Below the pieces are notes generated by a model that saw only the letters and a list, made by a program, of their open reading frames with translations, was not told the origin of the DNA and did no database searches. A stretch of 64,000 nt of DNA, taken from the NCBI GenBank assembly GCA_033584155.1, contig CP138355.1:3729826-3793825 (forward strand). Direction: 5' to 3'. The number at the start of each line of letters is the position of its first letter. The first letter of the stretch is position 1. Shown here piece by piece: positions 1 to 64,000 of the stretch. Origin of the DNA: Candidatus Electrothrix scaldis (lineage in GTDB: Bacteria > Desulfobacterota > Desulfobulbia > Desulfobulbales > Desulfobulbaceae). The position numbers and the translations under genes are program-made.

Positions 1-20
1 AGACATATTAATAACTCCGG

Positions 21-563
21 CTAAACGGTTAAACGTTGTTCTTCAGTTAATATACGGCCTTCATCCATTACCCACGCTATAACAAAAACAATCCCAGCAA
101 CAACAAGTGTAGTAATTTCTGGTGAACTGAAACCTACATTGATAATTCTTTGTCCTGGAGGGTTTCCCAGTGAAAACAGGACGCTTTTGGCAGATTCATA
201 CAATATTGACAAGAAAACCCAACCAATAAGGGCTTTTGAGGTTTTTTTGAAAATAGCGACATGTTCAAAGGAAAATATCACACCCTCTTTGTAAAAGGAA
301 AAGAGCTTCCTGATATTTATAAGTCCGTAAACTAATGCAGATAGAGGGAGCAAGCTTACAACAAACCCTATTAACTGAAATTTAATTGACAAATGATTTT
401 GAACTAATGGAACCGAGGCAACATTTTTGGTGATTAATGTCTCTGGCAAACTATTTATAAAGGCCCAGTAGATGACGTAATACAACGGTATAGCAACTAA
501 TAACGCAGAAATTAGCAAGTGAAAATTATTACTGAGTTTCTTGATTTTTGGTAAATTGCTCAT
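21..563 (-). CDS. DUF2975-type membrane protein
   Basis: A protein of 180 residues with four predicted membrane helices and a C-terminal tail (…EGRILTEEQRLTV) typical of DUF2975 proteins, whose biochemical role is unknown. I chose the ATG at 563 because AGGAGGT lies just upstream; the open frame continues 16 codons further without support. Members are usually followed by a small XRE/YozG-type regulator. That gene would lie beyond the left edge of the window, so it cannot be checked. A 15-bp perfect inverted repeat at 626-660 lies upstream and may be the operator. The family assignment comes from sequence pattern only. Confidence 0.75.
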   Translation of the reverse strand: MSNLPKIKKLSNNFHLLISALLVAIPLYYVIYWAFINSLPETLITKNVASVPLVQNHLSIKFQLIGFVVSLLPLSALVYGLINIRKLFSFYKEGVIFSFEHVAIFKKTSKALIGWVFLSILYESAKSVLFSLGNPPGQRIINVGFSSPEITTLVVAGIVFVIAWVMDEGRILTEEQRLTV

Positions 564-625
564 GGTAGTACCTCCTGTTAATTTTTTTGTTAGTCCACAC
601 CATATCAACATGATTATTGCTTTGC

Positions 626-660
626 AATAAAATATTATCGCAAAACGATAATATTTTATT
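626..660. promoter_or_regulatory. 15-bp perfect inverted repeat, candidate operator
   Basis: AATAAAATATTATCG at 626-640 and its exact complement at 646-660 are separated by CAAAA. The core TATCG-CAAAA-CGATA lies 63 bp upstream of the DUF2975 start. It is AT-rich and has no flanking T-run of its own, so an operator for the expected partner regulator is likelier than a terminator. This is inference. Confidence 0.5.
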
Positions 661-941
661 CTGTCACAAATTATTTGGTTTACTAACAGGATATCAAACA
701 GGTAAACATGGAAAACTGAGTCGTCAAAAAGTAATTAAAAATAAGGTTGTTACAAAATAATCCCTAAAAACTTCGTTATGTGCGGAATGTCGGTTAAATG
801 AAAAGTAAACAGGAAATCGCTACAAATAGGACAAATGTATACACTCCGGTATCACAGCCCAAAATCAGACCGCGCAACCATGCAAGTTGCAGAGTGGGGT
901 TGAAGGTTCGAATCCTACAGTGACGGGACAAAAAAAAGAAT
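661..941. other. Intergenic region with tRNA-like T-arm remnant
   Basis: No gene is seen. Near 900-930 the sequence AAGGTTCGAATCCTAC resembles a tRNA T-arm, with one stem mismatch, followed by an acceptor-like tail. No matching 5' acceptor strand or anticodon arm could be found, so it is at most a tRNA remnant or an attachment-like site. A similar T-arm occurs near 1545 on the other side of the GNAT gene. Confidence 0.3.
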
Positions 942-1442
942 CTACGAAGTGAGTTCAAGAAAAAATAGTTGTTCTATAAGAGAGGCTCCCCAATAGCTAA
1001 CTTCCCTTTCTTCGCATTTTGAAAAGCCGTAACCTAAATAAAGCCTCTTCGCTTGAGATAGATTATCAAATGTCCATAGCTCTATTTTCTGATAACCTGA
1101 AAATTTACAAAAATTTAAAGCATTAGTTAAAAGCTCTCCTCCGATCCCTTGACATTGATAACGAAAATCAACAATAAAAACTCGAATTCTGGCACAAGAT
1201 GGGAATCCTTCATGACTATCGACAGCAATTGAACCGATAATTACATTGTTTCTCTTTGCAACCCATAAGGAATCCTTTTTCTTATCAAACCTAGATGAAA
1301 AATTTTCAAGATAGCTTTTGACATCGTTCTTAAATTTTTCTCCCCATCCCAGGTTACAGACAAAAAAAAGTTCATGAAGAGTGGTTATCTGATCAATAAC
1401 ACCATGTGTATTAGGAAAGGTATGAATGACTTCTATATCCAT
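942..1442 (-). CDS. GNAT family N-acetyltransferase
   Basis: A protein of 166 residues with the GNAT fold pattern. A central strand (SLWVAKRNNVIIGSIAV) is followed by the acetyl-CoA loop QCQGIGGELL near residues 96-105, and by the C-terminal segment AKRLYLGYGFSKC that closes the fold. It resembles the acetyltransferase half of MarR-GNAT fusions but has no DNA-binding domain. The substrate is unknown. The gene stands alone, flanked on both sides by tRNA-like T-arm sequences, which suggests it may have arrived as a small mobile unit. Confidence 0.8.
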   Translation of the reverse strand: MDIEVIHTFPNTHGVIDQITTLHELFFVCNLGWGEKFKNDVKSYLENFSSRFDKKKDSLWVAKRNNVIIGSIAVDSHEGFPSCARIRVFIVDFRYQCQGIGGELLTNALNFCKFSGYQKIELWTFDNLSQAKRLYLGYGFSKCEEREVSYWGASLIEQLFFLELTS

Positions 1443-1687
1443 ATGTAATTATCGTTTTCCTCTTTATTCTCTAAAATAGAATAAAACATAACCCGTAATA
1501 TTGTTAAGATTAACCCGTTACGTTATTATTACATGGCATGCAAGGTTCGAGCCCTAGAGACAAAGCAAAAGAAAACCAGGCCACGCGCTCAGCACGGACC
1601 TGGTAACGTAGCCATAACAATAAATAGTCAAAACAGCATTGCTTACAGTATCAAGTCAACATACTAACTTGTAACCACTCTTTTTGT
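1443..1687. other. Intergenic region: second T-arm-like motif and a hairpin
   Basis: No gene is seen. AAGGTTCGAGCCCTAG near 1545 echoes the T-arm-like motif near 905. A hairpin follows at 1575-1604 (ACCAGGCC paired with GGACCTGGT, one bulged A). It could act as a terminator for the downstream end of the GNAT locus, but no clear T-run is present. Confidence 0.3.
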
Positions 1688-2092
1688 TCAAGACGATTTA
1701 TCTTTAGAGGAAGAGCTTATCTCAACCCTTGTCAAGGATACATTCAAAGGCTCACTAACCCCAGACCTTTCAATCGAGAGAGCAGCTTGAGAGCCTACCT
1801 TTCCTCTGAGTTTTTCCATTATCAAATACTTAAATGAGTTGTCTTGTGTCGCCTCTCCGTCAATATGCGTGATAACATCACCTTTCTGCACACCACTTGT
1901 CTCAGCTGGCATCTCACTTAATACATCAAGAACAACTAGCGGTCCCATATGTGTTTTTAAAGCCGGGTCATATAGCTGAGCTACTTTCAGGCCAAGACCA
2001 CCAAATTTGTTCCCATCCGCGTGAGATAAAGTTACCCCACACAAAAAAATCAAGAACGTAGTTACAATAAGAATACAAGTCCTCTTGTTCAT
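1688..2092 (-). CDS. Secreted PDZ-domain protein
   Basis: A protein of 134 residues. The N-terminus (MNKRTCILIVTTFLIFLCG…SHA) is a signal peptide. The rest is essentially one PDZ domain: SEMPAETSGVQKGDVITHIDG, near residues 55-75, is the canonical ligand-groove/turn motif. The start at 2092 is set by GGAGG about 8 nt upstream. There is no protease domain, so it is probably a periplasmic binding or adaptor protein. No partner gene is obvious nearby. Its partner and function are unknown. Confidence 0.75.
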   Translation of the reverse strand: MNKRTCILIVTTFLIFLCGVTLSHADGNKFGGLGLKVAQLYDPALKTHMGPLVVLDVLSEMPAETSGVQKGDVITHIDGEATQDNSFKYLIMEKLRGKVGSQAALSIERSGVSEPLNVSLTRVEISSSSKDKSS

Positions 2093-2336
2093 TTGCGCCT
2101 CCAATTTATTATTATTGATAATGGCATGGGCAAAAGAATAACCACTTACCGGACGAAAAGTAAACCCAAAAGGCTTATAAAAAATGCCCTAGGAATTCTT
2201 CACAGAGGACGACGGCGTTCATGACGTCCCCAAAAAATGGAAAAATAGGCAAAAATGCTGTTTGGAGGGCCGTAAACCTTATGAGAAATTGCGGCGTTTT
2301 TAAGTACTCTGAAGACATCTCTCCACATCTGCCCAT

Positions 2337-3938
2337 CTATCTCCGCAAACGCTGCCTGATCTTTCCGGTCACCTCGTCAAACTCAGGCAGCTTGAGCAGA
2401 TGCAGGACAACACCATAGAACAAGGCTGCGCAGCCAATCACTGCAAAAACCCCAATCAGCTGAAGCGAAATTCCACCTGCAAGCAACGGTGCCAGCACAT
2501 ACTTCAGCCCGATCACCCCCAAGCCCATTGCCATACTGGCCAGCAGGATCTTCAGCACGCCCTTTCCCAGATAGGCCAGAGAAAAGCCGGTTAGTTTGCG
2601 GTACAGGATCGTGCCCAGGAAGAGGAAATTCAGGCCCATTGAGCAGGAAGTGGACAGAGCAATGGAACGGAAGGTGAAGATATCGATAGTCAGAGTGATA
2701 AAGATTATATTGGCGACCACCGCAAGAAACGAAGCAATCACCGGATACTTGGTATCGTTGAGTGCATAGAAAACCGGGACCATGATCTTGACCGCTGAGT
2801 AGGCGAACAGACCATAGGCATAGCAGGTCAGGGCCTGGGCCGTGCGCAGGGTGTCGGCTGCGGTAAAGGCCCCATGCTCAAAGATTAGACGGATAATGGG
2901 TTGGGACAGGAGGATAAGCCCCACTGTAGCGGGAATGGTCAGGCTGAACACCATGACCAAGGAGGAGGCAAAGGTGGTACGCAGGCCCTCTTGATCCTTT
3001 TCCGCAGCATGACGAGCCAGCACCGGCATGGCGGCAATGGAAAAGGCAACCCCGAATACACCGATAGGCAGCTGCACCATGCGGAAAGCATAGTTCAACC
3101 AGGAAACCGAGCCCTCCATGCAGCTTGAGGCGAAATTGGTATTAACAAAGATATTGATCTGGGTGGCAGACAGGCCGATGGTAGCTGGCAGCATGAGCCA
3201 GAGTATTCGTTTCAACCCTGGATCGCGCAGATTGAGCTGTGGCTTAAAACGAAACCCGGTCTTCCACAAGGTGGGCAGCTGAACTGACAGCTGAAGCAGG
3301 CCGCCAACTAAGGTTCCCCAGGCCATCCCGACAATGGCAGGTATACCGAATTTCGGCAGCAGCAGAGCCAAAGAGGTACCGCCGATAATGGACCCCATAT
3401 TAAAGAAAGATGAGGAGATGGCAGGAACAAAGAATTTCCCCTTGGTGTTCAACATCCCCATGACCACGGCTGCCAAAGACACAAAGATAAGAAAGGGAAA
3501 CATGATCCGGGTCAGCCACACTGTCAGCGCAGTTTTCCCGGCCATTGCATCAAAATCAGGGGCTAAGAGATTGACAACAGGTTCAGCAAAAAACATCCCA
3601 AGCAAGGTAATGGTGCTGAGCAGGATAGCCATAAAGACCAGCACATTGGAAGCCAGCTTCCAGGTAGCCTCTGTGCCTTTATTAGTATCATAGTCAGAAA
3701 AGACCGTGACAAAGGCAGCGGACAGCGCCCCTTCCCCGAAAAGATCCCGAAGCAGATTAGGGATGCGGAAGGCGACAACAAAGGCATCATAGGCATATCC
3801 GGCCCCGAAGAGGCCTGCAAAGACCTGCTCCCGGATCAGCCCCAGAACCCTGCTGCACATCACCGCTATGCTCACCGCTCCGGCGGAGCGTGCTATTTTT
3901 CCAGTTGAACTGCCTGCTGTTTCTGCTTTTTTTGTCAT
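2337..3938 (-). CDS. murJ: Lipid II flippase MurJ (MviN family)
   Basis: A 533-residue MATE/MOP-superfamily membrane protein with about 14 helices, the usual length for MurJ. The N-terminal signature [19 protein letters not shown], followed by [24 protein letters not shown]-like sequence (FVTVF here), is diagnostic. MurJ moves lipid-linked peptidoglycan precursor across the inner membrane. The gene is monocistronic as far as can be seen and is divergent from the EF-G-like gene. Nothing is odd in the sequence. Confidence 0.95.
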   Translation of the reverse strand: [533 protein letters not shown]

Positions 3939-4319
3939 GGACCTGCTTCCCTTTATGATAAGTCGGTCATAAGACTTGACTTTACAAAGATAATAAGAAT
4001 ATATAGAATGCTATAACAATATCGTTTTTCAGGAAAAACGACAAATGGTTACCATTCCCGAGGCAAAAGAGAAAGCTTTTTCCATCCAGAAAACCTTTCT
4101 TTTGAGCTTTATATGATAGTACGGTTTTCATATTTTGCTGTCTTATCCCAGGGGTAAGATGGAAGTTAAGTTATATGGAAATGGCATGGAACCAGCCATG
4201 CTCACTTTTATATTGTGCTATCCCCTCCTCTAGAGGGGGCGGGATGGAAATTTATAGGGAAATATCTTGCTATCCCCCTGTTCATCATTAATTTCAGCAC
4301 CCGGTCACCGGAGGTTTAC
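3939..4319. other. Intergenic region with candidate promoter and two REP-like palindromes
   Basis: This 380-bp region separates murJ from the EF-G-like gene. A sigma-70-like promoter, TTGACT (3976-3981) and TATATA (4000-4005) with 18-bp spacing, faces right. Two short palindromes at 4142-4167 and 4218-4250 both end in the string GATGGAA and belong to a dispersed family (see findings). No open frame in this stretch looks coding. Confidence 0.45.
3976..4005 (+). promoter_or_regulatory. Candidate sigma-70 promoter for the EF-G-like gene
   Basis: TTGACT and TATATA are 18 bp apart, with the -10 element about 315 bp before the EF-G-like start codon. The match is by eye and the long leader makes it tentative. 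Confidence 0.35.
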
Positions 4320-6386
4320 ATGTACGATGTCAAACAGATCAGGAATACTGTCATTCTTGGCCATGGCAACAGCGGTAAAACAACCCTTGCTGAGGCCCTG
4401 CTTTTCACAGCCGGAGCCATCAGCCGGCTCGGTAAAGTGGATGAAGGCACCACTTCCATGGATTTTGAGGAAGAGGAAATAAAACGGCAGATATCAATCA
4501 GTACGGCATGTAATCATTTTACCTGGAAGAAGCAGCAAATTTTCCTGGCCGACACACCTGGTGATGATAATTTCTTTAACGAGGCAAAATTTGCTTCCCT
4601 TGTTGCTGACAGTGCCATTCTCACGGTTGGCTCAGTGCTTGGCGTGCGCAACCAGACCGAACATTTTGTCGATCTGGTCCAGACCCGCCACCTGCCCTGC
4701 CTGATCTGTATTACCAAGCTTGACCGAGAGCGGGCAAACTTCCAAAAAACCGTTGATGAAATCAAGGAAGAGTTTAACCTGAATCCTGTGGTTCTCTACC
4801 TCCCCATTGGCCAGGAAACGGAATTCAAAGGCGTGGTGGATATCGTCAATCAGCGTGCCCTGTTTTTTCAGGAAGATGGAACAATCAAAGAAGGCGATAT
4901 TCCTGCTGACATGGCAGATGAAGCAGCCACCCGCCGCGAGAGCTTGATGGAATATGTGGCAGAAACCGATGATGACCTCATTGAAGTCTTTCTGGAGGAA
5001 GGAGAGCTCACCCAGGAAGAGCTGACATCTGGCCTGATTGCCGGTGTTCATCAGGCAAAAATAGCCCCGGTTATCCCCTGTTCTTCCTTGCATAACGCGG
5101 GCAGCTCATTAGTGCTTGATGCCATCACCGTCCTGCTCCCCTCTCCGGACCAACGTGCAGCAGCTATTGGAACTGATCCCGAAACAAAGGATCTGGTGGA
5201 ACGCTCCAGAACAGCGGACGCCCCTTTCTCTGCCCAGGTCTTTAAAACTATGGCTGACCCGTTTGCAGGCCGCCTGACCCTTTTTCGCGTCATCTCTGGT
5301 ACCTTGCAGGGAGACAGTTTTTATAATAGCAGCAAAGGTGAGTCTGAACGGTTTAGCCATCTCTTCCTGATGCAGGGCAAGGAGCAGAAAGAGGTGGAGA
5401 GCGTCGTTCCAGGTATGATAGTTGCCTTAGCCAAACTCAAGGAAACCGAAACAGGCGACACCCTTTGTGACCAAAACGCGCCTATCCTCTACGAGCGCCC
5501 TGAGCCCATGCCCTCTGTGATCTCCTACGCGGTCAGTGCGACCCATGAAAAGGATGAGGAAAAACTCTTTTCTGTGCTCACCCGCCTGCTTGATGAAGAT
5601 CCAACCCTGAAAATGACCCGTGAATCGCAGACCCATGAAGTGCTGATCTCTGGTGTTGGTCAGGTCCATCTTGATGCCCTGAAGGATAAGCTGAAACGGA
5701 AATTCTCCGTAGAAATGGAGCTCTCTCTCCCAAAAATTCCCTATAGAGAGACCCTGAAGTCAAAGGCAACAGCACAGGGTAAGCATAAAAAACAATCTGG
5801 TGGACGCGGTCAATACGGAGATTGCACTGTTGAGCTGGAACCCCTGCACAATGGCGAGCACTTCGAGTTTGTCGACAAGATTGTAGGCGGAGTCATCCCC
5901 CAACAATACCGACCTGCTGTGGAAAAGGGTATTCTGGAGGCTATGGAGAAAGGCGTTATTGCTGGTTACCCCTTTGAGGGACTCAAGGTTACCCTGATTG
6001 ACGGCTCCTACCATAACGTGGATTCTTCTGAAATGGCCTTTAAGATCGCTGGTTCGCTGGCCTTTAAAAAAGGCGTAATGGAAGCCAACCCGACCCTGTT
6101 AGAGCCGATCATGGAAATGGAGATCAAGGTGGACAAGGATCATGTAGGGGATGTGATGGGCGACCTCAACTCCAGGAGAGGCCGGGTCTTAGGTATGGAT
6201 ACGGCAGGGAAGTATGAGTTGGTTAGGGCACAGGTTCCTCAAGCTGAGATTCAGCATTATGCACCAGACCTGACCTCCATGACTGGTGGACGCGGTTCCT
6301 TCCGGTTCTGGTTCTCCCATTACGAAGAAGTTCCTGCTCATATTGCAGAAAAAATTATAGCTGAGCACAACGCCGCAGCCGCATAA
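4320..6386 (+). CDS. Elongation factor G-like GTPase (EF-G paralogue)
   Basis: A 688-residue translational GTPase with EF-G domain order. The G1 loop is GHGNSGKTTL rather than the AHVDAGKTT form of canonical EF-G, and G3 is DTPGDDNF. The EF-G domain IV/V signature GGRGQYGDCTVEL lies near residue 490. These variant G motifs fit the EF-G-II/EF-G-like branch, whose members are often non-essential and of debated function in translocation or recycling. The start at 4320 is preceded by GGAGG. A longer upstream frame (from 4215) covers a palindrome and was rejected. A 12-bp hairpin follows the gene. Confidence 0.88.
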   Translation: MYDVKQIRNTVILGHGNSGKTTLAEALLFTAGAISRLGKVDEGTTSMDFEEEEIKRQISISTACNHFTWKKQQIFLADTPGDDNFFNEAKFASLVADSAILTVGSVLGVRNQTEHFVDLVQTRHLPCLICITKLDRERANFQKTVDEIKEEFNLNPVVLYLPIGQETEFKGVVDIVNQRALFFQEDGTIKEGDIPADMADEAATRRESLMEYVAETDDDLIEVFLEEGELTQEELTSGLIAGVHQAKIAPVIPCSSLHNAGSSLVLDAITVLLPSPDQRAAAIGTDPETKDLVERSRTADAPFSAQVFKTMADPFAGRLTLFRVISGTLQGDSFYNSSKGESERFSHLFLMQGKEQKEVESVVPGMIVALAKLKETETGDTLCDQNAPILYERPEPMPSVISYAVSATHEKDEEKLFSVLTRLLDEDPTLKMTRESQTHEVLISGVGQVHLDALKDKLKRKFSVEMELSLPKIPYRETLKSKATAQGKHKKQSGGRGQYGDCTVELEPLHNGEHFEFVDKIVGGVIPQQYRPAVEKGILEAMEKGVIAGYPFEGLKVTLIDGSYHNVDSSEMAFKIAGSLAFKKGVMEANPTLLEPIMEMEIKVDKDHVGDVMGDLNSRRGRVLGMDTAGKYELVRAQVPQAEIQHYAPDLTSMTGGRGSFRFWFSHYEEVPAHIAEKIIAEHNAAAA

Positions 6387-6400
6387 TCTTCCTTCCTCCT

Positions 6401-6431
6401 CCCGGAGCAGGGCTTTCTTCCCTGCTCCGGG
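6401..6431 (+). terminator. GC-rich hairpin after EF-G-like gene
   Basis: A perfect 12-bp stem (CCCGGAGCAGGG, loop CTTTCTT, CCCTGCTCCGGG) starts 14 bp after the stop codon. It lacks a T-run, so it may be an imperfect intrinsic terminator or a 3'-stabilising hairpin. Confidence 0.55.
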
Positions 6432-6496
6432 GTCCCCATCCACTCAAAAAATCCCCGCAGCGCCCTTAAACGCTTCAGCCCATGAAAAAACAAGGA

Positions 6497-6520
6497 TTTG
6501 ATCGTATATGTACGATCAAA
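6497..6520. terminator. Perfect 10-bp hairpin
   Basis: TTTGATCGTA and TACGATCAAA are separated by TATG, followed by a weak T-rich stretch. It lies between the EF-G-like gene and the first AAA/nuclease gene. It may be a terminator or an operator. Confidence 0.4.
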
Positions 6521-6608
6521 CCTATTCTTTTTCAGCGCAAATTCAGGTAACATAGTATCCATCAACGGTGAAGAACCATACTCTTTGAGATAAATTGCCA
6601 CTGTCTTT

Positions 6609-8153
6609 ATGAAAAAACTTCCCATCGGCATCCAGACCTTTGCCGACATCAGAACCGATAATTACTGCTACGTCGATAAAACCCCTCTAATCTCCCGCTT
6701 AGTAGAACAGGGACGCTATTATTTCCTTTCCCGTCCCCGCCGTTTCGGCAAAAGTCTGCTGGTTGACACCCTTGCTCAGGCCTTTTCCGGGAATAAGGCG
6801 TTATTTCAGGGGCTGTACCTGGAGGAAAACTGGGATTGGAAGACCAAATATCCGGTCATCAAGCTTGATTTTGCTCAAGGCATTCTGACATCACGGCATC
6901 AATTAGATACCGTTGTCCAGGATATGATTTTGCAACATGCTACGGCGACTGAGATTTCTCTTCCCCCGCAAAACGAGGTCCATCTGCTTTTTTCCCGGCT
7001 CATTCACGAGCTGCATAAAAAGACCGGGCAGCAGGTCGTGGTTCTGGTGGATGAATATGACAAACCCATCCTGGACAATATCACCGATGCTGCAAAGGCG
7101 GCTGAACTGCGGGAAGGCCTACGGAATATCTATTCCGTGCTCAAGGCCCAGGGATCACACCTCCGTTTTGTCCTGCTCACCGGGGTGTCCAAGTTCTCCA
7201 AGGTTTCTCTTTTCTCCGGGTTAAACAATCTTCGGGATATTACCCTGGACTCCCGTTTCGGCAGTATATGCGGCTACACCCAGGAAGAATTGGAGACCGG
7301 TTTTGCCGACTACCTGGACGGCGTTGACCTAGATCAGGTGAAGAAATGGTATAACGGCTATAATTTCCTCGGCGATTCCGTTTATAATCCCTTTGATATT
7401 CTGCTGTATTTTGACAGCAGAGAGTTCAGGCCCTATTGGTTCGAGACCGGCACCCCGTCTTTTTTAGTGCGCATGCTCATGGAAAAGAAGATGTTTATTC
7501 CTGAGATGGAGCATCTCACAGCGGACGAAGAATTACTGAGCAGCTTTGACGTGGATTATATCGCGCCGGAGTCGCTGCTTTTCCAGACCGGTTATCTGAC
7601 CATCACCGGCAGAGAGCAGCTTTTTGATGAGGAATATATCTATCATCTCGGTTTTCCAAATCATGAGGTCCGCAAGAGCCTGAGTGGCTCCATCCTGCAT
7701 TGGTACAGCCAGGAGCTGGCGCCGTTAAAAAGAAATCAAGTGTCTCTGTTCCGAGCCTTGCAGGCCAATAATTTTACCGCCTTGGAGCATATCTTCCACG
7801 CCTTTTTTGCTTCTATTCCCCATGATTGGTACAGAAAAAATGAGCTGGCAGGCTATGAGGGGTATTATTGCTCGGTGGTGTATTGCTATTTTGCGGCCCT
7901 GGGTCTGCATGTCCGACCGGAGGATGTGACTAATCATGGTCGTATTGACCTGACGGTCTGCTTTGAGGAGCGGGTGTATATCTTTGAGTTCAAGGTCAAT
8001 GAGTTGACCGAACCCGGCTGTGCTCTTGAGCAGATTAAGGAGAAAAAGTATGCGGAGAAATATCAGGGGCAAGGGAAAGAGATCTGGTTAATCGGGGTTG
8101 AGTTCAGCCGGGCTGAACGAAATGTCAGTCGGGTGGAGTGGGAGAAGGGATAG
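6609..8153 (+). CDS. AAA-ATPase-like / PD-(D/E)XK nuclease family protein (copy 1)
   Basis: A 514-residue protein of the AAA-ATPase_like plus PDDEXK_9 (DUF1703) architecture. The N-terminus carries PIGIQTFADIR and a Walker A variant, SRPRRFGKSLLVDTL, near residues 38-52. VVVLVDEYDKPI is the Walker B motif. The C-terminal part carries GRIDLTVCFEERVYIFEFKV, with the D…ExK core of a PD-(D/E)XK fold. The family is widespread and expanded in anaerobes, and its biological role is unknown. It is nearly identical to the next gene over most of its length, so a recent tandem duplication is likely. The most divergent stretch lies around residues 90-130. Confidence 0.85.
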   Translation: MKKLPIGIQTFADIRTDNYCYVDKTPLISRLVEQGRYYFLSRPRRFGKSLLVDTLAQAFSGNKALFQGLYLEENWDWKTKYPVIKLDFAQGILTSRHQLDTVVQDMILQHATATEISLPPQNEVHLLFSRLIHELHKKTGQQVVVLVDEYDKPILDNITDAAKAAELREGLRNIYSVLKAQGSHLRFVLLTGVSKFSKVSLFSGLNNLRDITLDSRFGSICGYTQEELETGFADYLDGVDLDQVKKWYNGYNFLGDSVYNPFDILLYFDSREFRPYWFETGTPSFLVRMLMEKKMFIPEMEHLTADEELLSSFDVDYIAPESLLFQTGYLTITGREQLFDEEYIYHLGFPNHEVRKSLSGSILHWYSQELAPLKRNQVSLFRALQANNFTALEHIFHAFFASIPHDWYRKNELAGYEGYYCSVVYCYFAALGLHVRPEDVTNHGRIDLTVCFEERVYIFEFKVNELTEPGCALEQIKEKKYAEKYQGQGKEIWLIGVEFSRAERNVSRVEWEKG

Positions 8154-8172
8154 TCGTTACAACAGGCATCTG

Positions 8173-8252
8173 GTAGGTCCATTTGAGTGCAACGAAAACG
8201 GACAAATTATTGCTTCACCTGCCTGATTTCGTTGCACTCAATCAAGACCTAC
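8173..8252. repeat. 80-bp interrupted palindrome
   Basis: An outer pair GTAGGTC/GACCTAC (8173-8179, 8246-8252) encloses a 15-bp perfect inverted repeat, TTGAGTGCAACGAAA (8183-8197) and its complement (8227-8241), around a 29-nt loop. It lies between two tandem paralogues, close to the end of copy 1. It could be a strong hairpin terminator, or a small palindromic repeat linked to the duplication. Confidence 0.65.
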
Positions 8253-8307
8253 GTAACCACATAACTACGCAACCGAAGCAAGATATGAGCTATTGCGCGA
8301 AGAAAAT

Positions 8308-9861
8308 ATGAAGAAACATCCTCAAAAACTTCCTATCGGCATCCAGACCTTTGCCGACATCAGAACGGATAATTACTGCTATGTCGACAAAACTCCGCTG
8401 ATTGCTCGCCTGGTAGAACAGGGGCGCTTTTATTTCCTTTCCCGACCCCGTCGTTTCGGCAAAAGCCTGCTGGTTGACACCATTGCCCAGGCCTTTTCCG
8501 GGAAGAAGGACCTGTTCCAGGGGCTGTACCTGGAGGATAACTGGGATTGGAGCGTCACACATCCGGTCATCAAGCTTGATTTTACCCAAGGGATTCTGGA
8601 AAGCCGGAACAGGCTGAACCAACGTGTGGTGCGGATGCTGCATCTCCAGGCGGAAGAGTATAACCTGTCTCTTGCTTCTGATTCCCCTGATCATTGCCTG
8701 GAAGAAATGATTGTCAGGCTGTACCGGAAAAGCGGACAGCAGGTCGTGGTTCTGGTGGATGAATACGATAAACCCATCCTGGATAATATCACCGATGCTG
8801 CAAAGGCAGCTGAGCTCCGGGAGGGCCTGCGCAATATCTATTCCGTGCTCAAGGCCCAGGGAGCGCACCTCCGTTTTGTCCTGCTCACCGGGGTATCTAA
8901 ATTTTCCAAGGTTTCTCTTTTTTCCGGGTTAAACAATCTTGAAGATATTACCCTGGATGCCCGTTTCAGCGGTCTGTGTGGTTATACGCAGGAAGAACTG
9001 GAGACCGGTTTTGCGGATTACCTGGACGGGGTTGATCTGGAGCAGGTAAAAAAATGGTATAACGGTTATAATTTCCTTGGTGATTCGGTCTATAATCCCT
9101 TTGACATCCTCCTCTATTTTCGCAACCGGGAATTCAGGCCCTATTGGTTCGAGACTGGCACCCCGTCTTTTCTGGTGCGTATGCTCATGGAAAAAAAGAT
9201 GTTTATTCCAGAGCTGGAAAATCTGACTGCAGACGAGGAGTTACTCAGTAGTTTTGATGTAGATTATATTGCACCGGAGTCGCTCCTTTTTCAGACCGGT
9301 TACCTGACCATCACGGGCAGAGAACAGCTTTTTGATGAAGAATATATCTATCATCTCGGCTTTCCCAATCATGAAGTCCGCAAGAGCCTGAGTGGTTCTA
9401 TCCTGCACTGGTACAGCCAGGAGCTCGCTTCCTTGAAAAGAAATCAGGTAGCTCTGTTCAGGGCCTTGCAGGCTAATAATTTTGCCGCCCTGGAAGAGAT
9501 ATTTCATGCTTTTTTCGCCTCTATTCCCCATGATTGGTACAGAAAAAATGAGTTATCCGGCTATGAGGGCTATTACTGCTCCGTGGTCTACTGCTATTTT
9601 GCTGCGCTGGGTCTGCATGTCCGGCCGGAGGATGTGACCAATCTGGGGAGGATTGACCTGACCGTCTGTTTTGAGGAACGGGTGTATATCTTTGAGTTCA
9701 AGGTGAATGAGTTAACTGAACCCGGCTGTGCCCTTGAGCAGATTAAAGAGAAGAGGTATGCGGAGAAATATCAGGGGCAAGGGAAGGAGATCTGGTTGAT
9801 CGGGGTTGAGTTCAGCAGGACTGAGCGGAATATTAGTCGGGTGGAGTGGGAGAAGGGGTAG
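8308..9861 (+). CDS. AAA-ATPase-like / PD-(D/E)XK nuclease family protein (copy 2)
   Basis: A 517-residue paralogue of the preceding gene with the same PIGIQTFADIR start, the RPRRFGKS nucleotide-binding motif, the VDEYDKPI Walker B and the C-terminal EFKV nuclease core. The ATG at 8308 was chosen so that the protein begins like its paralogue; a TTG at 8293 is possible. The two copies differ mainly in a block near residues 95-135, which suggests either local recombination or selection there. Function unknown. It has no obvious partner other than its copy. Confidence 0.83.
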   Translation: MKKHPQKLPIGIQTFADIRTDNYCYVDKTPLIARLVEQGRFYFLSRPRRFGKSLLVDTIAQAFSGKKDLFQGLYLEDNWDWSVTHPVIKLDFTQGILESRNRLNQRVVRMLHLQAEEYNLSLASDSPDHCLEEMIVRLYRKSGQQVVVLVDEYDKPILDNITDAAKAAELREGLRNIYSVLKAQGAHLRFVLLTGVSKFSKVSLFSGLNNLEDITLDARFSGLCGYTQEELETGFADYLDGVDLEQVKKWYNGYNFLGDSVYNPFDILLYFRNREFRPYWFETGTPSFLVRMLMEKKMFIPELENLTADEELLSSFDVDYIAPESLLFQTGYLTITGREQLFDEEYIYHLGFPNHEVRKSLSGSILHWYSQELASLKRNQVALFRALQANNFAALEEIFHAFFASIPHDWYRKNELSGYEGYYCSVVYCYFAALGLHVRPEDVTNLGRIDLTVCFEERVYIFEFKVNELTEPGCALEQIKEKRYAEKYQGQGKEIWLIGVEFSRTERNISRVEWEKG

Positions 9862-9932
9862 TTTTTTTATTGCGCCACAAGCGTTTTAGTTCTGCATCTC
9901 CTTGTTACGTTAATATTTTTTATGGAAAATAA

Positions 9933-9962
9933 TTGACACGTACGAAGTAACAAGGCTATGTT
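9933..9962 (+). promoter_or_regulatory. Sigma-70-like promoter before the riboswitch
   Basis: TTGACA (9933-9938) and TATGTT (9957-9962) lie 18 bp apart; CTATGT at 17 bp is the alternative. Transcription would start near 9968, so the riboswitch-like element lies wholly within the leader of the giant gene. Confidence 0.6.
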
Positions 9963-10012
9963 GCATTTACCATAACAAAACGGTAATGCTTATCTCCTGA
10001 GCAGGTGCCTTG

Positions 10013-10108
10013 ACTTTCCGGTCGGAACAGGAAAGTTGAAAAAGCCACAGCCGTCGTGAGACGGTGTCGGAAAGCCACGGATCTTTGTATAAGACAGCCG
10101 GGTTACCT
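10013..10108 (+). ncRNA. GEMM-I-like (cyclic di-GMP class I) riboswitch
   Basis: The leader contains a GNRA-capped hairpin, CCGTC-GTGA-GACGG, near 10051-10064. It is followed by GTCGGAAAGCCACGGATCT, then a second hairpin, then AGCCGGGTTACC ending near 10107. AAAGCCACGG and AGCCGGGTTACC are the hallmark conserved blocks of the class I c-di-GMP aptamer, and the tetraloop hairpin sits where the aptamer requires it. The segment 5' of the hairpin (AAGCCACAGCC) deviates from the commonest GGCAAACC form. A further hairpin (ACTTTCC/GGAAAGT) at 10013-10036 precedes the core. The assignment rests on motif recognition only. Confidence 0.68.
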
Positions 10109-10276
10109 TCTTTAACCTTTTGAGATCGGGAAGTATGTTATGCGTTTCACCCGAAAAATATCCGTTCAGGGTATACTCTTCTGTCGTATAGGCAGGTTGA
10201 TTTCCACTTGCCCCCGCTTCTATTCATTAAAACATTCTATACCGTTTTTTCCTCAATTCTAAATCAGGCAGAACAA

Positions 10277-13200
10277 ATGAACATTAAAAACATCTTATTG
10301 CTGCTGGTTATTTTTATAATTCTTTCATGCGAGATAGCCTACTCTGCAACATTAAGCAAACCTGTTCTGTACAATCCAGCAAATGCTGCTGAGGATATTT
10401 CTACAAGCTCTCAAAATTTTAGCTGGAGTTCTGTTACTGGTGCAACAGTATATCGAATTGTCGTTCTTGAAGATGGGCATTATGCAGATTTTGTCGACGA
10501 TAATGACGACAGTTATTGCAAAAACACAACTAGCTGTTTTACCGACAAGACCTCATCTACAAGTTATGCGGGTTTTACTCTCAAAGAGGGGACTAAATAT
10601 TTTTGGATGATTCGTGCTGGCTCTCCTGATATTCCTGCCAGCGAATTCAGCCCAGCCTATTTTACAACCGAAACACCTTCCGTGCCATTGAGTAAACCGG
10701 TTTTGTTGAGACCAGCAAGTAATGCTGTGAATGTTCCAGTGGATACTCAAAGCTTTGACTGGGGATCTGTGACAGGTGCAACAAAGTACAGAATTCTTGT
10801 ACTCGAATACGGTCATATCGAAGATATGGTCAGTGACGGCATGAAAAGTTCCTGCCGGGATAATACTACCTGTTTTACCGCCACGACTTCATCAAGCAGT
10901 TATTCCGGTTTCAACCTGAAAGAAGGTACAAAATATTATTGGCTTGTCTGGGCAGGTTCATCCGATGGTTCCGAGGACAGCGAACCGGGAGGGGATGTTT
11001 TTACAACCGAAACGTTGATCGTTGAAAATAAACCGCCTGTGTTGGTGAGTGGCAGTGCAACTCCCAGTTCGATAACATCAGGGGAGCAGGTCACTTTTGA
11101 GTCAATCTGGAATGACCCGGAAAATAAATATGTTGTTGATGTACAGGTGCGATTCAGAAAACAAGGAACAACATCCTGGCAGACCAAAAATTTGAGCAAG
11201 GTCAGTGGCTATACCTTTAGGGGAAGTTCTACGATTAGTGGGGATGAAGGCACTTATGAGTATCAATTTAGAGCCAGTGATGCAGACACATCTTCGGGTG
11301 CTCCAACGAATACAACATCTTGGTCTTCCTCATCGTATTTTGCTGTTACGGGAATAGGTCAGCTCAGCAACCCTATTCTATCCGACCCTATAAATGGTGC
11401 CACGGACGTTCCTACAAGCGTTCAAAATTTTCGCTGGAGTTCTGTTCCTGGTGCGACAGTATATCGAATTGTTGTTTTTGAAGACGGACATTATGCCGAT
11501 TTTGTTGATGCTGAGGGTAATAGCTATTGCAAAAATACGACTACCTGCTTTACCGATACGACCTCATCTGTAAATTACGCGGGGTTTGCTCTGAAAGAGG
11601 GAACTAAATATTTTTGGATGATCCGTGCAGGCTCCCCTGATATTCCAGCAAGCGAATTTAGTTCAGCCTACTTTACAACTGAGACGTTGAGTATTGAGAA
11701 CAAACCGCCTGTGCTGGTGAGTGGAAGTGCAACCCCTAGTTCGATAACTTCAGGAGAGCAGATTACCTTTGAGTCAACTTGGAATGACCCAGAGAACAAA
11801 TATGTTGTTGATGTACAAGTGCAGTACAGAAAACAAGGAACAACATCTTGGCAGATTCAAGACTTAAGCAAGGTCAGTGGCTATACCTTTAGAGGAAGCA
11901 CTACAATCAGCGGCTCTGAAGGTACCTACGAATATCAATTCAGGGCCAGTGATGCGGATACTCTTTCTGGGGCACGAACCAATACGACGGCATGGTCTTC
12001 ATCATCGTATTTTACAGTTACGGTGGGAGGCGCATTAAGTAAGCCTGTAATTGTCAATCCTGCAAACAAGGCATTAGATGTCCCTGTCACGGGTCAAAAC
12101 TTTGACTGGGAACCTGTATCAGGTGCAGCAAAATACAGAATTCTTGTGCTCGAATATGGGCAGTACGGTGATATGGTCAATGCAGGCATGAACAGTTCTT
12201 GTACAAATGATACGACATGTTTTACAGCGACGACCTCATCAAGTGGTTATTCGGGATTTACCCTGAAAGAAGGTACAAAGTATTACTGGGTTATCTGGGC
12301 AGGTTCATCTGATGGACTTGAGGACAGTGAACCTGGAGGGGGTATTTTCACAACCGGGACATCAGTCGTCGATAACAAGCCGCCTGTGTTTTTAAGCGGC
12401 AGCGCAACTCCGGCTTCAATAGCATCCGGTGAGCAGATTACTTTTGAATCAAATTGGAATGACCCTGAGAATAAATATGTTGTTGACGTACAGGTGCAGT
12501 ACAGAAAACAAGGAACAACATCTTGGCAGATTCAAGACTTAAGCAAGGTTAGTGGCTATACCTTTAGAGGAAGCACTACAATCAGCGGCTCTGAAGGTAC
12601 CTACGAATATCAATTCAGGGCCAGTGATGCGGATACTCTTTCTGGGGCACGAACCAATACGACGGCATGGTCTTCATCATCGTATTTTACAGTTACGGTG
12701 GGAGGCGCATTAAGTAAGCCTGTAATTGTCAATCCTGCAAACAAGGCATTAGATGTCCCTGTCACGGGTCAAAACTTTGACTGGGAACCTGTATCAGGTG
12801 CAGCAAAATACAGAATTCTTGTGCTCGAATATGGGCAATATGCTGATATGGTAAATGACGGGATGAATAGCTATTGTAAAAATAGTGAAACCTGTTTTAC
12901 AGCCATCACAACATCAAGTTCTTATTCCGGTTTTAATCTGAAAGAAGGTACCCAGTATTATTGGCTTGTCTGGGCTGGTTCATCTGATGATTCTGAAGCT
13001 AGCGAACCCGGAGGGGGGATTTTCACAACAGAGAAAGGACGGGTTACGATGAATGTAACGACATCTGATCCAGCGAGAGGTGTTGTAACCAGTACACCTG
13101 GTGAAATTGATTGTGGAATAAATTGCTCCAGCTCCTATCCTGTTGGTACCAACGTGACGTTAACGGCAACTGCTCGTGCTGGTTCTGTTTTTCGTGGTTG

Positions 13201-16200
13201 GAGTGGGGACTGTTCGGGAACAGAAGAAACTTGCGAAGTTACAATGGATAGCACCAAGAATGTTTCTGCTATTTTCGCTGATAAGAATGCTAAATCGTTT
13301 AAGATTTGGATAGATTTTAACGGAAATCGTGACTATGACCTTGGAGAGGAACTAAAAGACACTACAGTTAGTTATCGAGTTATACAGGGAAAAGAGAAGG
13401 ATGTGGATACTGATCTTCAAGAAGAGAATGACCCGGATGAAGAAAAAACGGAAGATATCATCCTGCAAGAGATTATGACGGATGATCAGGGCGTAATAGA
13501 TTTGCTTGTTAATGATACGAATACCATCTATATAGAAAAGTTATACGGAACAAAGGATGTGGCGAATAATCGAATTAATGGTCTCTCTGACAGTGAGAAT
13601 CCATTTAGCGAGGTAGATAATATCCGTTATGAATTTGTCATGGCAAGCGATATTAGGAAGGATAAGAAAAATAAGGAGAAAGATGCTGAGGTTGAATATC
13701 CCTCCGTTGTTGGTGATTATCATAATTTTCCAGGAGAATACAAAACATTCGACAGTGAGTTGGAGAAAGATTCTGAAGGAAATATACTGATCAAGCTTGG
13801 GCATCCTAAATGGCAGTGGAACCTAGTAATGTGTTTCCAGGATCCACACACGGAGAAATTTTATGCCAAGGTAAAGGAAGCCCTTTGGAATGACAACAAG
13901 GTGCAAACTGCTACTCCAAGTTTCACTTATCGAGATTATATTGACTATCTATATAATTATACAGACGGTTATTCCCTGATAAAAAATGTTATTCTGGTAA
14001 AAAGAGGTTACGAAGAATTAGGAAGTGTATGGGACAATCTTTGTGATATCAGAGTGACAAGCACAGCATGGTATCGTGCTAATACACGAGGAAATGTAGA
14101 CAATGGATATATTACTATGGGCAGAACTGACGGGGACAGGACATTGTTTAATGAGCCTGAAGAGCAAGAAGAAGATCGCTCGCGTTGGTACAAAACCCTT
14201 GCACATGAATCTGGGCATTATTTATTTTCTTTTAAAGATGAATATATCAGCCAGCGCGGATACATAAATTTTTTAGAGGGGGGGAGCGAGGCTTGGCCGT
14301 ATCGGTGGGATAATGATGGAGATGCGGGAGAGCCGAATCAGTATCCAACCACCTATGGTGTCATGCAAGCACAAGGGAAATATCATGAATTAAGCGATTC
14401 TTCTGATTATCTTAGTGATTCAGGAGTAAAAGGTTGTTGGCTGAAATCAGAATTTACTGAATCGGAATACCATGTTGTTAAAGATATTCTTTACGATTTT
14501 GCAGGAATTTCAAGAGGGATATCAGATAAGAGGTCTCTTTATTATCTTTACAGATTTGATAATGATGAAGGAGAAAAATTTCTCAATAATACTAGAGATA
14601 AAGATAATGATGAGGTGATAAAAAAAATAAAAAACCATTTTCAATATCAAAAAAGAGCATCAGCGCAATATTATGAACACGAAAAAAGCACTTGGTGGAC
14701 TTTTAAGCAACAGTTTGATGAAATTATGACCAACCCGTTGCTTTATGCTTATTTTTTGAACAATAAAAATATACAGGTTGAAAAAAATATAGTTGCAACA
14801 ATTAAAAAGGCTATAATTAATTATCTTGTTGTCCCGCCTAATAAACTGATGCAAGAAAAGGTGTTGACGGGGAAAGTATACGAAGATTTAACAGGGGTTA
14901 AAAAGATATATAGGGATAACCCTGAGTTGGAAGGTGAGCCATGCGAATATTCCTTTGAAAATGGAAATAAGGTAGAACAGAATAAACGCCCCGGCCCTGA
15001 AACTACGATAAATAATAAAGTTAAAATTATTGATTGGTTTCCTAAGAACAGCCAAGAGGAGAACATTCTTTCCGCAACAGTTCAGGTTTGCGAAGAAATA
15101 GAAAATGACTGTAAGTGGTTCAGGGATGAAAAGGTTACATATAAAGGTAGGCCGATTTCTATTACATTGACTACTATGAAAAAAAGTTCAGGAGGATATA
15201 ATCTTGTACGAGAAACTGATCAAGGGATAACAAAGAAAGATGATAAAGGAAAACTCCTTATCACTAGTTTTATAGAACAACCGGATAATATGAAACAATG
15301 GCTTGCTATTGGCTATGATACCGATGATCTTTCAAAAACCGCAGAATGCCTTGTTGATCCCAGCGACATAGAAGATGGAAAGATTCTAATAAATATTTCC
15401 CAACTGACGGATGAGCTTCCAAAACTCAGTAGCGAGGGAAAAACAACCAAGCCCTGTGATGCAGAGGCTCAACAAGAAGAGTTTTTTCCTCAATATATAT
15501 CCTCTAATTCCTCCTTTTATGCAACTGTCCAACAGAAAAGCAATAAGAAAGAAATTAGACTGGAAGGGATTATTGTCAATATAAAACCTGATGCCTTTGA
15601 TGAGGGAAAAATGCAGGTAACCTTCTTGGCAAAAGAGAATTTCTTTGCTCAGGAATACCAAGGAAGCGCAGTCTTGAGACAGCAGGGCTTTGAAGGCTAT
15701 ATTGACTTCTCCTTGCAGGGCAATAGTTATATCGGCACGTCTGACTATGTGTCCGATACAGGAATTGCAGATGTCGGGTTTCAAACAGATTTAGGAATCA
15801 TGCGAGCATATAACCGATTTGAAATTTTCAGTTCAGACGCAGGCTATGCTTCCGGTTTTCCTTCACCGGGCGGCGAATTACAGATGTTCGCTCCAGAAAG
15901 TAGTTTTGATGGCTCAGGAAAATTTATCATCACAAACAGTTCCATTACCGCACCTCGCAACGGCAACTTAAATCAAGTCGGCAATGTATGGAGCTTTGGC
16001 TTTGCCGATAGCATCACCGCAGTATACAACGTTTCCTTCAATATCCTCATCAACGGCAGAACCCACGGATTGGACGCAACCAAGCTGAACCTGTACGGCT
16101 GGAATCAGGAAGAAGGGGAATGGGAGGAAGTTCCCGGCGGGAGTAATAACCTCAAAGAATTCAACATCAGCCTTGAAACCCTGAAATATGACTCTTACGC

Positions 16201-17641
16201 CCTATTCGCCCCGGCCAGCAAAGATACAGAAGCACCGGAAGCTGTAAGTAATTTGCAGGCCCGGACAAGTTCCGGTTGGGGCGTGGAGTTGGAATGGACA
16301 GCACCCAAGGATAATCGTGATGTATATGTCTATGATATACGGTTCAATACTGTGCCAATCACTGAAGATAATTGGAATAACAGTATCCCGATAGGTTATT
16401 GGTCAACACCGAAACCCGGTAAGCCGGGCAGTGCGGAGCATACCTTTGTCAATATGCCGGACCCGGGTGTAACGTATTATTTTGCCATCCGTTCAGCGGA
16501 TGCCGCAGCCAATTGGTCAGACTTGACAGCTTTGTCTTCTCCGGTGGAATCAGGAACGCCGGGTGAACCACCGACCCAGGAAGAGATTGACTGCGCCACC
16601 ACAGTCCCGGATGACTTCACCAGCATCCAGGATGCAGCCAACTACATCGCCATCACCGATTTCGGCGGCAATGTCTGCGTCCAGCCCGGAACCTACGTGG
16701 AACCCAAACTGAAGTTGAAAGACGGCGTGTATTTGGTCGCCCTGTCCGATGACCCGGCAGCAACCATCATCGACGGCAACGGCAAGAACGATGTGATTAC
16801 CTTCCAGGGCGTGCGGGTCGGCGGGGTGATCGGTTTCACCCTGCGCAACAGCAAGAAAAACGGCAATGCCGCAGCCATTAATATCACCGGTGCCAAGCAG
16901 ATGCCCCTGATCGCCCGTAACATCATCACGGACAACCGACATGGTGTCCGCCTACAAGGCAATGTCATGCCCCTGCTAATCAACAACACCATTGCTGACA
17001 ACAGCGGCGACGGTATCGCGGCTGGCGGCAACAGCCCGGCCACGGTCATCAATAATATCGTGGTCAGCAATAAGGGTGACGGTATTATCAGCAAAGGCAA
17101 GGCCATTGATGAGCTGGCCCGTAATGACGTATACGACAATAAAGGCGGTGATTATGTCAAAATTGAGGCAGGGGAAGGTGGTATCTCCCTTGATCCGCGT
17201 TTTACGGACGGCTACCAGCTTGCCAGCGATTCACCCTGCATCGGCACCGGCCTGACGCTGGATGGCGAGCCTGTGGATATGGGGGCCTACGGGAACAGCA
17301 GCGTCCGCCTGATTAATGAAACGGCCACCGCCATGTTTACGGATACAGACGCGGACGGTATTGACGATCACTGGGAACAGCTCTTCTTCGGTAACCTCAG
17401 CACAGCCAGCAGCACCAGCGATTATGACCAGGACGGTTATAGTGATCTCCAGGAATATCAGAACAACCTGCATCACGCTGTTGACCCCGATGGAACTGCC
17501 TTTGATCTGAGTGCGGTCAATACGCCAGACGGGGAAGGATATGAGGTCATAGAAGAGGAAAGTGCGATCAACAAGGCCTTGAGCGTGATTCTCAATTTTC
17601 TCCTCAGCAGAAGGGAGGAACCAGAGACGGTTCAGCCGTAG
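10277..17641 (+). CDS. Giant secreted modular protein: Fn3-like repeats, zinc-protease motif, beta-helix
   Basis: A 2454-residue exported protein. The N-terminus MNIKNILLLLVIFIILSC…AYSA is a signal peptide, possibly lipoprotein-type. Five Fn3-like modules follow (start LSKPV…NPAN, end KEGTKYFW…FTTE). They alternate with three modules beginning NKPPVLVSGSATPSSI and ending in a YEYQFRASDAD segment. Next comes a divergent InlB/Bacterial-repeat module (RGWSGDCSG). HESGHYLFSFKDEY near residue 1310 is a zincin-type HExxH with a downstream DE. Later there is an Fn3 domain, then a right-handed beta-helix (about residues 2110-2330), and finally a calcium-loop-like DTDADGIDDHWE segment near 2355. It is probably a surface adhesin or protease. 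The c-di-GMP riboswitch-like leader suggests biofilm-linked control. Two 344-bp stretches inside the repeats are almost identical. Confidence 0.8.
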   Translation: MNIKNILLLLVIFIILSCEIAYSATLSKPVLYNPANAAEDISTSSQNFSWSSVTGATVYRIVVLEDGHYADFVDDNDDSYCKNTTSCFTDKTSSTSYAGFTLKEGTKYFWMIRAGSPDIPASEFSPAYFTTETPSVPLSKPVLLRPASNAVNVPVDTQSFDWGSVTGATKYRILVLEYGHIEDMVSDGMKSSCRDNTTCFTATTSSSSYSGFNLKEGTKYYWLVWAGSSDGSEDSEPGGDVFTTETLIVENKPPVLVSGSATPSSITSGEQVTFESIWNDPENKYVVDVQVRFRKQGTTSWQTKNLSKVSGYTFRGSSTISGDEGTYEYQFRASDADTSSGAPTNTTSWSSSSYFAVTGIGQLSNPILSDPINGATDVPTSVQNFRWSSVPGATVYRIVVFEDGHYADFVDAEGNSYCKNTTTCFTDTTSSVNYAGFALKEGTKYFWMIRAGSPDIPASEFSSAYFTTETLSIENKPPVLVSGSATPSSITSGEQITFESTWNDPENKYVVDVQVQYRKQGTTSWQIQDLSKVSGYTFRGSTTISGSEGTYEYQFRASDADTLSGARTNTTAWSSSSYFTVTVGGALSKPVIVNPANKALDVPVTGQNFDWEPVSGAAKYRILVLEYGQYGDMVNAGMNSSCTNDTTCFTATTSSSGYSGFTLKEGTKYYWVIWAGSSDGLEDSEPGGGIFTTGTSVVDNKPPVFLSGSATPASIASGEQITFESNWNDPENKYVVDVQVQYRKQGTTSWQIQDLSKVSGYTFRGSTTISGSEGTYEYQFRASDADTLSGARTNTTAWSSSSYFTVTVGGALSKPVIVNPANKALDVPVTGQNFDWEPVSGAAKYRILVLEYGQYADMVNDGMNSYCKNSETCFTAITTSSSYSGFNLKEGTQYYWLVWAGSSDDSEASEPGGGIFTTEKGRVTMNVTTSDPARGVVTSTPGEIDCGINCSSSYPVGTNVTLTATARAGSVFRGWSGDCSGTEETCEVTMDSTKNVSAIFADKNAKSFKIWIDFNGNRDYDLGEELKDTTVSYRVIQGKEKDVDTDLQEENDPDEEKTEDIILQEIMTDDQGVIDLLVNDTNTIYIEKLYGTKDVANNRINGLSDSENPFSEVDNIRYEFVMASDIRKDKKNKEKDAEVEYPSVVGDYHNFPGEYKTFDSELEKDSEGNILIKLGHPKWQWNLVMCFQDPHTEKFYAKVKEALWNDNKVQTATPSFTYRDYIDYLYNYTDGYSLIKNVILVKRGYEELGSVWDNLCDIRVTSTAWYRANTRGNVDNGYITMGRTDGDRTLFNEPEEQEEDRSRWYKTLAHESGHYLFSFKDEYISQRGYINFLEGGSEAWPYRWDNDGDAGEPNQYPTTYGVMQAQGKYHELSDSSDYLSDSGVKGCWLKSEFTESEYHVVKDILYDFAGISRGISDKRSLYYLYRFDNDEGEKFLNNTRDKDNDEVIKKIKNHFQYQKRASAQYYEHEKSTWWTFKQQFDEIMTNPLLYAYFLNNKNIQVEKNIVATIKKAIINYLVVPPNKLMQEKVLTGKVYEDLTGVKKIYRDNPELEGEPCEYSFENGNKVEQNKRPGPETTINNKVKIIDWFPKNSQEENILSATVQVCEEIENDCKWFRDEKVTYKGRPISITLTTMKKSSGGYNLVRETDQGITKKDDKGKLLITSFIEQPDNMKQWLAIGYDTDDLSKTAECLVDPSDIEDGKILINISQLTDELPKLSSEGKTTKPCDAEAQQEEFFPQYISSNSSFYATVQQKSNKKEIRLEGIIVNIKPDAFDEGKMQVTFLAKENFFAQEYQGSAVLRQQGFEGYIDFSLQGNSYIGTSDYVSDTGIADVGFQTDLGIMRAYNRFEIFSSDAGYASGFPSPGGELQMFAPESSFDGSGKFIITNSSITAPRNGNLNQVGNVWSFGFADSITAVYNVSFNILINGRTHGLDATKLNLYGWNQEEGEWEEVPGGSNNLKEFNISLETLKYDSYALFAPASKDTEAPEAVSNLQARTSSGWGVELEWTAPKDNRDVYVYDIRFNTVPITEDNWNNSIPIGYWSTPKPGKPGSAEHTFVNMPDPGVTYYFAIRSADAAANWSDLTALSSPVESGTPGEPPTQEEIDCATTVPDDFTSIQDAANYIAITDFGGNVCVQPGTYVEPKLKLKDGVYLVALSDDPAATIIDGNGKNDVITFQGVRVGGVIGFTLRNSKKNGNAAAINITGAKQMPLIARNIITDNRHGVRLQGNVMPLLINNTIADNSGDGIAAGGNSPATVINNIVVSNKGDGIISKGKAIDELARNDVYDNKGGDYVKIEAGEGGISLDPRFTDGYQLASDSPCIGTGLTLDGEPVDMGAYGNSSVRLINETATAMFTDTDADGIDDHWEQLFFGNLSTASSTSDYDQDGYSDLQEYQNNLHHAVDPDGTAFDLSAVNTPDGEGYEVIEEESAINKALSVILNFLLSRREEPETVQP
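11819..12162 (+). repeat. 344-bp intragenic direct repeat, copy A
   Basis: This stretch is nearly base-for-base identical to 12494-12837. The only difference I can see is GGTCAGTGG versus GGTTAGTGG. The copies lie 675 bp (225 codons) apart and keep frame. The other modules of the protein are much more diverged, so this pair is recent or kept alike by gene conversion. Confidence 0.85.
12494..12837 (+). repeat. 344-bp intragenic direct repeat, copy B
   Basis: Partner of 11819-12162. Identity stops on the right at CAGTACGG versus CAATATGC and on the left at ATGTACAAG versus ACGTACAGG. Such a repeat could expand or contract by slippage or recombination, changing the number of Fn3-like modules. 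Confidence 0.85.
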
Positions 17642-17675
17642 GAAGTGGAAAATTTTGCAACAAGAGAACAAGACC

Positions 17676-17782
17676 GCCCACCGTTAAAACGGTGGGCTAT
17701 TCTCAATCGTCCTTCCAGGACGGTCAGGGAAACAGCGTCCCGTAGGGACTGCCGAAAATAGCCCTGTGTTTCAACGCCGGGC
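17676..17782. repeat. Paired-hairpin repeat units, tail to tail
   Basis: Unit 1 faces right: hairpin GCCCACCG-TTAAAA-CGGTGGGC (17676-17697), then CTATT, a spacer, and hairpin CGTCC…GGACG (17708-17722). Unit 2 faces left: read on the minus strand it is CCCGGCGTTGAAACACAGGG, then CTATTTTC, then hairpin GTCCC-TAC-GGGAC (17737-17749). The same two-hairpin layout recurs at 20176-20235 and 41012-41109. The first hairpin may also terminate the giant gene. Confidence 0.7.
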
Positions 17783-17793
17783 ACATCCTCCCC

Positions 17794-18882
17794 TCACCCC
17801 ACCACCTCTTCCGGCGGCCCGGTAACAAGCACGTTCGTCCCCAGATCATCTAGCACCTGCTGCTCCAATCCATCTTCCTTGGCCCGCAACCGTGCCAGCC
17901 TCTCCGGGCTACACTGTCTCGGCAATTTCCCCAGGTTACAGATCGGTTCTCCCGGACTGATGGAAGGCAAAATTGTCATGCCCATGACCACCCCGTTAAA
18001 GGGAGCGTACAGGCTCTGCTGTCCTTCCCCAAGTATTGTTGTATTGGTTGCGATAGGCTGGCCTTTTTTTACAATATCACCGGGTTTGATATGAAAATCA
18101 AGAAAACCACCCCGCTCGGCCCGGATCCATTTTGATTGTTCAATCTCAATCTGATACGCAGGGCTTTCTATCTCCCCTTCCAGCATGCGCAGTTCACGCA
18201 GCACATTTTTCACACCACGTACAGCCGTCTCCACAATACCGGGCTCCACTTTCCACACTTCCCCCCCTTCCATAATAATAGTGGGACAACCAGCATTGCA
18301 CGCCTCCCGACGAAAGGAACTTTTAGGCCCCTTATTGTTCACAATGATCTCCGCACCAAAGGCCTCAGCCAAGCGACGCACCTCAGGGTTTGCCAGATCA
18401 CCCCGAACCGTTGGGTAATTCGTTCGTCGGACCGACGCCGTATGGAGATCAATACCGTAATCACAGCGCATGACAATCTCGTTAAAGATTGTATAGGCCA
18501 TTCGACTGGCAAGGCTTCCATTGGCAGAACCGGGAAAAGAACGGTTCAAGTCGCGACGGTCCGGCAGGTAGCGGGAATGACGATCAAAAGCAAGTAAATT
18601 CAAAACCGGAATCAGAACCAGCGTTCCTCGTTGCAGCTGGAGATCAACATTCTGAATAAGTTGACGAATTGCTCCGCAGCCATTGAGTTCGTCTCCGTGC
18701 AAGGCCCCGCTCACAAAGAGAACAGGCCCATCCTCCTTTGCCCGGAGGATATGAATTTGAATATCCACCGTCATGCCACTATAGCTCTCACTGACAGTAA
18801 GATGGACATTCCGTGCCTCTCCTGGCGCAATGTTTTCTCCGAACCAGTCAAACCCGGTGTTTCGAGAATCGGTTTTATTCAT
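17794..18882 (-). CDS. Succinylglutamate desuccinylase/aspartoacylase family zinc hydrolase
   Basis: A 362-residue M14-like deacylase. GALHGDELNGCGAIR near residue 57 holds the H…E zinc ligands, and DLHTASVRRTNYP near 145 gives the third His and the substrate loop. The C-terminal part is the beta-barrel extension of the AstE/AspA family. Its start overlaps the end of the upstream RimK-type ligase gene by 8 bp, so the two are translationally coupled. In such pairs a ligase and a hydrolase are thought to act on the same amino-acyl modification; that is inferred here. It is unlikely to be true AstE, because no arginine-succinyl pathway genes are nearby. Confidence 0.85.
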   Translation of the reverse strand: MNKTDSRNTGFDWFGENIAPGEARNVHLTVSESYSGMTVDIQIHILRAKEDGPVLFVSGALHGDELNGCGAIRQLIQNVDLQLQRGTLVLIPVLNLLAFDRHSRYLPDRRDLNRSFPGSANGSLASRMAYTIFNEIVMRCDYGIDLHTASVRRTNYPTVRGDLANPEVRRLAEAFGAEIIVNNKGPKSSFRREACNAGCPTIIMEGGEVWKVEPGIVETAVRGVKNVLRELRMLEGEIESPAYQIEIEQSKWIRAERGGFLDFHIKPGDIVKKGQPIATNTTILGEGQQSLYAPFNGVVMGMTILPSISPGEPICNLGKLPRQCSPERLARLRAKEDGLEQQVLDDLGTNVLVTGPPEEVVG

Positions 18883-20137
18883 AATCAGAGGTATCCGTAT
18901 GTTCAGGTATACAAACTGCCTCAGCCGTCTCGCTTTCTTTCACCTCATCGGCCACAGGCAGCTCAGGTAACCTCTTGACCCTCGGGCGTCGTTTTCGCTG
19001 GGTCTTGGCCGGTGTCATGTCGCGCATCAGCTCCAGCTTGCCGAAACAGAGCAGCCTGTCACCTGCCAGCAACTCCCGGCTCGGTTTGGGATTCGGTATA
19101 ACCTTGGCGTTGCGATGCAGGGTCAGCACAACGATGTCTTTTTCCCGCAGCTGAGACTCAGCAATCGTTTTACCTATATATTCTGAGCCCTCAGGGATAT
19201 AAATTTCCGCAACCCCATAGCCGCTGCTCACGGTTAAGCGCTGCCGCAGGTCAATCTCGGGAAAATCCACTTGGGCGGCGATGTAGTCAATAATTGAGCC
19301 AGCAATATCCAGCTGAGTACAGCCCTCAATACCCTCCAGGCCTGGTGAGGAATTTACCTCCATAATCTGCGGACCGTCCTTTCCTTCCAGCAGATCCACT
19401 CCCGCCACCCGGAGACCGAGTATTTGAGCAGCTCGAACAGCAGTATCAGTGTACAGCTCATCAAGCTCCACAGGTTCGGTAATACCACCTCGGTGAACGT
19501 TACTGCGAAACTCCTGACCCTGGGCCACCCGGCGCATTGCTCCTACCACCCGATCTCCCACAACAAAGGCCCGAATATCCCTACCCTTACTCTCTTTAAC
19601 AAATTTCTGAATAAGGACACTCTGCTTCTGGCTTTGCAACAACTCGACAATACCGGCAGCCGTACTGAGGGTATGCGCCAAGATCACCCCGATACCCTGG
19701 GTCCCCTCAATCAACTTAATCACAACAGGAGCACCACCCACCCGCTCAATGGCCGGGAGCACGTCCTTTTTGTCCCGGACAAAGGCTGTTGGCGGAATAC
19801 CCACGGAATGCCGACTGAGTATCTGTAAGCTGCGTAACTTATCTCTGGAGTTAGCAATACTGGCCGATGAGTTGGCGCAAAACACATCCATCTGCTCGAA
19901 CTGCCTGACCACCGCTGTGCCGTAGTAGGTAATAGAGGCACCGATTCTCGGCAGGACTGCATCATATTGGGAAAGGTGCTTTTGTCGAAAAAAGAGATCC
20001 GGCATGCCCTGATCCAGGTCCAGGGCGAATTTCAGGGTATTTAAGACCTTTACATTATGTCCTCTTTGCACCGCTGCTTCACGGAGCCGACGGGTACTAT
20101 AGCTGTGGGCGTTGCATGAGAGAATAGCGAGTTTCAT
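18875..20137 (-). CDS. RimK-type ATP-grasp ligase with C-terminal RCK_C/TrkA-C domain
   Basis: A 420-residue protein. Residues 1-300 form a RimK-like ATP-grasp amino-acid ligase: the start MKLAILSCNAHSYSTRRL, PVVIKLIEGTQGIGVIL as ATP-binding strand and loop, and IMEVNSSPGLEGIEG as the metal-binding motif. A C-terminal extension of about 110 residues (EIYIPEGSEYIGKTIAESQLREK…LLAGDRLLCFG) matches an RCK_C ligand-sensing domain, which is normally found in ion-transport regulators. The start at 20137 follows GGAAGG; the longer frame (to 20239) runs into a palindromic repeat. The ligase likely adds glutamate-like residues to a protein or small-molecule target, and the extra domain may make it allosteric. 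Confidence 0.85.
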   Translation of the reverse strand: MKLAILSCNAHSYSTRRLREAAVQRGHNVKVLNTLKFALDLDQGMPDLFFRQKHLSQYDAVLPRIGASITYYGTAVVRQFEQMDVFCANSSASIANSRDKLRSLQILSRHSVGIPPTAFVRDKKDVLPAIERVGGAPVVIKLIEGTQGIGVILAHTLSTAAGIVELLQSQKQSVLIQKFVKESKGRDIRAFVVGDRVVGAMRRVAQGQEFRSNVHRGGITEPVELDELYTDTAVRAAQILGLRVAGVDLLEGKDGPQIMEVNSSPGLEGIEGCTQLDIAGSIIDYIAAQVDFPEIDLRQRLTVSSGYGVAEIYIPEGSEYIGKTIAESQLREKDIVVLTLHRNAKVIPNPKPSRELLAGDRLLCFGKLELMRDMTPAKTQRKRRPRVKRLPELPVADEVKESETAEAVCIPEHTDTSDYE

Positions 20138-20175
20138 AACCTTCCTTGTTGTAATGCAGAATGTATTATTTACGT

Positions 20176-20235
20176 ACCCGGTGTTGAAACACCGGTCAAT
20201 TTTTGGGCTGTCCCTTCGGGACGCTATTTTACCGG
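20176..20235 (+). repeat. Paired-hairpin repeat unit 3
   Basis: Hairpin CCGGTG-TTGAAA-CACCGG (20178-20195) is followed by a TTTTTGGGCT spacer and hairpin GTCCC-TTC-GGGAC (20210-20222), then GCTATTTTACCGGGC. It matches the minus-strand reading of unit 2 near 17780 closely, so the ligase/deacylase pair is bracketed by inverted copies. It lies between rimK-like and CHAT genes. Confidence 0.7.
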
Positions 20236-20244
20236 GCACCCCTC

Positions 20245-21054
20245 TCAGAGCAACCGAGGTAACTCATCGCCCTCTTCCCCCTGCATCAACACGGCGGCCT
20301 TGCCCAGCTCAAAGGCAAAGGGGATGTCGCGACCGGCACCAACAGCCTTGTAAAAGCCACTGGCAAAAGAGATCGCAGCAGTATCGGGTATGGCCGATGA
20401 CATGCCGATGACATGAGGAATATGCTCCTTAATGGCCTCGGCCTGGGCCAGGGAATAGCAGGCATTGAGCAAAACGCACTGAACACTGTCCTTGAACAGA
20501 CGGAACAGGTTTGCCAGGGCTGCTGCGCTAACCATTTTTTCCATGCCGCGCCCGTCATCCAGGCAAATACCCTCCAGCTCTCCATGTCCGGAAAAATGGA
20601 CGATCTGCGGTCTGGTATCCAGGATGGCCTGCATCAAGGTGTCCGAGGTAACAGCCCATTCCTGGCTGAGGATAAGGTTGTCGCGCTCCTTGGCAAGCCG
20701 CAAATCGTTGGATATTTTTTTGACCTCTTCGTCCAGACGAAGGCGGGCTGTGTTCATGGGGTTTGCAGCGAGAAAGAGGATGGTGGTTTTGTCGGTGCTT
20801 GAAGAAGAGGGTTCCTGCTCAGGCGTGCTCTGATTGGCTGCCGGACTAGCTCCTTTCTGCAATTCTGCCAGTTCTTTTTCCACCTCCTCCCGATCCTGTT
20901 TCATCCTGCTGATCTCATGTTCCATGCGAAAACGTTCTTCAGGCCGGGTTTCAAGAACCAGCTGTTCCTCCCGAAGAGCAAGGCTCTTGCTTATCTGTTC
21001 CCATTTACTCTCTGCTTCTTTGATCTTGGCGGCGGTAATAAAATCAAGAGACAT
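20245..21054 (-). CDS. CHAT-domain (caspase-like) protein with N-terminal coiled coil
   Basis: A 269-residue protein. Residues 1-68 are a charged coiled coil, followed by a Ser/Pro-rich linker. Residues 90-269 form a CHAT peptidase domain, starting TILFLAANPMNTARLRLDEE, with catalytic His157 in HFSGHG and Cys199 in LLNACYS. CHAT proteases such as the type III CRISPR Craspase are triggered effectors. Many act in bacterial conflict or cell-death systems and cleave a partner. The coiled coil probably recruits a sensor. The next genes upstream are an HsdR-N nuclease and a Fic enzyme on the same strand, but the gaps are over 190 bp, so an operon is not established. Confidence 0.82.
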   Translation of the reverse strand: MSLDFITAAKIKEAESKWEQISKSLALREEQLVLETRPEERFRMEHEISRMKQDREEVEKELAELQKGASPAANQSTPEQEPSSSSTDKTTILFLAANPMNTARLRLDEEVKKISNDLRLAKERDNLILSQEWAVTSDTLMQAILDTRPQIVHFSGHGELEGICLDDGRGMEKMVSAAALANLFRLFKDSVQCVLLNACYSLAQAEAIKEHIPHVIGMSSAIPDTAAISFASGFYKAVGAGRDIPFAFELGKAAVLMQGEEGDELPRLL

Positions 21055-21258
21055 GTTGTGTTCCTCTCTTCTTCATCTTCTTTTTTCGGGTAGGTAGAAA
21101 TCCGGCAAGATTCAACAACCTATCGAGGACGGTCACACTGATTATCGTGAACTTAAAAAGGCGAGTCAGCTGAACGACCTGAGCCAACAGAATGAGCATA
21201 CAGCTCTGTTGGGTTCGTTCGTCCAGCCACGAATGAAATCTTGCTACAGTACAACATG
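21055..21258. pseudogene. Possible coding remnant on the plus strand
   Basis: Between about 21100 and 21250 the plus strand stays open and encodes a protein-like stretch containing GHTDYRELKKASQLNDLSQQ, but without a start codon or ribosome site. I do not recognise it. It may be the tail of a decayed gene. The other strand carries only the ribosome site of the CHAT gene. Confidence 0.2.
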
Positions 21259-22341
21259 CTACAAGATACTCTCCTGATCGTACTCAAAAACCGTAGCCTT
21301 TATTTGATCAGAATACTTGTAAATGTCATCAATCAGCTCTATAGGAATCTTCTCTTCTTGCTTCTGCGTCATGACTCCCAAATACTTTTGAGTACGATTA
21401 AAATGAAGCCGACAGATTGGTTTTCGATTGTTATCGTCAAGGAGAATGCCACAATAACTCTTTGTATCCCGCATTACCACCCGAGACACATCAACACTTT
21501 CTCGCAGAATAGCTTTTACAACGTGATACCCTTCGATTTCTTCATCAGTGGTTACTATTCCATTATTATCCTCCTGAACTACCGTCTCTTCCAGAACCTG
21601 CGGTTTAGTCTCTTGCTCTGGAACATCATTTGCTGACAAGGCTGATTTTATACGCTCATTAATCTTCTCGTTAAGGAATTGTTTTCTCGCTTCTTTTACT
21701 ATATCTGTAAATTGTTCAATGACCGTTTTTGTCAAACGACCATCAAAGATTTGAGAAGCAAAAAAGCGTACAAAGGGTTCAGAAGGATCAGCCAACTCTT
21801 TTTCCAGAATCTTCTTTATAGCACTTGTGTACTTCAACGTACTTGCAGTGGTAAGAATATCTTCGAGGGAAAAAGCTGACTTGGTAAACTTTTTCAGTTC
21901 AGAGACTTGATGATCTTGGAAGGAAAGCATATCGAAGGTAAAAAATGGCTTTGAATCCATCTTATTGGGCTCATCGATATCGGAATAGAACTGATAAGTT
22001 ACACCATTCGTTAAAATAGCAAAACGGGCTTCAGTTGCTGAAAAATAACGATATAACTGTGAAGCATGCTCATGCTGGAGGTTTGCACCACACCATTTGC
22101 ACTCAATCAGAATAATGATATCATCGTCCTTTTTTATTGCATAATCAACCTTCTCGCCTTTTTTCGTCCCAATATCAGCGGTAAATTCAGGTATAACCTC
22201 CATTGGGTTAAAAATATCATAACCAAGTGCGTTTATAAATGGCATTATAAAAGCATTCTTGGTTGCCTCCTCTGTTTCAATATGCTCAAGCTGTTTTGGA
22301 ACCCGTGCTGCTAACTCTTTTATTTTGTCTATCAAATCCAT
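21259..22341 (-). CDS. HsdR N-terminal-type nuclease domain protein
   Basis: A 360-residue protein. The first 160 residues match the HSDR_N/type I restriction N-terminal PD-(D/E)XK fold: KNAFIMPFINALGYDIFNP, then KVDYAIKKDDDIIILIECKW, which carries the D…ExK active-site pattern. There is no helicase domain, so it is not a complete restriction subunit. A flexible middle leads to a C-terminal domain (about residues 265-360) that resembles a small DNA- or ligand-binding module; I do not recognise it. A strong AGGAGGGG ribosome site sets the start. A role in defence is plausible from the domain only. Confidence 0.8.
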   Translation of the reverse strand: MDLIDKIKELAARVPKQLEHIETEEATKNAFIMPFINALGYDIFNPMEVIPEFTADIGTKKGEKVDYAIKKDDDIIILIECKWCGANLQHEHASQLYRYFSATEARFAILTNGVTYQFYSDIDEPNKMDSKPFFTFDMLSFQDHQVSELKKFTKSAFSLEDILTTASTLKYTSAIKKILEKELADPSEPFVRFFASQIFDGRLTKTVIEQFTDIVKEARKQFLNEKINERIKSALSANDVPEQETKPQVLEETVVQEDNNGIVTTDEEIEGYHVVKAILRESVDVSRVVMRDTKSYCGILLDDNNRKPICRLHFNRTQKYLGVMTQKQEEKIPIELIDDIYKYSDQIKATVFEYDQESIL

Positions 22342-22535
22342 TTACCCCTCCTGTAATATCGTCCTATGACAACGTATTTTCCCTCGACAGCCTATCGTCA
22401 GCACATTATGCGCCCCACCTCATATCTCTCCACAGTGGCAACACGTTGGGTAACTACAAAAAATATGAGATTTGTACCGTAGATTGAGGGCAAGGCTTTG
22501 TCAAGAAAAACAAAGTAGAAGCACAATTACTTCCT

Positions 22536-23549
22536 TTAGAGAACCGCTCTTGTCTTGCGCACAGCATGCCCGGCCGGGGTCAAACGATAGCATTGCTTGG
22601 AACTGCGCGGTTTATCCGGGATGGTCATCTCTATCAAGCCCGCATCCAGGGCCGGGCGGAGATAGAGCAACCGAAAATTCTTTTCCGCTTTCAAACCCAA
22701 CTCTTCCTGAATCGCCCGACGATTCATCTCGCCCTCAAGCACTCCAAGCAGCTGCTGCACTTCGGGTGCGACTTCGGGTGTAACTTCGGGTGTAGATAGT
22801 TCCTCGCAGGCCGCTAACATCGCGAAAAGCATGAATTCAACAAAACAAGTGGACTCACCTTCACTATCGCTCTGGCGCAAGGCTCGATAATATTCCTCCT
22901 GTCGATCATAAACCACCGTTTCAATGGGAATGAAAAGAAAGATTGATCGCCATTGCCCCAGAATCAGGGTTTGCCAAAGCCGCCCCAGCCGACCATTACC
23001 ATCCATAAAGGGATGAATGAATTCAAGCTCGTAATAAAATGCTGAGCTGGCAACCAAGGGATGGAGGTCCGTCGTAGCCAACCAATTCAGCAGGGAGTTC
23101 AGCAAAGCAGGCAGGTTCTCAGCAGGAGGAGCTACATGAATCACCTCCCCCTGCCGTTTGATCCCCACGCTTCCGCGACGCAGCTTACCGGGCTCATCCA
23201 GAAGGGCCGTCATGAGCACCTTATGGGCCTCGCATAGATGCGCCAATTCTCCCGGTTGCCATTGCCCCAGCTGTTCATAGGCAAGAAAGCTATTCCGCAC
23301 CTCCTGCACTTCCTTCGGGGTACCCAGCACCCGTTTACCGGCCAACACGGCTGTTACCTGCTCTAAACTCAGGGTGTTCCCCTCTATGGCAAGTGATGCC
23401 TGAACAGTACGGATACGATTATCACGCCGCAAATGGGGCGCAACCTGTTGCTCTCTGTTCACCTGGAGGCGCCCCAAAACCTCGCCTATCTGCTCCACCA
23501 GATCGAGAATGCGCGAAGTCAGTGTTAAAGGCGGTGTATAGCTTTCCAT
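22536..23549 (-). CDS. Fic family protein (class II, N-terminal inhibitory motif)
   Basis: A 337-residue Fic enzyme. The core HPFMDGNGRLGRL near residues 176-188 is the AMP-transferase active site. Upstream, SLAIEGN near residues 53-59 fits the S/TxxxEG/N inhibitory motif on an N-terminal helix, which makes it a self-inhibited class II Fic. After the Fic domain a short TPEVTPEVAPEV repeat leads to a C-terminal winged-helix-like region (MNRRAIQEELGLKAEKNF). Such proteins usually AMPylate or de-AMPylate hydroxyl side chains of target proteins. The target is unknown. Confidence 0.88.
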   Translation of the reverse strand: MESYTPPLTLTSRILDLVEQIGEVLGRLQVNREQQVAPHLRRDNRIRTVQASLAIEGNTLSLEQVTAVLAGKRVLGTPKEVQEVRNSFLAYEQLGQWQPGELAHLCEAHKVLMTALLDEPGKLRRGSVGIKRQGEVIHVAPPAENLPALLNSLLNWLATTDLHPLVASSAFYYELEFIHPFMDGNGRLGRLWQTLILGQWRSIFLFIPIETVVYDRQEEYYRALRQSDSEGESTCFVEFMLFAMLAACEELSTPEVTPEVAPEVQQLLGVLEGEMNRRAIQEELGLKAEKNFRLLYLRPALDAGLIEMTIPDKPRSSKQCYRLTPAGHAVRKTRAVL

Positions 23550-23582
23550 GTCCGTATCGTCCAGGCCTTGAAATTCCAGCGA

Positions 23583-24788
23583 CTACGCCAGATCTTTCCC
23601 AACAACGCCCTTCTTCGTCACCATCTTCAGCACTGCATAACCAGCTGCACCGGAAATGAGAGAGCCCAGAATAATACCGATCCGCTCATCAAAGACCTTC
23701 TCTCCGCCCTGAAAGGCCAGCCCACCGATAAACAGACTCATGGTAAAACCGATTCCGCAAAGAAGAGAGGCCCCGTAGAGATGCCCTATGTTAATTTCCT
23801 TGGGCAACTGAGCAATCTTCAGCTTAAGGGAGAGGAAACAGAGCCCGAAGACACCGAGTTGTTTACCCACAAAAAGACCAAGGACAATGCCGAGAGGTAC
23901 CGTATGTAGCACCTGATCCATACCCACGCCCTTGAGATTAAGGCCGGAATTGGCAAAGGCGAATACCGGCAGGATAAAGTATGCAACAAGCGAGTGGAGA
24001 CTATGCTCCAGGCTCTTCAGAGGAGAGACATCAGGATTCTTTTTCGAGGAAAGGGGAATGAACATGGCCAGCAGCACACCGGCTATGGTGGCGTGAACCC
24101 CGGACTTCAGGGTGGCAAACCACATTATTGCTCCAACCAGGAGATAAGGTGCCTTTGCCGTCACCTGCATCCGGTTCATCACAGCCAGCACCACAGCACA
24201 GCCCGCAACCACGGCCAGGGGCACAGCAAAGATCTCACTGGTGTAAAAGAAGGCGATGATCAACACAGCCCCCAGATCATCAAAAATAGCCAGGGAAGTC
24301 AGGAAGACCTTTAAGGAATTCGGCACCCCAGAGCCCAGCAGGGTCAGGACGCCCAGGGCAAAGGCAATATCCGTTGCCGTGGGCACGGCCCAGCCGCGCA
24401 TCGCCATTGCATCACCTGTATTCAGGGCTGAGTAGATAAGGGCCGGGACCAGCATTCCACCGACTGCCCCTATCACTGGGAGCATGATATTCTGCCTGTC
24501 CGAGAGCTCGCCTTCCAGCATTTCCCGTTTTAACTCCAGGCCCACCAGAAAAAAGAAGATCGCCATCAGGCCATCATTCACAAGATGATGCAGCGAAAGA
24601 TTCAGCCCGATTTCCTTGATGCCCGGTATCCAGGCCAGGGGATAAAGATGAAGCAGCCCCTCATAGAGATGATTCACCCCTGGGATATTTGCGCAGAGTA
24701 CAGCCAAGGCAGCCGTCGTCATCAGGAGTATCCCCCCGGCAGCCTCTATCTTAAAAAACTCAATAATGAACTTTGTCGCCTTTTTCAT
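23583..24788 (-). CDS. nhaA: Na+/H+ antiporter NhaA
   Basis: A 401-residue membrane antiporter of the NhaA family with about 12 helices. The paired aspartates essential for sodium exchange lie in SLAIFDDLGAVLIIAFFYT, and the upstream PTATDIAFALGVLTLLG is diagnostic. The start follows AGGAGGAG. It ends just after the Fic gene begins on the same strand, with a 33-bp gap, so co-transcription is possible but may be accidental. NhaA controls pH and sodium in the cytoplasm. Confidence 0.95.
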   Translation of the reverse strand: MKKATKFIIEFFKIEAAGGILLMTTAALAVLCANIPGVNHLYEGLLHLYPLAWIPGIKEIGLNLSLHHLVNDGLMAIFFFLVGLELKREMLEGELSDRQNIMLPVIGAVGGMLVPALIYSALNTGDAMAMRGWAVPTATDIAFALGVLTLLGSGVPNSLKVFLTSLAIFDDLGAVLIIAFFYTSEIFAVPLAVVAGCAVVLAVMNRMQVTAKAPYLLVGAIMWFATLKSGVHATIAGVLLAMFIPLSSKKNPDVSPLKSLEHSLHSLVAYFILPVFAFANSGLNLKGVGMDQVLHTVPLGIVLGLFVGKQLGVFGLCFLSLKLKIAQLPKEINIGHLYGASLLCGIGFTMSLFIGGLAFQGGEKVFDERIGIILGSLISGAAGYAVLKMVTKKGVVGKDLA

Positions 24789-25008
24789 ATGCTCCTCCTT
24801 TTTTGTTCAACCCTGACTTTATAACGCGACTCCTTTTTTATAATATTGGCAGTATTATCCCTTGTCCTTTCCAGACATGTCAAGTTGGAAGCGGCAAAAG
24901 AGAAGAGAAGTAGAACTCTTTTACTGCCTGAGCAGAAGAAGCTGTTCAGGATATTTCTCTTCTTTTTCCCTTGACCAATTTTTCCCCATCAAGTATTTTT
25001 TTATTAAG

Positions 25009-25024
25009 TGATAATCGTTATCGA
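25009..25024 (+). promoter_or_regulatory. Fur-box-like operator
   Basis: TGATAATCGTTATCGA contains the 13-bp palindrome GATAATCGTTATC. It differs by one base from the inner part of the classical Fur consensus (GATAATCATTATC). It lies 21 bp before the start codon of the small secreted protein. A promoter-like TTGACC (24971-24976) with TATTTT (24994-24999) puts it over the transcription start. Iron-repressed expression is the natural inference. Confidence 0.65.
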
Positions 25025-25044
25025 TAAAAAAGGAGGAGCTACAA

Positions 25045-25416
25045 ATGAAAAAAAATAATCTATTCTCAATATTGACGATCTTACTCGCATCATGCGCACT
25101 CTGGGCCACAAATTCTTTTGCGGCTTTAGGCCAGCATCCGATACCTGATCTTTCCGGTTTAACAGTTGCCGAGGCTGAAACGATCTACGGTGTTGGATCC
25201 GGTTTTGAACACCCCTTATCTTTTGAGGTAAATTCCAAACATGGATCACAGAAATGTGTCTCAATAGGTCCAGATTGCAGCAAGGCCTGCCCGACACCGA
25301 AAATATACTACCAGTCACCTCAACATCGTCCAACCCATGATGGAAGCAACGCAATCAGAGTGGATGTTTATTTTGATATTAACGAGCCTGTCACCTCAAG
25401 ATCTCCTTCATGTTAA
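25045..25416 (+). CDS. Small secreted PASTA-like protein
   Basis: A 123-residue protein with a clear signal peptide (KKNNLFSILTILLASCALWATNSFA). The mature part begins HPIPDLSGLTVAEAETIYGVG, which resembles the first strand and helix of a PASTA domain (VPDLxGLTxxEA). The remainder has four cysteines (KCVSIGPDCSKACP and a C-terminal Cys), suggesting disulphides. An AGGAGG site at 25031 and a Fur-like box upstream support a real, iron-regulated gene. I do not recognise a named family. Confidence 0.65.
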   Translation: MKKNNLFSILTILLASCALWATNSFAALGQHPIPDLSGLTVAEAETIYGVGSGFEHPLSFEVNSKHGSQKCVSIGPDCSKACPTPKIYYQSPQHRPTHDGSNAIRVDVYFDINEPVTSRSPSC

Positions 25417-25575
25417 AAAGGAGGCAAAAAGAAGACTCATCAAGTAAAACGTAACAACAGATAGTAAGCAACGTATTACCCTCTAACCCAGGATTCTTTA
25501 CTCGACCCGCGAAAATATTACTATCACCTCACCATACCCCAGGCCAGTACCTTCCCCTCTTGGTACAGCCATAAC

Positions 25576-25616
25576 CAAAAAAGGCGGACCTTAAAAGGTT
25601 CGCCTTTCTTTTTTCT
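25576..25616. terminator. Bidirectional intrinsic terminator
   Basis: An 11-bp stem, AAAGGCGGACC with GGTTCGCCTTT (one G-U pair, loop TTAAAA), is flanked by an A-run on the left and TCTTTTTTC on the right. It sits between the small secreted gene and the convergent unknown gene and can serve both. Confidence 0.8.
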
Positions 25617-25666
25617 TACTCTCTCCGCAAAGAGATCATCTAATTTCAGCCCTGCTGGCCTCAGCA

Positions 25667-26932
25667 TCATGTCAAAATCCCAAGGAGAGTTCCTCCCTTT
25701 GTGCTTCTAACAGCCGTGCTTCTGACAGCCGTGCTTCTGACAGCCGAATATGCAGGAGGTTCATCTTGGCGTGCGAAGGTCCTGAGAAATAAACTCTGAG
25801 GAGATATCTCTGAAAAAAGATAGATAGTTAGAAAAGCACGTCCATATTCCGCTGCCGGATAATGACGTTCCAGAAGCTCATTCCATGCATCCTCATCCTC
25901 CTGCTGGGAGAAAAGAGACATAGACGTATCAGCGGCATCAGCTGCCCTAGCTACACCAGTTACTTCACCCAACGCCTCACTCAGCATTCCCCTGATAGTT
26001 TTCAGTATGGAAGCAACTGCATTCTGAAAGCCTTCACGTTGCGACAAAACCTCGCCCTGCCCCTCCGATGCCGCCGACGCAGATACCAACGAAGAAGCAG
26101 GAGAAAAAACAGCTGGCAGAGAAAGGCGTAGCACCTTTTGTGCAGACTTCCCGTAGTCCTGTTGATATTGCTCCAAAAGAGCTTCAAACGCATCAGAACT
26201 CCGGCTAATAAAAACAGTCCTGTCAAATTGCTCCTCACTGAGGGCAAAGAGACGAGACCAGGCCTTGAGGCGCAAGCGCTGTTGCGCCGAGGACAATTCC
26301 TCATCCGGGAGCATACCCAAAGCATCCCCCAATACATCCGCGCTGGATTGATCCGCCCCTTCTTCCTTGCGGAGCTCTCTGAGTAAGTCCTCCTGCTGGC
26401 GAAGCATTCTGTCCAGATTGCTGCGGATCTCAGCCTGATTCCTATCCACAGATTCCCCCAGTTTGAGCAGTAACCGAGCCTGCCAGAGCTGCACAGAAGT
26501 GGCGTTCTTTCCTTGCCCCTTTGCCGGTTCAGAGGTATTGTTTTGCTTCTTTACCTGAATCTGAATACCGGTTTGCTGCAAAAGGGTATCCATGATGGAC
26601 TGCTCACGTTCCTCCTGAGGAACAACCCTGCCCAGACCAGCTGTGAGATTTCCTAAATGGCCGCTATAATCCTCAGGACGAGAAGCAATATCACGAAGTA
26701 AGGCAAGAAACGCAGAGCGATCTCCTGCAAGCGGGGCAGGACAAGTGTACTCAAGAAAAGTGCTACCTTCCGCCTGCTCAGCGAGTGTATGAAAAAGAGG
26801 AGAATCAAGTTCGGGCAGGTCATCTTCAACTGGTCGGAGAAAAAGAATCTGCTCAAAAAATGGAATCAGAGGAAAGACAATCCTCTCTTCAGGAAGGATA
26901 TTTGGAAAAATATAGGCACGATCAACTGACAT
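25667..26932 (-). CDS. Unknown cytoplasmic protein with AVRST repeats at the C-terminus
   Basis: A 421-residue protein without signal peptide or membrane helix. I do not recognise the family. Residues 140-215 are predicted helical and charged (NLDRMLRQQEDLLRELRKEE), like a coiled coil. Near the C-terminus the pentapeptide AVRST occurs three times in a row, matching three copies of a 15-bp unit at about 25700-25745, a possible slippage site. Its start codon is one base away from the start of a divergent gene (26934), leaving no room for a normal leader. A later start is therefore possible for one of the two. Confidence 0.6.
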   Translation of the reverse strand: MSVDRAYIFPNILPEERIVFPLIPFFEQILFLRPVEDDLPELDSPLFHTLAEQAEGSTFLEYTCPAPLAGDRSAFLALLRDIASRPEDYSGHLGNLTAGLGRVVPQEEREQSIMDTLLQQTGIQIQVKKQNNTSEPAKGQGKNATSVQLWQARLLLKLGESVDRNQAEIRSNLDRMLRQQEDLLRELRKEEGADQSSADVLGDALGMLPDEELSSAQQRLRLKAWSRLFALSEEQFDRTVFISRSSDAFEALLEQYQQDYGKSAQKVLRLSLPAVFSPASSLVSASAASEGQGEVLSQREGFQNAVASILKTIRGMLSEALGEVTGVARAADAADTSMSLFSQQEDEDAWNELLERHYPAAEYGRAFLTIYLFSEISPQSLFLRTFARQDEPPAYSAVRSTAVRSTAVRSTKGGTLLGILT

Positions 26933-26933
26933 T

Positions 26934-27350
26934 ATGCAAACATTTCGTGAAAAGTTTACCCTGTTTCTTACCGCTGTAGCTTATCTGCTTTTTCATTCGA
27001 GCTTAGATCCAGCAGCTGAAAATATTATCATAGGAATTATCACAGGAACAGCACTCCAAGTACTCACCACAGCGCCCTATGCCATCGGCTTTACCTGGAT
27101 TCTGGTGATCATCATCCGTTTTCTTCATGACGACAAACGACCTGCCTGGGACAGAATCGCCCGGATCTTCTTCACCATCGGTATCCTGTTTGCTTTCTAT
27201 TTAGCCCTGTATGAGCGAAATGAGCGAGCGCTTAAGGAGCAGGAGCTACAAGAGAAGACACCAGCTGTTTCCAGCCAGAGCCTTAAGGAGACATCGAAAG
27301 AGACATCACAAGAGACACCAACAAAACCGGAACGTAAAACTATACAGTAG
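26934..27350 (+). CDS. Small membrane protein, unknown
   Basis: A 138-residue protein with three predicted membrane helices (about residues 10-25, 32-62 and 75-92). A hydrophilic tail is rich in Glu, Lys, Ser and Thr and contains a short repeated SLKETSKETSQET stretch. No family is recognised. It is divergent from the AVRST-repeat protein with almost abutting start codons. Its 3' end overlaps the convergent PD-(D/E)XK gene by 11 bp. Confidence 0.5.
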   Translation: MQTFREKFTLFLTAVAYLLFHSSLDPAAENIIIGIITGTALQVLTTAPYAIGFTWILVIIIRFLHDDKRPAWDRIARIFFTIGILFAFYLALYERNERALKEQELQEKTPAVSSQSLKETSKETSQETPTKPERKTIQ

Positions 27351-27981
27351 ACGGAACGATTTTAACTCGACTCGCCTGATCAAACAGCCAGTTCAGGGTA
27401 TCAAATAATTTCTGGAGATTACTCGGCTCGTCATTATCGTCCAGCACAGACAGTTTGCTCATCTGCTTAATAAACAGCGCTGCATCCCTGTCAAACTGCC
27501 CAAATTGCCATTCCACCCCGGTGGTAACAGCTGCGTAGCACATTGTTGCTCCCTGGATTGATGCGGCATACATCTCGGCCAAAGCCTGAGCCCAACCCTG
27601 ATCCCAGTCTGCCTTTTTTGCTTCCACCACGCAGAGGGGAGGAATCCCCAGCTCACCCCGTATCTGCGTAGTCCGGGCAACCAAAAAATCCGGTATACCG
27701 GTGAGGTCCTTTTCCGGGTCAACACTGTACTGCACATGGGACCAAACGCGAAAATCAGGGTAGCATTTATCAAGCACCTTTAATATAGGTTTGATAATAT
27801 CCTCGCAGGTGGCCGCCTCAGAAAGAAAACTCAAAGGATCTTTAAAGTTTTCTTTTATTTCCTCGAACTTGTATTCCGGTATATTTTTAATAGCTAAGGT
27901 TTGAACAAAAGGCTTAGAGTCTGTTCGCAGATTGAACCTTCTGGCCACTTCTATCTCGTTCTTAAACTGGCTGAATCCCAT
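27340..27981 (-). CDS. PD-(D/E)XK nuclease-like protein
   Basis: A 213-residue protein. The pattern GIPDFLVARTTQIRGELGIP followed by LCVVEAKKADW gives the D…ExK core of a PD-(D/E)XK fold, near residues 97-125. The following AQALAEMYAASI helix matches type-I-restriction-like or DUF-type nuclease domains. No helicase or ATPase partner is adjacent, so the role is unknown. Its stop overlaps the convergent small membrane gene. Confidence 0.65.
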   Translation of the reverse strand: MGFSQFKNEIEVARRFNLRTDSKPFVQTLAIKNIPEYKFEEIKENFKDPLSFLSEAATCEDIIKPILKVLDKCYPDFRVWSHVQYSVDPEKDLTGIPDFLVARTTQIRGELGIPPLCVVEAKKADWDQGWAQALAEMYAASIQGATMCYAAVTTGVEWQFGQFDRDAALFIKQMSKLSVLDDNDEPSNLQKLFDTLNWLFDQASRVKIVPSTV

Positions 27982-28026
27982 GAGACATTTCCCCGCAACC
28001 GAGCTGTGTACCTTTCATCCTTTATT

Positions 28027-28049
28027 ATCCCGCCCCAAAGGGGCGGGAT
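28027..28049. repeat. REP-like palindrome (GGGCGGGATGGAA family)
   Basis: ATCCCGCCCC and GGGGCGGGAT form a perfect 10-bp stem around AAA, followed by GGAAGT. The same 3' string ends palindromes at 4142-4167 and 4218-4250. It lies between asd and the nuclease-like gene and may double as a terminator. Confidence 0.6.
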
Positions 28050-28113
28050 GGAAGTAACGTAGGGCAGGCTCCCCGACCAAAAGCCGGGAAGATGTTTTCA
28101 ACCTCTTACCTCT

Positions 28114-29232
28114 TTAACCAAGATACTCCAGGGCAATCTTCAGCATGCGGCGTACCGGCTCAGCAGCCCCCCAAAGGAGCTGATCGCCAACACTGAAAGC
28201 GCTCAGGTACTCAGGCCCAAGGTTCATCTTGCGCAGGCGGCCTACCGGGATATCCAGGGTTCGGGTAACGCGAGTGGGGGTCAGCTTATTCACGGTTTCT
28301 TCCTTGGTGTTAGCCACCAGGTAGACCCATTTATTATGGCTGACAATGGCCTCCTCAATATCCTCCAGAGGGATATCCTGCTTCAGCTTGATGGTAAAGG
28401 CCTGGCTATGACAACGCATGGAGCCGACCCGCACACAACAACCGTCAATGGGAATCTGATTCTCCGCAGTATTTCCCAGGATCTTATTGGTCTCAGCAAT
28501 TCCCTTCCACTCCTCACGGGTCTGGCCGTTTTCCATCTCCCGGTCAATCCAGGGAATAAGGCTGGCTGCCAAGGGCGCTCCAAACTGTTTGGTCAGAAAA
28601 CGCGGGCTGCGGATCGAGTCCGTGACATTTTCATCAACTTTTAACGCTGACTCGTGATCATCCAGCACGTTCTGGGCATTCTCACCGATCAGACGCATCT
28701 GATCCACCAGCTCAATCATATTCTTGGCGCCAGCACCAGAGGCGGCCTGATAGGTCTGACTGGTAATCCACTCAACCCAGCCCTTTTCAAAAAGACCGGC
28801 CAAGGCCATCAACATCAGGGAGACAGTGCAGTTACCGCCAACATAATCCTTGATGCCATCAGCCAAGCCCTTGTCAATCACCTCGCGATTTACCGGGTCC
28901 AGAACAATGATGGCATTCTCTTCCATACGCAAAGTGGATGCCGCATCAATCCAGTATCCCTCCCAGCCCTCGCTGCGCAATTTTGGATGTACCTCTGTGG
29001 TATACCCCCCACCCTGACAGGAGAGCAGAATATCGACTTCCTTGAGCAAGTTCAGATCATGGGCATCAAGCAGTTTATAGGTAGTGCCATTAATCTCGGG
29101 GCCATCCTGGCCTGCCTGGGAAGTAGAGAAAAACAAGGGCTCAATGTCCTTGAAATCATCTTCCTCATGCATGCGCTCCATCAGCACGGACCCCACCATG
29201 CCTCGCCAACCGATTATACCTACTTTTTTCAT
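28114..29232 (-). CDS. asd: Aspartate-semialdehyde dehydrogenase
   Basis: A 372-residue Asd of the gammaproteobacterial (E. coli-like) type. The NADP-binding start MKKVGIIGWRGMVGSVLMERM is followed by the catalytic cysteine in YVGGNCTVSLML near residue 134. The catalytic His is in CVRVGSMRCHSQAFTIKL. The enzyme reduces aspartyl phosphate to aspartate semialdehyde for lysine, threonine, methionine and diaminopimelate. GGAAAG precedes the start. It follows the PRPP synthetase and leuB on the same strand with gaps of 120 and 28 bp, a probable biosynthetic operon. Confidence 0.95.
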   Translation of the reverse strand: MKKVGIIGWRGMVGSVLMERMHEEDDFKDIEPLFFSTSQAGQDGPEINGTTYKLLDAHDLNLLKEVDILLSCQGGGYTTEVHPKLRSEGWEGYWIDAASTLRMEENAIIVLDPVNREVIDKGLADGIKDYVGGNCTVSLMLMALAGLFEKGWVEWITSQTYQAASGAGAKNMIELVDQMRLIGENAQNVLDDHESALKVDENVTDSIRSPRFLTKQFGAPLAASLIPWIDREMENGQTREEWKGIAETNKILGNTAENQIPIDGCCVRVGSMRCHSQAFTIKLKQDIPLEDIEEAIVSHNKWVYLVANTKEETVNKLTPTRVTRTLDIPVGRLRKMNLGPEYLSAFSVGDQLLWGAAEPVRRMLKIALEYLG

Positions 29233-29352
29233 TGTACTTTCCTGGTGTCTGCGGCGGGATCATACCACCGAATTATTAATATATACTAACCGTTTAAAAC
29301 AAGCACAGCATTCTTGAGCCAGGGACCGGAGGCGCAGAAAAACTGCCCATTA

Positions 29353-30273
29353 TCAAACAATCCGCAAATAATGGATCAGCTCTGAGGCGATAATCGGAGC
29401 AACCGAGTACACCTCCAACAGATCATCCTTTTGGGTACCAGGGAAGGTATCTGCCCCGATAATCCGATGAATACCCTGTTCCTTAAAGCGCTCACGGGAA
29501 TCCCCAGAAAGCAGCAGATGGGTTGCCATAACCATGACATCAACCGCGCCAGCCTCATAGCAGCGTTCCGCTGTCTGGAGCATGGAGCCACCGGTCCGGA
29601 TCATATCATCACAGATAATAGCGGTCCTTCCCTTCACTGCACTGGAAAGTTGGCTCACAATGGTCTGATCAATATCATACCTATCCTTATTGGCGGCAGT
29701 ATGCGGACATTTAAGGATACCAGCCAACAGGGCCACCCGCTTACTGAATCCGTAATCTGGAGAGACCAGCACATAGTCCTTCAGATCCATATCACGAATT
29801 TTTTGCGCAGCCAATGTCTCGGTCCAGAGATGGCGGGTGCGAACTTCACCAGAATGAGCATGGAGGACAGCTTCGGAATGAAGATCGACAAAGGCCACAT
29901 AATTGGGACGGGTGCGGAAAATCTGACGGGTGCGGGTAATTCCTTTGGGAATCTCGCCGGACTCGGGCTTAGAACGTTCCATAGTGGAATACCCGAGATA
30001 GGGGATCACCACATTCACGCTTCGGGCATTCCAATAGCGCCCACCTGCAATCAGGTCGATCAGCTCCTGAATGGCTTCGTCGGTATGGGTTGCACCAATT
30101 ATAATAATATCCCGCCCTGAAACATCACAGGGAAAGGCATGGTATCTTTCACCATCAGCAAACTGCTTGCAAATCATGGGGGTGCGTACCACCCGCAGTT
30201 CTGCGGCGACCTTATCTGCTAAGGGGATTGTATCCTGGGTTGCTATGAGGAAAATATTTTCTCGTCTGGTCAT
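29353..30273 (-). CDS. prs: Ribose-phosphate pyrophosphokinase family protein
   Basis: A 306-residue PRPP synthetase-type protein. The PRPP loop is CDDMIRTGGSMLQTAERC near residues 214-231, a variant of the usual DDMIDTAGT. The metal-binding region VAFVDLHSEAVLHAH near 125-139 aligns with the DLHSxQIQGFF site of canonical enzymes but diverges after it. It may therefore be a Prs paralogue rather than the main housekeeping enzyme. The start at 30273 lies 28 bp after the leuB stop; the longer frame would run into leuB and was rejected. Confidence 0.78.
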   Translation of the reverse strand: MTRRENIFLIATQDTIPLADKVAAELRVVRTPMICKQFADGERYHAFPCDVSGRDIIIIGATHTDEAIQELIDLIAGGRYWNARSVNVVIPYLGYSTMERSKPESGEIPKGITRTRQIFRTRPNYVAFVDLHSEAVLHAHSGEVRTRHLWTETLAAQKIRDMDLKDYVLVSPDYGFSKRVALLAGILKCPHTAANKDRYDIDQTIVSQLSSAVKGRTAIICDDMIRTGGSMLQTAERCYEAGAVDVMVMATHLLLSGDSRERFKEQGIHRIIGADTFPGTQKDDLLEVYSVAPIIASELIHYLRIV

Positions 30274-30301
30274 TGGTCTCTGTTTGTTTTGTCCTGCCAG
30301 A

Positions 30302-31686
<1,385 letters not shown>

Positions 31687-32376
31687 TTAGCTGGCCTTTT
31701 GCAACAGGGTCAAGACGCGTGGATCACCAGAAAAAGGAAGAGAAAACTTGTGCTCGCCCAAGGATATCCAGCCCGGAGCCCCCTGCTCTCCCTGCCCATC
31801 CTGGTTCGCTTTAGGGGCTTCGCCTGTTGCGCCCATCATGATCACCACCGTATTTCTGCTGGCAACACCCTCAACCAGAGGGAGGAAGATCTCCTTTGCG
31901 GCCACGGCCCGGCTGGTGACAAAGCTGTATTCTGGGCCATCCCAAATCTGGTCCTGCTCAATCCGTTGATCCATGATCTGGACATTAGCGAGCCCCAGGG
32001 TGCGGACGATATGGCGCAAAAAGGAGACCCGCTTCTGCCGAGGTTCAACTAGGGTGACGGTCAGCTCCGGCAGGGCTGCGGCCAGCACCAAGCCAGGAAA
32101 ACCAGCTCCCGTGCCCACGTCCATGAGGGTTGATCTAGCGTTCTTGTCCTGGCCGTTCTCCGCGCTGTATTGCTGAATAATCGGCAGCAGAGTCAGGGAA
32201 TCGAGAAAATGCTTTTCCACGATATCCCTTGCGCTGGTATTGCGGGCAATCAGGTTGATCCGCTGGCTCCATTTTTGCAGCTCCTGGCAATAGAGAAGGA
32301 GCCTATCAAGCTGCTCCTGCGGGAGCAGGAGGCCAAGTCTGTCCAAGCCGGTTTGAAATTGTTTACGGTCACACAT
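31687..32376 (-). CDS. rsmG: 16S rRNA m7G527 methyltransferase RsmG
   Basis: A 229-residue SAM-dependent methyltransferase. QKWSQRINLIARNTSARDIVEKHFLDSL near residues 34-61 is the family signature. LMDVGTGAGFPGLVLA is the SAM-binding motif I, and VEPRQKRVSFLRHIVRTLGL follows it. It methylates G527 in the 530 loop of 16S rRNA. The C-terminal part contains a short insertion rich in Gly and Gln (GEAPKANQDGQGEQ). It is alone here, not next to mnmG or parAB as in many genomes. Confidence 0.93.
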   Translation of the reverse strand: MCDRKQFQTGLDRLGLLLPQEQLDRLLLYCQELQKWSQRINLIARNTSARDIVEKHFLDSLTLLPIIQQYSAENGQDKNARSTLMDVGTGAGFPGLVLAAALPELTVTLVEPRQKRVSFLRHIVRTLGLANVQIMDQRIEQDQIWDGPEYSFVTSRAVAAKEIFLPLVEGVASRNTVVIMMGATGEAPKANQDGQGEQGAPGWISLGEHKFSLPFSGDPRVLTLLQKAS

Positions 32377-32410
32377 GCGTAATTTTTATTTTGTCGGATA
32401 GTTCTTGATC

Positions 32411-32428
32411 CTCCCCTTCGGAGGGGAG
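32411..32428. repeat. Short palindrome between rsmG and third AAA/nuclease gene
   Basis: CTCCCC-TTC-GGAGGGG followed by AGATAGAAATT resembles the REP-like family near 4.2 and 28.0 kb, but is more degenerate. Confidence 0.4.
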
Positions 32429-32552
32429 ATAGAAATTATTGGGTACAATGCTCCCTGTACATGATGCAGGCGTTGAGTTTCCCGGTTAAATTGAATATAG
32501 TTCTGATTATTCTCTCCTTAAAAGAGATGAAAGTAAGCATAAGGACGTTGTA

Positions 32553-34088
32553 ATGCAGAAACTACCCATCGGTAAACAGGAATTTAAAGGGCTTATTCAA
32601 GGCGGTTTTATATATGTTGATAAAACACAACACCTCCTTTCCTTAGCCCAATCCACAGTCCCCATCTTTCTTTCCCGGCCAAGAAGGTTTGGAAAATCCC
32701 TAATGATAAACACCTTTAAGGAACTTTTCAAGGGAGAGAAAGAACTCTTTCAAAACACCTATGCCTATAACAACTGGGATTTCCAACAAACCCACCCGGT
32801 GATCAGGCTGGACCTGAGCAAGGCAGGCGGAGACGATGTGGAGGTTATTGCCAGCAAGCTGCTGGAACTCATCTATAATGCTGCTGAAGACCTGGATATC
32901 CATATCAGGGAGACCCCACATCCTGATATAGCCTTTGATCGTTTGATTCGAAAAGCGGGCAAAAGCACCCCGGCAGTTCTTCTCATTGATGAATACGATG
33001 CTCCGGTTCTTAATAATCTGAACAAACCTGAACTCCCTGCAATCAAAGAATTGCTCCGGGAATTTTACAAGATAATAAAGGCTGATGAGGAGTATATTCG
33101 TTTCATCTTCATCACGGGAATTTCCAAATTTACCCAGATGGGAGTGTTCAGTGCCCTCAACCATCTGAATGATATTACTCTGAACGAAGAGTATGCAGGA
33201 TGTTGCGGGTATACAGCTGACGAAATCGCCTCTGCCTTTGCAGAACAGATCCAAGAAATTCGCAAAAAGCAGCATCTTACGGAGTCGGAATTCTGGGAAA
33301 AATTAAGCAGCTATTATAATGGCTATTCCTGGGACGGCGAGACCTTTATGTATAACCCGTTTTCCATTCTGAAGTATTTTGATAATAAGGGCCGTCTTAT
33401 CCCGTATTGGATGGAAACAGGCTCGCCGGAATACATCATCCGCTACTCAGCCAATAAAAAATATGATCTTGTTGATTTTGAGCAGATAAAGGTTTCGCCA
33501 AGCTTTCTCAGCAAGAGGGATATAGATCAGGCCACGCCGGAAAGCTTTCTCACCCAAGCCGGGTATCTCACCATTAAAAAAAGAGAAGAAGAGAGCTATA
33601 CCCTGGATTTTCCCAATGACGAAGTGCGGCGCTCCTTTTGTGAACTAATCCTGAATGCACAATACACTGTTGCTGATGCCGACATTCTGGGAGTACAGGA
33701 TGGGCTGCGCAAGGCCTTACAGGAAAAGGATATCGAAAAAATTATCGGCCAATTCCAAATCATCTACTCCTCTATCCCCTATGTTCATTTCGATGCGAAC
33801 AAGACGGAACATTTTTACTCTGCCACCCTGCTTATGTACTTGCAGGCTGCCGGTTTTGACGCCTCCCCGGAACGCCTGGGCAATAAGGGACGTCTTGACC
33901 TCTCACTTTGCCACGAGCAATGCGTCTATATTTTTGAATTGAAAACAGAGTCAGCACAAAAGGCTCTTCGACAGATCAAAGAAAAAAATTATGCAGGAGC
34001 CTACAGGAATAGACAAGTCATTCTTGTCGGGCTACGGATTGATTTCAGCGAACGAAATATTGTGCAATATGACGTAGAGCGCTTGTAA
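32553..34088 (+). CDS. AAA-ATPase-like / PD-(D/E)XK nuclease family protein (third, divergent member)
   Basis: A 511-residue member of the same family as the tandem pair near 6.6-9.9 kb, but clearly diverged. It begins QKLPIGKQEFKGLIQGGFIYVDK, keeps RPRRFGKSLMINTF as its nucleotide-binding loop and LLIDEYDAPVLNN as its Walker B motif, and ends with GRLDLSLCHEQCVYIFELK, the D…ExK-type nuclease core. Its role is unknown. It stands alone upstream of nfo, with a 48-bp gap. Confidence 0.85.
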   Translation: MQKLPIGKQEFKGLIQGGFIYVDKTQHLLSLAQSTVPIFLSRPRRFGKSLMINTFKELFKGEKELFQNTYAYNNWDFQQTHPVIRLDLSKAGGDDVEVIASKLLELIYNAAEDLDIHIRETPHPDIAFDRLIRKAGKSTPAVLLIDEYDAPVLNNLNKPELPAIKELLREFYKIIKADEEYIRFIFITGISKFTQMGVFSALNHLNDITLNEEYAGCCGYTADEIASAFAEQIQEIRKKQHLTESEFWEKLSSYYNGYSWDGETFMYNPFSILKYFDNKGRLIPYWMETGSPEYIIRYSANKKYDLVDFEQIKVSPSFLSKRDIDQATPESFLTQAGYLTIKKREEESYTLDFPNDEVRRSFCELILNAQYTVADADILGVQDGLRKALQEKDIEKIIGQFQIIYSSIPYVHFDANKTEHFYSATLLMYLQAAGFDASPERLGNKGRLDLSLCHEQCVYIFELKTESAQKALRQIKEKNYAGAYRNRQVILVGLRIDFSERNIVQYDVERL

Positions 34089-34136
34089 AGCCTTTCTGTC
34101 CTACCTTCACTTTAATCCATCAAAGTCATAAAAAAC

Positions 34137-34991
34137 ATGCCACTACTCGGAGCCCACGAATCCATAGCAGGCGGACTGCACCTCGCCTTTGACCGCATCC
34201 GCCAAGTCGACGGAACAGCTTTACAGATCTTCACCCGAAACCAGCGCCAGTGGAAGGCAGCCCCTGTGGACGATGCAGAGGTCACGGCCTTTCAGCAGGC
34301 ATGGCAGGAGGCAGGCCAGATGCCTGTGGCCTCCCATGCCTCGTATCTGATCAACCTGGCAAGCAGCAAAGAGGAAAAGGCTGCAAAATCCATCACTGCC
34401 TTTATTGCGGAATTACAACGCTGCGCCCGGCTTGGAGTGCCTTATCTGGTTTTTCATCCTGGCAGTCATGGTGGTGCCGGGGTGGAGGCAGGCTTGAAGA
34501 ATGTTGTCGCACATCTGGACCAAGTGATTGAGCAGGCAGGTTCGGACTGTGCGCAGGTCAAGATTCTGCTTGAGACCACTGCCGGACAGGGAACCGCATT
34601 GGGCAGTCGTTTTGAGGAGTTGGCCTGGATTTTAGAGCAGAGTCGCTTTCCTGAGCAGCTTGGTGTCTGCGTGGATACCTGTCACATCTTTGCCGCTGGC
34701 TATGATATCCGTACACCTGAGGCCTTCACCGCTACCTTTGAGGAGTTTGAGCAGGTCATCGGTACCGAGCGAATTCACTTTTTCCATCTCAATGATTCCA
34801 AGAAATCCCTGGCCTCACGGGTGGATCGGCATGAACATATCGGGAAGGGTGAGATAGGCCTGACAGGCTTTGAACTCCTGCTGAACGATCCCCGTTTCCG
34901 TAATCACCCCATGACGCTTGAAACACCGAAGGGGGATGATTTAGCTGAGGATCGGGAGAATATTGCGCTGTTGCGGTCGCTTTGTCGTTGA
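34137..34991 (+). CDS. nfo: Endonuclease IV (AP endonuclease)
   Basis: A 284-residue TIM-barrel AP endonuclease. Family signatures include LGAHESIAGGLHLAFDR at the N-terminus, YLVFHPGSHGG near residue 105, GVCVDTCHIFAAGYDIR near 176-192, and the metal-binding segment HFFHLNDSKKSLASRVDRHEHIG near 217-240. It cuts at abasic sites during base-excision repair. Length is normal. No clear ribosome site precedes the ATG at 34137, and the gene may be co-transcribed with the upstream AAA/nuclease gene. Confidence 0.95.
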   Translation: MPLLGAHESIAGGLHLAFDRIRQVDGTALQIFTRNQRQWKAAPVDDAEVTAFQQAWQEAGQMPVASHASYLINLASSKEEKAAKSITAFIAELQRCARLGVPYLVFHPGSHGGAGVEAGLKNVVAHLDQVIEQAGSDCAQVKILLETTAGQGTALGSRFEELAWILEQSRFPEQLGVCVDTCHIFAAGYDIRTPEAFTATFEEFEQVIGTERIHFFHLNDSKKSLASRVDRHEHIGKGEIGLTGFELLLNDPRFRNHPMTLETPKGDDLAEDRENIALLRSLCR

Positions 34992-35071
34992 ATTAAAAAG
35001 AGAAAAAGGGGACAGACTGAACAGCTTCTCCTTTTATGCAGGACTTTTTCATCCCCCAGCTCTATGCCGGT

Positions 35072-35632
35072 TTATACCGGCGCTTTCGGATCCCCTATTA
35101 CTCCTTCATAATAATAAGACTGATCTATCCCTTTAAAGATAATTTCCCGATCGTTAACCTTCTTGGTTAAATTTGCTGATAGGAGAGTTCTAATTTCCAA
35201 ATCATTGACCGGACTTCTCTCCATTGCCTGCAAATACAGCACCTTATCTACAAACTGCCAATTGACCACTTTTTTCAATTGTGTTTTCAATATCATATCC
35301 AGCCAAATACGCATAGCTCGCCCATTTCCCTCCATGAAAGGGTGGGCGATATTCATCTCCACATATTTAGCTATGATCTCTTCAAAGGTACCCTCCGGCA
35401 TCTGCTCGATTTTTATCAATATTTCATTCAGGTACAGAGAGTTGGCAAACCTGAAGTTACCTTTTGCGATGTTGTTTGCCCTTATTTCTCCGGCAAAATC
35501 ATACAGGCCATGAAAAAGATAATGATGAATTTGTTGCAGGCCCTTTGTTGTGCCGATTTCACATTGATCAATATCGCCGGTTTCAAAGAGACGATACGCG
35601 TTATGGAGACTTTGTTTATCGATATCTTGCAT
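35072..35632 (-). CDS. Fic family protein (class III, C-terminal inhibitory motif)
   Basis: A 186-residue Fic domain. [16 protein letters not shown] near residues 97-112 is the catalytic loop. The C-terminal helix carries SYYYEGV, fitting the SxxxEG inhibitory motif of single-domain class III Fic proteins such as those of Neisseria, which are regulated by oligomerisation. It probably AMPylates a target such as a topoisomerase or its own family; that is inference from relatives. It is isolated, with no antitoxin gene visible next to it. Confidence 0.87.
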
Positions 35633-35702
35633 ATTAGTAAATCAATCAGGGACACAATTCCTACGGCGTTGTTTTATCAATTAGTTAGGCTAACTTGACG
35701 AG

Positions 35703-36680
35703 CTATTCCTTCTTCCTCGTGATCATAGTTTCATCTTGCTGTGAGCTTCCTTCAACTCTCGTGGTCCTCGCATATTTAACATGCTGAATCCATCCTGTAG
35801 AAATCTCAAGGACAAATTCAGCACTATCTTCTATAGTAAGACTCTTGAGCTGCTCTGCGTCGGGCATGGTCTTACCCAGGCGCCTAGCCAAGTCCCTGAG
35901 AGTCCTCTCCATAATCCTCCGTGCGTCATCTGGCAACATTTTCTGATTCCAGGAGATTTTCACCCTATCGGATTTCCGATTAACTGCCTTTAGAGCAAAC
36001 TGCGCATGGCAGGGAAACGACTCACCTCCGAAAGAATTTGGCAACTTACCTTCATACTCCAACAAGTTAGAGGGGGCAAGCTCAATACCCAGTGCCATAA
36101 AGAATATCCGGGCCTCACGCGTACAAAGCTGCTCAATTTGCTGTTTCGTGGCAAACATCGACGTAATTTGTGTACGTACCTTAGCAATCATAGCCGGGTC
36201 AAGTCCCGCATTATTCAACTCTGCGGTTAAAATTTTGAGTATTTTCTTAGACGATTCCTGTAAATCTTTCCAGTTCTGAACCCCATTGATTACAGCCTGA
36301 GAATCAAGTTCAAGAATGATACGCTGATCTTTGAGCATATTACTCATCTGCTGGTTCAACCGTTTTTTGGCTTGATTCGGGTCGTCAAATCTTGTTGCGC
36401 CAAGAGTCCAGGCCAACACATAGCCATCGTTCTTTTTACTGAGCACCTCAATTTCAAGGTCAGTCCGCGTTGTCAAGTCCATGGTTACGGACTTGCCCTG
36501 CCTCTTTCGGCGAGTTTTAATTATCTCATATTGAACCTTCTCACCTTTCTTCCAGCGAGGAAGAACCTCTATCGACGAAGCCGCAGCTCCATTGACCAAG
36601 ACAGGAGTAGCAAGAAGATAGAGAAGCCACGATATGAAGACGACAATTCTCATTCTTTTCCAACGTAACGGGATATTCAT
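35703..36680 (-). CDS. Exported protein of unknown function
   Basis: A 325-residue protein with an N-terminal signal sequence (RIVVFISWLLYLLATPVLVNGAAA), probably periplasmic. The mature part starts LPRWKKGEKVQYEIIKTRRK, and later sections mix beta-strand-like and helical stretches with two cysteines. No family is recognised; the opening resembles DUF6263-type exported proteins only faintly. A second start a few codons in (MRIVVF) gives a more usual signal peptide. Confidence 0.6.
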   Translation of the reverse strand: MNIPLRWKRMRIVVFISWLLYLLATPVLVNGAAASSIEVLPRWKKGEKVQYEIIKTRRKRQGKSVTMDLTTRTDLEIEVLSKKNDGYVLAWTLGATRFDDPNQAKKRLNQQMSNMLKDQRIILELDSQAVINGVQNWKDLQESSKKILKILTAELNNAGLDPAMIAKVRTQITSMFATKQQIEQLCTREARIFFMALGIELAPSNLLEYEGKLPNSFGGESFPCHAQFALKAVNRKSDRVKISWNQKMLPDDARRIMERTLRDLARRLGKTMPDAEQLKSLTIEDSAEFVLEISTGWIQHVKYARTTRVEGSSQQDETMITRKKE

Positions 36681-36754
36681 ATTTGTCTCTCCATCATCAT
36701 AATTTTATTTTATTTAAGCAAATTAGAAACAAATAAGGGGACGGCCCCTAACGC

Positions 36755-37033
36755 CTACCTCACCTCAGCCGGTGACATGCTGAGATTAGACGACCGAATA
36801 TCGTTAGTCTCAAAGCTCAACCTCCATCGCGATAATCGATAGAGAGGTGTTGGTCGGAAGCTGGCGCCGGTCTCCGGTGTCTTGAAAGCCAGCGTGAGAG
36901 TACAGGAGGCAAATCGCGGCGCGGCTATGAGTAGGGCACGCAAACGGACAGCACAATTCATCTTTCCAGCAATGATGATTCCCATAACCGCAACAAGCAC
37001 GCCGAAATATTGGAGAAATATTCCGAGCCTCAT
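36755..37033 (-). CDS. Possible small membrane protein after xseA
   Basis: A 92-codon frame begins 3 bp after the xseA stop. The first 25 residues (MRLGIFLQYFGVLVAVMGIIIAGK) form a convincing membrane helix, but the remainder has a composition typical of non-coding sequence. It may be a truncated or frameshifted small membrane protein, or chance. No family is recognised. Confidence 0.3.
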   Translation of the reverse strand: MRLGIFLQYFGVLVAVMGIIIAGKMNCAVRLRALLIAAPRFASCTLTLAFKTPETGASFRPTPLYRLSRWRLSFETNDIRSSNLSMSPAEVR

Positions 37034-37036
37034 AGA

Positions 37037-38407
37037 TTACGCCCCTCTCTTTTCGGATTCCACCTTGGTCACCTCACACTCCAGCCGCCCCTGATGAAGG
37101 AGCACCTCAATGGACTCACCAACCTGCACCTGTTCTGCTGCCGTAACCACGCTCTGACGACGGCCAGTCCCTTTCCGGGCCACGGCATAGCCACGGGCCA
37201 GGGTGGATAAGGGGCTCACCGCCTCCAGCACTCCTGCGGCCCGGGCAAGCTCCTGCTCCCTATCACTAATGAGCCGGGTGCCAATCTGCCGCAACCGTCG
37301 CTGCATCTCCTCAATCCGCTGCTGATAGAGATTAAGAACCAGCAAGGGATTATTGCGCTTGAGGCGATTTTCTACCCGATCCACCCGAGCCTGAAGCCCG
37401 GACAGATGGGACCGCATAGCATGCTCCATGTTCTCCGTCATATGATCCAGGCGAAGCAGCAGGGTATCCACGGGTTGGGCCGCACCGCTCAGCTTATGCC
37501 GGTACAGGGTAATCCGCTCCTGGTAGCGCCCCAGTTGCCCCTGCATGGTTCGATACAACCTGCGGGCCTGATCCGCCAGGTGCTCACGCAGGGCTTGGCC
37601 ATCCGGCAGCAGCATCTCTGCGGCCCCGCTGGGCGTTGGAGCACGGAGGTCAGCAACCAGGTCGGCAATGGTAAAATCGATCTCATGGCCCACCGCGCTG
37701 ACCACCGGGATGGTTGACCTGTGGATCTCCCAGGCCAGTTCTTCATTATTAAAGGCCTGGAGATCCTCGGCAGAACCGCCGCCCCGGCAGAGAATAATCG
37801 CGTCTGCTGCCAGTCGACCTGCGGCCTGCTGAAGGTTAATCTCCGACAGAGCCAGACACAACTCTTTTGCTGCCTGCTCGCCCTGCACGGCTGCCGGATA
37901 GACCGAAATCCGAACCTGCGGGTATCGCTTCTGGGCAATGCGGATGAAATCATGAACCGCAGCACCCGAAGGTGAGGTGACCAGGATCAGGTGTTCAGGC
38001 AGAGGTGGGAGCGATTTTTTCAGCTCCTGGTCAAAAAGCCCATCTGCATCCAGCCGTTTTTTCAGCTGCTCAAAGGCGAGCTGCAAGGCACCTTCCCCGT
38101 GATAATCCAGAGTATCAATGATAAGCTGATAGTCACCCCTGGGCTCGTACACCGAAACCCTGCCCAGACAGACCACCATGTCACCGTCCTTGGGTGGCTG
38201 TTGCAAATAGCGCTGCTGCATCTTAAAGAGCACAGCCTTGATCTGGGCCTGATCGTCTTTAAGAGTAAAATACATATGGCCGGAGCCCGGTTGCCGAAGC
38301 CCGGAGATCTCACCAACAACGCTGATAAAGGCGAAACGGCCCTCCAGCATACCTTTGATGGAGCGGGTCAGCTCAGAGACGCTGAAGATCTTTTGTTGAC
38401 TCAACAC
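37037..38407 (-). CDS. xseA: Exodeoxyribonuclease VII large subunit
   Basis: A 456-residue XseA. The OB-fold start is FSVSELTRSIKGMLEGRF. The catalytic domain has LCRGGGSAEDLQAFNNEELA near residue 195 and VVSAVGHEIDFTIADLVADLRAPTPSGAAE near 215-245. A coiled coil follows. It degrades single-stranded DNA together with XseB, which is not seen here. The start is GTG at 38407, inside the end of the upstream ATPase gene (7-bp overlap), so translation is coupled. That upstream neighbour is unusual for xseA. Confidence 0.93.
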   Translation of the reverse strand: MLSQQKIFSVSELTRSIKGMLEGRFAFISVVGEISGLRQPGSGHMYFTLKDDQAQIKAVLFKMQQRYLQQPPKDGDMVVCLGRVSVYEPRGDYQLIIDTLDYHGEGALQLAFEQLKKRLDADGLFDQELKKSLPPLPEHLILVTSPSGAAVHDFIRIAQKRYPQVRISVYPAAVQGEQAAKELCLALSEINLQQAAGRLAADAIILCRGGGSAEDLQAFNNEELAWEIHRSTIPVVSAVGHEIDFTIADLVADLRAPTPSGAAEMLLPDGQALREHLADQARRLYRTMQGQLGRYQERITLYRHKLSGAAQPVDTLLLRLDHMTENMEHAMRSHLSGLQARVDRVENRLKRNNPLLVLNLYQQRIEEMQRRLRQIGTRLISDREQELARAAGVLEAVSPLSTLARGYAVARKGTGRRQSVVTAAEQVQVGESIEVLLHQGRLECEVTKVESEKRGA

Positions 38408-39969
38408 CAGATCACCTCCACGGAACGCCCAGTCGAGGTTGTGCAGGTCTCGCGAGCAAGCCGTTCCTCCCAGGTTTTATCGCGTTGGTCTGGTCGCCGG
38501 TCAAAGATGACCAGATGACAGGTATGAGGATCGGTTTGATCAGCATAGCGTTCGACCTGGACCAACCCCTGATCACGGGTGGCCTCTCTGCCCATCCTGG
38601 GATGAACCAGCTTAATCTCAATCAGGTTGTTCTTGCCGCCAAAACGAATCAGCAAATCCATCCGTCCCCGCCCTGCGGCATATTCCCGGTCCACAGTGCC
38701 GCCGCCGTTAATAACGCGCTGAAGAAAGGCCATGAGTAACAAATGAGGAAAGGCTTCGGTGTAATCGGCCTTTTCCTCCCATATCTCGGAATTCCAGGCC
38801 CAGAACCGCTGGAATTCTTCCATCAGGGCATCCATGTCCAGACTGCCGTCCTCCTGCTGCCAGTGAAATTCTGGGGCCGGGATATTATCCTGGTAATTCT
38901 GGCTGAGATAGCGGGCAATCACTTCCCGGTAAATAGCATTGGCTATAACCAGAGAACCATCCCAGGCGATCAGACCTAAATCAAGGCAGAACTCCACATC
39001 ACGGTCGGAACGCCCCAGAGTCGGATCAGCATGCCCGATGATCATGGGTTGAATCACCCGACGCACCCGTTCTTCTTTAAGCCGTTCGCCCAGAGAATCA
39101 ATATGAGTAGCCCGTGAGGCAATGAGCTGTTCCCGAGCCTGATCAACATGTTCCGGCAAAACCGTTTCTCTTGTTTCAGCCGGGACAATACGCAGAACAC
39201 ACTCCTTGGCTAGTGCATTGGTGAGCCAAGGCTGGCCCGATGAACAGGCGTATATCCTTTCTAAGGCTTGCTCGGAAAAGGCCTGACCAGTTGCCGTAGC
39301 ATGCTGTCCCATGAGAGTAGCAATGTCAGTAGGGGTAAAATTGCTCAGAGTGACCGAATCCTCTTTTATATTAAAGGGACTCCCCGGGTTGAGAACCTGA
39401 CCGTCCTTGCTGGTAACCAGATAATCCCGCAGGTCGCGCATACCCACCAGGGCAATTGAGACTGGGAATTCGCCAACTCCCCGTTGAGCAAAACCACCCC
39501 GCAGCTGACGCAGTAAGCTGACCAGGGCCGGACCCGTGACAACATCCACTTCATCAAAAAGGACGACCAGTTTTTTGGGAGCAGTCAGTTCTGCCCAGCG
39601 ACTGAGGACTGCGGAAACATAACTGCCCGGCGAGACCTCCTGTGGATACTCAGGCACAGGTAAAGCAAAGGTTTTTGCCGATTTCTGGACAGCGTCCACT
39701 ATCAGCGGCATGGCCTGGTCTCTTTCCGTGATTTCCTGGCAACGCTCCAGGCTGACATAACAGGCCACGGCCTCGGTTCCGGCGTTGATTTCGTGCATCC
39801 AGGACTGGAGAAAGGTGGTCTTGCCCGTCTGCCGGGGGGCATGGAGTACCCAGTACAGTTCATCCCGGATGTAGCGATCCAGACTGGCCCCGATCAGGCG
39901 GTCTTTGGGCGGCAGCATGTAGTGAAGCCGGGGAAAGCAAGGGCCGGTGGTGTTAAAATATTTTGGCAT
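38401..39969 (-). CDS. AAA_35-type ATPase with C-terminal PD-(D/E)XK-like domain
   Basis: A 522-residue protein. The start MPKYFNTTGPCFPRLHYMLPP matches the AAA-like (AAA_35) family opening and was preferred over an upstream ATG at 40038. LHAPRQTGKTTFLQSW is the Walker A motif and LVVLFDEVDVV the Walker B motif. The C-terminal 130 residues contain GRGRMDLLIRFGGKNNLIEIKL, the D…ExK pattern of a PD-(D/E)XK fold. Such proteins are abundant in filamentous and sulphur-cycle bacteria, and their role is unknown. The gene overlaps xseA by 7 bp, which ties it to that repair gene's expression. Confidence 0.82.
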   Translation of the reverse strand: MPKYFNTTGPCFPRLHYMLPPKDRLIGASLDRYIRDELYWVLHAPRQTGKTTFLQSWMHEINAGTEAVACYVSLERCQEITERDQAMPLIVDAVQKSAKTFALPVPEYPQEVSPGSYVSAVLSRWAELTAPKKLVVLFDEVDVVTGPALVSLLRQLRGGFAQRGVGEFPVSIALVGMRDLRDYLVTSKDGQVLNPGSPFNIKEDSVTLSNFTPTDIATLMGQHATATGQAFSEQALERIYACSSGQPWLTNALAKECVLRIVPAETRETVLPEHVDQAREQLIASRATHIDSLGERLKEERVRRVIQPMIIGHADPTLGRSDRDVEFCLDLGLIAWDGSLVIANAIYREVIARYLSQNYQDNIPAPEFHWQQEDGSLDMDALMEEFQRFWAWNSEIWEEKADYTEAFPHLLLMAFLQRVINGGGTVDREYAAGRGRMDLLIRFGGKNNLIEIKLVHPRMGREATRDQGLVQVERYADQTDPHTCHLVIFDRRPDQRDKTWEERLARETCTTSTGRSVEVIWC

Positions 39970-40080
39970 GGTGTATTGCCCTGTTGGGCCATTTTTTTTC
40001 TGAAGGAATGGTTCTTGTTCGGAAGGATTCGAGATCAAGGATTTTGAACCTGCATATTATCCCGGCTTCAATTGGTCACC

Positions 40081-40914
40081 TTAAAAATCAATACCGGCTT
40101 GTTTCAAGAGTTTTTCAAGCCTGGCTTTTTCTGCTTCCGCTTTCTTTCTTTCCGCCCTTTCGTAAGCTATGAGCCGTTCCTGAGTCGCTAATTCTTCTAA
40201 AATCTCATCTTCCATATTCATATCTTCACAAAGTTCTTTGCTGGCAGAAGCCTTGTGCAGCCGTCTGATAATGACCTTAAATTCATCTGGAAACGAGGAT
40301 TCCAGTACATCAAGAAAATGTTTACTCTCTTTGCTGGCATTGCTCTGATCAAAGATACTCAACAGTGTTTCCAGTTTATTACGATGTTTTTTCCGCAACC
40401 TCCTCACCTGGATGATATAACTGTCGTGGGTCAGACTTTCTATGAACTCTTCTTTTTGGGTCAGTTTCTCCTTGGTGGCATGGTCGTAATAATCTCTTTT
40501 CACATGGATAACCGGGCTGTCATTATGCTCCAGATTATGCCCCAGTATATAAATACTTATAATGGGAAGAGCCTTCTTTTTTCCCGTTCTTTCATCCAAA
40601 TGGATATTGGAGTCTTCCTGATACTGTTTACCGAGATATTTACGAAACCGGGTTATATCAGTGGGAAATTTAGCCTTTTGCAACTCAATGAGAACCAGCC
40701 TGCTACTGCCGTCCGGCTCCCGTATCTTTGCTGCGAAATCAATCCGCAATACTGTCAGACCGCCGTCAGGAAGTTTTCTGTTCAACTCGGTAAAGGCGAA
40801 ATCAAGGGATTCTATCTCTTGTTCAATGATGTTTGATATGACCAGTTTGGCTACCCGCATATCCTGCATCAGGTATTTGAACACTACATCGTAGAGGGGA
40901 TTTGCGACTTTCAT
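40081..40914 (-). CDS. Rpn/YhgA-like PD-(D/E)XK nuclease family protein
   Basis: A 277-residue protein of the PDDEXK_2/Rpn type often labelled transposase. The start MKVANPLYDVVFKYLMQDMRVAKLVIS and the central LRIDFAAKIREPDGSSRLVLIELQKAKF (D…ExQK) give the active-site pattern. The C-terminal 40 residues form a charged coiled coil (AYERAERKKAEAEKARLEKLLKQ). AAGGAAT upstream supports the start. Rpn proteins promote RecA-independent recombination in E. coli; this member is usually found as an orphan. It follows the caspase operon on the same strand, with a gap of about 490 bp. Confidence 0.8.
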   Translation of the reverse strand: MKVANPLYDVVFKYLMQDMRVAKLVISNIIEQEIESLDFAFTELNRKLPDGGLTVLRIDFAAKIREPDGSSRLVLIELQKAKFPTDITRFRKYLGKQYQEDSNIHLDERTGKKKALPIISIYILGHNLEHNDSPVIHVKRDYYDHATKEKLTQKEEFIESLTHDSYIIQVRRLRKKHRNKLETLLSIFDQSNASKESKHFLDVLESSFPDEFKVIIRRLHKASASKELCEDMNMEDEILEELATQERLIAYERAERKKAEAEKARLEKLLKQAGIDF

Positions 40915-41011
40915 TGGTTTATTCCTTGGGCCTGGTGGAAATGGTAAATCAGGTGGAATGGTTTATGGTGTTACTCTGGACCGGTTAACGTGCCGCGTTG
41001 GGGCTTCTCTA

Positions 41012-41109
41012 CCCAGCGATAAATCACTCTGGGCTTATTGATCGAAGTCCCCTTAGGGACAAGAAAAAGCCCCCCAAGGAACGACAGAAACGCTGTTTTA
41101 ACGGCGGGT
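41012..41109. repeat. Paired-hairpin repeat units 4 and 5, tail to tail
   Basis: Unit 4 (right-facing): CCCAG…CTGGG hairpin, then CTTATTGATCGAA, then GTCCC-CTTA-GGGAC. Unit 5 (left-facing, minus strand): CCCGCCGTTAAAACAGCG, a TTTCTGTCG spacer, then a CCTTGGGGGG element. The same tail-to-tail layout is seen at 17676-17782. Confidence 0.6.
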
Positions 41110-41255
41110 AACCTCTGCTGAGTCGCTTTTTTGACCTATCACAGGATTATTCGTCAACGCTGCTAAACCGTTTTCGTCTCTTGAGGAACGATTCTTCGGC
41201 GTTACAGCACCGTTCTGATCTTGCAGATCATGACACCGCACAAGTTTTTTGTCAT

Positions 41256-41340
41256 GATTCCCCCTGTGACCCAAGGCAAATCTCTCGTGACGAGACATAA
41301 TCCCCTTGTGACGGGACGCGATCCCCAGAGCGAGAATCAC
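41256..41340. repeat. Imperfect tandem repeats of about 21 bp
   Basis: About four units of the form AATCCCCTTGTGACGGGACGC follow each other. The CGTGAC/TGTGAC core recurs every 19-23 bp, and the fourth unit is degenerate. They sit 65-150 bp downstream of the caspase-FGE stop codon. Confidence 0.5.
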
Positions 41341-41361
41341 TCACCCCTGCCGCAGGGCAAC

Positions 41362-41375
41362 GGGTACTCGTACCC
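41362..41375. repeat. Palindrome downstream of the candidate variable region
   Basis: GGGTAC-TC-GTACCC lies 30 bp past the stop codon of the caspase-FGE gene and about 70 bp past the candidate DGR variable region. DGR targets often have a GC-rich hairpin soon after the variable region, so its position is suggestive, though its loop is not the usual tetraloop. Confidence 0.4.
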
Positions 41376-41404
41376 CGTGCTCACTCGCTGCTCACGGGAA
41401 AGCT

Positions 41405-43192
41405 TTATCTTCCATTTCCCTGGAAGGATAAAACGAGGCGGAAGCCAACAAAATCATCGCGAAACTCAGGATCGCGGCGATCCCGATAGACAGAGCGACA
41501 ATCCACCGAACGATCGAAAGAGCTGCCGCCACGAAGGACCCGCACCGCACCGTCAGCAGGTCCCATCGGATTATACTTGGGACTAACCTTGTAATAATCA
41601 CTGTTGTACCTGTCAGCACACCACTCCCAGACGTTACCACTCATGTCGCTCAATCCAAATGCATTGGCCCTTTTTTGTCCCACCGGATGCGTGGTGCCGC
41701 CGCTGTTTTTCTTATACCAAGCAAGAGCATCCAGATCATTCCCACCACTGTATATATACGAAGTCCTAGCACGAGCAGCATATTCCCATTCCGCCTCTGT
41801 GGGTAGGCGATACTGCTGACCGGACTGTTTATTCAGCTCGGTGATGAATTGCTGCACATCCTCCCAAGATACTTGCGCTATCGGATACGCATAACCCTTC
41901 TGAAATCTTGCCGGATTACTACTCATGATCTTTCGCCACTGCCCTTGAGTGACCGGAACCATTCCCATCCAGAAGGCATCAAGACAGACCTCGTGAATCG
42001 GCCCCTCATCCTCATATTCATCCGCCCCCATCATGAAGCAGCCTTCAGGGATGTAGACCAGCACCATGCGGGTGATCAGGTCGGTCATAGTATCGCCCCG
42101 CTGCGGCGTGGGTCGTGAAACCTGTACAGGAGAGACATGAGCTACCTTTGGCTTGGGTGCAACCGGACGGGCAGACTGTTCCTTCTCCGCTTCCGTCATC
42201 TTGACGGCAGGCTTGACAACACAGGTCCGCATCCATTGCTCAATAAAGACAGGCAGGCTGATCTGAGCGCTGACAAGCTGCCGGACCAGCAGACTGCACT
42301 CCTGATCCTGGGCCGTCATCACCTCCTTGGGAATAGCCAAGACATTGACCGCCTCGAACACGATGCTCTCTGTCAGCCGTTCCTCTGCCGCCAGCCTAAA
42401 CAACGTGCTCTTCGCCTCCCGTAGCTGTTTTCCCATCGGAGCCCTACCGCTCTGGGCAATCACCAGCTTGCCCTTAACATGCAGATCCCATTTCATCGGT
42501 TCCTGCGCCCCTTCCCCTTGCACCTTCTCATGGACATACTCATACAACTCCTGCATGTCCACAAAGCCATCCTCATTCTTATCTGCCTCTCCAGAACGGA
42601 TACCCTGAACAAGATGCTTGGTGAACAGACCGTTCTTATCGCCCTCCTTTTCCACTGCCACCTCAATCCCGGTGGACGCAGTCATGATAAAGGTGCCTTG
42701 GCCTCGGGACACGAGCTGCAACTGCTCGTCAACGCCACCCCTGATAAAATCCTTACCCACAGCCCCGCTGTAGCAGCAGTCCAGCAAGAGAATCTTTTTC
42801 CTGCTCGCGGAATGATCAAAATAGGATTTGATTGCTCCTGCCGGAATGGAGGTGGAACCCAGGGCCCGCAGCTTGGTGTTTGCCGTGGCAAGACAGAGCT
42901 GTCCTGCCGGATTCAGCTTGCCGTGCCCCGAAAAATAGATGAGCACCAGATCGTCCCGACCCGCCTCGCCCAGCACGGTCTCAATCCGCTCCAGCACCTC
43001 ATGGCTGGGCCGGTTCTTGAAGACAAAGGTCTTGCTGAATCCCCCGAAGTCTGGCGAACGCAAGACCGCATCCAGCGCATCAACATCATTTTCCGGGCAG
43101 CGCAGATCCTTCAGGCCCGGCTCTTTCGGGTAGCTGCTGCTGGCAATAAGGATTGCGTAGCGTTTTTCAGCGGTTTCAGCCATTGCCGACAT
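41405..43192 (-). CDS. Caspase-like protease fused to formylglycine-enzyme/C-type-lectin fold
   Basis: A 595-residue fusion. Residues 10-245 are a peptidase C14 (caspase-like) domain with catalytic His90 in IYFSGHG and Cys140 in LLLDCCYSG. A helical linker follows. Residues 370-590 are an FGE-sulfatase/SUMF1 domain: VYIPEGCFMMGADEYEDEGP, then PVTQGQWRKIM, then YRLPTEAEWEYAARA, then GLSDMSGNVWEWCADRY, then VRVLRGGSS…VGFRLVL. The last block (41444-41530) has codon patterns like a DGR variable region. The FGE fold probably senses a ligand and releases the caspase. The gene overlaps the EACC1-like gene. An internal ATG at 43183 is an equally possible start. Confidence 0.88.
   Translation of the reverse strand: MSAMAETAEKRYAILIASSSYPKEPGLKDLRCPENDVDALDAVLRSPDFGGFSKTFVFKNRPSHEVLERIETVLGEAGRDDLVLIYFSGHGKLNPAGQLCLATANTKLRALGSTSIPAGAIKSYFDHSASRKKILLLDCCYSGAVGKDFIRGGVDEQLQLVSRGQGTFIMTASTGIEVAVEKEGDKNGLFTKHLVQGIRSGEADKNEDGFVDMQELYEYVHEKVQGEGAQEPMKWDLHVKGKLVIAQSGRAPMGKQLREAKSTLFRLAAEERLTESIVFEAVNVLAIPKEVMTAQDQECSLLVRQLVSAQISLPVFIEQWMRTCVVKPAVKMTEAEKEQSARPVAPKPKVAHVSPVQVSRPTPQRGDTMTDLITRMVLVYIPEGCFMMGADEYEDEGPIHEVCLDAFWMGMVPVTQGQWRKIMSSNPARFQKGYAYPIAQVSWEDVQQFITELNKQSGQQYRLPTEAEWEYAARARTSYIYSGGNDLDALAWYKKNSGGTTHPVGQKRANAFGLSDMSGNVWEWCADRYNSDYYKVSPKYNPMGPADGAVRVLRGGSSFDRSVDCRSVYRDRRDPEFRDDFVGFRLVLSFQGNGR
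41444..41530 (-). other. Candidate DGR variable region at the end of the FGE domain
   Basis: The codons between GGSS and GFRL include TTC, GAT, CGT, GAT, TGT, TAT, GAT, GAT, TTT, GAT, GAT, TTT and GTT, with invariant CGC, CCT and GGC codons between them. Almost all could arise from AAT or AAC codons by substitution at adenines, the hallmark of diversity-generating retroelement targets (usual template form: RSANRNNNPDNRNNNIGFR). No template repeat or DGR reverse transcriptase is in the window, so mutation would have to act in trans. Confidence 0.55.
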
Positions 43193-43562
43193 CGCCGCTG
43201 TGCTCGCAGAGCTGCTGCACGGCCTGAGTGGTCTGCTCTATCTGATTTGGGGCAAGATGTTCAGCTTCAATCTTCACCTTGTTGCCGTCAGGTCGCTCTA
43301 TTTCAATCCGCAGGGTCGGCTTACGCTCAACATAGGATTTCAGCACCTGCAACAGGGCCGCAACGGTCCCGGAACTCAGGGCGGCAATGAAAATATCTCC
43401 GATGGTGACAGCATCTCCCTTGGTCCCAAAGCCGCCTGTTTGTTCCGGCAAGCTGGCTGTCACATCGGTTTCCTGATTCAAACTCCGTGTGAGCGAGAAG
43501 ACCAGCTCCTGGATGCCCTCTTCAGACATCTCGTCATGGTGCAGACTGAGTTTGGCATCCAT
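43176..43562 (-). CDS. EACC1-like adaptor (effector-associated constant component)
   Basis: A 128-residue protein. Its middle (GDAVTIGDIFIAALSSGTVAALLQVL) is a small-residue-rich hydrophobic helix. It is followed by KPTLRIEIERPDGNKVKIEAEHL, a beta-hairpin, and a C-terminal helix. That is the layout of the Effector-Associated Constant Component 1 domain known from NTP-dependent and protease conflict systems. There it links an effector (caspase, trypsin, CHAT or others) to a sensor. It starts 2 bp after the upstream gene, behind GGGGGGAGGG, and overlaps the caspase-FGE gene. Confidence 0.75.
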   Translation of the reverse strand: MDAKLSLHHDEMSEEGIQELVFSLTRSLNQETDVTASLPEQTGGFGTKGDAVTIGDIFIAALSSGTVAALLQVLKSYVERKPTLRIEIERPDGNKVKIEAEHLAPNQIEQTTQAVQQLCEHSGDVGNG

Positions 43563-43564
43563 AT

Positions 43565-44620
43565 CTATCGCCCTCCCCCCATCTCCCGATATACCAGCAA
43601 CGGAGAAACCAGCACTCTGGGATAGCGGCAGGTACGCACCATCTGCTCAAAGCTCTCAAAGCCACGAAAGACACTGCGGAAACCGCGCTCCACCGCCTCT
43701 TTGCTACTTAAATCCCCACTCAGGAATTCCTTATGGGGATTAAACTGGGCATCCTCGGGATTAGGCACTGAGCTGACAATACCCAGCATGGTGATGTCCT
43801 CTGTAGGCACCGAACCATACGTAAAATGAAAGGCGGAAACATCCATATCAAAGAAGTTCTCCTGTTTCAGATGCCCAAAAATCTGTACATCCATATGCTC
43901 CTGAGAAGGATAGACCCGCAGGTTGATGATGCCGGGAATAAAGGTGTCAATCCAGGTTCTCAGACCGTCCAAAATCCACGGTTCAACCATCGTGACCTTG
44001 GTGTGATTCTCCAGCAGATCTTCCAATTTTTTCTTCTGCTCCTTCAGCGGGGCCTGCTGAATAACACGGGCATTTTTATCCTTGATCTTGGAGAGCTCAG
44101 CCTCCCTGGTCTTGATTTGCTCTACCAACTCCTTATACGCATCTGTGCTCTTCACCGCCGCCTTATTACTCTGATTGATCAGCTCGGCAATATCTGGAAA
44201 GGACTCTGAGATCTTCTTCATCCGCTCGTAATGCTCAATCACGCAACGTCCTGTCACCTTAATGCAGAAGGTATCTTTCAAATCATTGCGAAATGCCTTA
44301 TCCTGGACCTTTTCTGCCATCTTCTTGCCGGAAAGATCAAGCAACTGCCCCTGATCAAGCAGCTCTTGTTCCAGCTCCTGAAACAAGGCATGATGGGATT
44401 TCACCTGCTCCTGCGCGGCCTGCCCTTCCTGGGCCGCGTTGCCGGAATCGCTTTTGAAAATCTTAAAATCGTATTTCTTTTTCTTCTCGGCCTGATGAAC
44501 CGTAGCAGAGGTGGATTCCCCGGCAGAGACAACCGCCCCGGTGAGCTGATTGTACACGGAAAGAATTTTCTTAGTGTCTACATAGAGATAATCACAAAGG
44601 GACAGATTCTTTTTTTTCAT
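43565..44620 (-). CDS. Unrecognised protein, first gene of the caspase operon (DUF6414-like start)
   Basis: A 351-residue soluble protein. It opens LCDYLYVDTKKILSVYNQLTGAVV, which resembles the YxDxxKxxSLYxQLxG opening of DUF6414 proteins. Residues 150-210 are a helical charged stretch (ELVEQIKTREAELSKIKDKN). The C-terminal half ends in a beta-rich region with FHFTYGSVPTEDITMLGIVSS. An AAGGA site sets the start. Two bases separate it from the EACC1-like gene, so it is certainly in the same operon. It may be the sensor or regulator of the system; I cannot assign a function. Confidence 0.6.
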   Translation of the reverse strand: MKKKNLSLCDYLYVDTKKILSVYNQLTGAVVSAGESTSATVHQAEKKKKYDFKIFKSDSGNAAQEGQAAQEQVKSHHALFQELEQELLDQGQLLDLSGKKMAEKVQDKAFRNDLKDTFCIKVTGRCVIEHYERMKKISESFPDIAELINQSNKAAVKSTDAYKELVEQIKTREAELSKIKDKNARVIQQAPLKEQKKKLEDLLENHTKVTMVEPWILDGLRTWIDTFIPGIINLRVYPSQEHMDVQIFGHLKQENFFDMDVSAFHFTYGSVPTEDITMLGIVSSVPNPEDAQFNPHKEFLSGDLSSKEAVERGFRSVFRGFESFEQMVRTCRYPRVLVSPLLVYREMGGGR

Positions 44621-45105
44621 GGGGCATCCTTTCGCCGTTTCAGCGGTGGCTAAGATTTATTATATGAAAGTGCGGACGACTCCTTGGTGTCGTCCGCTCC
44701 CCTTTCATGCGTTGTTGTCTCGGCCCGGATGGCCGAGATAAAAATCAGGTATTTTTCCAGAGAATACGCAGAATTCGTGAACCTTTTTACTTACCAAAGA
44801 CAGCATCAGGCTGTCAAGCTGAAGTCAGCGGAGCTGTTTTCAGCTGGAAAGGGGAGAGACTTGACATCACCTTGTCATAAAGGTATTTTTTATTATTGAC
44901 TTCCTTTGTCAAATCTTTAGCAGAGGGAGCTCGGCATGTCGTTTTTTCGCGACCTCTTCAGCTTTACTCCGAGAGTTCATTGCGAAGTAGCGATCCCACC
45001 CAGTTCACCCTAAACAGACATCCTGCACACTCATGTGCGTACCCATCTCCTCCTCCACCCAGAGGAGAAACACGTCATATATCAGTGAAGCCCGAGATTC
45101 AAAAA
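44621..45105. other. Intergenic region with two strong hairpins
   Basis: 485 bp between two divergent genes. GCGGACGAC-TCCTTGGT-GTCGTCCGC (44671-44696) and TCTCGGCC-CGGAT-GGCCGAGA (44718-44738) are strong stem-loops. An open frame that would extend the histidine kinase to 44896 has non-coding composition and was rejected. The start region of both genes must be driven from here, but I could not pick one promoter confidently. Confidence 0.5.
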
Positions 45106-47700
45106 ATGGATACAATCGTCCCTATCATCACCCGGATAAAAATTTATTCATTGATTGGTGTCATTGCCTGGTCTGCGGTTGTCTTAGGCACCCTGTATTG
45201 GAACGTTACAGACTCAAAACGCCAGACCTATGACTTGGCCAAGCAATCAGCTATTGATAACTTTAACAAGGATCATGCCGCACGCCTCTGGGCGACCACG
45301 CACGGCGGCGTTTATGTCCCACCAACAGAACAAACCCCACCAAACCCCTATCTTGCCCATGTTCCGGACCGGGATGTCGTGACTACGAGCGGGAAAAAAC
45401 TCACCCTAATGAACCCCGCTTACATGATCCGGGACATGATGAGTAATTATTCAAAACTTTATGGTATTAAAGGGAAAATAACAGGGCTCGTTGTCTTAAA
45501 CCCTATCAACACACCTGATCAATGGGAAATCAATGCCATCAAATCCTTTGCCAAAGGAGCTGAAGAAGCGGTTGAAATCCAAGATATTGACGGACACCCC
45601 TTTCTCCGTTTAATGCGTCCAATGTGGATGACCAAGGGCTGTGAGAAATGTCATGGCCATCTGGGATTTAAAGAAGGGGATTTACGGGGAGGAGTCAGTA
45701 TCGCCGTTCCTATGGCTCCTTATCTCCAGGTTGTTAAGAAGAAAATCAATATCCTTATATTACTTTATAGTGTCATCTGGATTTCAGGGCTCGTAGGAAT
45801 TTATTTTATCTTTTCTCGGAGCAAGATATACGCCATAGAAAAAAATCGTTCAGAGGAATCCATACGCTCGCTCAACCTTGAGTTGGAACATCGTATTGAT
45901 GAACGAACAAAGGAACTCCAAGAAAAGGAAGCCCGTCTTTCTGCCATTGTGACCAGTTCTCCAGAGGCCATCATTACTGTTAATGAAAGGCGTGAGATTG
46001 AGTCAGCAAATCCTGAGGTCGAAAAACTCTTCGGCTATACAAAAAAGGAGCTCATAGGCCATAACGTAAATATGCTGGTTCCCGCAGACCATCGCGGTCA
46101 ACATGACCAGTATATTAAAAAATATCTCCTTACCTTGAAATCAGAACTTATTGGTTCAGGCCGCCAAATCATGGGGCAACACAAGGATGGACATAATTTC
46201 CCTCTCTACTTGGCTATCCGGCATACGCGACTCGGGAAGCACCATTTCTTTACCGGCATGATGCATGATCTGACTAAGGAAGTAGAAGCGGAAAGACTTT
46301 TAAAACAGGCCAAGGAACAGGCGGAACAGGCCAATGAGGCAAAGACACATTTTCTGGCCAACATGAGCCATGAACTGAGAACACCGTTAAATGCCATTCT
46401 CGGATTTACCCAGATGCTGCAACGTGACCCTTACCTGAATGAAGCCCAGCAGGACGCACTCAATATCATCGGGAAAAGTGGTCAGCATCTTTTACTGCTT
46501 ATTAATGATGTGCTGGATATCTCAAAAATCGAAGCGGGCGGGACAGTCGCATTAGTTCAAAAAAGCTTTGATCTTCAGGTTCTGCTCCAGAATGTTGTTG
46601 ATATGTTTTCTGTTCATGCTGCAAGCAAGCAATTGCTTTTCAAAGTCAAAAAAGACAGCCCACTCCCAAGGGTTATTTCAACAGATGAGGGCAAGCTGCG
46701 CCAAATCCTGATTAATCTCCTGGGTAATGCATTCAAGTTTACAGAAAAAGGAGAGGTCACGCTCAGGGTCCGTTCCGAGTCACAATCAGAGCACAGTCAT
46801 CAACTTCATTTTGCCATTGAAGATACCGGCATGGGCATTGAAGAAGAACATCTGGAGAATATTTTTTCTCCTTTTGTCCAAACTAAGGAAGGCGCAGCAA
46901 AACCAGCCGGTACAGGCCTGGGACTTTCCATTAGCCGCCAGTTTATTCAGCTGATGGGAGGGAGTATCAGCGCCAAGAGTACGCCTGGGCAGGGATCTGT
47001 TTTTTCTTTTGATATAAGCGTTGTTATTGCGGAAGAGTCTGAAGAGCAAGGCAACTCTTCCTCCGACCAACGTATTATCGGCCTTGCACCGGATCAGCCT
47101 TCCTTCCGCATTCTGGTTGTGGAGGATATCCAGGAGAGTCGGACCGTTCTGGTAAATCTTTTGAAAAATATCGGTTTTCACGTGAAGGAGGCTGTTCATG
47201 GCAAACAAGGAGTTGAACTCTTTCATGCCTGGCAACCGCATCTTATTTGGATGGACTTACGCATGCCAGTGATGGATGGATACGAGGCTATTCACCAGAT
47301 CAAGCAAACAGAGGCAGGCAAGGACACCGTTATCATAGCGCTCAGTGCCCATGTTTTAAAAGATGAGCGGGAAAAAATCTTTCAGCTCGGCTGTGATGGT
47401 TTCTTGAGTAAGCCCTATACTGAACAGGATCTTTTTGCCATGATGGCAAAACATCTGGGGGTCCGTTTCCAGTATGAGGGAGACAAAAATTCCTCTCTTG
47501 CTTCCCAGACTCCACAAGCCTTTCTGGACATACCAGAAGATATAAAAAAGAAGCTCCTCGCCGCTGCTGCTCTGTTGGATCAAAATGCCTGTTTAGCAAT
47601 TCTTGATCAAATGCAAAGCACAGACCCAACAGAAATTGCCCGGCTGAAGGCTATGATAAAAAACTATAATTTTGAGGACGTTGAAAAAAGACTGATCTAG
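45106..47700 (+). CDS. Haem-binding hybrid histidine kinase (Tll0287/DUF3365-PAS-HisKA-HATPase-REC)
   Basis: An 864-residue membrane kinase. A helix at residues 10-30 and another at about 220-240 bracket a periplasmic DUF3365 (Tll0287-like) domain with GCEKCHGHLG near residue 180, a CxxCH c-type haem site. Then come a PAS domain (IVTSSPEAIITVNERREIESANPEVEKLFGY), a coiled linker, HisKA (ANMSHELRTPLNAILGF, phospho-His), HATPase (IEDTGMGIEEEHLENIFSPF; GTGLGLSISRQ), and a receiver with WMDLRMPVMDGYEA. It likely senses redox state or a gas. There is no output gene next to it. The start at 45106 places the first helix normally. Confidence 0.88.
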   Translation: MDTIVPIITRIKIYSLIGVIAWSAVVLGTLYWNVTDSKRQTYDLAKQSAIDNFNKDHAARLWATTHGGVYVPPTEQTPPNPYLAHVPDRDVVTTSGKKLTLMNPAYMIRDMMSNYSKLYGIKGKITGLVVLNPINTPDQWEINAIKSFAKGAEEAVEIQDIDGHPFLRLMRPMWMTKGCEKCHGHLGFKEGDLRGGVSIAVPMAPYLQVVKKKINILILLYSVIWISGLVGIYFIFSRSKIYAIEKNRSEESIRSLNLELEHRIDERTKELQEKEARLSAIVTSSPEAIITVNERREIESANPEVEKLFGYTKKELIGHNVNMLVPADHRGQHDQYIKKYLLTLKSELIGSGRQIMGQHKDGHNFPLYLAIRHTRLGKHHFFTGMMHDLTKEVEAERLLKQAKEQAEQANEAKTHFLANMSHELRTPLNAILGFTQMLQRDPYLNEAQQDALNIIGKSGQHLLLLINDVLDISKIEAGGTVALVQKSFDLQVLLQNVVDMFSVHAASKQLLFKVKKDSPLPRVISTDEGKLRQILINLLGNAFKFTEKGEVTLRVRSESQSEHSHQLHFAIEDTGMGIEEEHLENIFSPFVQTKEGAAKPAGTGLGLSISRQFIQLMGGSISAKSTPGQGSVFSFDISVVIAEESEEQGNSSSDQRIIGLAPDQPSFRILVVEDIQESRTVLVNLLKNIGFHVKEAVHGKQGVELFHAWQPHLIWMDLRMPVMDGYEAIHQIKQTEAGKDTVIIALSAHVLKDEREKIFQLGCDGFLSKPYTEQDLFAMMAKHLGVRFQYEGDKNSSLASQTPQAFLDIPEDIKKKLLAAAALLDQNACLAILDQMQSTDPTEIARLKAMIKNYNFEDVEKRLI

Positions 47701-47704
47701 GATT

Positions 47705-48583
47705 TCATCCCGCTTTTGCAAAAATTTTCGGCACAGTATAGGGGATCTGAAGGTACTCAAGTACCTTTCCAGTCTTATGATAATTATGCTGATGAAGTAG
47801 GCGGGACAAGTTCAGGGAGATCCCCAAATAGGTGCGTCGCTCTTTCTCATCTTCTGTAGTCTCGTATCCACGAGTACAATACCCGGCATGCAGTTCCAAC
47901 CATTGCAACCAGGAATCCTGCAAAACATCAAAACCATCAAGGTTCACGACCACAGCATAGTACATATTAGAGTAATCATCAAAAAGCCCCTGCACAGGAC
48001 CATTAAAGGCATATTCAACGCGAAAGTCTATCTTACGATCCAGTTCGGGATACTGAGCAAGAAACATACTGGCGACGGCACCCAAGGTATTCATCGCCAT
48101 ATCATTCCAATCAAAGCCCTGAGTCTCACTGGTGCCGTCATCCAGCTCCATAATAGTCTGCACCCCCCAAGACGAAAGCACACCATAGAGCCCTGCTTTT
48201 TTCGGTTCATAGCCCCAATGATTATAAAGAGCTGTAAAAGTATCGGCCAGCACATAGGTTGACCAAAAATGGCCCAGCTTGTCTGATCCGCCATATTTTG
48301 TGTCCCTTTCAAACCATCCTTCATTGGCAAAATGAAAGTTCCCTGAACCATAATCCCAATCAGCAAAGCCATATAAGGTAATGAAGGAGACTGCAAATGC
48401 ATTCGTATACAGCATCTTTTTTTCCTTGGGAAGATCGCCCCACCAGCTACTCTCCGTTTCCAGGTCTGTCTGAGCAAGATTCGAAGTGGGCTGGATGGCC
48501 TGAGCAAATGCCGTCAATGCCGGAGAGAGGCCAAGAAGCGTAAGAGAAAGAATGAGGAAAGCACGACAATATTTTTTTTTCAT
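47705..48583 (-). CDS. DUF2279 (YfiM-like) exported protein
   Basis: A 292-residue protein with a signal peptide (YCRAFLILSLTLLGLSPALTAFA). The family is DUF2279: ADWDYGSGNFHFANEGWFERDTKYGGSDKLGHFWSTYVL near residues 75-115, followed by GFDWNDMAMNTLGAV. YfiM-like proteins are predicted to fold as periplasmic or outer-membrane beta-barrel/lipoprotein forms of unknown role. GGAG 8 bp upstream supports 48583 as the start. It converges with the histidine kinase, with 4 bp between the stops. Confidence 0.78.
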   Translation of the reverse strand: MKKKYCRAFLILSLTLLGLSPALTAFAQAIQPTSNLAQTDLETESSWWGDLPKEKKMLYTNAFAVSFITLYGFADWDYGSGNFHFANEGWFERDTKYGGSDKLGHFWSTYVLADTFTALYNHWGYEPKKAGLYGVLSSWGVQTIMELDDGTSETQGFDWNDMAMNTLGAVASMFLAQYPELDRKIDFRVEYAFNGPVQGLFDDYSNMYYAVVVNLDGFDVLQDSWLQWLELHAGYCTRGYETTEDEKERRTYLGISLNLSRLLHQHNYHKTGKVLEYLQIPYTVPKIFAKAG

Positions 48584-48843
48584 TGCGAAGCTCCGGGGCC
48601 GATACCCTGCTGCTTGCGATGTAACAGCGGTGTAACAGTAGAATAATTTTTTAGTCAATATCCCGTCCCTTGGGGGTGGCGTTGTTCATCTAAGCAACTC
48701 ACTCAGCAAGATAATACCAAACGATTGCTCATCTGGAAGGAGGAAGACGTCTCCATCACAAAAAAGCGAGCAAGCAATATCTCCTGCACGCCATCCCTGG
48801 ATATAGCAAATATGATAAGAAGACAAGAAATATGTTTACAATA

Positions 48844-49566
48844 TCATGCTGCTGCCAGCCCTTCGGCAATTTCCTGCTGTAGCTCACGAATCAGGGCGAT
48901 AGGATCTTTGCTATCCCGGATCGGGCGGCCGATGACTACGTGATCAGCACCGTTAATAATGGCCTGCTTTGCCGTGGCGATCCTTTTTTGATCATCAGAG
49001 CCATCATCCACATTGGCACCCGGCCTGATCCCAGGGGTGACAACCAGAAAATTCGGCCCCAGATCATGACGAAGCGGCTCAGCCTCCAGGGCAGAAGAGA
49101 CCACCCCATCACAGCCGATCTCCAGGGCCTTGCGTGCCCGGTGCAGAACCAGATCCCGCACCGAACCGGTCATGCCCATTGCCCGCATATCCTCCTCATC
49201 AAAGCTGGTCAGCACCGTGACGGCCAGGATCTTCATCTCGCTGTCTTTGTCCTGCACAGCGGCCCGCAAGATAGGGTCATTACCATGCACAGTGGCAAAG
49301 CTGACCCCCCGGTTTTTCAATTGATCCACAGCCAGCTTCACCGTCTCCGGGATATCAAAAAACTTGAGATCCACCATCACCTTATTGCCGCGCGCAATAA
49401 TGGCATCAATGGTGTGGAACCAACCCGCTAAGAAGAGCTGAAGCCCTACCTTGAAAAATTTGATCTCGCTGTCCAGCTTTTCCACCAGGGCCATCGCCTC
49501 ATCAGGTGAGGTGACATCAAGGGCAAAGATAATTCGTTCGTTTAAAGGGATGTTTTTGTCTGTCAT
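48844..49566 (-). CDS. pyrF: Orotidine 5'-phosphate decarboxylase
   Basis: A 240-residue PyrF. IIFALDVTSPDEAMALVEKLD opens the barrel. KVMVDLKFFDIPETVKLAV near residues 63-81 carries the catalytic Asp/Lys array (DxKxxDI). FLVVTPGIRPG and ADHVVIGRPIRDSKDP are the phosphate-gripper region. It converts OMP to UMP in pyrimidine synthesis. AAGGA precedes the ATG at 49566. It stands alone, with no other pyr gene nearby. Confidence 0.95.
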   Translation of the reverse strand: MTDKNIPLNERIIFALDVTSPDEAMALVEKLDSEIKFFKVGLQLFLAGWFHTIDAIIARGNKVMVDLKFFDIPETVKLAVDQLKNRGVSFATVHGNDPILRAAVQDKDSEMKILAVTVLTSFDEEDMRAMGMTGSVRDLVLHRARKALEIGCDGVVSSALEAEPLRHDLGPNFLVVTPGIRPGANVDDGSDDQKRIATAKQAIINGADHVVIGRPIRDSKDPIALIRELQQEIAEGLAAA

Positions 49567-49709
49567 GATTCCTTAGATGTTATCAAATAAACGTATAAAA
49601 AACTTACTCATTGATAGTCTGGCAAAAAGTCGAAAAATGCCAAGTCACTAACGGCAACTCAGTGAGTTACGAAACGATTTTGCCCAAATTTGGACTTTTT
49701 GCGAATCCA

Positions 49710-50339
49710 TCACTCATTGGTCTCGTCACAATACTTGTTTGGAGGATAGCCTGCGGCTGCTTGAAGGTCATGGCCTGCTTTCAGCCTGACCTCTCCGGTT
49801 TCAGGATCAACGGTTGGGCGAGGAATACAAGGAGCAGGAGGCCCAACTGCTTTCCGTTCCTCTTGTATACGGACGGGGGGCGGTTGCCGAGTAGTTTTTT
49901 TCGATGCTGGCCGGGAAAACGACTCGTTCCAGTGTCGTGCGGCGATTGCTTGGGGTGTTTCCTCCTCCAGTTTAAACAAGGAGTTCGGCAAATCGATGAG
50001 CACTAACTCTACAACAAAAAATGGAGCGCCAGCGATGGCGCTTCCTAACCAAGTACAGCTAAGTGCTGGCACTAGAGCCGTGGCTAGAGCAAATTGATTT
50101 TCCTTACCAAAGGGAAGCCCGACACCATAACCAACAAAGTATCCTGCTCCGCCAACAACTACTCCAGGCACGGCACCAATCCATGCCCCAAGCTGCGCAG
50201 GTCCTCTGGTAAAGTCACTGCTTCTCTGATAAAGGGGGAAAACCATCATCTCTTCCCCTAGAGGAGCATGCGCCATTGTCTCCGAGGTGATTCCCAAGAC
50301 CAGCAGTAACGAAATAACCAGAATTTTCCATAGCTTCAT
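49710..50339 (-). CDS. Exported Gly-rich protein of unknown function
   Basis: A 209-residue protein. Residues 1-23 are a signal peptide (WKILVISLLLVLGITSETMA). A Gly/Ala-rich hydrophobic stretch (GAVPGVVVGGAGYFVGYGVGLPFG) resembles a glycine-zipper membrane segment, and a second one follows near residue 85. The C-terminal third is proline- and charge-rich (RQPPPVRIQEERKAVGPP). No family is recognised. AGAGGT precedes the start. It lies between pyrF and the uvrB remnant. Confidence 0.6.
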   Translation of the reverse strand: MKLWKILVISLLLVLGITSETMAHAPLGEEMMVFPLYQRSSDFTRGPAQLGAWIGAVPGVVVGGAGYFVGYGVGLPFGKENQFALATALVPALSCTWLGSAIAGAPFFVVELVLIDLPNSLFKLEEETPQAIAARHWNESFSRPASKKTTRQPPPVRIQEERKAVGPPAPCIPRPTVDPETGEVRLKAGHDLQAAAGYPPNKYCDETNE

Positions 50340-50371
50340 AATCTACCTCTTTCTCAGGGTGAATCAAAATG

Positions 50372-50505
50372 CTACCGTCTCTTCAATGTTGGATCATCCG
50401 CCCCCTCCTGCATCCCTTCCTCGGGCAGGCACGGTCCGGTGACGATACCATGTTTTTCATGAAATTTCTCCCGTATTTTCCCAGGAGCCAGACTTGTCTC
50501 AAAGG
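50372..50505 (-). pseudogene. Remnant of a uvrB C-terminal region
   Basis: Read on the minus strand this encodes ETSLAPGKIREKFHEKHGIV followed by TGPCLPEEG and then a stop. Intact UvrB nearby reads [19 protein letters not shown] and later SGWVPEEG, so the piece matches with an internal deletion. It lies in uvrB orientation beyond the retron reverse transcriptase, 1.7 kb away from the end of the intact gene. The plus-strand string ACCATGTTTTT is shared with 52440-52460. Confidence 0.65.
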
Positions 50506-50535
50506 GGGTATTGAGCAGGTAAAGACGAAACGAAC

Positions 50536-51867
50536 TTATACCTCCCATTCAATCTGAGAAAACAAGGCGCTCAAACGTTGCCCACGTGCCGGATTAACCG
50601 AGTTAACCCACGCCAATTTCCCTGCCAGATAGCTCTTAAAATCATCATGCCCGATCCTATTCTGGCTTTGCGGCCCGAAGCGCACGCAGTTATGCAGGAT
50701 GGCCTTGAGCTGATCATAATCGGAGCGGGGAATATTTGCTCCTGAGTTCACCACTAAGCCAGCCAACTGCTGCCTCCGCCCCTTTCGCATGAGCTTTGTC
50801 TTCCGCATATTGAGCTGAAAGCCCTCTTCCTGGGCAATGGCACCAACTCTGACCTGTAACCACTCACTCTTTCGCAGCAACTCCTGACCACCAGAAAAGG
50901 CAAGGTCATCGCCGTACCGGGTATAATCCATATCAAGACTGCGGGCAAGCCCGCTGAGTCGGCAATCCAAACGAAAGGTACAGAGATTCGCCAAGGCAGG
51001 CGAGGTTGGAGCACCCTGGGGAAGATGGGGCTGTAAATATTTTCTACGTACCTGCCAGGGATGACGTTCATGTGCAGGTAGATTGCGAAACAGATCAATT
51101 GCCGTATGAGTGCATAGGCCGGTCAACAGGCGAGCTGTCTCCCAGGGATAGCCCAAGGAACGGAAGACGGCATGGACCCGGCCCGATGGAATAGAGGGGA
51201 AAAAATCCTGGAGATCGAAACGGATAACCACTTCCTTTTCTGCATGAGGCGCAACATAGCTCCGGCAGGACCTGCCTTTGCAAAAGCCATGTGCAGCATT
51301 ATGGAGGGGAACCGGATCAAGAATCTTTTGCAGGATCTCTCGCTGGATAGTCTTCAGCCGGGACTTCGGTGATTCGATAAGGCGAGGCGGGCCTTCCCGC
51401 TTTTGGTGCCAATGATAGATATAGTGGTGCGTCGCCCCTTCTTTCATCCTGCCTTGTAACCCGAGAGGATCAGCAAACCAATCAAGTTGGCCAAAACTGA
51501 GACCAAGCCAGACAGCAAGATCCGCTGGCGTTGCCAATTGAGGCAGGCGAAGATGGGACAGCGCTGGGACAGGTGCTTCCATTGCGGCTGGTTCGCAAAG
51601 AAAGCCGCTTATCTTCGGCCGCCTTGCCTTATCTGCCCATACGCTTTGAAAGATGGATGAATTGGAAATAACGGCCCTGAGGGTCCAGGGACTTGGACGA
51701 CGAGAGGAAAAATCCTGGAGAAGATCCGCAATCAGCTGCGCCATCCAGGGATGCGGTTCAGTAAGAGCTGAGCGTACTCGGTCCAACAAGGCCTGTTCCT
51801 GCCACGGTCCTGTAAGAAGGACATCAACAATATGATGAATGACCTGTTTTCTCTGAGATCGTGCCAA
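50536..51867 (-). CDS. Retron-type reverse transcriptase with N-terminal extension
   Basis: A 443-residue reverse transcriptase. The core motifs are AAHGFCKGRS (near 191-200), VIRFDLQDFFPSI (214-226), LPQGAPTSPALANL (283-296), TRYGDDLAFSG (316-326, YGDD where most retrons have YADD) and the thumb motif LAGLVVN (368-374). The PQGxPTSP form excludes a DGR-type enzyme. About 150 extra N-terminal residues, including a conserved-looking ATPADLAVWLGLSFGQLDWF segment, resemble myxobacterial Mx162-type retron enzymes. The TTG start follows AGGAG by 5 bp. A candidate msr-msd RNA lies directly upstream. No separate effector is obvious; the N-terminal extension may take part. Confidence 0.88.
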   Translation of the reverse strand: MARSQRKQVIHHIVDVLLTGPWQEQALLDRVRSALTEPHPWMAQLIADLLQDFSSRRPSPWTLRAVISNSSIFQSVWADKARRPKISGFLCEPAAMEAPVPALSHLRLPQLATPADLAVWLGLSFGQLDWFADPLGLQGRMKEGATHHYIYHWHQKREGPPRLIESPKSRLKTIQREILQKILDPVPLHNAAHGFCKGRSCRSYVAPHAEKEVVIRFDLQDFFPSIPSGRVHAVFRSLGYPWETARLLTGLCTHTAIDLFRNLPAHERHPWQVRRKYLQPHLPQGAPTSPALANLCTFRLDCRLSGLARSLDMDYTRYGDDLAFSGGQELLRKSEWLQVRVGAIAQEEGFQLNMRKTKLMRKGRRQQLAGLVVNSGANIPRSDYDQLKAILHNCVRFGPQSQNRIGHDDFKSYLAGKLAWVNSVNPARGQRLSALFSQIEWEV

Positions 51868-51950
51868 ATAGACTCCTGACTCCCGGAGGAGGAGCGTAAT
51901 ACAGGGGAAGAATTACAGGGATAACGCGATAACGATCTGGAAAATAAAAA

Positions 51951-52114
51951 GACAACGGGCATGCAACCCATCTAGTAAGGCATAAGCGGCTCTACGCGGA
52001 GCTGTAGTACAGCTTATGCAAAGAAATGTCAGGTGTGTTTTCACCCCGGGGTTTCCCCGGAGGGCCGTTTGTAATACTCTACCGAACGGCTGTACGCTTG
52101 CACCACCCGTTGCC
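51951..52114 (-). ncRNA. Candidate retron msr-msd RNA
   Basis: On the minus strand the RNA starts with GGCAACGGGTGGTGCAAG (a1, 52114-52097) and ends with the complementary GGGTTGCATGCCCGTTGTC (a2, 51969-51951): 16 base pairs with one bulged G, counting G-U pairs. Between them are hairpins GCCGTT…AACGGC, CCGGGG-AAA-CCCCGG and GGTG…CACC (msr-like). A long stem GCATAAGC…GCTTATGC with an inner GCTC…GAGC follows (msd-like). AAGC directly after a1 could hold the branching G. The element lies just 5' of the reverse transcriptase, the usual retron order. Confidence 0.75.
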
Positions 52115-52121
52115 GAAGTTG

Positions 52122-52151
52122 ATCATAGTAAGGATAACGACATGTTGTCAA
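52122..52151 (-). promoter_or_regulatory. Strong sigma-70 promoter of the retron
   Basis: On the minus strand TTGACA (52151-52146) and TATGAT (52127-52122) are 18 bp apart. Transcription would start about 7 bp on, at 52115, exactly where the a1 arm begins. This placement supports both the promoter and the RNA boundaries. Confidence 0.75.
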
Positions 52152-52167
52152 GCCAAAGAATGCCGGA

Positions 52168-54195
52168 TTATCTCATCTCCAGCTCAAGCATCTTCAAATC
52201 CTTGATCTGATCACGCAGGGCAGCTGCCTCCTCAAAGGCAAGATTATCCGCCGCCTCCTGCATCTGCTTCTCCAACTCTGCTATGTCCTTATGCAGATCA
52301 GCAGCAGAGCGATACACCATTTCCGGCTCTGCGGCCTGAAGTACACCAGCATCGTCAGCAGCCCCTTCTTCGGGAACCCAGCCCGAGGCCCGGAGATGCG
52401 CGCTCATGGAGTCCTTAATCTCGGAGATAATCGTCTGCGGGACAATACCATGTTTTTGGTTAAATTCCTCCTGGATTTTCCGCCGCCGATTGGTCTCATC
52501 AATGGTGTACTGCATGGACTTGGTGATCTTATCGGCATAGAGAATCACCGTGCCGTCAGCATTACGGGCCGCCCGGCCGCAGGTCTGGACCAGGGAACGC
52601 TCGGAACGGAGAAAGCCCTCCTTGTCTGCATCCAGAATCGCTACCAAGGCCACCTCCGGGATATCCAGGCCCTCGCGCAAGAGGTTGATGCCCACCAGCA
52701 CGTTGTACTCGCCCCGACGCAGATCCCGGATCAATTCGATCCGTTCCAAGGTTTTAATATCAGAATGGAGATAACGGACCTTAACGCCGACATTCTCATA
52801 ATACTCAGTCAGATCCTCAGCCATGCGCTTGGTCAGAGTGGTGACAAGAACGGACTCGCCCCGTTCCGTGCAAAGCCTGATCTCCTCCAGCAGATCATCC
52901 ACCTGAGTCCCTGCTGGCCGCACCTCAATCCGGGGATCAAGCAGGCCCGTCGGACGAATGAGCTGTTCCACGATTCGGCCCTCACATTTTTCCATCTCGT
53001 ATGGTCCAGGCGTGGCCGAAACATAGACAGTTTGATGCACCCGCTGTTCAAACTCATCAAAACGCAAAGGGCGGTTGTCCAAGGCCGAAGGCAGGCGAAA
53101 GCCGAAGTTGACCAGGGTGGTCTTTCTCGCCCGATCCCCGTTGAACATCCCGCCGATCTGGGGCACCCCGATATGGGACTCATCAATGATGGTGATATAA
53201 TTATCCGGGAAATAGTCGAGTAAGTTGGGCGGCGGCGCACCGGGCGGTTTACCGGTGAGATGGCGACTGTAGTTCTCAATGCCGTTGCAATAGCCCAGTT
53301 CAGTAATCATCTCCAGATCAAACTGGGTGCGTTGCTCCAGGCGTTGGGCCTCCACCAACCGGTTTTCTGCATAAAGTTCATCCAGACGTTCACGCAGCTC
53401 ATCCTTAATAGTATGCATGGCCCGTTGCAGGTTTTCCTGGCCCGTGACAAAATGGCTGGAGGGAAACAGGGTCAGCTCATCCACATCCTCTAATACCACC
53501 CCGCGCAGGGGATCAATGATGGAGATCGCGTCAATGGTATCGCCGAAGAACTCCACCCGCACCGCCTTGTCCTCTTCATAGACCGGGAAGATGTCAATCA
53601 CATCGCCGCGCACCCGGAAAGTGCCCCGATGAAAAGACATCTCGTTGCGCTCGTAGAGCATGAAGACCAAGCGTCGCTGGACCTCCTCCATGGGATAGTC
53701 CTCGTCCCGCTGGAGAAAGAGATGCATGTTCTTGTACTCGTCCGGTGAACCAAGGCCGTAGATGCAGGAAACCGAGGCCACGATCAGCACATCATCGCGG
53801 GTGAGCAGGGCACGGGTGGCGGAGTGGCGCATCTTATCGATAGCATCGTTGATAGCCGAGTCCTTTTCGATATAGGTATCCGAGGCCGGGATATAGGCTT
53901 CAGGCTGGTAATAATCGTAGTAGGAGACAAAATACTCCACCGCGTTATGGGGAAAAAGCTCCTTAAACTCGGCAAAGAGCTGGGCAGCCAAGGTCTTGTT
54001 CGGGGCCATGACCAAGGCGGGCCGATTGACCTGGGCAATGACCTGGGCCATTGTAAAGGTCTTGCCTGAGCCGGTCACGCCGAGCAGCACCTGATGTTGT
54101 GCTCCGTCATTCAGCCCTTGGACAATCTTATTGATTGCTGCTGGCTGATCGCCTGAGGGAGTGAAGGGGGAGGTGAGTTGGAAGCGGGTGGACAT
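52168..54195 (-). CDS. uvrB: Excinuclease ABC subunit B
   Basis: A 675-residue UvrB. Walker A is [17 protein letters not shown]. The beta-hairpin region is [23 protein letters not shown]. Helicase motifs [13 protein letters not shown] and [16 protein letters not shown] follow, and the C-terminal UVR domain is [29 protein letters not shown]. It is the damage-verification helicase of nucleotide-excision repair. Length is normal and the gene looks intact. Partial extra copies of its 5' end lie upstream (55198-55525, 56614-56694, 57207-57238) and of its 3' region downstream (50372-50505). Confidence 0.97.
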
Positions 54196-54258
54196 AGGAA
54201 TTCACATAGTATGAAGGGAACGGCTACCGTACCTTGGACAATTTTTTACTCGCTCCGC

Positions 54259-55086
54259 CTAATACGCTACAGATATATGCGGGGTACCTAAAGTTACGGT
54301 TACTCCTTCAGGGAGCACCGTGGCAATTTCCTTATGAAATTGTCTGACAAAATCATCTCTTATTGCTGCACCGCGACCATTATAGTTTCTGCTTCGATAG
54401 CGGTACTCATAATCTACCCTTTCACCGCTCGTAACACTGAGTTTCCCTCTACAGACCAGTTCGTTGGTCCGTCTGTCTACAATAATGAGCCATCCGTCGA
54501 ATTTGCCTGTAGCAAAACTTTCAAGCCCGTCAATGAACAGATTTGCTTCCTTATTTCGCAGGAGTGTTCTCTTGACTGGCGAACGGAGCTTTTCCCAAGT
54601 GGGGAATTTTTCAGGGTTAGGAGCAAGAGGCAAATGGTTCAACTCCTCATCCATTGGCAGGAACACAGCTACCACTGGAGAAAGATATTGTATAGCTTTG
54701 TTTATGGAACTGCTGGAGAATCTTTTATAACGATCTGTTTCTTCAAGAAATGTCGGAGGGATCAACCAGGACCAGTCAACATATTCCTTGATCCATTCCT
54801 TGCGGTCTTTTGTTGAAAAGCGATTGAGATAAGGCCCGTAGAGCGGGGATAATGAATTATTTTGAATGAATTTTTCAGGAGGACACACGAGTTCTTCAGT
54901 CGATGGGGTAATATCGGAAGTAGCTGTTTGATGAAGCTCTGCGAGTGATTGGTAATGCTGCTTTACGATGGCCTCGCGTTTAAGCCACTCCTTCTCTGGA
55001 ACCTTATTGACTTGATAGAGAAAGACAAAAAAGGAGAGCATGAAGAGAGCGAATCCGGCAAGGATTATCTTGAATATTAATTTCAT
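54259..55086 (-). CDS. Unknown membrane-anchored protein in the uvrB locus
   Basis: A 275-residue protein with one N-terminal membrane helix (LIFKIILAGFALFMLSFFVFLYQV) and a large outside or periplasmic domain. I do not recognise the domain; WSWLIPPTFLEETDRYKRF and DGWLIIVDRRTNELVCRG are notable conserved-looking stretches. It lies between the intact uvrB start and a uvrB 5' remnant, as a cassette-like insertion. Confidence 0.6.
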   Translation of the reverse strand: MKLIFKIILAGFALFMLSFFVFLYQVNKVPEKEWLKREAIVKQHYQSLAELHQTATSDITPSTEELVCPPEKFIQNNSLSPLYGPYLNRFSTKDRKEWIKEYVDWSWLIPPTFLEETDRYKRFSSSSINKAIQYLSPVVAVFLPMDEELNHLPLAPNPEKFPTWEKLRSPVKRTLLRNKEANLFIDGLESFATGKFDGWLIIVDRRTNELVCRGKLSVTSGERVDYEYRYRSRNYNGRGAAIRDDFVRQFHKEIATVLPEGVTVTLGTPHISVAY

Positions 55087-55197
55087 AGAAAGATTATCTC
55101 GTTACCAGGCAAGTTCGATTTTAACTTCAGGACTGTGACAGCGATTCTTCTCGACCATGTACCAGCATATTACGTAATTCAATTCCTTGCTTAATTG

Positions 55198-55525
55198 GTA
55201 GGTATCCGAAGCCGGGATATAGGCTTCAGGCTGGTAATAATCGTAATACGAGACGGAAATACTCCACCTCGTTATGGGGAAAGAGTTCCTTAAACTCGGC
55301 AAAGAGCTGGGCAGCTAAAGTCTTATTCGGAGCCATGACTAAGGCGGGGCGGTTGACCTTGGCAATGACCTGGGCCATGGAAAAGGTCTTACCTGAGCCG
55401 GTTACGCCGAGCAGCACCTGATGGGGCAGGCCCTCGTTCAAGCCCTGAACAAGTTGCTCAATGGCACGAGGTTGGTCGCCGGAAGGGGTGAACGGGGAGG
55501 TGAGTTGGAAAGAGTTGGAAGTCAT
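55198..55525 (-). pseudogene. Truncated, frameshifted uvrB 5' copy
   Basis: The first about 109 codons of a uvrB gene, from [19 protein letters not shown] through Walker A ([14 protein letters not shown]) to [11 protein letters not shown]. Relative to the intact gene there is one extra base after VEYF, which shifts the frame, and similarity stops at 55198. Several silent differences from the intact gene mean this is an older or foreign allele rather than a fresh duplication. Confidence 0.9.
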
Positions 55526-55538
55526 TCTGACGACAATG

Positions 55539-55955
55539 TTAAATGTTTTTCAAAAATTCAATCAATGCACTTATTACAAGTGCCCCAGATGCAACCCAGA
55601 GTCCGATACGAGTATAAAAATTCGATTTACGTAACTGCTGATACTCAGCAGTTCTTCTCTCAAGTTCTCGCGCAGCATCAAACAACATTGAAGAATTATA
55701 TGGGAAGAAGAAACAACTTGATTTCCTGTTAATAAGATTTACTTTTTCGTTTCTCTCAGCTGGAGAACCCGCCACGCCTTCATCCCAAACACCCATATGG
55801 CATTTTAGGGCGTAATGCTCCTTTATGATTTCTCCTGGGTTTAATTTGCCGTGGTTTCTTTCTTTCTGGCTCAATGAAAATGTCAGAGCACGACCGGTTC
55901 TTTCCTCTCGGTATTCTTTGGCAAGAAAATGGCAATTTCGACAAATATGCTTCAT
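55539..55955 (-). CDS. Small CxxC protein with C-terminal membrane helix
   Basis: A 138-residue protein. The start [18 protein letters not shown] has a CxxC pair, and a later KCHMGVW adds another Cys and His, suggesting metal binding. The C-terminus ([19 protein letters not shown]) is a membrane helix, so it is a tail-anchored protein. No family name is recognised. It lies between two uvrB 5' remnants, directly upstream of the truncated copy. Confidence 0.6.
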
Positions 55956-55964
55956 AATAATCAA

Positions 55965-56717
55965 TTCTTCACCCCAAACTTCCTCCTCGCCTCCTCATTC
56001 AACAACTCAGAAGGCCACTTGGTCCGCTTACAGATCTCGTACAATGTTAAACAGGGTGATCAATACTAAAAAAACATCTACCCCTTTCTCTCTTAGTGCT
56101 CTTCCATTCTAGAAAACAAGAGAAACAACGAAAAAAAGGATGACTCCTTTTTAAGACAGGAGGTCTACGGGATTAAAAAACAGTGATCCGTTTTTAACAA
56201 GGAACGCCTCAATCTTGCCTCACACTTGTCCAATATAAAAATGCAGAGGCGCGAGGTGAGAAAGGACGATTACTTCCTTTGCAAGGAGAAGCCAGTTTTA
56301 AAAAGGCAGTGCTCCGTATTAAAAACGAAAAGCTCCTTTCTTTCCTCATACGCCATGTTTTCTACAAAGGACGGCTCCGTACTAAGAAGCAACAGCCCGC
56401 TCCTTTGATCGTACCGTTCCTTTCTTTACAAGCTGGGCACATAAGAAAGAACTCAGCAACCCGCTCCCTGATAGGAGCAAGGAATTATACACTTCATCAA
56501 AAAAAGCCTGTTCACCGCTGCTCTCCATGATCTTTGTAGCACTTCGGTGTATTGACTTTTCTATGGAAAAATCCCAAGAAACCCTTCATCATTGCAAAAA
56601 ATATCTGATTAACAACAAGTTGCTCTATGACACGGGGCTGATCGCCGGATGGGTGAAAGGGGCTGGAGATAAGACTGAACAGGTTGAAATGCAAAAGCTA
56701 ATTTGTTCAGCACACTT
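55965..56717. other. Decayed region with gene remnants and quasi-repeats
   Basis: About 750 bp without an intact gene. On the minus strand, 55968-56045 encodes a plausible C-terminal end (LYEICKRTKWPSELLNEEAR then stop) with no upstream frame, so it is likely the tail of a lost gene. Between 56136 and 56405 three degenerate blocks share a TTAAAAA…CAGTG-TCCGT…TTAA pattern. A uvrB 5' remnant lies at 56614-56694. Nothing here looks functional. Confidence 0.45.
56614..56694 (-). pseudogene. Short uvrB 5' remnant
   Basis: 27 codons reading FNLFSLISSPFHPSGDQPRV then IEQLV match the UvrB N-terminus [21 protein letters not shown], after which similarity stops. It marks the left edge of the hicAB cassette. 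Confidence 0.8.
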
Positions 56718-56933
56718 TTACGCAAAGGCCAAGCGACGGCCCTTAGGGGTTGGAATCAGGTCAAAAAACTCCTCAGCAGTCTCTTTCCATAGCTCCATGA
56801 CATCCTGTATATTCGCCAAGGTGGATTCATACGTGTCCCCATGCGCTATACAGCCGGGAAGCTCAGGAACTTCAGCAATAAAAGCGAGATCTTCCTCACT
56901 CCAATAGAGAATAATCTCATATTTATTTGTCAT
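56718..56933 (-). CDS. hicB: HicB-type antitoxin
   Basis: A 71-residue HicB-like protein. YEIILYWSEEDLAFIAEVPELPGCIAHGDTYESTLANIQ is the partial RNase-H-like HicB fold, including the ELPGC motif. The protein is short and has no clear DNA-binding domain at the C-terminus (PTPKGRRLAFA). It overlaps hicA by 4 bp (ATGA). In HicAB pairs the antitoxin neutralises the mRNA-interferase toxin. Confidence 0.85.
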   Translation of the reverse strand: MTNKYEIILYWSEEDLAFIAEVPELPGCIAHGDTYESTLANIQDVMELWKETAEEFFDLIPTPKGRRLAFA

Positions 56934-57184
56934 GCGTTATCCCCCAATCTGTATTTCAATATGATACTTCTGATCATTCTGACTTGGTATGGCTTTGCTT
57001 TCTCTCCATCTTTCTGTAAATTCGGTTTTTCCTCAACTCCTTCTTTGCTAAAAATATGATGATTCCCAGAGACCCGCATTGTAAAACCTACATGCTCCAA
57101 CAGATGAATCAGGTCAACAAACAAAATATTAGCATCGCTTTGCCCGCAAAAAATCCACAGGATCAGTTTTTCATATTTCTCCAT
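56930..57184 (-). CDS. hicA: HicA-type toxin
   Basis: An 84-residue HicA toxin. FVDLIHLLEHVGFTMRVSGNHHIFSKEGVEEKPNLQ carries the dsRNA-binding-like fold and the conserved catalytic His (GNHHIF). KPYQVRMIRSIILKY is the C-terminal helix. I place the start at MEKYEK (57184). The frame stays open to 57238, where the 18 extra residues (MSVEFQLTSLSPPLTASI) are a uvrB N-terminus remnant. If that start is used, the toxin is made as a UvrB-leader fusion. It lies before hicB. Confidence 0.82.
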   Translation of the reverse strand: MEKYEKLILWIFCGQSDANILFVDLIHLLEHVGFTMRVSGNHHIFSKEGVEEKPNLQKDGEKAKPYQVRMIRSIILKYRLGDNA

Positions 57185-57206
57185 AATACTTGCCGTCAGA
57201 GGTGGT

Positions 57207-57238
57207 GAGAGGGAGGTGAGCTGGAATTCTACAGACAT
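57207..57238 (-). pseudogene. uvrB 5' remnant fused in frame to hicA
   Basis: MSVEFQLTSLSPP matches the UvrB start [13 protein letters not shown] and joins the hicA frame without a stop. It is the third N-terminal scar in the locus. Confidence 0.6.
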
Positions 57239-57437
57239 ATCCTGGCTCCGCTAATGCATAGTCACTCTTTTACGTCAACGTACTCCCTTGAATAATATGT
57301 AGCATTTCAGACTTACTTCTTTGTCAAGAAAGACCTTATAGTCAACCAAGCGACCATGATTCCGAGGAATATCATTGGTCCGATGAAATTCTCGCAACTC
57401 ACCTCCCCCCTTCTGTCACATTCAGCCTGATGAACAG

Positions 57438-59183
57438 CTACTCATGAACATACAACAGAAAATCCTTCACTACAGCCATATGCTGCATGTTTGGCGCTGC
57501 ACTGTCTCCGCGCTCAACCGGTGTCACATCACTCAGGGGACCATAGACCCGGCTATCAAAGATTATGCCCTTGGGAAAGTTCCGACTCCCTACTTCAGTC
57601 TGCACCTGATACTGATTCAAGTCAGCATCTGCGAACACCCAATCATACGGCTTTTTCCGGCTCGAATTGGTCCCCTTCCCTCCCTTTGGACCTTCGGGAA
57701 AAGGTCCGAGGTCTATAATCTCATCCAAAATTTTCAAGGCTGGCTCATTGGCGTTTCTGGTATTGAGATCGCCCCCAATAACAAGGTAATCTTCCTCTGG
57801 TATTCTTTCTTTAATTTTTGCCACTAACTCCCGGGCCTCTGCTTTCCGTATCCTGCTATTTTTTGTTAAAAAATGCAAGCTCACCGCCCAGAGATCAATA
57901 TTACCTGGAATATCTATCTTGGCCCAGACATACTCCCTGTTGGGAGCAAAGCTGTCTTCCCATTTTCCAGAATCAAGAATGGGCCAGCGACTGATCACGC
58001 CGTTCGGAATCTGGGCATCACTCTCTCTGTAATACTGAAACCCTTCCCCAAAGGTTGTCGAAACAAACTCTTTTATATCTTTCTGGGAATTCTCTTTATA
58101 ATTAAACTCCTGAATCAAGACAACATCCGGCTTGAATCCTTTAAAAATACGAATCCCATGCCCGAGATCATAGGATTGCTTATTCCCACTGGTTATGTTT
58201 GCCGCCATAATGCGCAGTTTAACCCTGTCCATATGCAAGGTGTCCGCCTCTAACAAGGACACCTTGTCGTCCGGCAAGGTCATATCAGTATAAATAGGGC
58301 AATGATCAGACAGGTTATATGCGAGACTATCTTCCTCTGTAAAAGTTACAACCTCGAAACCATTTTCAGAGAGAAATGACGCGGCACGACCATCGAGAAT
58401 AATGTGATCAATAGGCGCAGGATAATTTTTCAGGGAATCATTCCAAGTCTCTGTATCCTTATTCCATGTTTTTACCAAACAGACAGACTGCATTGCCCCC
58501 TGATTCGCATTAACAAGCTGTAACCCTTTGGGTTCCTTATCATCAATCGCAGCCCATGCACTGTCTCCATTTTCTAACAGACGTCGATTCCAGTCACCCA
58601 TAACGACAAAGGGAATCTTTTCCTTGGCCCTGGCATCTATCCATTGTTCAAGCACTTCCATGTTGCGTTGAAACTTGGAGCAGGCCTCTGTTCCCTGCTC
58701 ATCATGACGATTGGAAAAGCATCCGCTCTTCAGGTGGACACTGAGCAAACGGAGGGCATTATCTGAATTGGGGAAAATCGTGATATCAGTTCCGTAACGG
58801 GTATCTCCTTCACCAAGCTCTTTATAGGCCCCGTTATCGACAAAAGGAATTCCCTTTCGGAGAGCAAAGCCGGTCTGCTGGGGATCATCTCTCCCGGAAA
58901 GGAGGACCGTGTACTCTCCTTGAGAAAACACATGATAGGCGGCCTCGGCATCCCCGACTTCCTGCAGAGCAACCACGTCCCCTTGCAGTTTTTTGGCATA
59001 CTCTCTCATGGCACTGTAATCTTTTACGGTTCGCTCCGCTTCTCCAGAATCACCCGGAGCAAACTCAATACTGTTGACCCATCGCATATTCCAACTTGCC
59101 AAACGAATCTCACGTGCCAAGACCGATTGCGAGAGGATCAGCACAGCAAAAACGGTCAGCATGACCAAAAGATATCTTTTCAT
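57438..59183 (-). CDS. Secreted protein with two endonuclease/exonuclease/phosphatase domains
   Basis: A 581-residue protein with a signal peptide (YLLVMLTVFAVLILSQSVLA). Two EEP-fold domains follow in tandem. The first has LASWNMRWVN, VALQEVG, FVVMGDWNRRL and DHCPIYTDM; the second has IMAANITSGNK, VLIQEFNYKE, LVIGGDLNTRN and a C-terminal HMAVVKDF. The first domain keeps the E, D-x-N and D-H catalytic residues and looks active. The second has an altered first motif but retains GDLNTRN. Likely a secreted nuclease or phosphodiesterase for scavenging or competition. Confidence 0.83.
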   Translation of the reverse strand: MKRYLLVMLTVFAVLILSQSVLAREIRLASWNMRWVNSIEFAPGDSGEAERTVKDYSAMREYAKKLQGDVVALQEVGDAEAAYHVFSQGEYTVLLSGRDDPQQTGFALRKGIPFVDNGAYKELGEGDTRYGTDITIFPNSDNALRLLSVHLKSGCFSNRHDEQGTEACSKFQRNMEVLEQWIDARAKEKIPFVVMGDWNRRLLENGDSAWAAIDDKEPKGLQLVNANQGAMQSVCLVKTWNKDTETWNDSLKNYPAPIDHIILDGRAASFLSENGFEVVTFTEEDSLAYNLSDHCPIYTDMTLPDDKVSLLEADTLHMDRVKLRIMAANITSGNKQSYDLGHGIRIFKGFKPDVVLIQEFNYKENSQKDIKEFVSTTFGEGFQYYRESDAQIPNGVISRWPILDSGKWEDSFAPNREYVWAKIDIPGNIDLWAVSLHFLTKNSRIRKAEARELVAKIKERIPEEDYLVIGGDLNTRNANEPALKILDEIIDLGPFPEGPKGGKGTNSSRKKPYDWVFADADLNQYQVQTEVGSRNFPKGIIFDSRVYGPLSDVTPVERGDSAAPNMQHMAVVKDFLLYVHE

Positions 59184-59428
59184 ATTTTCCCCTTATATTG
59201 ATGATTCTTGATGATTCACAATATGATGATCTGCATGCGCCAGAATCTCATGCCTGATGATACCAGTTACCTGCTGCGATTTCAGCATCAATAATCAGCC
59301 TACATCTAAGAAGATATTCAAAAGCAATTCAATGCAAATAATATCAAAAAGTTAAAGCAAAAGCAGCCCGAATATTTTATCAAAAAACAATTTCCTATCG
59401 GTTTACTCACATTATCGGATCTCATATG

Positions 59429-61444
59429 TCAATGAGTGTTTGTCGCAATTCTTCTGGAATGAAGCACTGGCTCATCTTCTGTGTGTATCTTTGCAAAGAC
59501 CATCCAGTTACCAGCAACGATTTCAGGCGAAAGAGTAAAAGTAAAGGGTGGCGCCTCCTTACTTCCCAACTTTTTCATCCAATTCCACTCAATAAAATAC
59601 AGCTCTTCCCTGCCAGGATCAGGGAGCTTTGCTCCGTACAGCGCCACTCGGGTCACTGCTGATTTCGGATTATGGACAGTAACAGCAATATTAGCCCCGC
59701 TCTGCTGTATATCTGCGTAGTATATTTTTGGATCTTTCCAGGCGGAGTGTTGATCCTGTCCTGTTTTTTTCTGCCATTCTTCTAAGGTGCAATCAGTATA
59801 TACTGCTTCAGGTCGGAATACCTTTTCCTGCTCGGTGTGATACAGAATATTATGATCCCCTCTGTACGTCCTCATATGCTCGACGAAATCCGTTCCAAAT
59901 CGCACATCATGTCGATACAAAAAATCCTCTGAAGTATTTGCAAAAAGGATATTCTCTTGCATGGTGAGCTCCATAGGGAGGTATCGAAAGAGCAACTGTT
60001 CCCCCCTGGTCTCTTGGGCATAGAAAAAACCTCTGTTTTTAACATCCCGCTGCGAGCGATCATCCATCGCCCTGACACCAACCTGCCCCTTGCGATTTTG
60101 AAAGATAATATTACCGACCAGTTCAGTTAGCCAACTTTCCGCAACCATGATTCCGTAGTTATTACCACTTATTCGATTTTTTTCTATACGGGTTGGGCCG
60201 TGACAGGTTTCGACGAATACACCAAAATCGGTATTATCCATCACGAGGTTTTCTGTAAAAATATTGAATTCTCCATTAATATCTATCCAGAATCCTCTAG
60301 CCAGATTACCGACAAAGCTATTTCTGCGAAATATATTATTCCTGGCGTGACATAATTTAGCCCCTGCCGGAAAATAATGCCAAACCTGCCCCTGATGCGA
60401 ACGCCAGCAGTTAAAGGAAAATGCACTTTCCTCTACTAACATGGATTGGGTAATATACATGTCCATGCCATTACCACCATTCTGCGTACTGGAGACCCGG
60501 CGTAAGGTACCGTTTGTAGCAAGGACCAGTGCTATTCCTATACCGGCATTATTTGAGATCACACAGTCTTCAATCAGGAAATTGGACACATTGACCAAGC
60601 GCAAGACTGGCTCATGCATAGACCCCATAGCATGCTGGAAAATAATGCCACGGAGAATAAAATTGGCCCGTTGTTTCACCTCAAAAAGCTTTGACCTGAC
60701 ACCAACCTGGACATCCGCCGTATATATATCAAGAGGCTCCTGGGGTTGAACATGCAGCTTGCCACGCTGCTCATCAACAAAAAAGGCTCCTGCTTCAAGT
60801 GCGTCAAGAGAGAGCTTTTGGTTTAACAAGGTGTTATTCACGACAACCAGCTCTTTTCGTCGGCCGAGCTCAGCATATTGGAGCGTTTCCTCATACTCCA
60901 ATTGACTCAATCCCCATTTATACGACCAGGGAGCACTATAGCCCCTATTCTCTTTTGTCCATCCAGACAAAGGGTCTGAGCCAGAGAGGATAACGGTTCC
61001 TTTTTCCTCCGCCTCAATAATCAAAAGAGGATCATCTTTTGAGGCGCGCCCGCCTTTCAGCCCAATGCACTCTCTATAGATTCCTGGCTTAATAATAATT
61101 TTGGCTGGAATTTTGTACTCTTGAACAAAATTCACAGCCTGGGAAATACTCTGGAATGGCCTTTCAAGAGTACCCGGATTCACCTCCTCAGTATTAAGGG
61201 CCTTGCAATCCACATAGAAAACATTAACGACCGTTGTTTCATCAAGAACACATCCATGATGTTTTGGCCGTTGCGCAGTACGCTGAGGCAGGAGCTCTTT
61301 TTCGTACAAGGACAGAGAAACCTCTAGTGTCTCTTGCTCCTGCTCCGGCGAACAAGCAGAGGTCAGGGCCAGGATAAGGATAGAAAAGGAAAGCGTCCTG
61401 AGGAGCTGGAGGAGTGCAAATTTTTTCTGCTCTTTGCATTGCAT
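59429..61444 (-). CDS. Right-handed parallel beta-helix lipoprotein
   Basis: A 671-residue protein. LSFSILILALTSAC is a lipoprotein-type signal, so it is probably anchored by Cys31. After residue 65 it has pectate-lyase/NosD-like beta-helix repeats. LERPFQSISQAVNFVQEYKIPAKIIIKPG is the typical DUF1565-like start, followed by coils such as GIGIALVLATNGTLRRV and NRISGNNYGIMVAESWL. A C-terminal domain follows (about residues 590-671). It probably binds or cleaves a polysaccharide. It stands alone, upstream of the nif gene in the opposite direction. Confidence 0.78.
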   Translation of the reverse strand: MQCKEQKKFALLQLLRTLSFSILILALTSACSPEQEQETLEVSLSLYEKELLPQRTAQRPKHHGCVLDETTVVNVFYVDCKALNTEEVNPGTLERPFQSISQAVNFVQEYKIPAKIIIKPGIYRECIGLKGGRASKDDPLLIIEAEEKGTVILSGSDPLSGWTKENRGYSAPWSYKWGLSQLEYEETLQYAELGRRKELVVVNNTLLNQKLSLDALEAGAFFVDEQRGKLHVQPQEPLDIYTADVQVGVRSKLFEVKQRANFILRGIIFQHAMGSMHEPVLRLVNVSNFLIEDCVISNNAGIGIALVLATNGTLRRVSSTQNGGNGMDMYITQSMLVEESAFSFNCWRSHQGQVWHYFPAGAKLCHARNNIFRRNSFVGNLARGFWIDINGEFNIFTENLVMDNTDFGVFVETCHGPTRIEKNRISGNNYGIMVAESWLTELVGNIIFQNRKGQVGVRAMDDRSQRDVKNRGFFYAQETRGEQLLFRYLPMELTMQENILFANTSEDFLYRHDVRFGTDFVEHMRTYRGDHNILYHTEQEKVFRPEAVYTDCTLEEWQKKTGQDQHSAWKDPKIYYADIQQSGANIAVTVHNPKSAVTRVALYGAKLPDPGREELYFIEWNWMKKLGSKEAPPFTFTLSPEIVAGNWMVFAKIHTEDEPVLHSRRIATNTH

Positions 61445-61725
61445 AGGCTACATCAAACCTCATGACCATGAACGAAGACAGAGAAAGAGAATGAAAGGAG
61501 AAACAGATAGAAAAAGTCCACTTCTCACTTTAAACAGAGCCCTTTCAGTTTGCAACCAAAATCACTGAAACTACACGGCAAGCCATTCTTTCTGCATTTC
61601 TTTTGATCAGTTGCTTCGAACAATACACGTCAGTCTCCTTAAAACTCCTCTATGTAAACAATATGCCAATTTAGAATAGTTACCGTGATGCTAAAAATAC
61701 AAATAAGTAAACAGCGCGCCTTTAA

Positions 61726-61741
61726 TGTAGATAAAAAGACA
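61726..61741 (+). promoter_or_regulatory. NifA upstream activator site (TGT-N10-ACA)
   Basis: TGT-AGATAAAAAG-ACA fits the NifA enhancer consensus exactly. It lies 83 bp upstream of the -24 element, within the usual 80-150 bp range. Confidence 0.65.
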
Positions 61742-61824
61742 ATAGCATTATTCTGTTTTAACTTCATCAAGTATACGAAAAAGGCAACATGCTGTATTCT
61801 TTACAAGAATAATAAAAAGAATCT

Positions 61825-61840
61825 TGGCATATCAATTGCA
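61825..61840 (+). promoter_or_regulatory. Sigma-54 (-24/-12) promoter
   Basis: TGGCATATCAATTGCA matches TGGCACR-N4-TTGCW with a single change (C to T). GG and GC are correctly 10 bp apart. It lies about 40 bp before the start codon of the nifN-like gene. Confidence 0.75.
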
Positions 61841-61881
61841 TTAAGACAATCAGACAATTAACTTATAAGGAGTTGCAAGCC

Positions 61882-63243
61882 ATGAGCAAAAATCATCCTG
61901 ATTATATTTCCACCACCAACGCCTGCAAGCTATGCAAGCCATTGGGCGCTTGCCTGGCCTTTAAAGGCATCGAAGGCACCGTTCCCTATCTGCACGGTTC
62001 TCAGGGCTGCGCCACCTATATGCGCCGCTATATCATCAGTCATTATAATGAACCCATCGACATTGCCTCCTCCTCTCTTTCCGAGAAAAACGCCATCTAT
62101 GGCGGTGGCCCCAACCTGAAAATGGGCTTGACCAATGTGGCGGAGAAATATCGCCCCAAAATGATCGGCATCGCCACCACCTGTCTCACAGAAACCATAG
62201 GCGATGATGTTTCAATGTATCTCAAGGAGTACAAAAAAGACACTGAAGGCTCTGAGGGTCTGCCAGAATTTGTTGATGTTTCAACTCCCAGTTATTCCGG
62301 CACCCATATGGAGGGCTTTCACGGAGCTATCCATGCGGTCATTAATCAGCGTGCCAAAGGCGGACCCAAAACCGAGACCATCAACCTTTTACCAGGCTTT
62401 GTATCCTCAGCAGATTATCGCCTGCTCAAACAAATCACGGAGGACTTCGGACTGGATTGCACTATGCTACCGGATCTTTCCGAAACTATGGATCGACCAG
62501 CCCTGCTCGAATACGAGAAAGTAGCCGAAGGTGGAACGCCCCTTGCGGCAATTGAACGCATGGGTTGCAGCCAAGCGACTATTGAATTTGGCCGCACTTT
62601 GAGTAGTAAAAAGAGTAGCAGCCTCACTCTGAACGAAAAATTCAATATCCCCCACCATCGACTGGGAATGCCTATTGGCATCGAAGAGACTGATCGTTTT
62701 TTTGCCTTACTTTCTACCCTCAGCGGTCGCCCGATACCGGAAAAATACACCAAGGAACGCGGGAGATTGATCGACGCCTATGTGGATGGGCACAAATATG
62801 TCTTTGGCAAGAGAGCGATTATCTACGGTGAGGAAGACCTGGTTATCGGCCTGACTGCCTTTTTAGCTGAAATCGGCATATTCCCTATTCTCTGTGCAAC
62901 AGGCGGCACATCAGGCAAACTTGGCGAGGCCATCACAGACATTACCGGCGACATCCTCTCTGAACAGCCAGTAATCCATGAGGGCGTTGATTTCTTCGAT
63001 ATCGCCGAAATGGCGGAGGAGTTGGCTCCAGACCTGCTAGTGGGCCATTCCAAGGGATACCCTCTTGCCCGTAAATTAAACATCCCCTTAATCCGGGTGG
63101 GCTTTCCTATTCATGATCGGGTGGGAGGACAGCGCATTAACCATATTAGTTATAGTGGCGCGCAGCAGCTTTTTGATCAGGTTGCCAATGCACTCATTGC
63201 AAAGAAGCAGGCCGACTCTGATGTAGGATATTCATATATGTGA
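61882..63243 (+). CDS. nifN: Nitrogenase component 1-type protein, NifN-like
   Basis: A 453-residue protein of the nitrogenase component 1 superfamily. Cys15, Cys18, Cys24 and Cys43 lie in NACKLCKPLGACLAF and HGSQGCATYMRRYIISHY. IATTCLTETIGDD near residue 97 and SLSEKNAIYGGGPNL follow. Length and motifs fit NifN (or a NifK-like short form), half of the NifEN scaffold for FeMo-cofactor assembly. Normally nifE is adjacent; here the upstream gene is unrelated and the window ends 757 bp after the stop without another nif gene. AAGGAG 9 bp upstream sets the start at 61882. Expression is likely NifA/sigma-54 controlled. Confidence 0.8.
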   Translation: MSKNHPDYISTTNACKLCKPLGACLAFKGIEGTVPYLHGSQGCATYMRRYIISHYNEPIDIASSSLSEKNAIYGGGPNLKMGLTNVAEKYRPKMIGIATTCLTETIGDDVSMYLKEYKKDTEGSEGLPEFVDVSTPSYSGTHMEGFHGAIHAVINQRAKGGPKTETINLLPGFVSSADYRLLKQITEDFGLDCTMLPDLSETMDRPALLEYEKVAEGGTPLAAIERMGCSQATIEFGRTLSSKKSSSLTLNEKFNIPHHRLGMPIGIEETDRFFALLSTLSGRPIPEKYTKERGRLIDAYVDGHKYVFGKRAIIYGEEDLVIGLTAFLAEIGIFPILCATGGTSGKLGEAITDITGDILSEQPVIHEGVDFFDIAEMAEELAPDLLVGHSKGYPLARKLNIPLIRVGFPIHDRVGGQRINHISYSGAQQLFDQVANALIAKKQADSDVGYSYM

Positions 63244-63284
63244 ATGGCACTCAAGATATAGAATCCATGAGGCAGAGGGAGGGG

Positions 63285-63316
63285 AAGGGCCGCTGGCAAA
63301 TAAGCTGGTGGCCCTT
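63285..63316 (+). terminator. Hairpin after the nifN-like gene
   Basis: AAGGGCC and GGCCCTT form a 7-bp stem around an 18-nt loop that can itself pair weakly, followed by a TTGTTGTATTTC stretch. It begins 42 bp after the stop codon and implies that the nifN-like gene is a single-gene transcript. Confidence 0.5.
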
Positions 63317-63430
63317 GTTGTATTTCACATAAACATCTCTTCTGCAGCAGCATTGTTAGGCAAAACCACCCTCTTCCAAACAATAACGTTCTCTGAACTT
63401 CCCTTATCATTCACGTGGTAAAATCTGCTA

Positions 63431-63613
63431 TTATGGTACTTCCGACATTCCGTACGGCACAGACGCATTGTCCGCCCCACGCTTTTCAAGAACCTTAAAC
63501 TCCGAGATCTTTATCGAAGCATTATCGGATACTTTTTCAAAAGCTGAGTGTAACAAAAGTATTGCTATAGTCGACAATAACACAGCAAAATATAATTCTA
63601 TTTTTCCATTCAT
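63431..63613 (-). CDS. Possible small membrane protein
   Basis: A 60-residue frame with one N-terminal membrane helix (IELYFAVLLSTIAILLLHSA) and a polar tail. GAGAG lies about 6 bp before the ATG at 63613. No family is recognised. The hydrophobic pattern and the ribosome site make it better than chance, but it could be non-coding. Confidence 0.35.
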   Translation of the reverse strand: MNGKIELYFAVLLSTIAILLLHSAFEKVSDNASIKISEFKVLEKRGADNASVPYGMSEVP

Positions 63614-63628
63614 CAATTTCTCTCTCAA

Positions 63629-64000
63629 AGAGGGGGCACAAAAAGGGCATTAAAACAAAGTGCTATTCTTGACGCAAAACCAACAACACAAGCCCCCAAG
63701 ATTACCAACTGATTGATTTATCGATCTTATATTACGACTATTTCAACACCCTTAAAAAAACATAAAAACCGTTGGGCATTAAACAAAAAAAATACAATTA
63801 AATCAACAAAAATAATTACATAAAAGAAAAATGTCACGCTAGATAAATGCCAAATTTCCTTGCGCCACAAATAGAAAATAGAATTCATAGCATACAAAAA
63901 AACTCTCCAGCTTCAAAGACGACAAGCAAGGCGTACTGCAAACACCGAGCACAGACCAAGGGTTGACACTAACATCCCACCCTCCCTAACACCAAGCTCA
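63629..64000. other. AT-rich terminal region without genes
   Basis: About 370 bp of AT-rich sequence up to the window edge, with no open frame, clear promoter or strong hairpin. It may belong to the leader of a gene just beyond the window. Confidence 0.4.

Follow-up and report, generated by a model that had tools for sequence, protein, structure and literature searches.

The plus strand between positions 9933 and 17641 of the window (the whole stretch of DNA analysed, 64 kb long) carries a sigma-70-type promoter, a pyrimidine strand, a c-di-GMP-I (GEMM-I) riboswitch aptamer, a Shine-Dalgarno (SD) region, a leader open reading frame (ORF) of 40 codons and a giant gene. The promoter (9933–9962) comprises TTGACA at 9933 and TATGTT ending at 9962, separated by an 18-nt spacer, with 10 of 12 matches. 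It is weak taken alone, the motif scan finding 2 sites where 1.1 are expected; in 14 aligned leaders, the −35 position reads TTGACA in 11 and TTGATA in one, is absent in one and is cut off by the fetched stretch in one. A preliminary description of this DNA had placed a promoter ahead of the aptamer, as found here, and did not contain the upstream strand (10013–10023), the SD core (10128–10133) or the leader ORF (10140–10262, with its ATG at 10140), which the SD on the aptamer side opens.

The layout recurs across the genus in a fixed order: promoter, pyrimidine strand CUUUCYGGU, loop, CCRGAAAGUUGAUAA, aptamer, RCUUUU, about 20 nt, ACCRGGAGG and start codon, with a median of 29 nt from aptamer to start in the 102 loci that have an SD-led ORF. 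In the window, the giant gene (10277–17641, 2454 aa) starts 14 nt past the stop of the leader ORF. Its product has its own hydrophobic N-terminus, followed by Ig/InlB-like repeats and a beta-helix (Pfam matches are Ig/InlB-like, beta-helix and NosD-like), and its translation contains HESGH, which may be a protease-type motif. An adhesin or other surface structure, the kind of product that the preliminary description had in mind, was considered and is not retained as an identification.

The aptamer and its expected ligand

The Rfam c-di-GMP-I model RF01051 matches 10034–10110 on the plus strand over its full length (model positions 1–87) with 56.7 bits against a gathering score of 35 (E 2e-08), the sole riboswitch match over its cut-off in the window. 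Covariance scoring thus bears out the earlier proposal of a GEMM-I aptamer in this leader. The features on which that proposal drew could also be located, namely the GNRA-capped hairpin GCCGUC-GUGA-GACGGU at 10050–10065, with its GUGA loop at 10056–10059, and the two conserved blocks AAAGCCACGG (10071–10080) and AGCCGGGTTACC (10096–10107); the GNRA receptor region is covered only as a portion of the model match. When aligned with the other aptamers of the genus (113 in all), the window copy keeps G at the position of G20 of the Vc2 aptamer (10044), A at 47 (10071) and C at 92 (10106), where we take the last two to be A47 and C92 in Vc2 numbering.

The preliminary description had also remarked on an unusual 5′ block and raised the possibility of a variant aptamer. 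The oddity is a C21–G46 pair replacing the consensus G–C; it is carried by 113 of 113 genus aptamers and is also found in other genera. Because G20, A47 and C92 are retained, c-di-GMP is the expected ligand, and we reject the idea of another ligand for the window copy. The fold is common to c-AMP-GMP (GEMM-Ib) riboswitches, whose aptamers are marked by A at position 20 (excerpts of PMC9481103), whereas 10044 is G. In excerpts of PMC9262584, position 20 is treated as a selectivity factor and not as a hard filter, so that the ligand of the window aptamer is a prediction. The riboswitch is a genuine c-di-GMP-I, ordinary as an aptamer: it shares with the family its score, its GNRA loop and its three contact residues, and differs in the C21–G46 pair and in an anti-SD strand lying 5′ of the aptamer.

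Departures at the contact residues occur elsewhere in the genus. The A20 signature of c-AMP-GMP aptamers is seen in 4 of 113, one of them in the same genome (L011, C1:1800568) and three at relatives' loci. U replaces C92 in seven of 113 (L015 at C1:3358177 in this genome and six relatives' loci), and the ligand preference of these aptamers may differ, judging from this residue. The genome also holds 17 GGDEF domain matches, 13 with a readable motif; one of the 13 (L203, C1:879900–880367) has Thr for Asp at the base-specificity position with GGDEF kept, a substitution described for Hypr enzymes (excerpts of PMC6456294).

Alternative pairings around the aptamer

Upstream of the aptamer, the pyrimidine strand ACUUUCCGGUC (10013–10023, plus strand; hereafter strand A) is complementary to two partners. 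One is GGAAAGU (10030–10036), with which strand A, as the 5′ arm, forms a hairpin, P0 (−9.6 kcal/mol; 5 of 200 shuffles equally good). The other is the SD region GAUCGGGAAGU (10124–10134), with its core GGGAAG at 10128–10133, defined by pairing tests and folding: here 11 contiguous pairs form at −16.9 kcal/mol, a strength equalled by 1 of 5000 strand shuffles and 3 of 9140 14-mers sampled from the window. Within the 3′ arm of P0, AAAG (10032–10035) doubles as the 5′ arm of the aptamer's P1 helix, whose 3′ arm is CUUU (10110–10113).

Comparison across loci supports both alternatives. We asked how strongly each strand A pairs with the SD of its own locus and with those of other loci, using 103 loci in 43 similarity clusters, with the strand picked by a hand-made pattern; 10 of the 113 aptamers, six tandem copies linked to a type VI secretion system (T6SS) and four without the strand motif, were dropped. 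With one random member per cluster, own partners averaged −11.2 against −9.8 for the partners of other loci, z ranged from −3.5 to −4.8 in 50 draws, and in a fixed set 1 of 20,000 permutations was equally low; 32 of the 103 loci do not exceed their mean mispair. P0 passed the same test (z about −4), whereas P1 was weak (about −1.8). Many helix positions show at least three kinds of standard pair among the clusters, the pairs being those chosen by the folding program. Control pairings gave no own-partner preference, whether between the P0 3′ arm and the SD (z −0.5), between the strand and a coding stretch (+0.3), or with stretches 64–80 nt upstream (−0.2) or in the aptamer (−0.2); one of these controls used a neighbouring stretch in 102 loci. 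A translational platform with its strand 5′ of the aptamer is well supported, and uncommon. On sequence comparison, the platform would lie at 10013–10036 and 10110–10134, to which the comparative data point, and not near 10190.

The latter site, a GGCAGGT...ACTTGCC hairpin, had been put forward as part of the expression platform. The hairpin does exist (−9.6 kcal/mol, z −1.8), and the role assigned to it finds no backing in the comparative evidence, which favours the two stretches above. It lies within the short ORF and is probably not the switch.

Predicted direction of the switch and its possible reach to the giant gene

Folding calculations address what P1 does to the SD. When P1 was forced, opening the SD became costlier in 70 of the 84 loci that could be evaluated (19 of the 103 could not), changed in cost by no more than 0.1 in seven and became cheaper in seven (median +2.7 kcal/mol); as P1 and P0 have a strand in common, the outcome is in part built into the test. 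Counted by cluster, the cost rose in 29 of 31 and fell in one. When strand A was kept unpaired, the rise was left in three of 84 loci, and in the window, blocking strand A took the SD opening cost from 8.1 to 0.7 kcal/mol. That P1 raises the cost, and that this effect is lost with strand A blocked, leads to the prediction that c-di-GMP turns translation off. At equilibrium, the ligand-free window leader is 99% in the SD-masked form in these calculations, so that the open state must be kinetic, resting on P0 forming first during transcription.

The computations support the identity of the aptamer, both alternative pairings through their preference for own partners, and a predicted SD masking that depends on strand A. 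We consider it probable that this c-di-GMP-I riboswitch turns translation off, through an anti-SD strand that lies 5′ of the aptamer. We infer ligand binding, an order of folding, the OFF direction and coupling to the giant gene, which would combine as follows. The polymerase would make strand A and then GGAAAGU, allowing P0 to form. At low c-di-GMP, P0 would persist and leave the SD free, ribosomes would start at the ATG at 10140, and the giant gene, 14 nt past the leader stop, would be translated by coupling. Once bound to c-di-GMP, the aptamer would stabilise P1, which removes AAAG from P0; the freed strand A would then pair with the SD over 11 bp, closing an outer helix around the aptamer and stopping initiation. 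Excerpts of PMC9262584 present the Vibrio cholerae riboswitch Vc2 as a translational OFF switch under the control of P1; the scheme would resemble it in masking of the ribosome-binding site, predicted here, and in P1 as the controlling helix.

How far the switch reaches downstream depends on what follows the SD. In the syntenic loci of three relatives (G003, G007 and G005), the ORF at the aptamer-proximal start is a giant secreted protein: a start 28 nt after the aptamer opens giant ORFs of 1702, 1889 and 1871 aa directly. The SD-led ORF has at least 100 aa, or runs off the fetched stretch, in 48 of the 102 loci that have one; in the other 54 it is shorter, and in 71 of the 102 it has a hydrophobic N-terminal stretch. 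At L097, a paralogous locus, a 1229-aa gene begins within the leader ORF, the overlap being 4 nt. A conserved leader peptide was considered and rejected: ten leader ORFs of the window's kind are alike at the N-terminus, but pN/pS over the first 25 codons is 0.77, 0.79 and 0.75 in the three frames, and since these values are alike the resemblance reflects common DNA descent. The preliminary description had the riboswitch controlling the giant gene. The aptamer does precede the gene of a giant protein whose N-terminus is hydrophobic, while the control is plausible and indirect, because the SD opens the 40-codon ORF.

The same pairings could in principle serve ON logic, in which c-di-GMP gives an accessible SD, for example if the outer helix is the first to form and comes under strain from the bound aptamer. 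Masking of the window SD at equilibrium without ligand would then mark the ligand-free state as the OFF state, and the seven of 84 loci in which forced P1 lowers the SD cost fit as well; with the cost raised in 70 of 84, and P1 taking away the competitor of the anti-SD strand, we regard this logic as improbable. Far more remote is a platform that ends transcription, the 10190 hairpin serving as its terminator or antiterminator. That hairpin is present at −9.6 kcal/mol, and outside the genus, 15 of the 29 aptamers in the sample reuse the aptamer 3′ end in a terminator; but it has no U-run, 12 of 200 shuffles fold equally well, one weak terminator-like site was found where 0.7 are expected, and the terminator type occurs in just six of 113 genus aptamers, with the window copy not among them. 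A terminator stem that reuses the aptamer 3′ end and is followed by a U-run was not found at the window copy, and we reject this platform for it.

Another reading, which we think unlikely, though less so than either of these, is that the riboswitch acts only or mainly on the 40-codon ORF, the giant gene being translated on its own with a weak or Rho-polarity effect, and that the leader is the remnant of an earlier gene. The break in the alignment with G005 fits such a history, as identity of 88–95% stops at 10113, where the aptamer ends, and returns from 16592, within the giant gene; so do the lack of coding constraint on leader ORFs, the hydrophobic N-terminus that the giant gene has of its own, and the roughly 1.5 kb with other ORFs that separates the leader from a relative of the giant gene in G001. 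Against it, the gap here is 14 nt and seven more loci have their next ORF (at least 100 aa) starting at or before the leader stop, as expected of translational coupling (gaps were counted for following ORFs of at least 100 aa within −40 to +60 nt only), and the promoter scan found no promoter-like plus-strand site between the aptamer and 10277. We retain the translational OFF switch, with a plausible, indirect hold on the giant gene.

The region behind the aptamer is variable in its own right. Between the flanks that are 88–95% identical to G005, the segment 10114–16591 holds the Ig/InlB-like giant gene in the window and, at the corresponding locus (L094), a gene for a protein with 20 RHS-repeat stretches; the sequences would fit gene exchange behind the riboswitch. 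In G005, a separate ORF corresponds at 94% to residues 2100–2454 of the window's giant protein. A protein search of genome_contigs, a collection that may not include the genome of the window, returned one distant locus, from Verrucomicrobia, at 38% over residues 2356–2420. At L092, L093 and L094, an ORF of 172–176 aa starting MQYRRVYVPGGTYFF lies between the giant gene and the C-terminal ORF; it presumably resembles REP-associated transposases. Directly after the window's giant gene, a match to the small RNA family Acido-Lenti-1 occupies 17677–17722 (45.1 bits, cut-off 37). The genome holds 45 such matches, 14 over the cut-off, and several form inverted pairs 60–70 nt apart which, from their arrangement, look like a REP-type repeat.

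Spread of the platform and its meaning

The genome containing the window, a single contig of 5,089,909 bases, carries 19 c-di-GMP-I aptamers over the cut-off. Candidatus Electrothrix scaldis is described as a cable bacterium with a closed genome of 5.09 Mbp (excerpts of PMC10926707). Seven relatives of the same genus have 9 to 27 RF01051 matches each, 127 in total, of which 94 were fetched (all those of G001, G002, G003, G005 and G007, 3 of 27 in G004 and 0 of 9 in G006); together with the 19 these make up the 113 genus aptamers. The sample from outside the genus comprises 29 of 66 listed matches, leaving out two near contig ends (L055 and L061) and counting L063 as the same place as one of L181.

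By a loose criterion, an upstream strand whose pairing to the SD window is −11 kcal/mol or stronger, 83 of 113 aptamers inside the genus and 5 of 29 outside it have the arrangement. Two of the five are in G016, another genus of the same family, with a layout resembling that of the window, and the others are in G011, G030 and G008, suggesting that the platform may extend beyond this lineage and may not be confined to it.

Terminator-type GEMM-I riboswitches, known here from related genera and from T6SS-linked tandem copies, share the aptamer family with the window copy and are present in its own genome and bacterial family; they differ in that a terminator reuses the aptamer 3′ end, at 15 of 29 loci outside the genus and 6 of 113 inside, five of these in tandem arrays. 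In the genome of the window, three aptamers stand in tandem 133 nt apart (L004, L002 and L001, C1:4046050–4046395), each with such a terminator, as have two of three by the cut-off in G005 (L119). Downstream of them come an Hcp gene (PF05638, 121 bits) and an ORF that gives a phage-hub match (PF05954) as in VgrG. From their terminator logic, these copies are predicted to be ON with c-di-GMP.

In a literature search that left most subscription journals outside its reach, we found nothing pairing cable bacteria, or Desulfobulb- taxa, with a c-di-GMP riboswitch, and nothing on a riboswitch anti-SD sequence upstream of the aptamer; an earlier description is possible. Within the text that could be searched, c-di-GMP does occur in papers on cable bacteria, with one to three uses each, and c-di-GMP riboswitch and anti-Shine-Dalgarno co-occur in a transcriptome paper. 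We tentatively propose, with slightly more doubt than conviction, that this may be a new GEMM-I architecture, in which an anti-SD strand before the aptamer pairs either with the SD or within an upstream hairpin, and the ligand acts by capturing the arm that P0 and P1 have in common. Having spread to many loci in each genome of a single genus of probable cable bacteria, it would place mostly exported proteins in a regulon repressed by c-di-GMP, with a hot spot of giant-gene exchange and a side branch, the A20 aptamers and the Thr-bearing GGDEF protein, that may answer cGAMP.

For a riboswitch that one genus uses 9 to 27 times per genome, the analysis offers a concrete, covariation-supported mechanism, from which a set of mostly exported proteins, including giant ones, is predicted to be turned off when c-di-GMP is high. 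The presence in one genome of the translational platform described here and of terminator-type, T6SS-linked copies would allow one aptamer wired to opposite outputs to be compared. If the genus is Ca. Electrothrix, the riboswitch would offer a way into the second-messenger control of electrogenic filaments.
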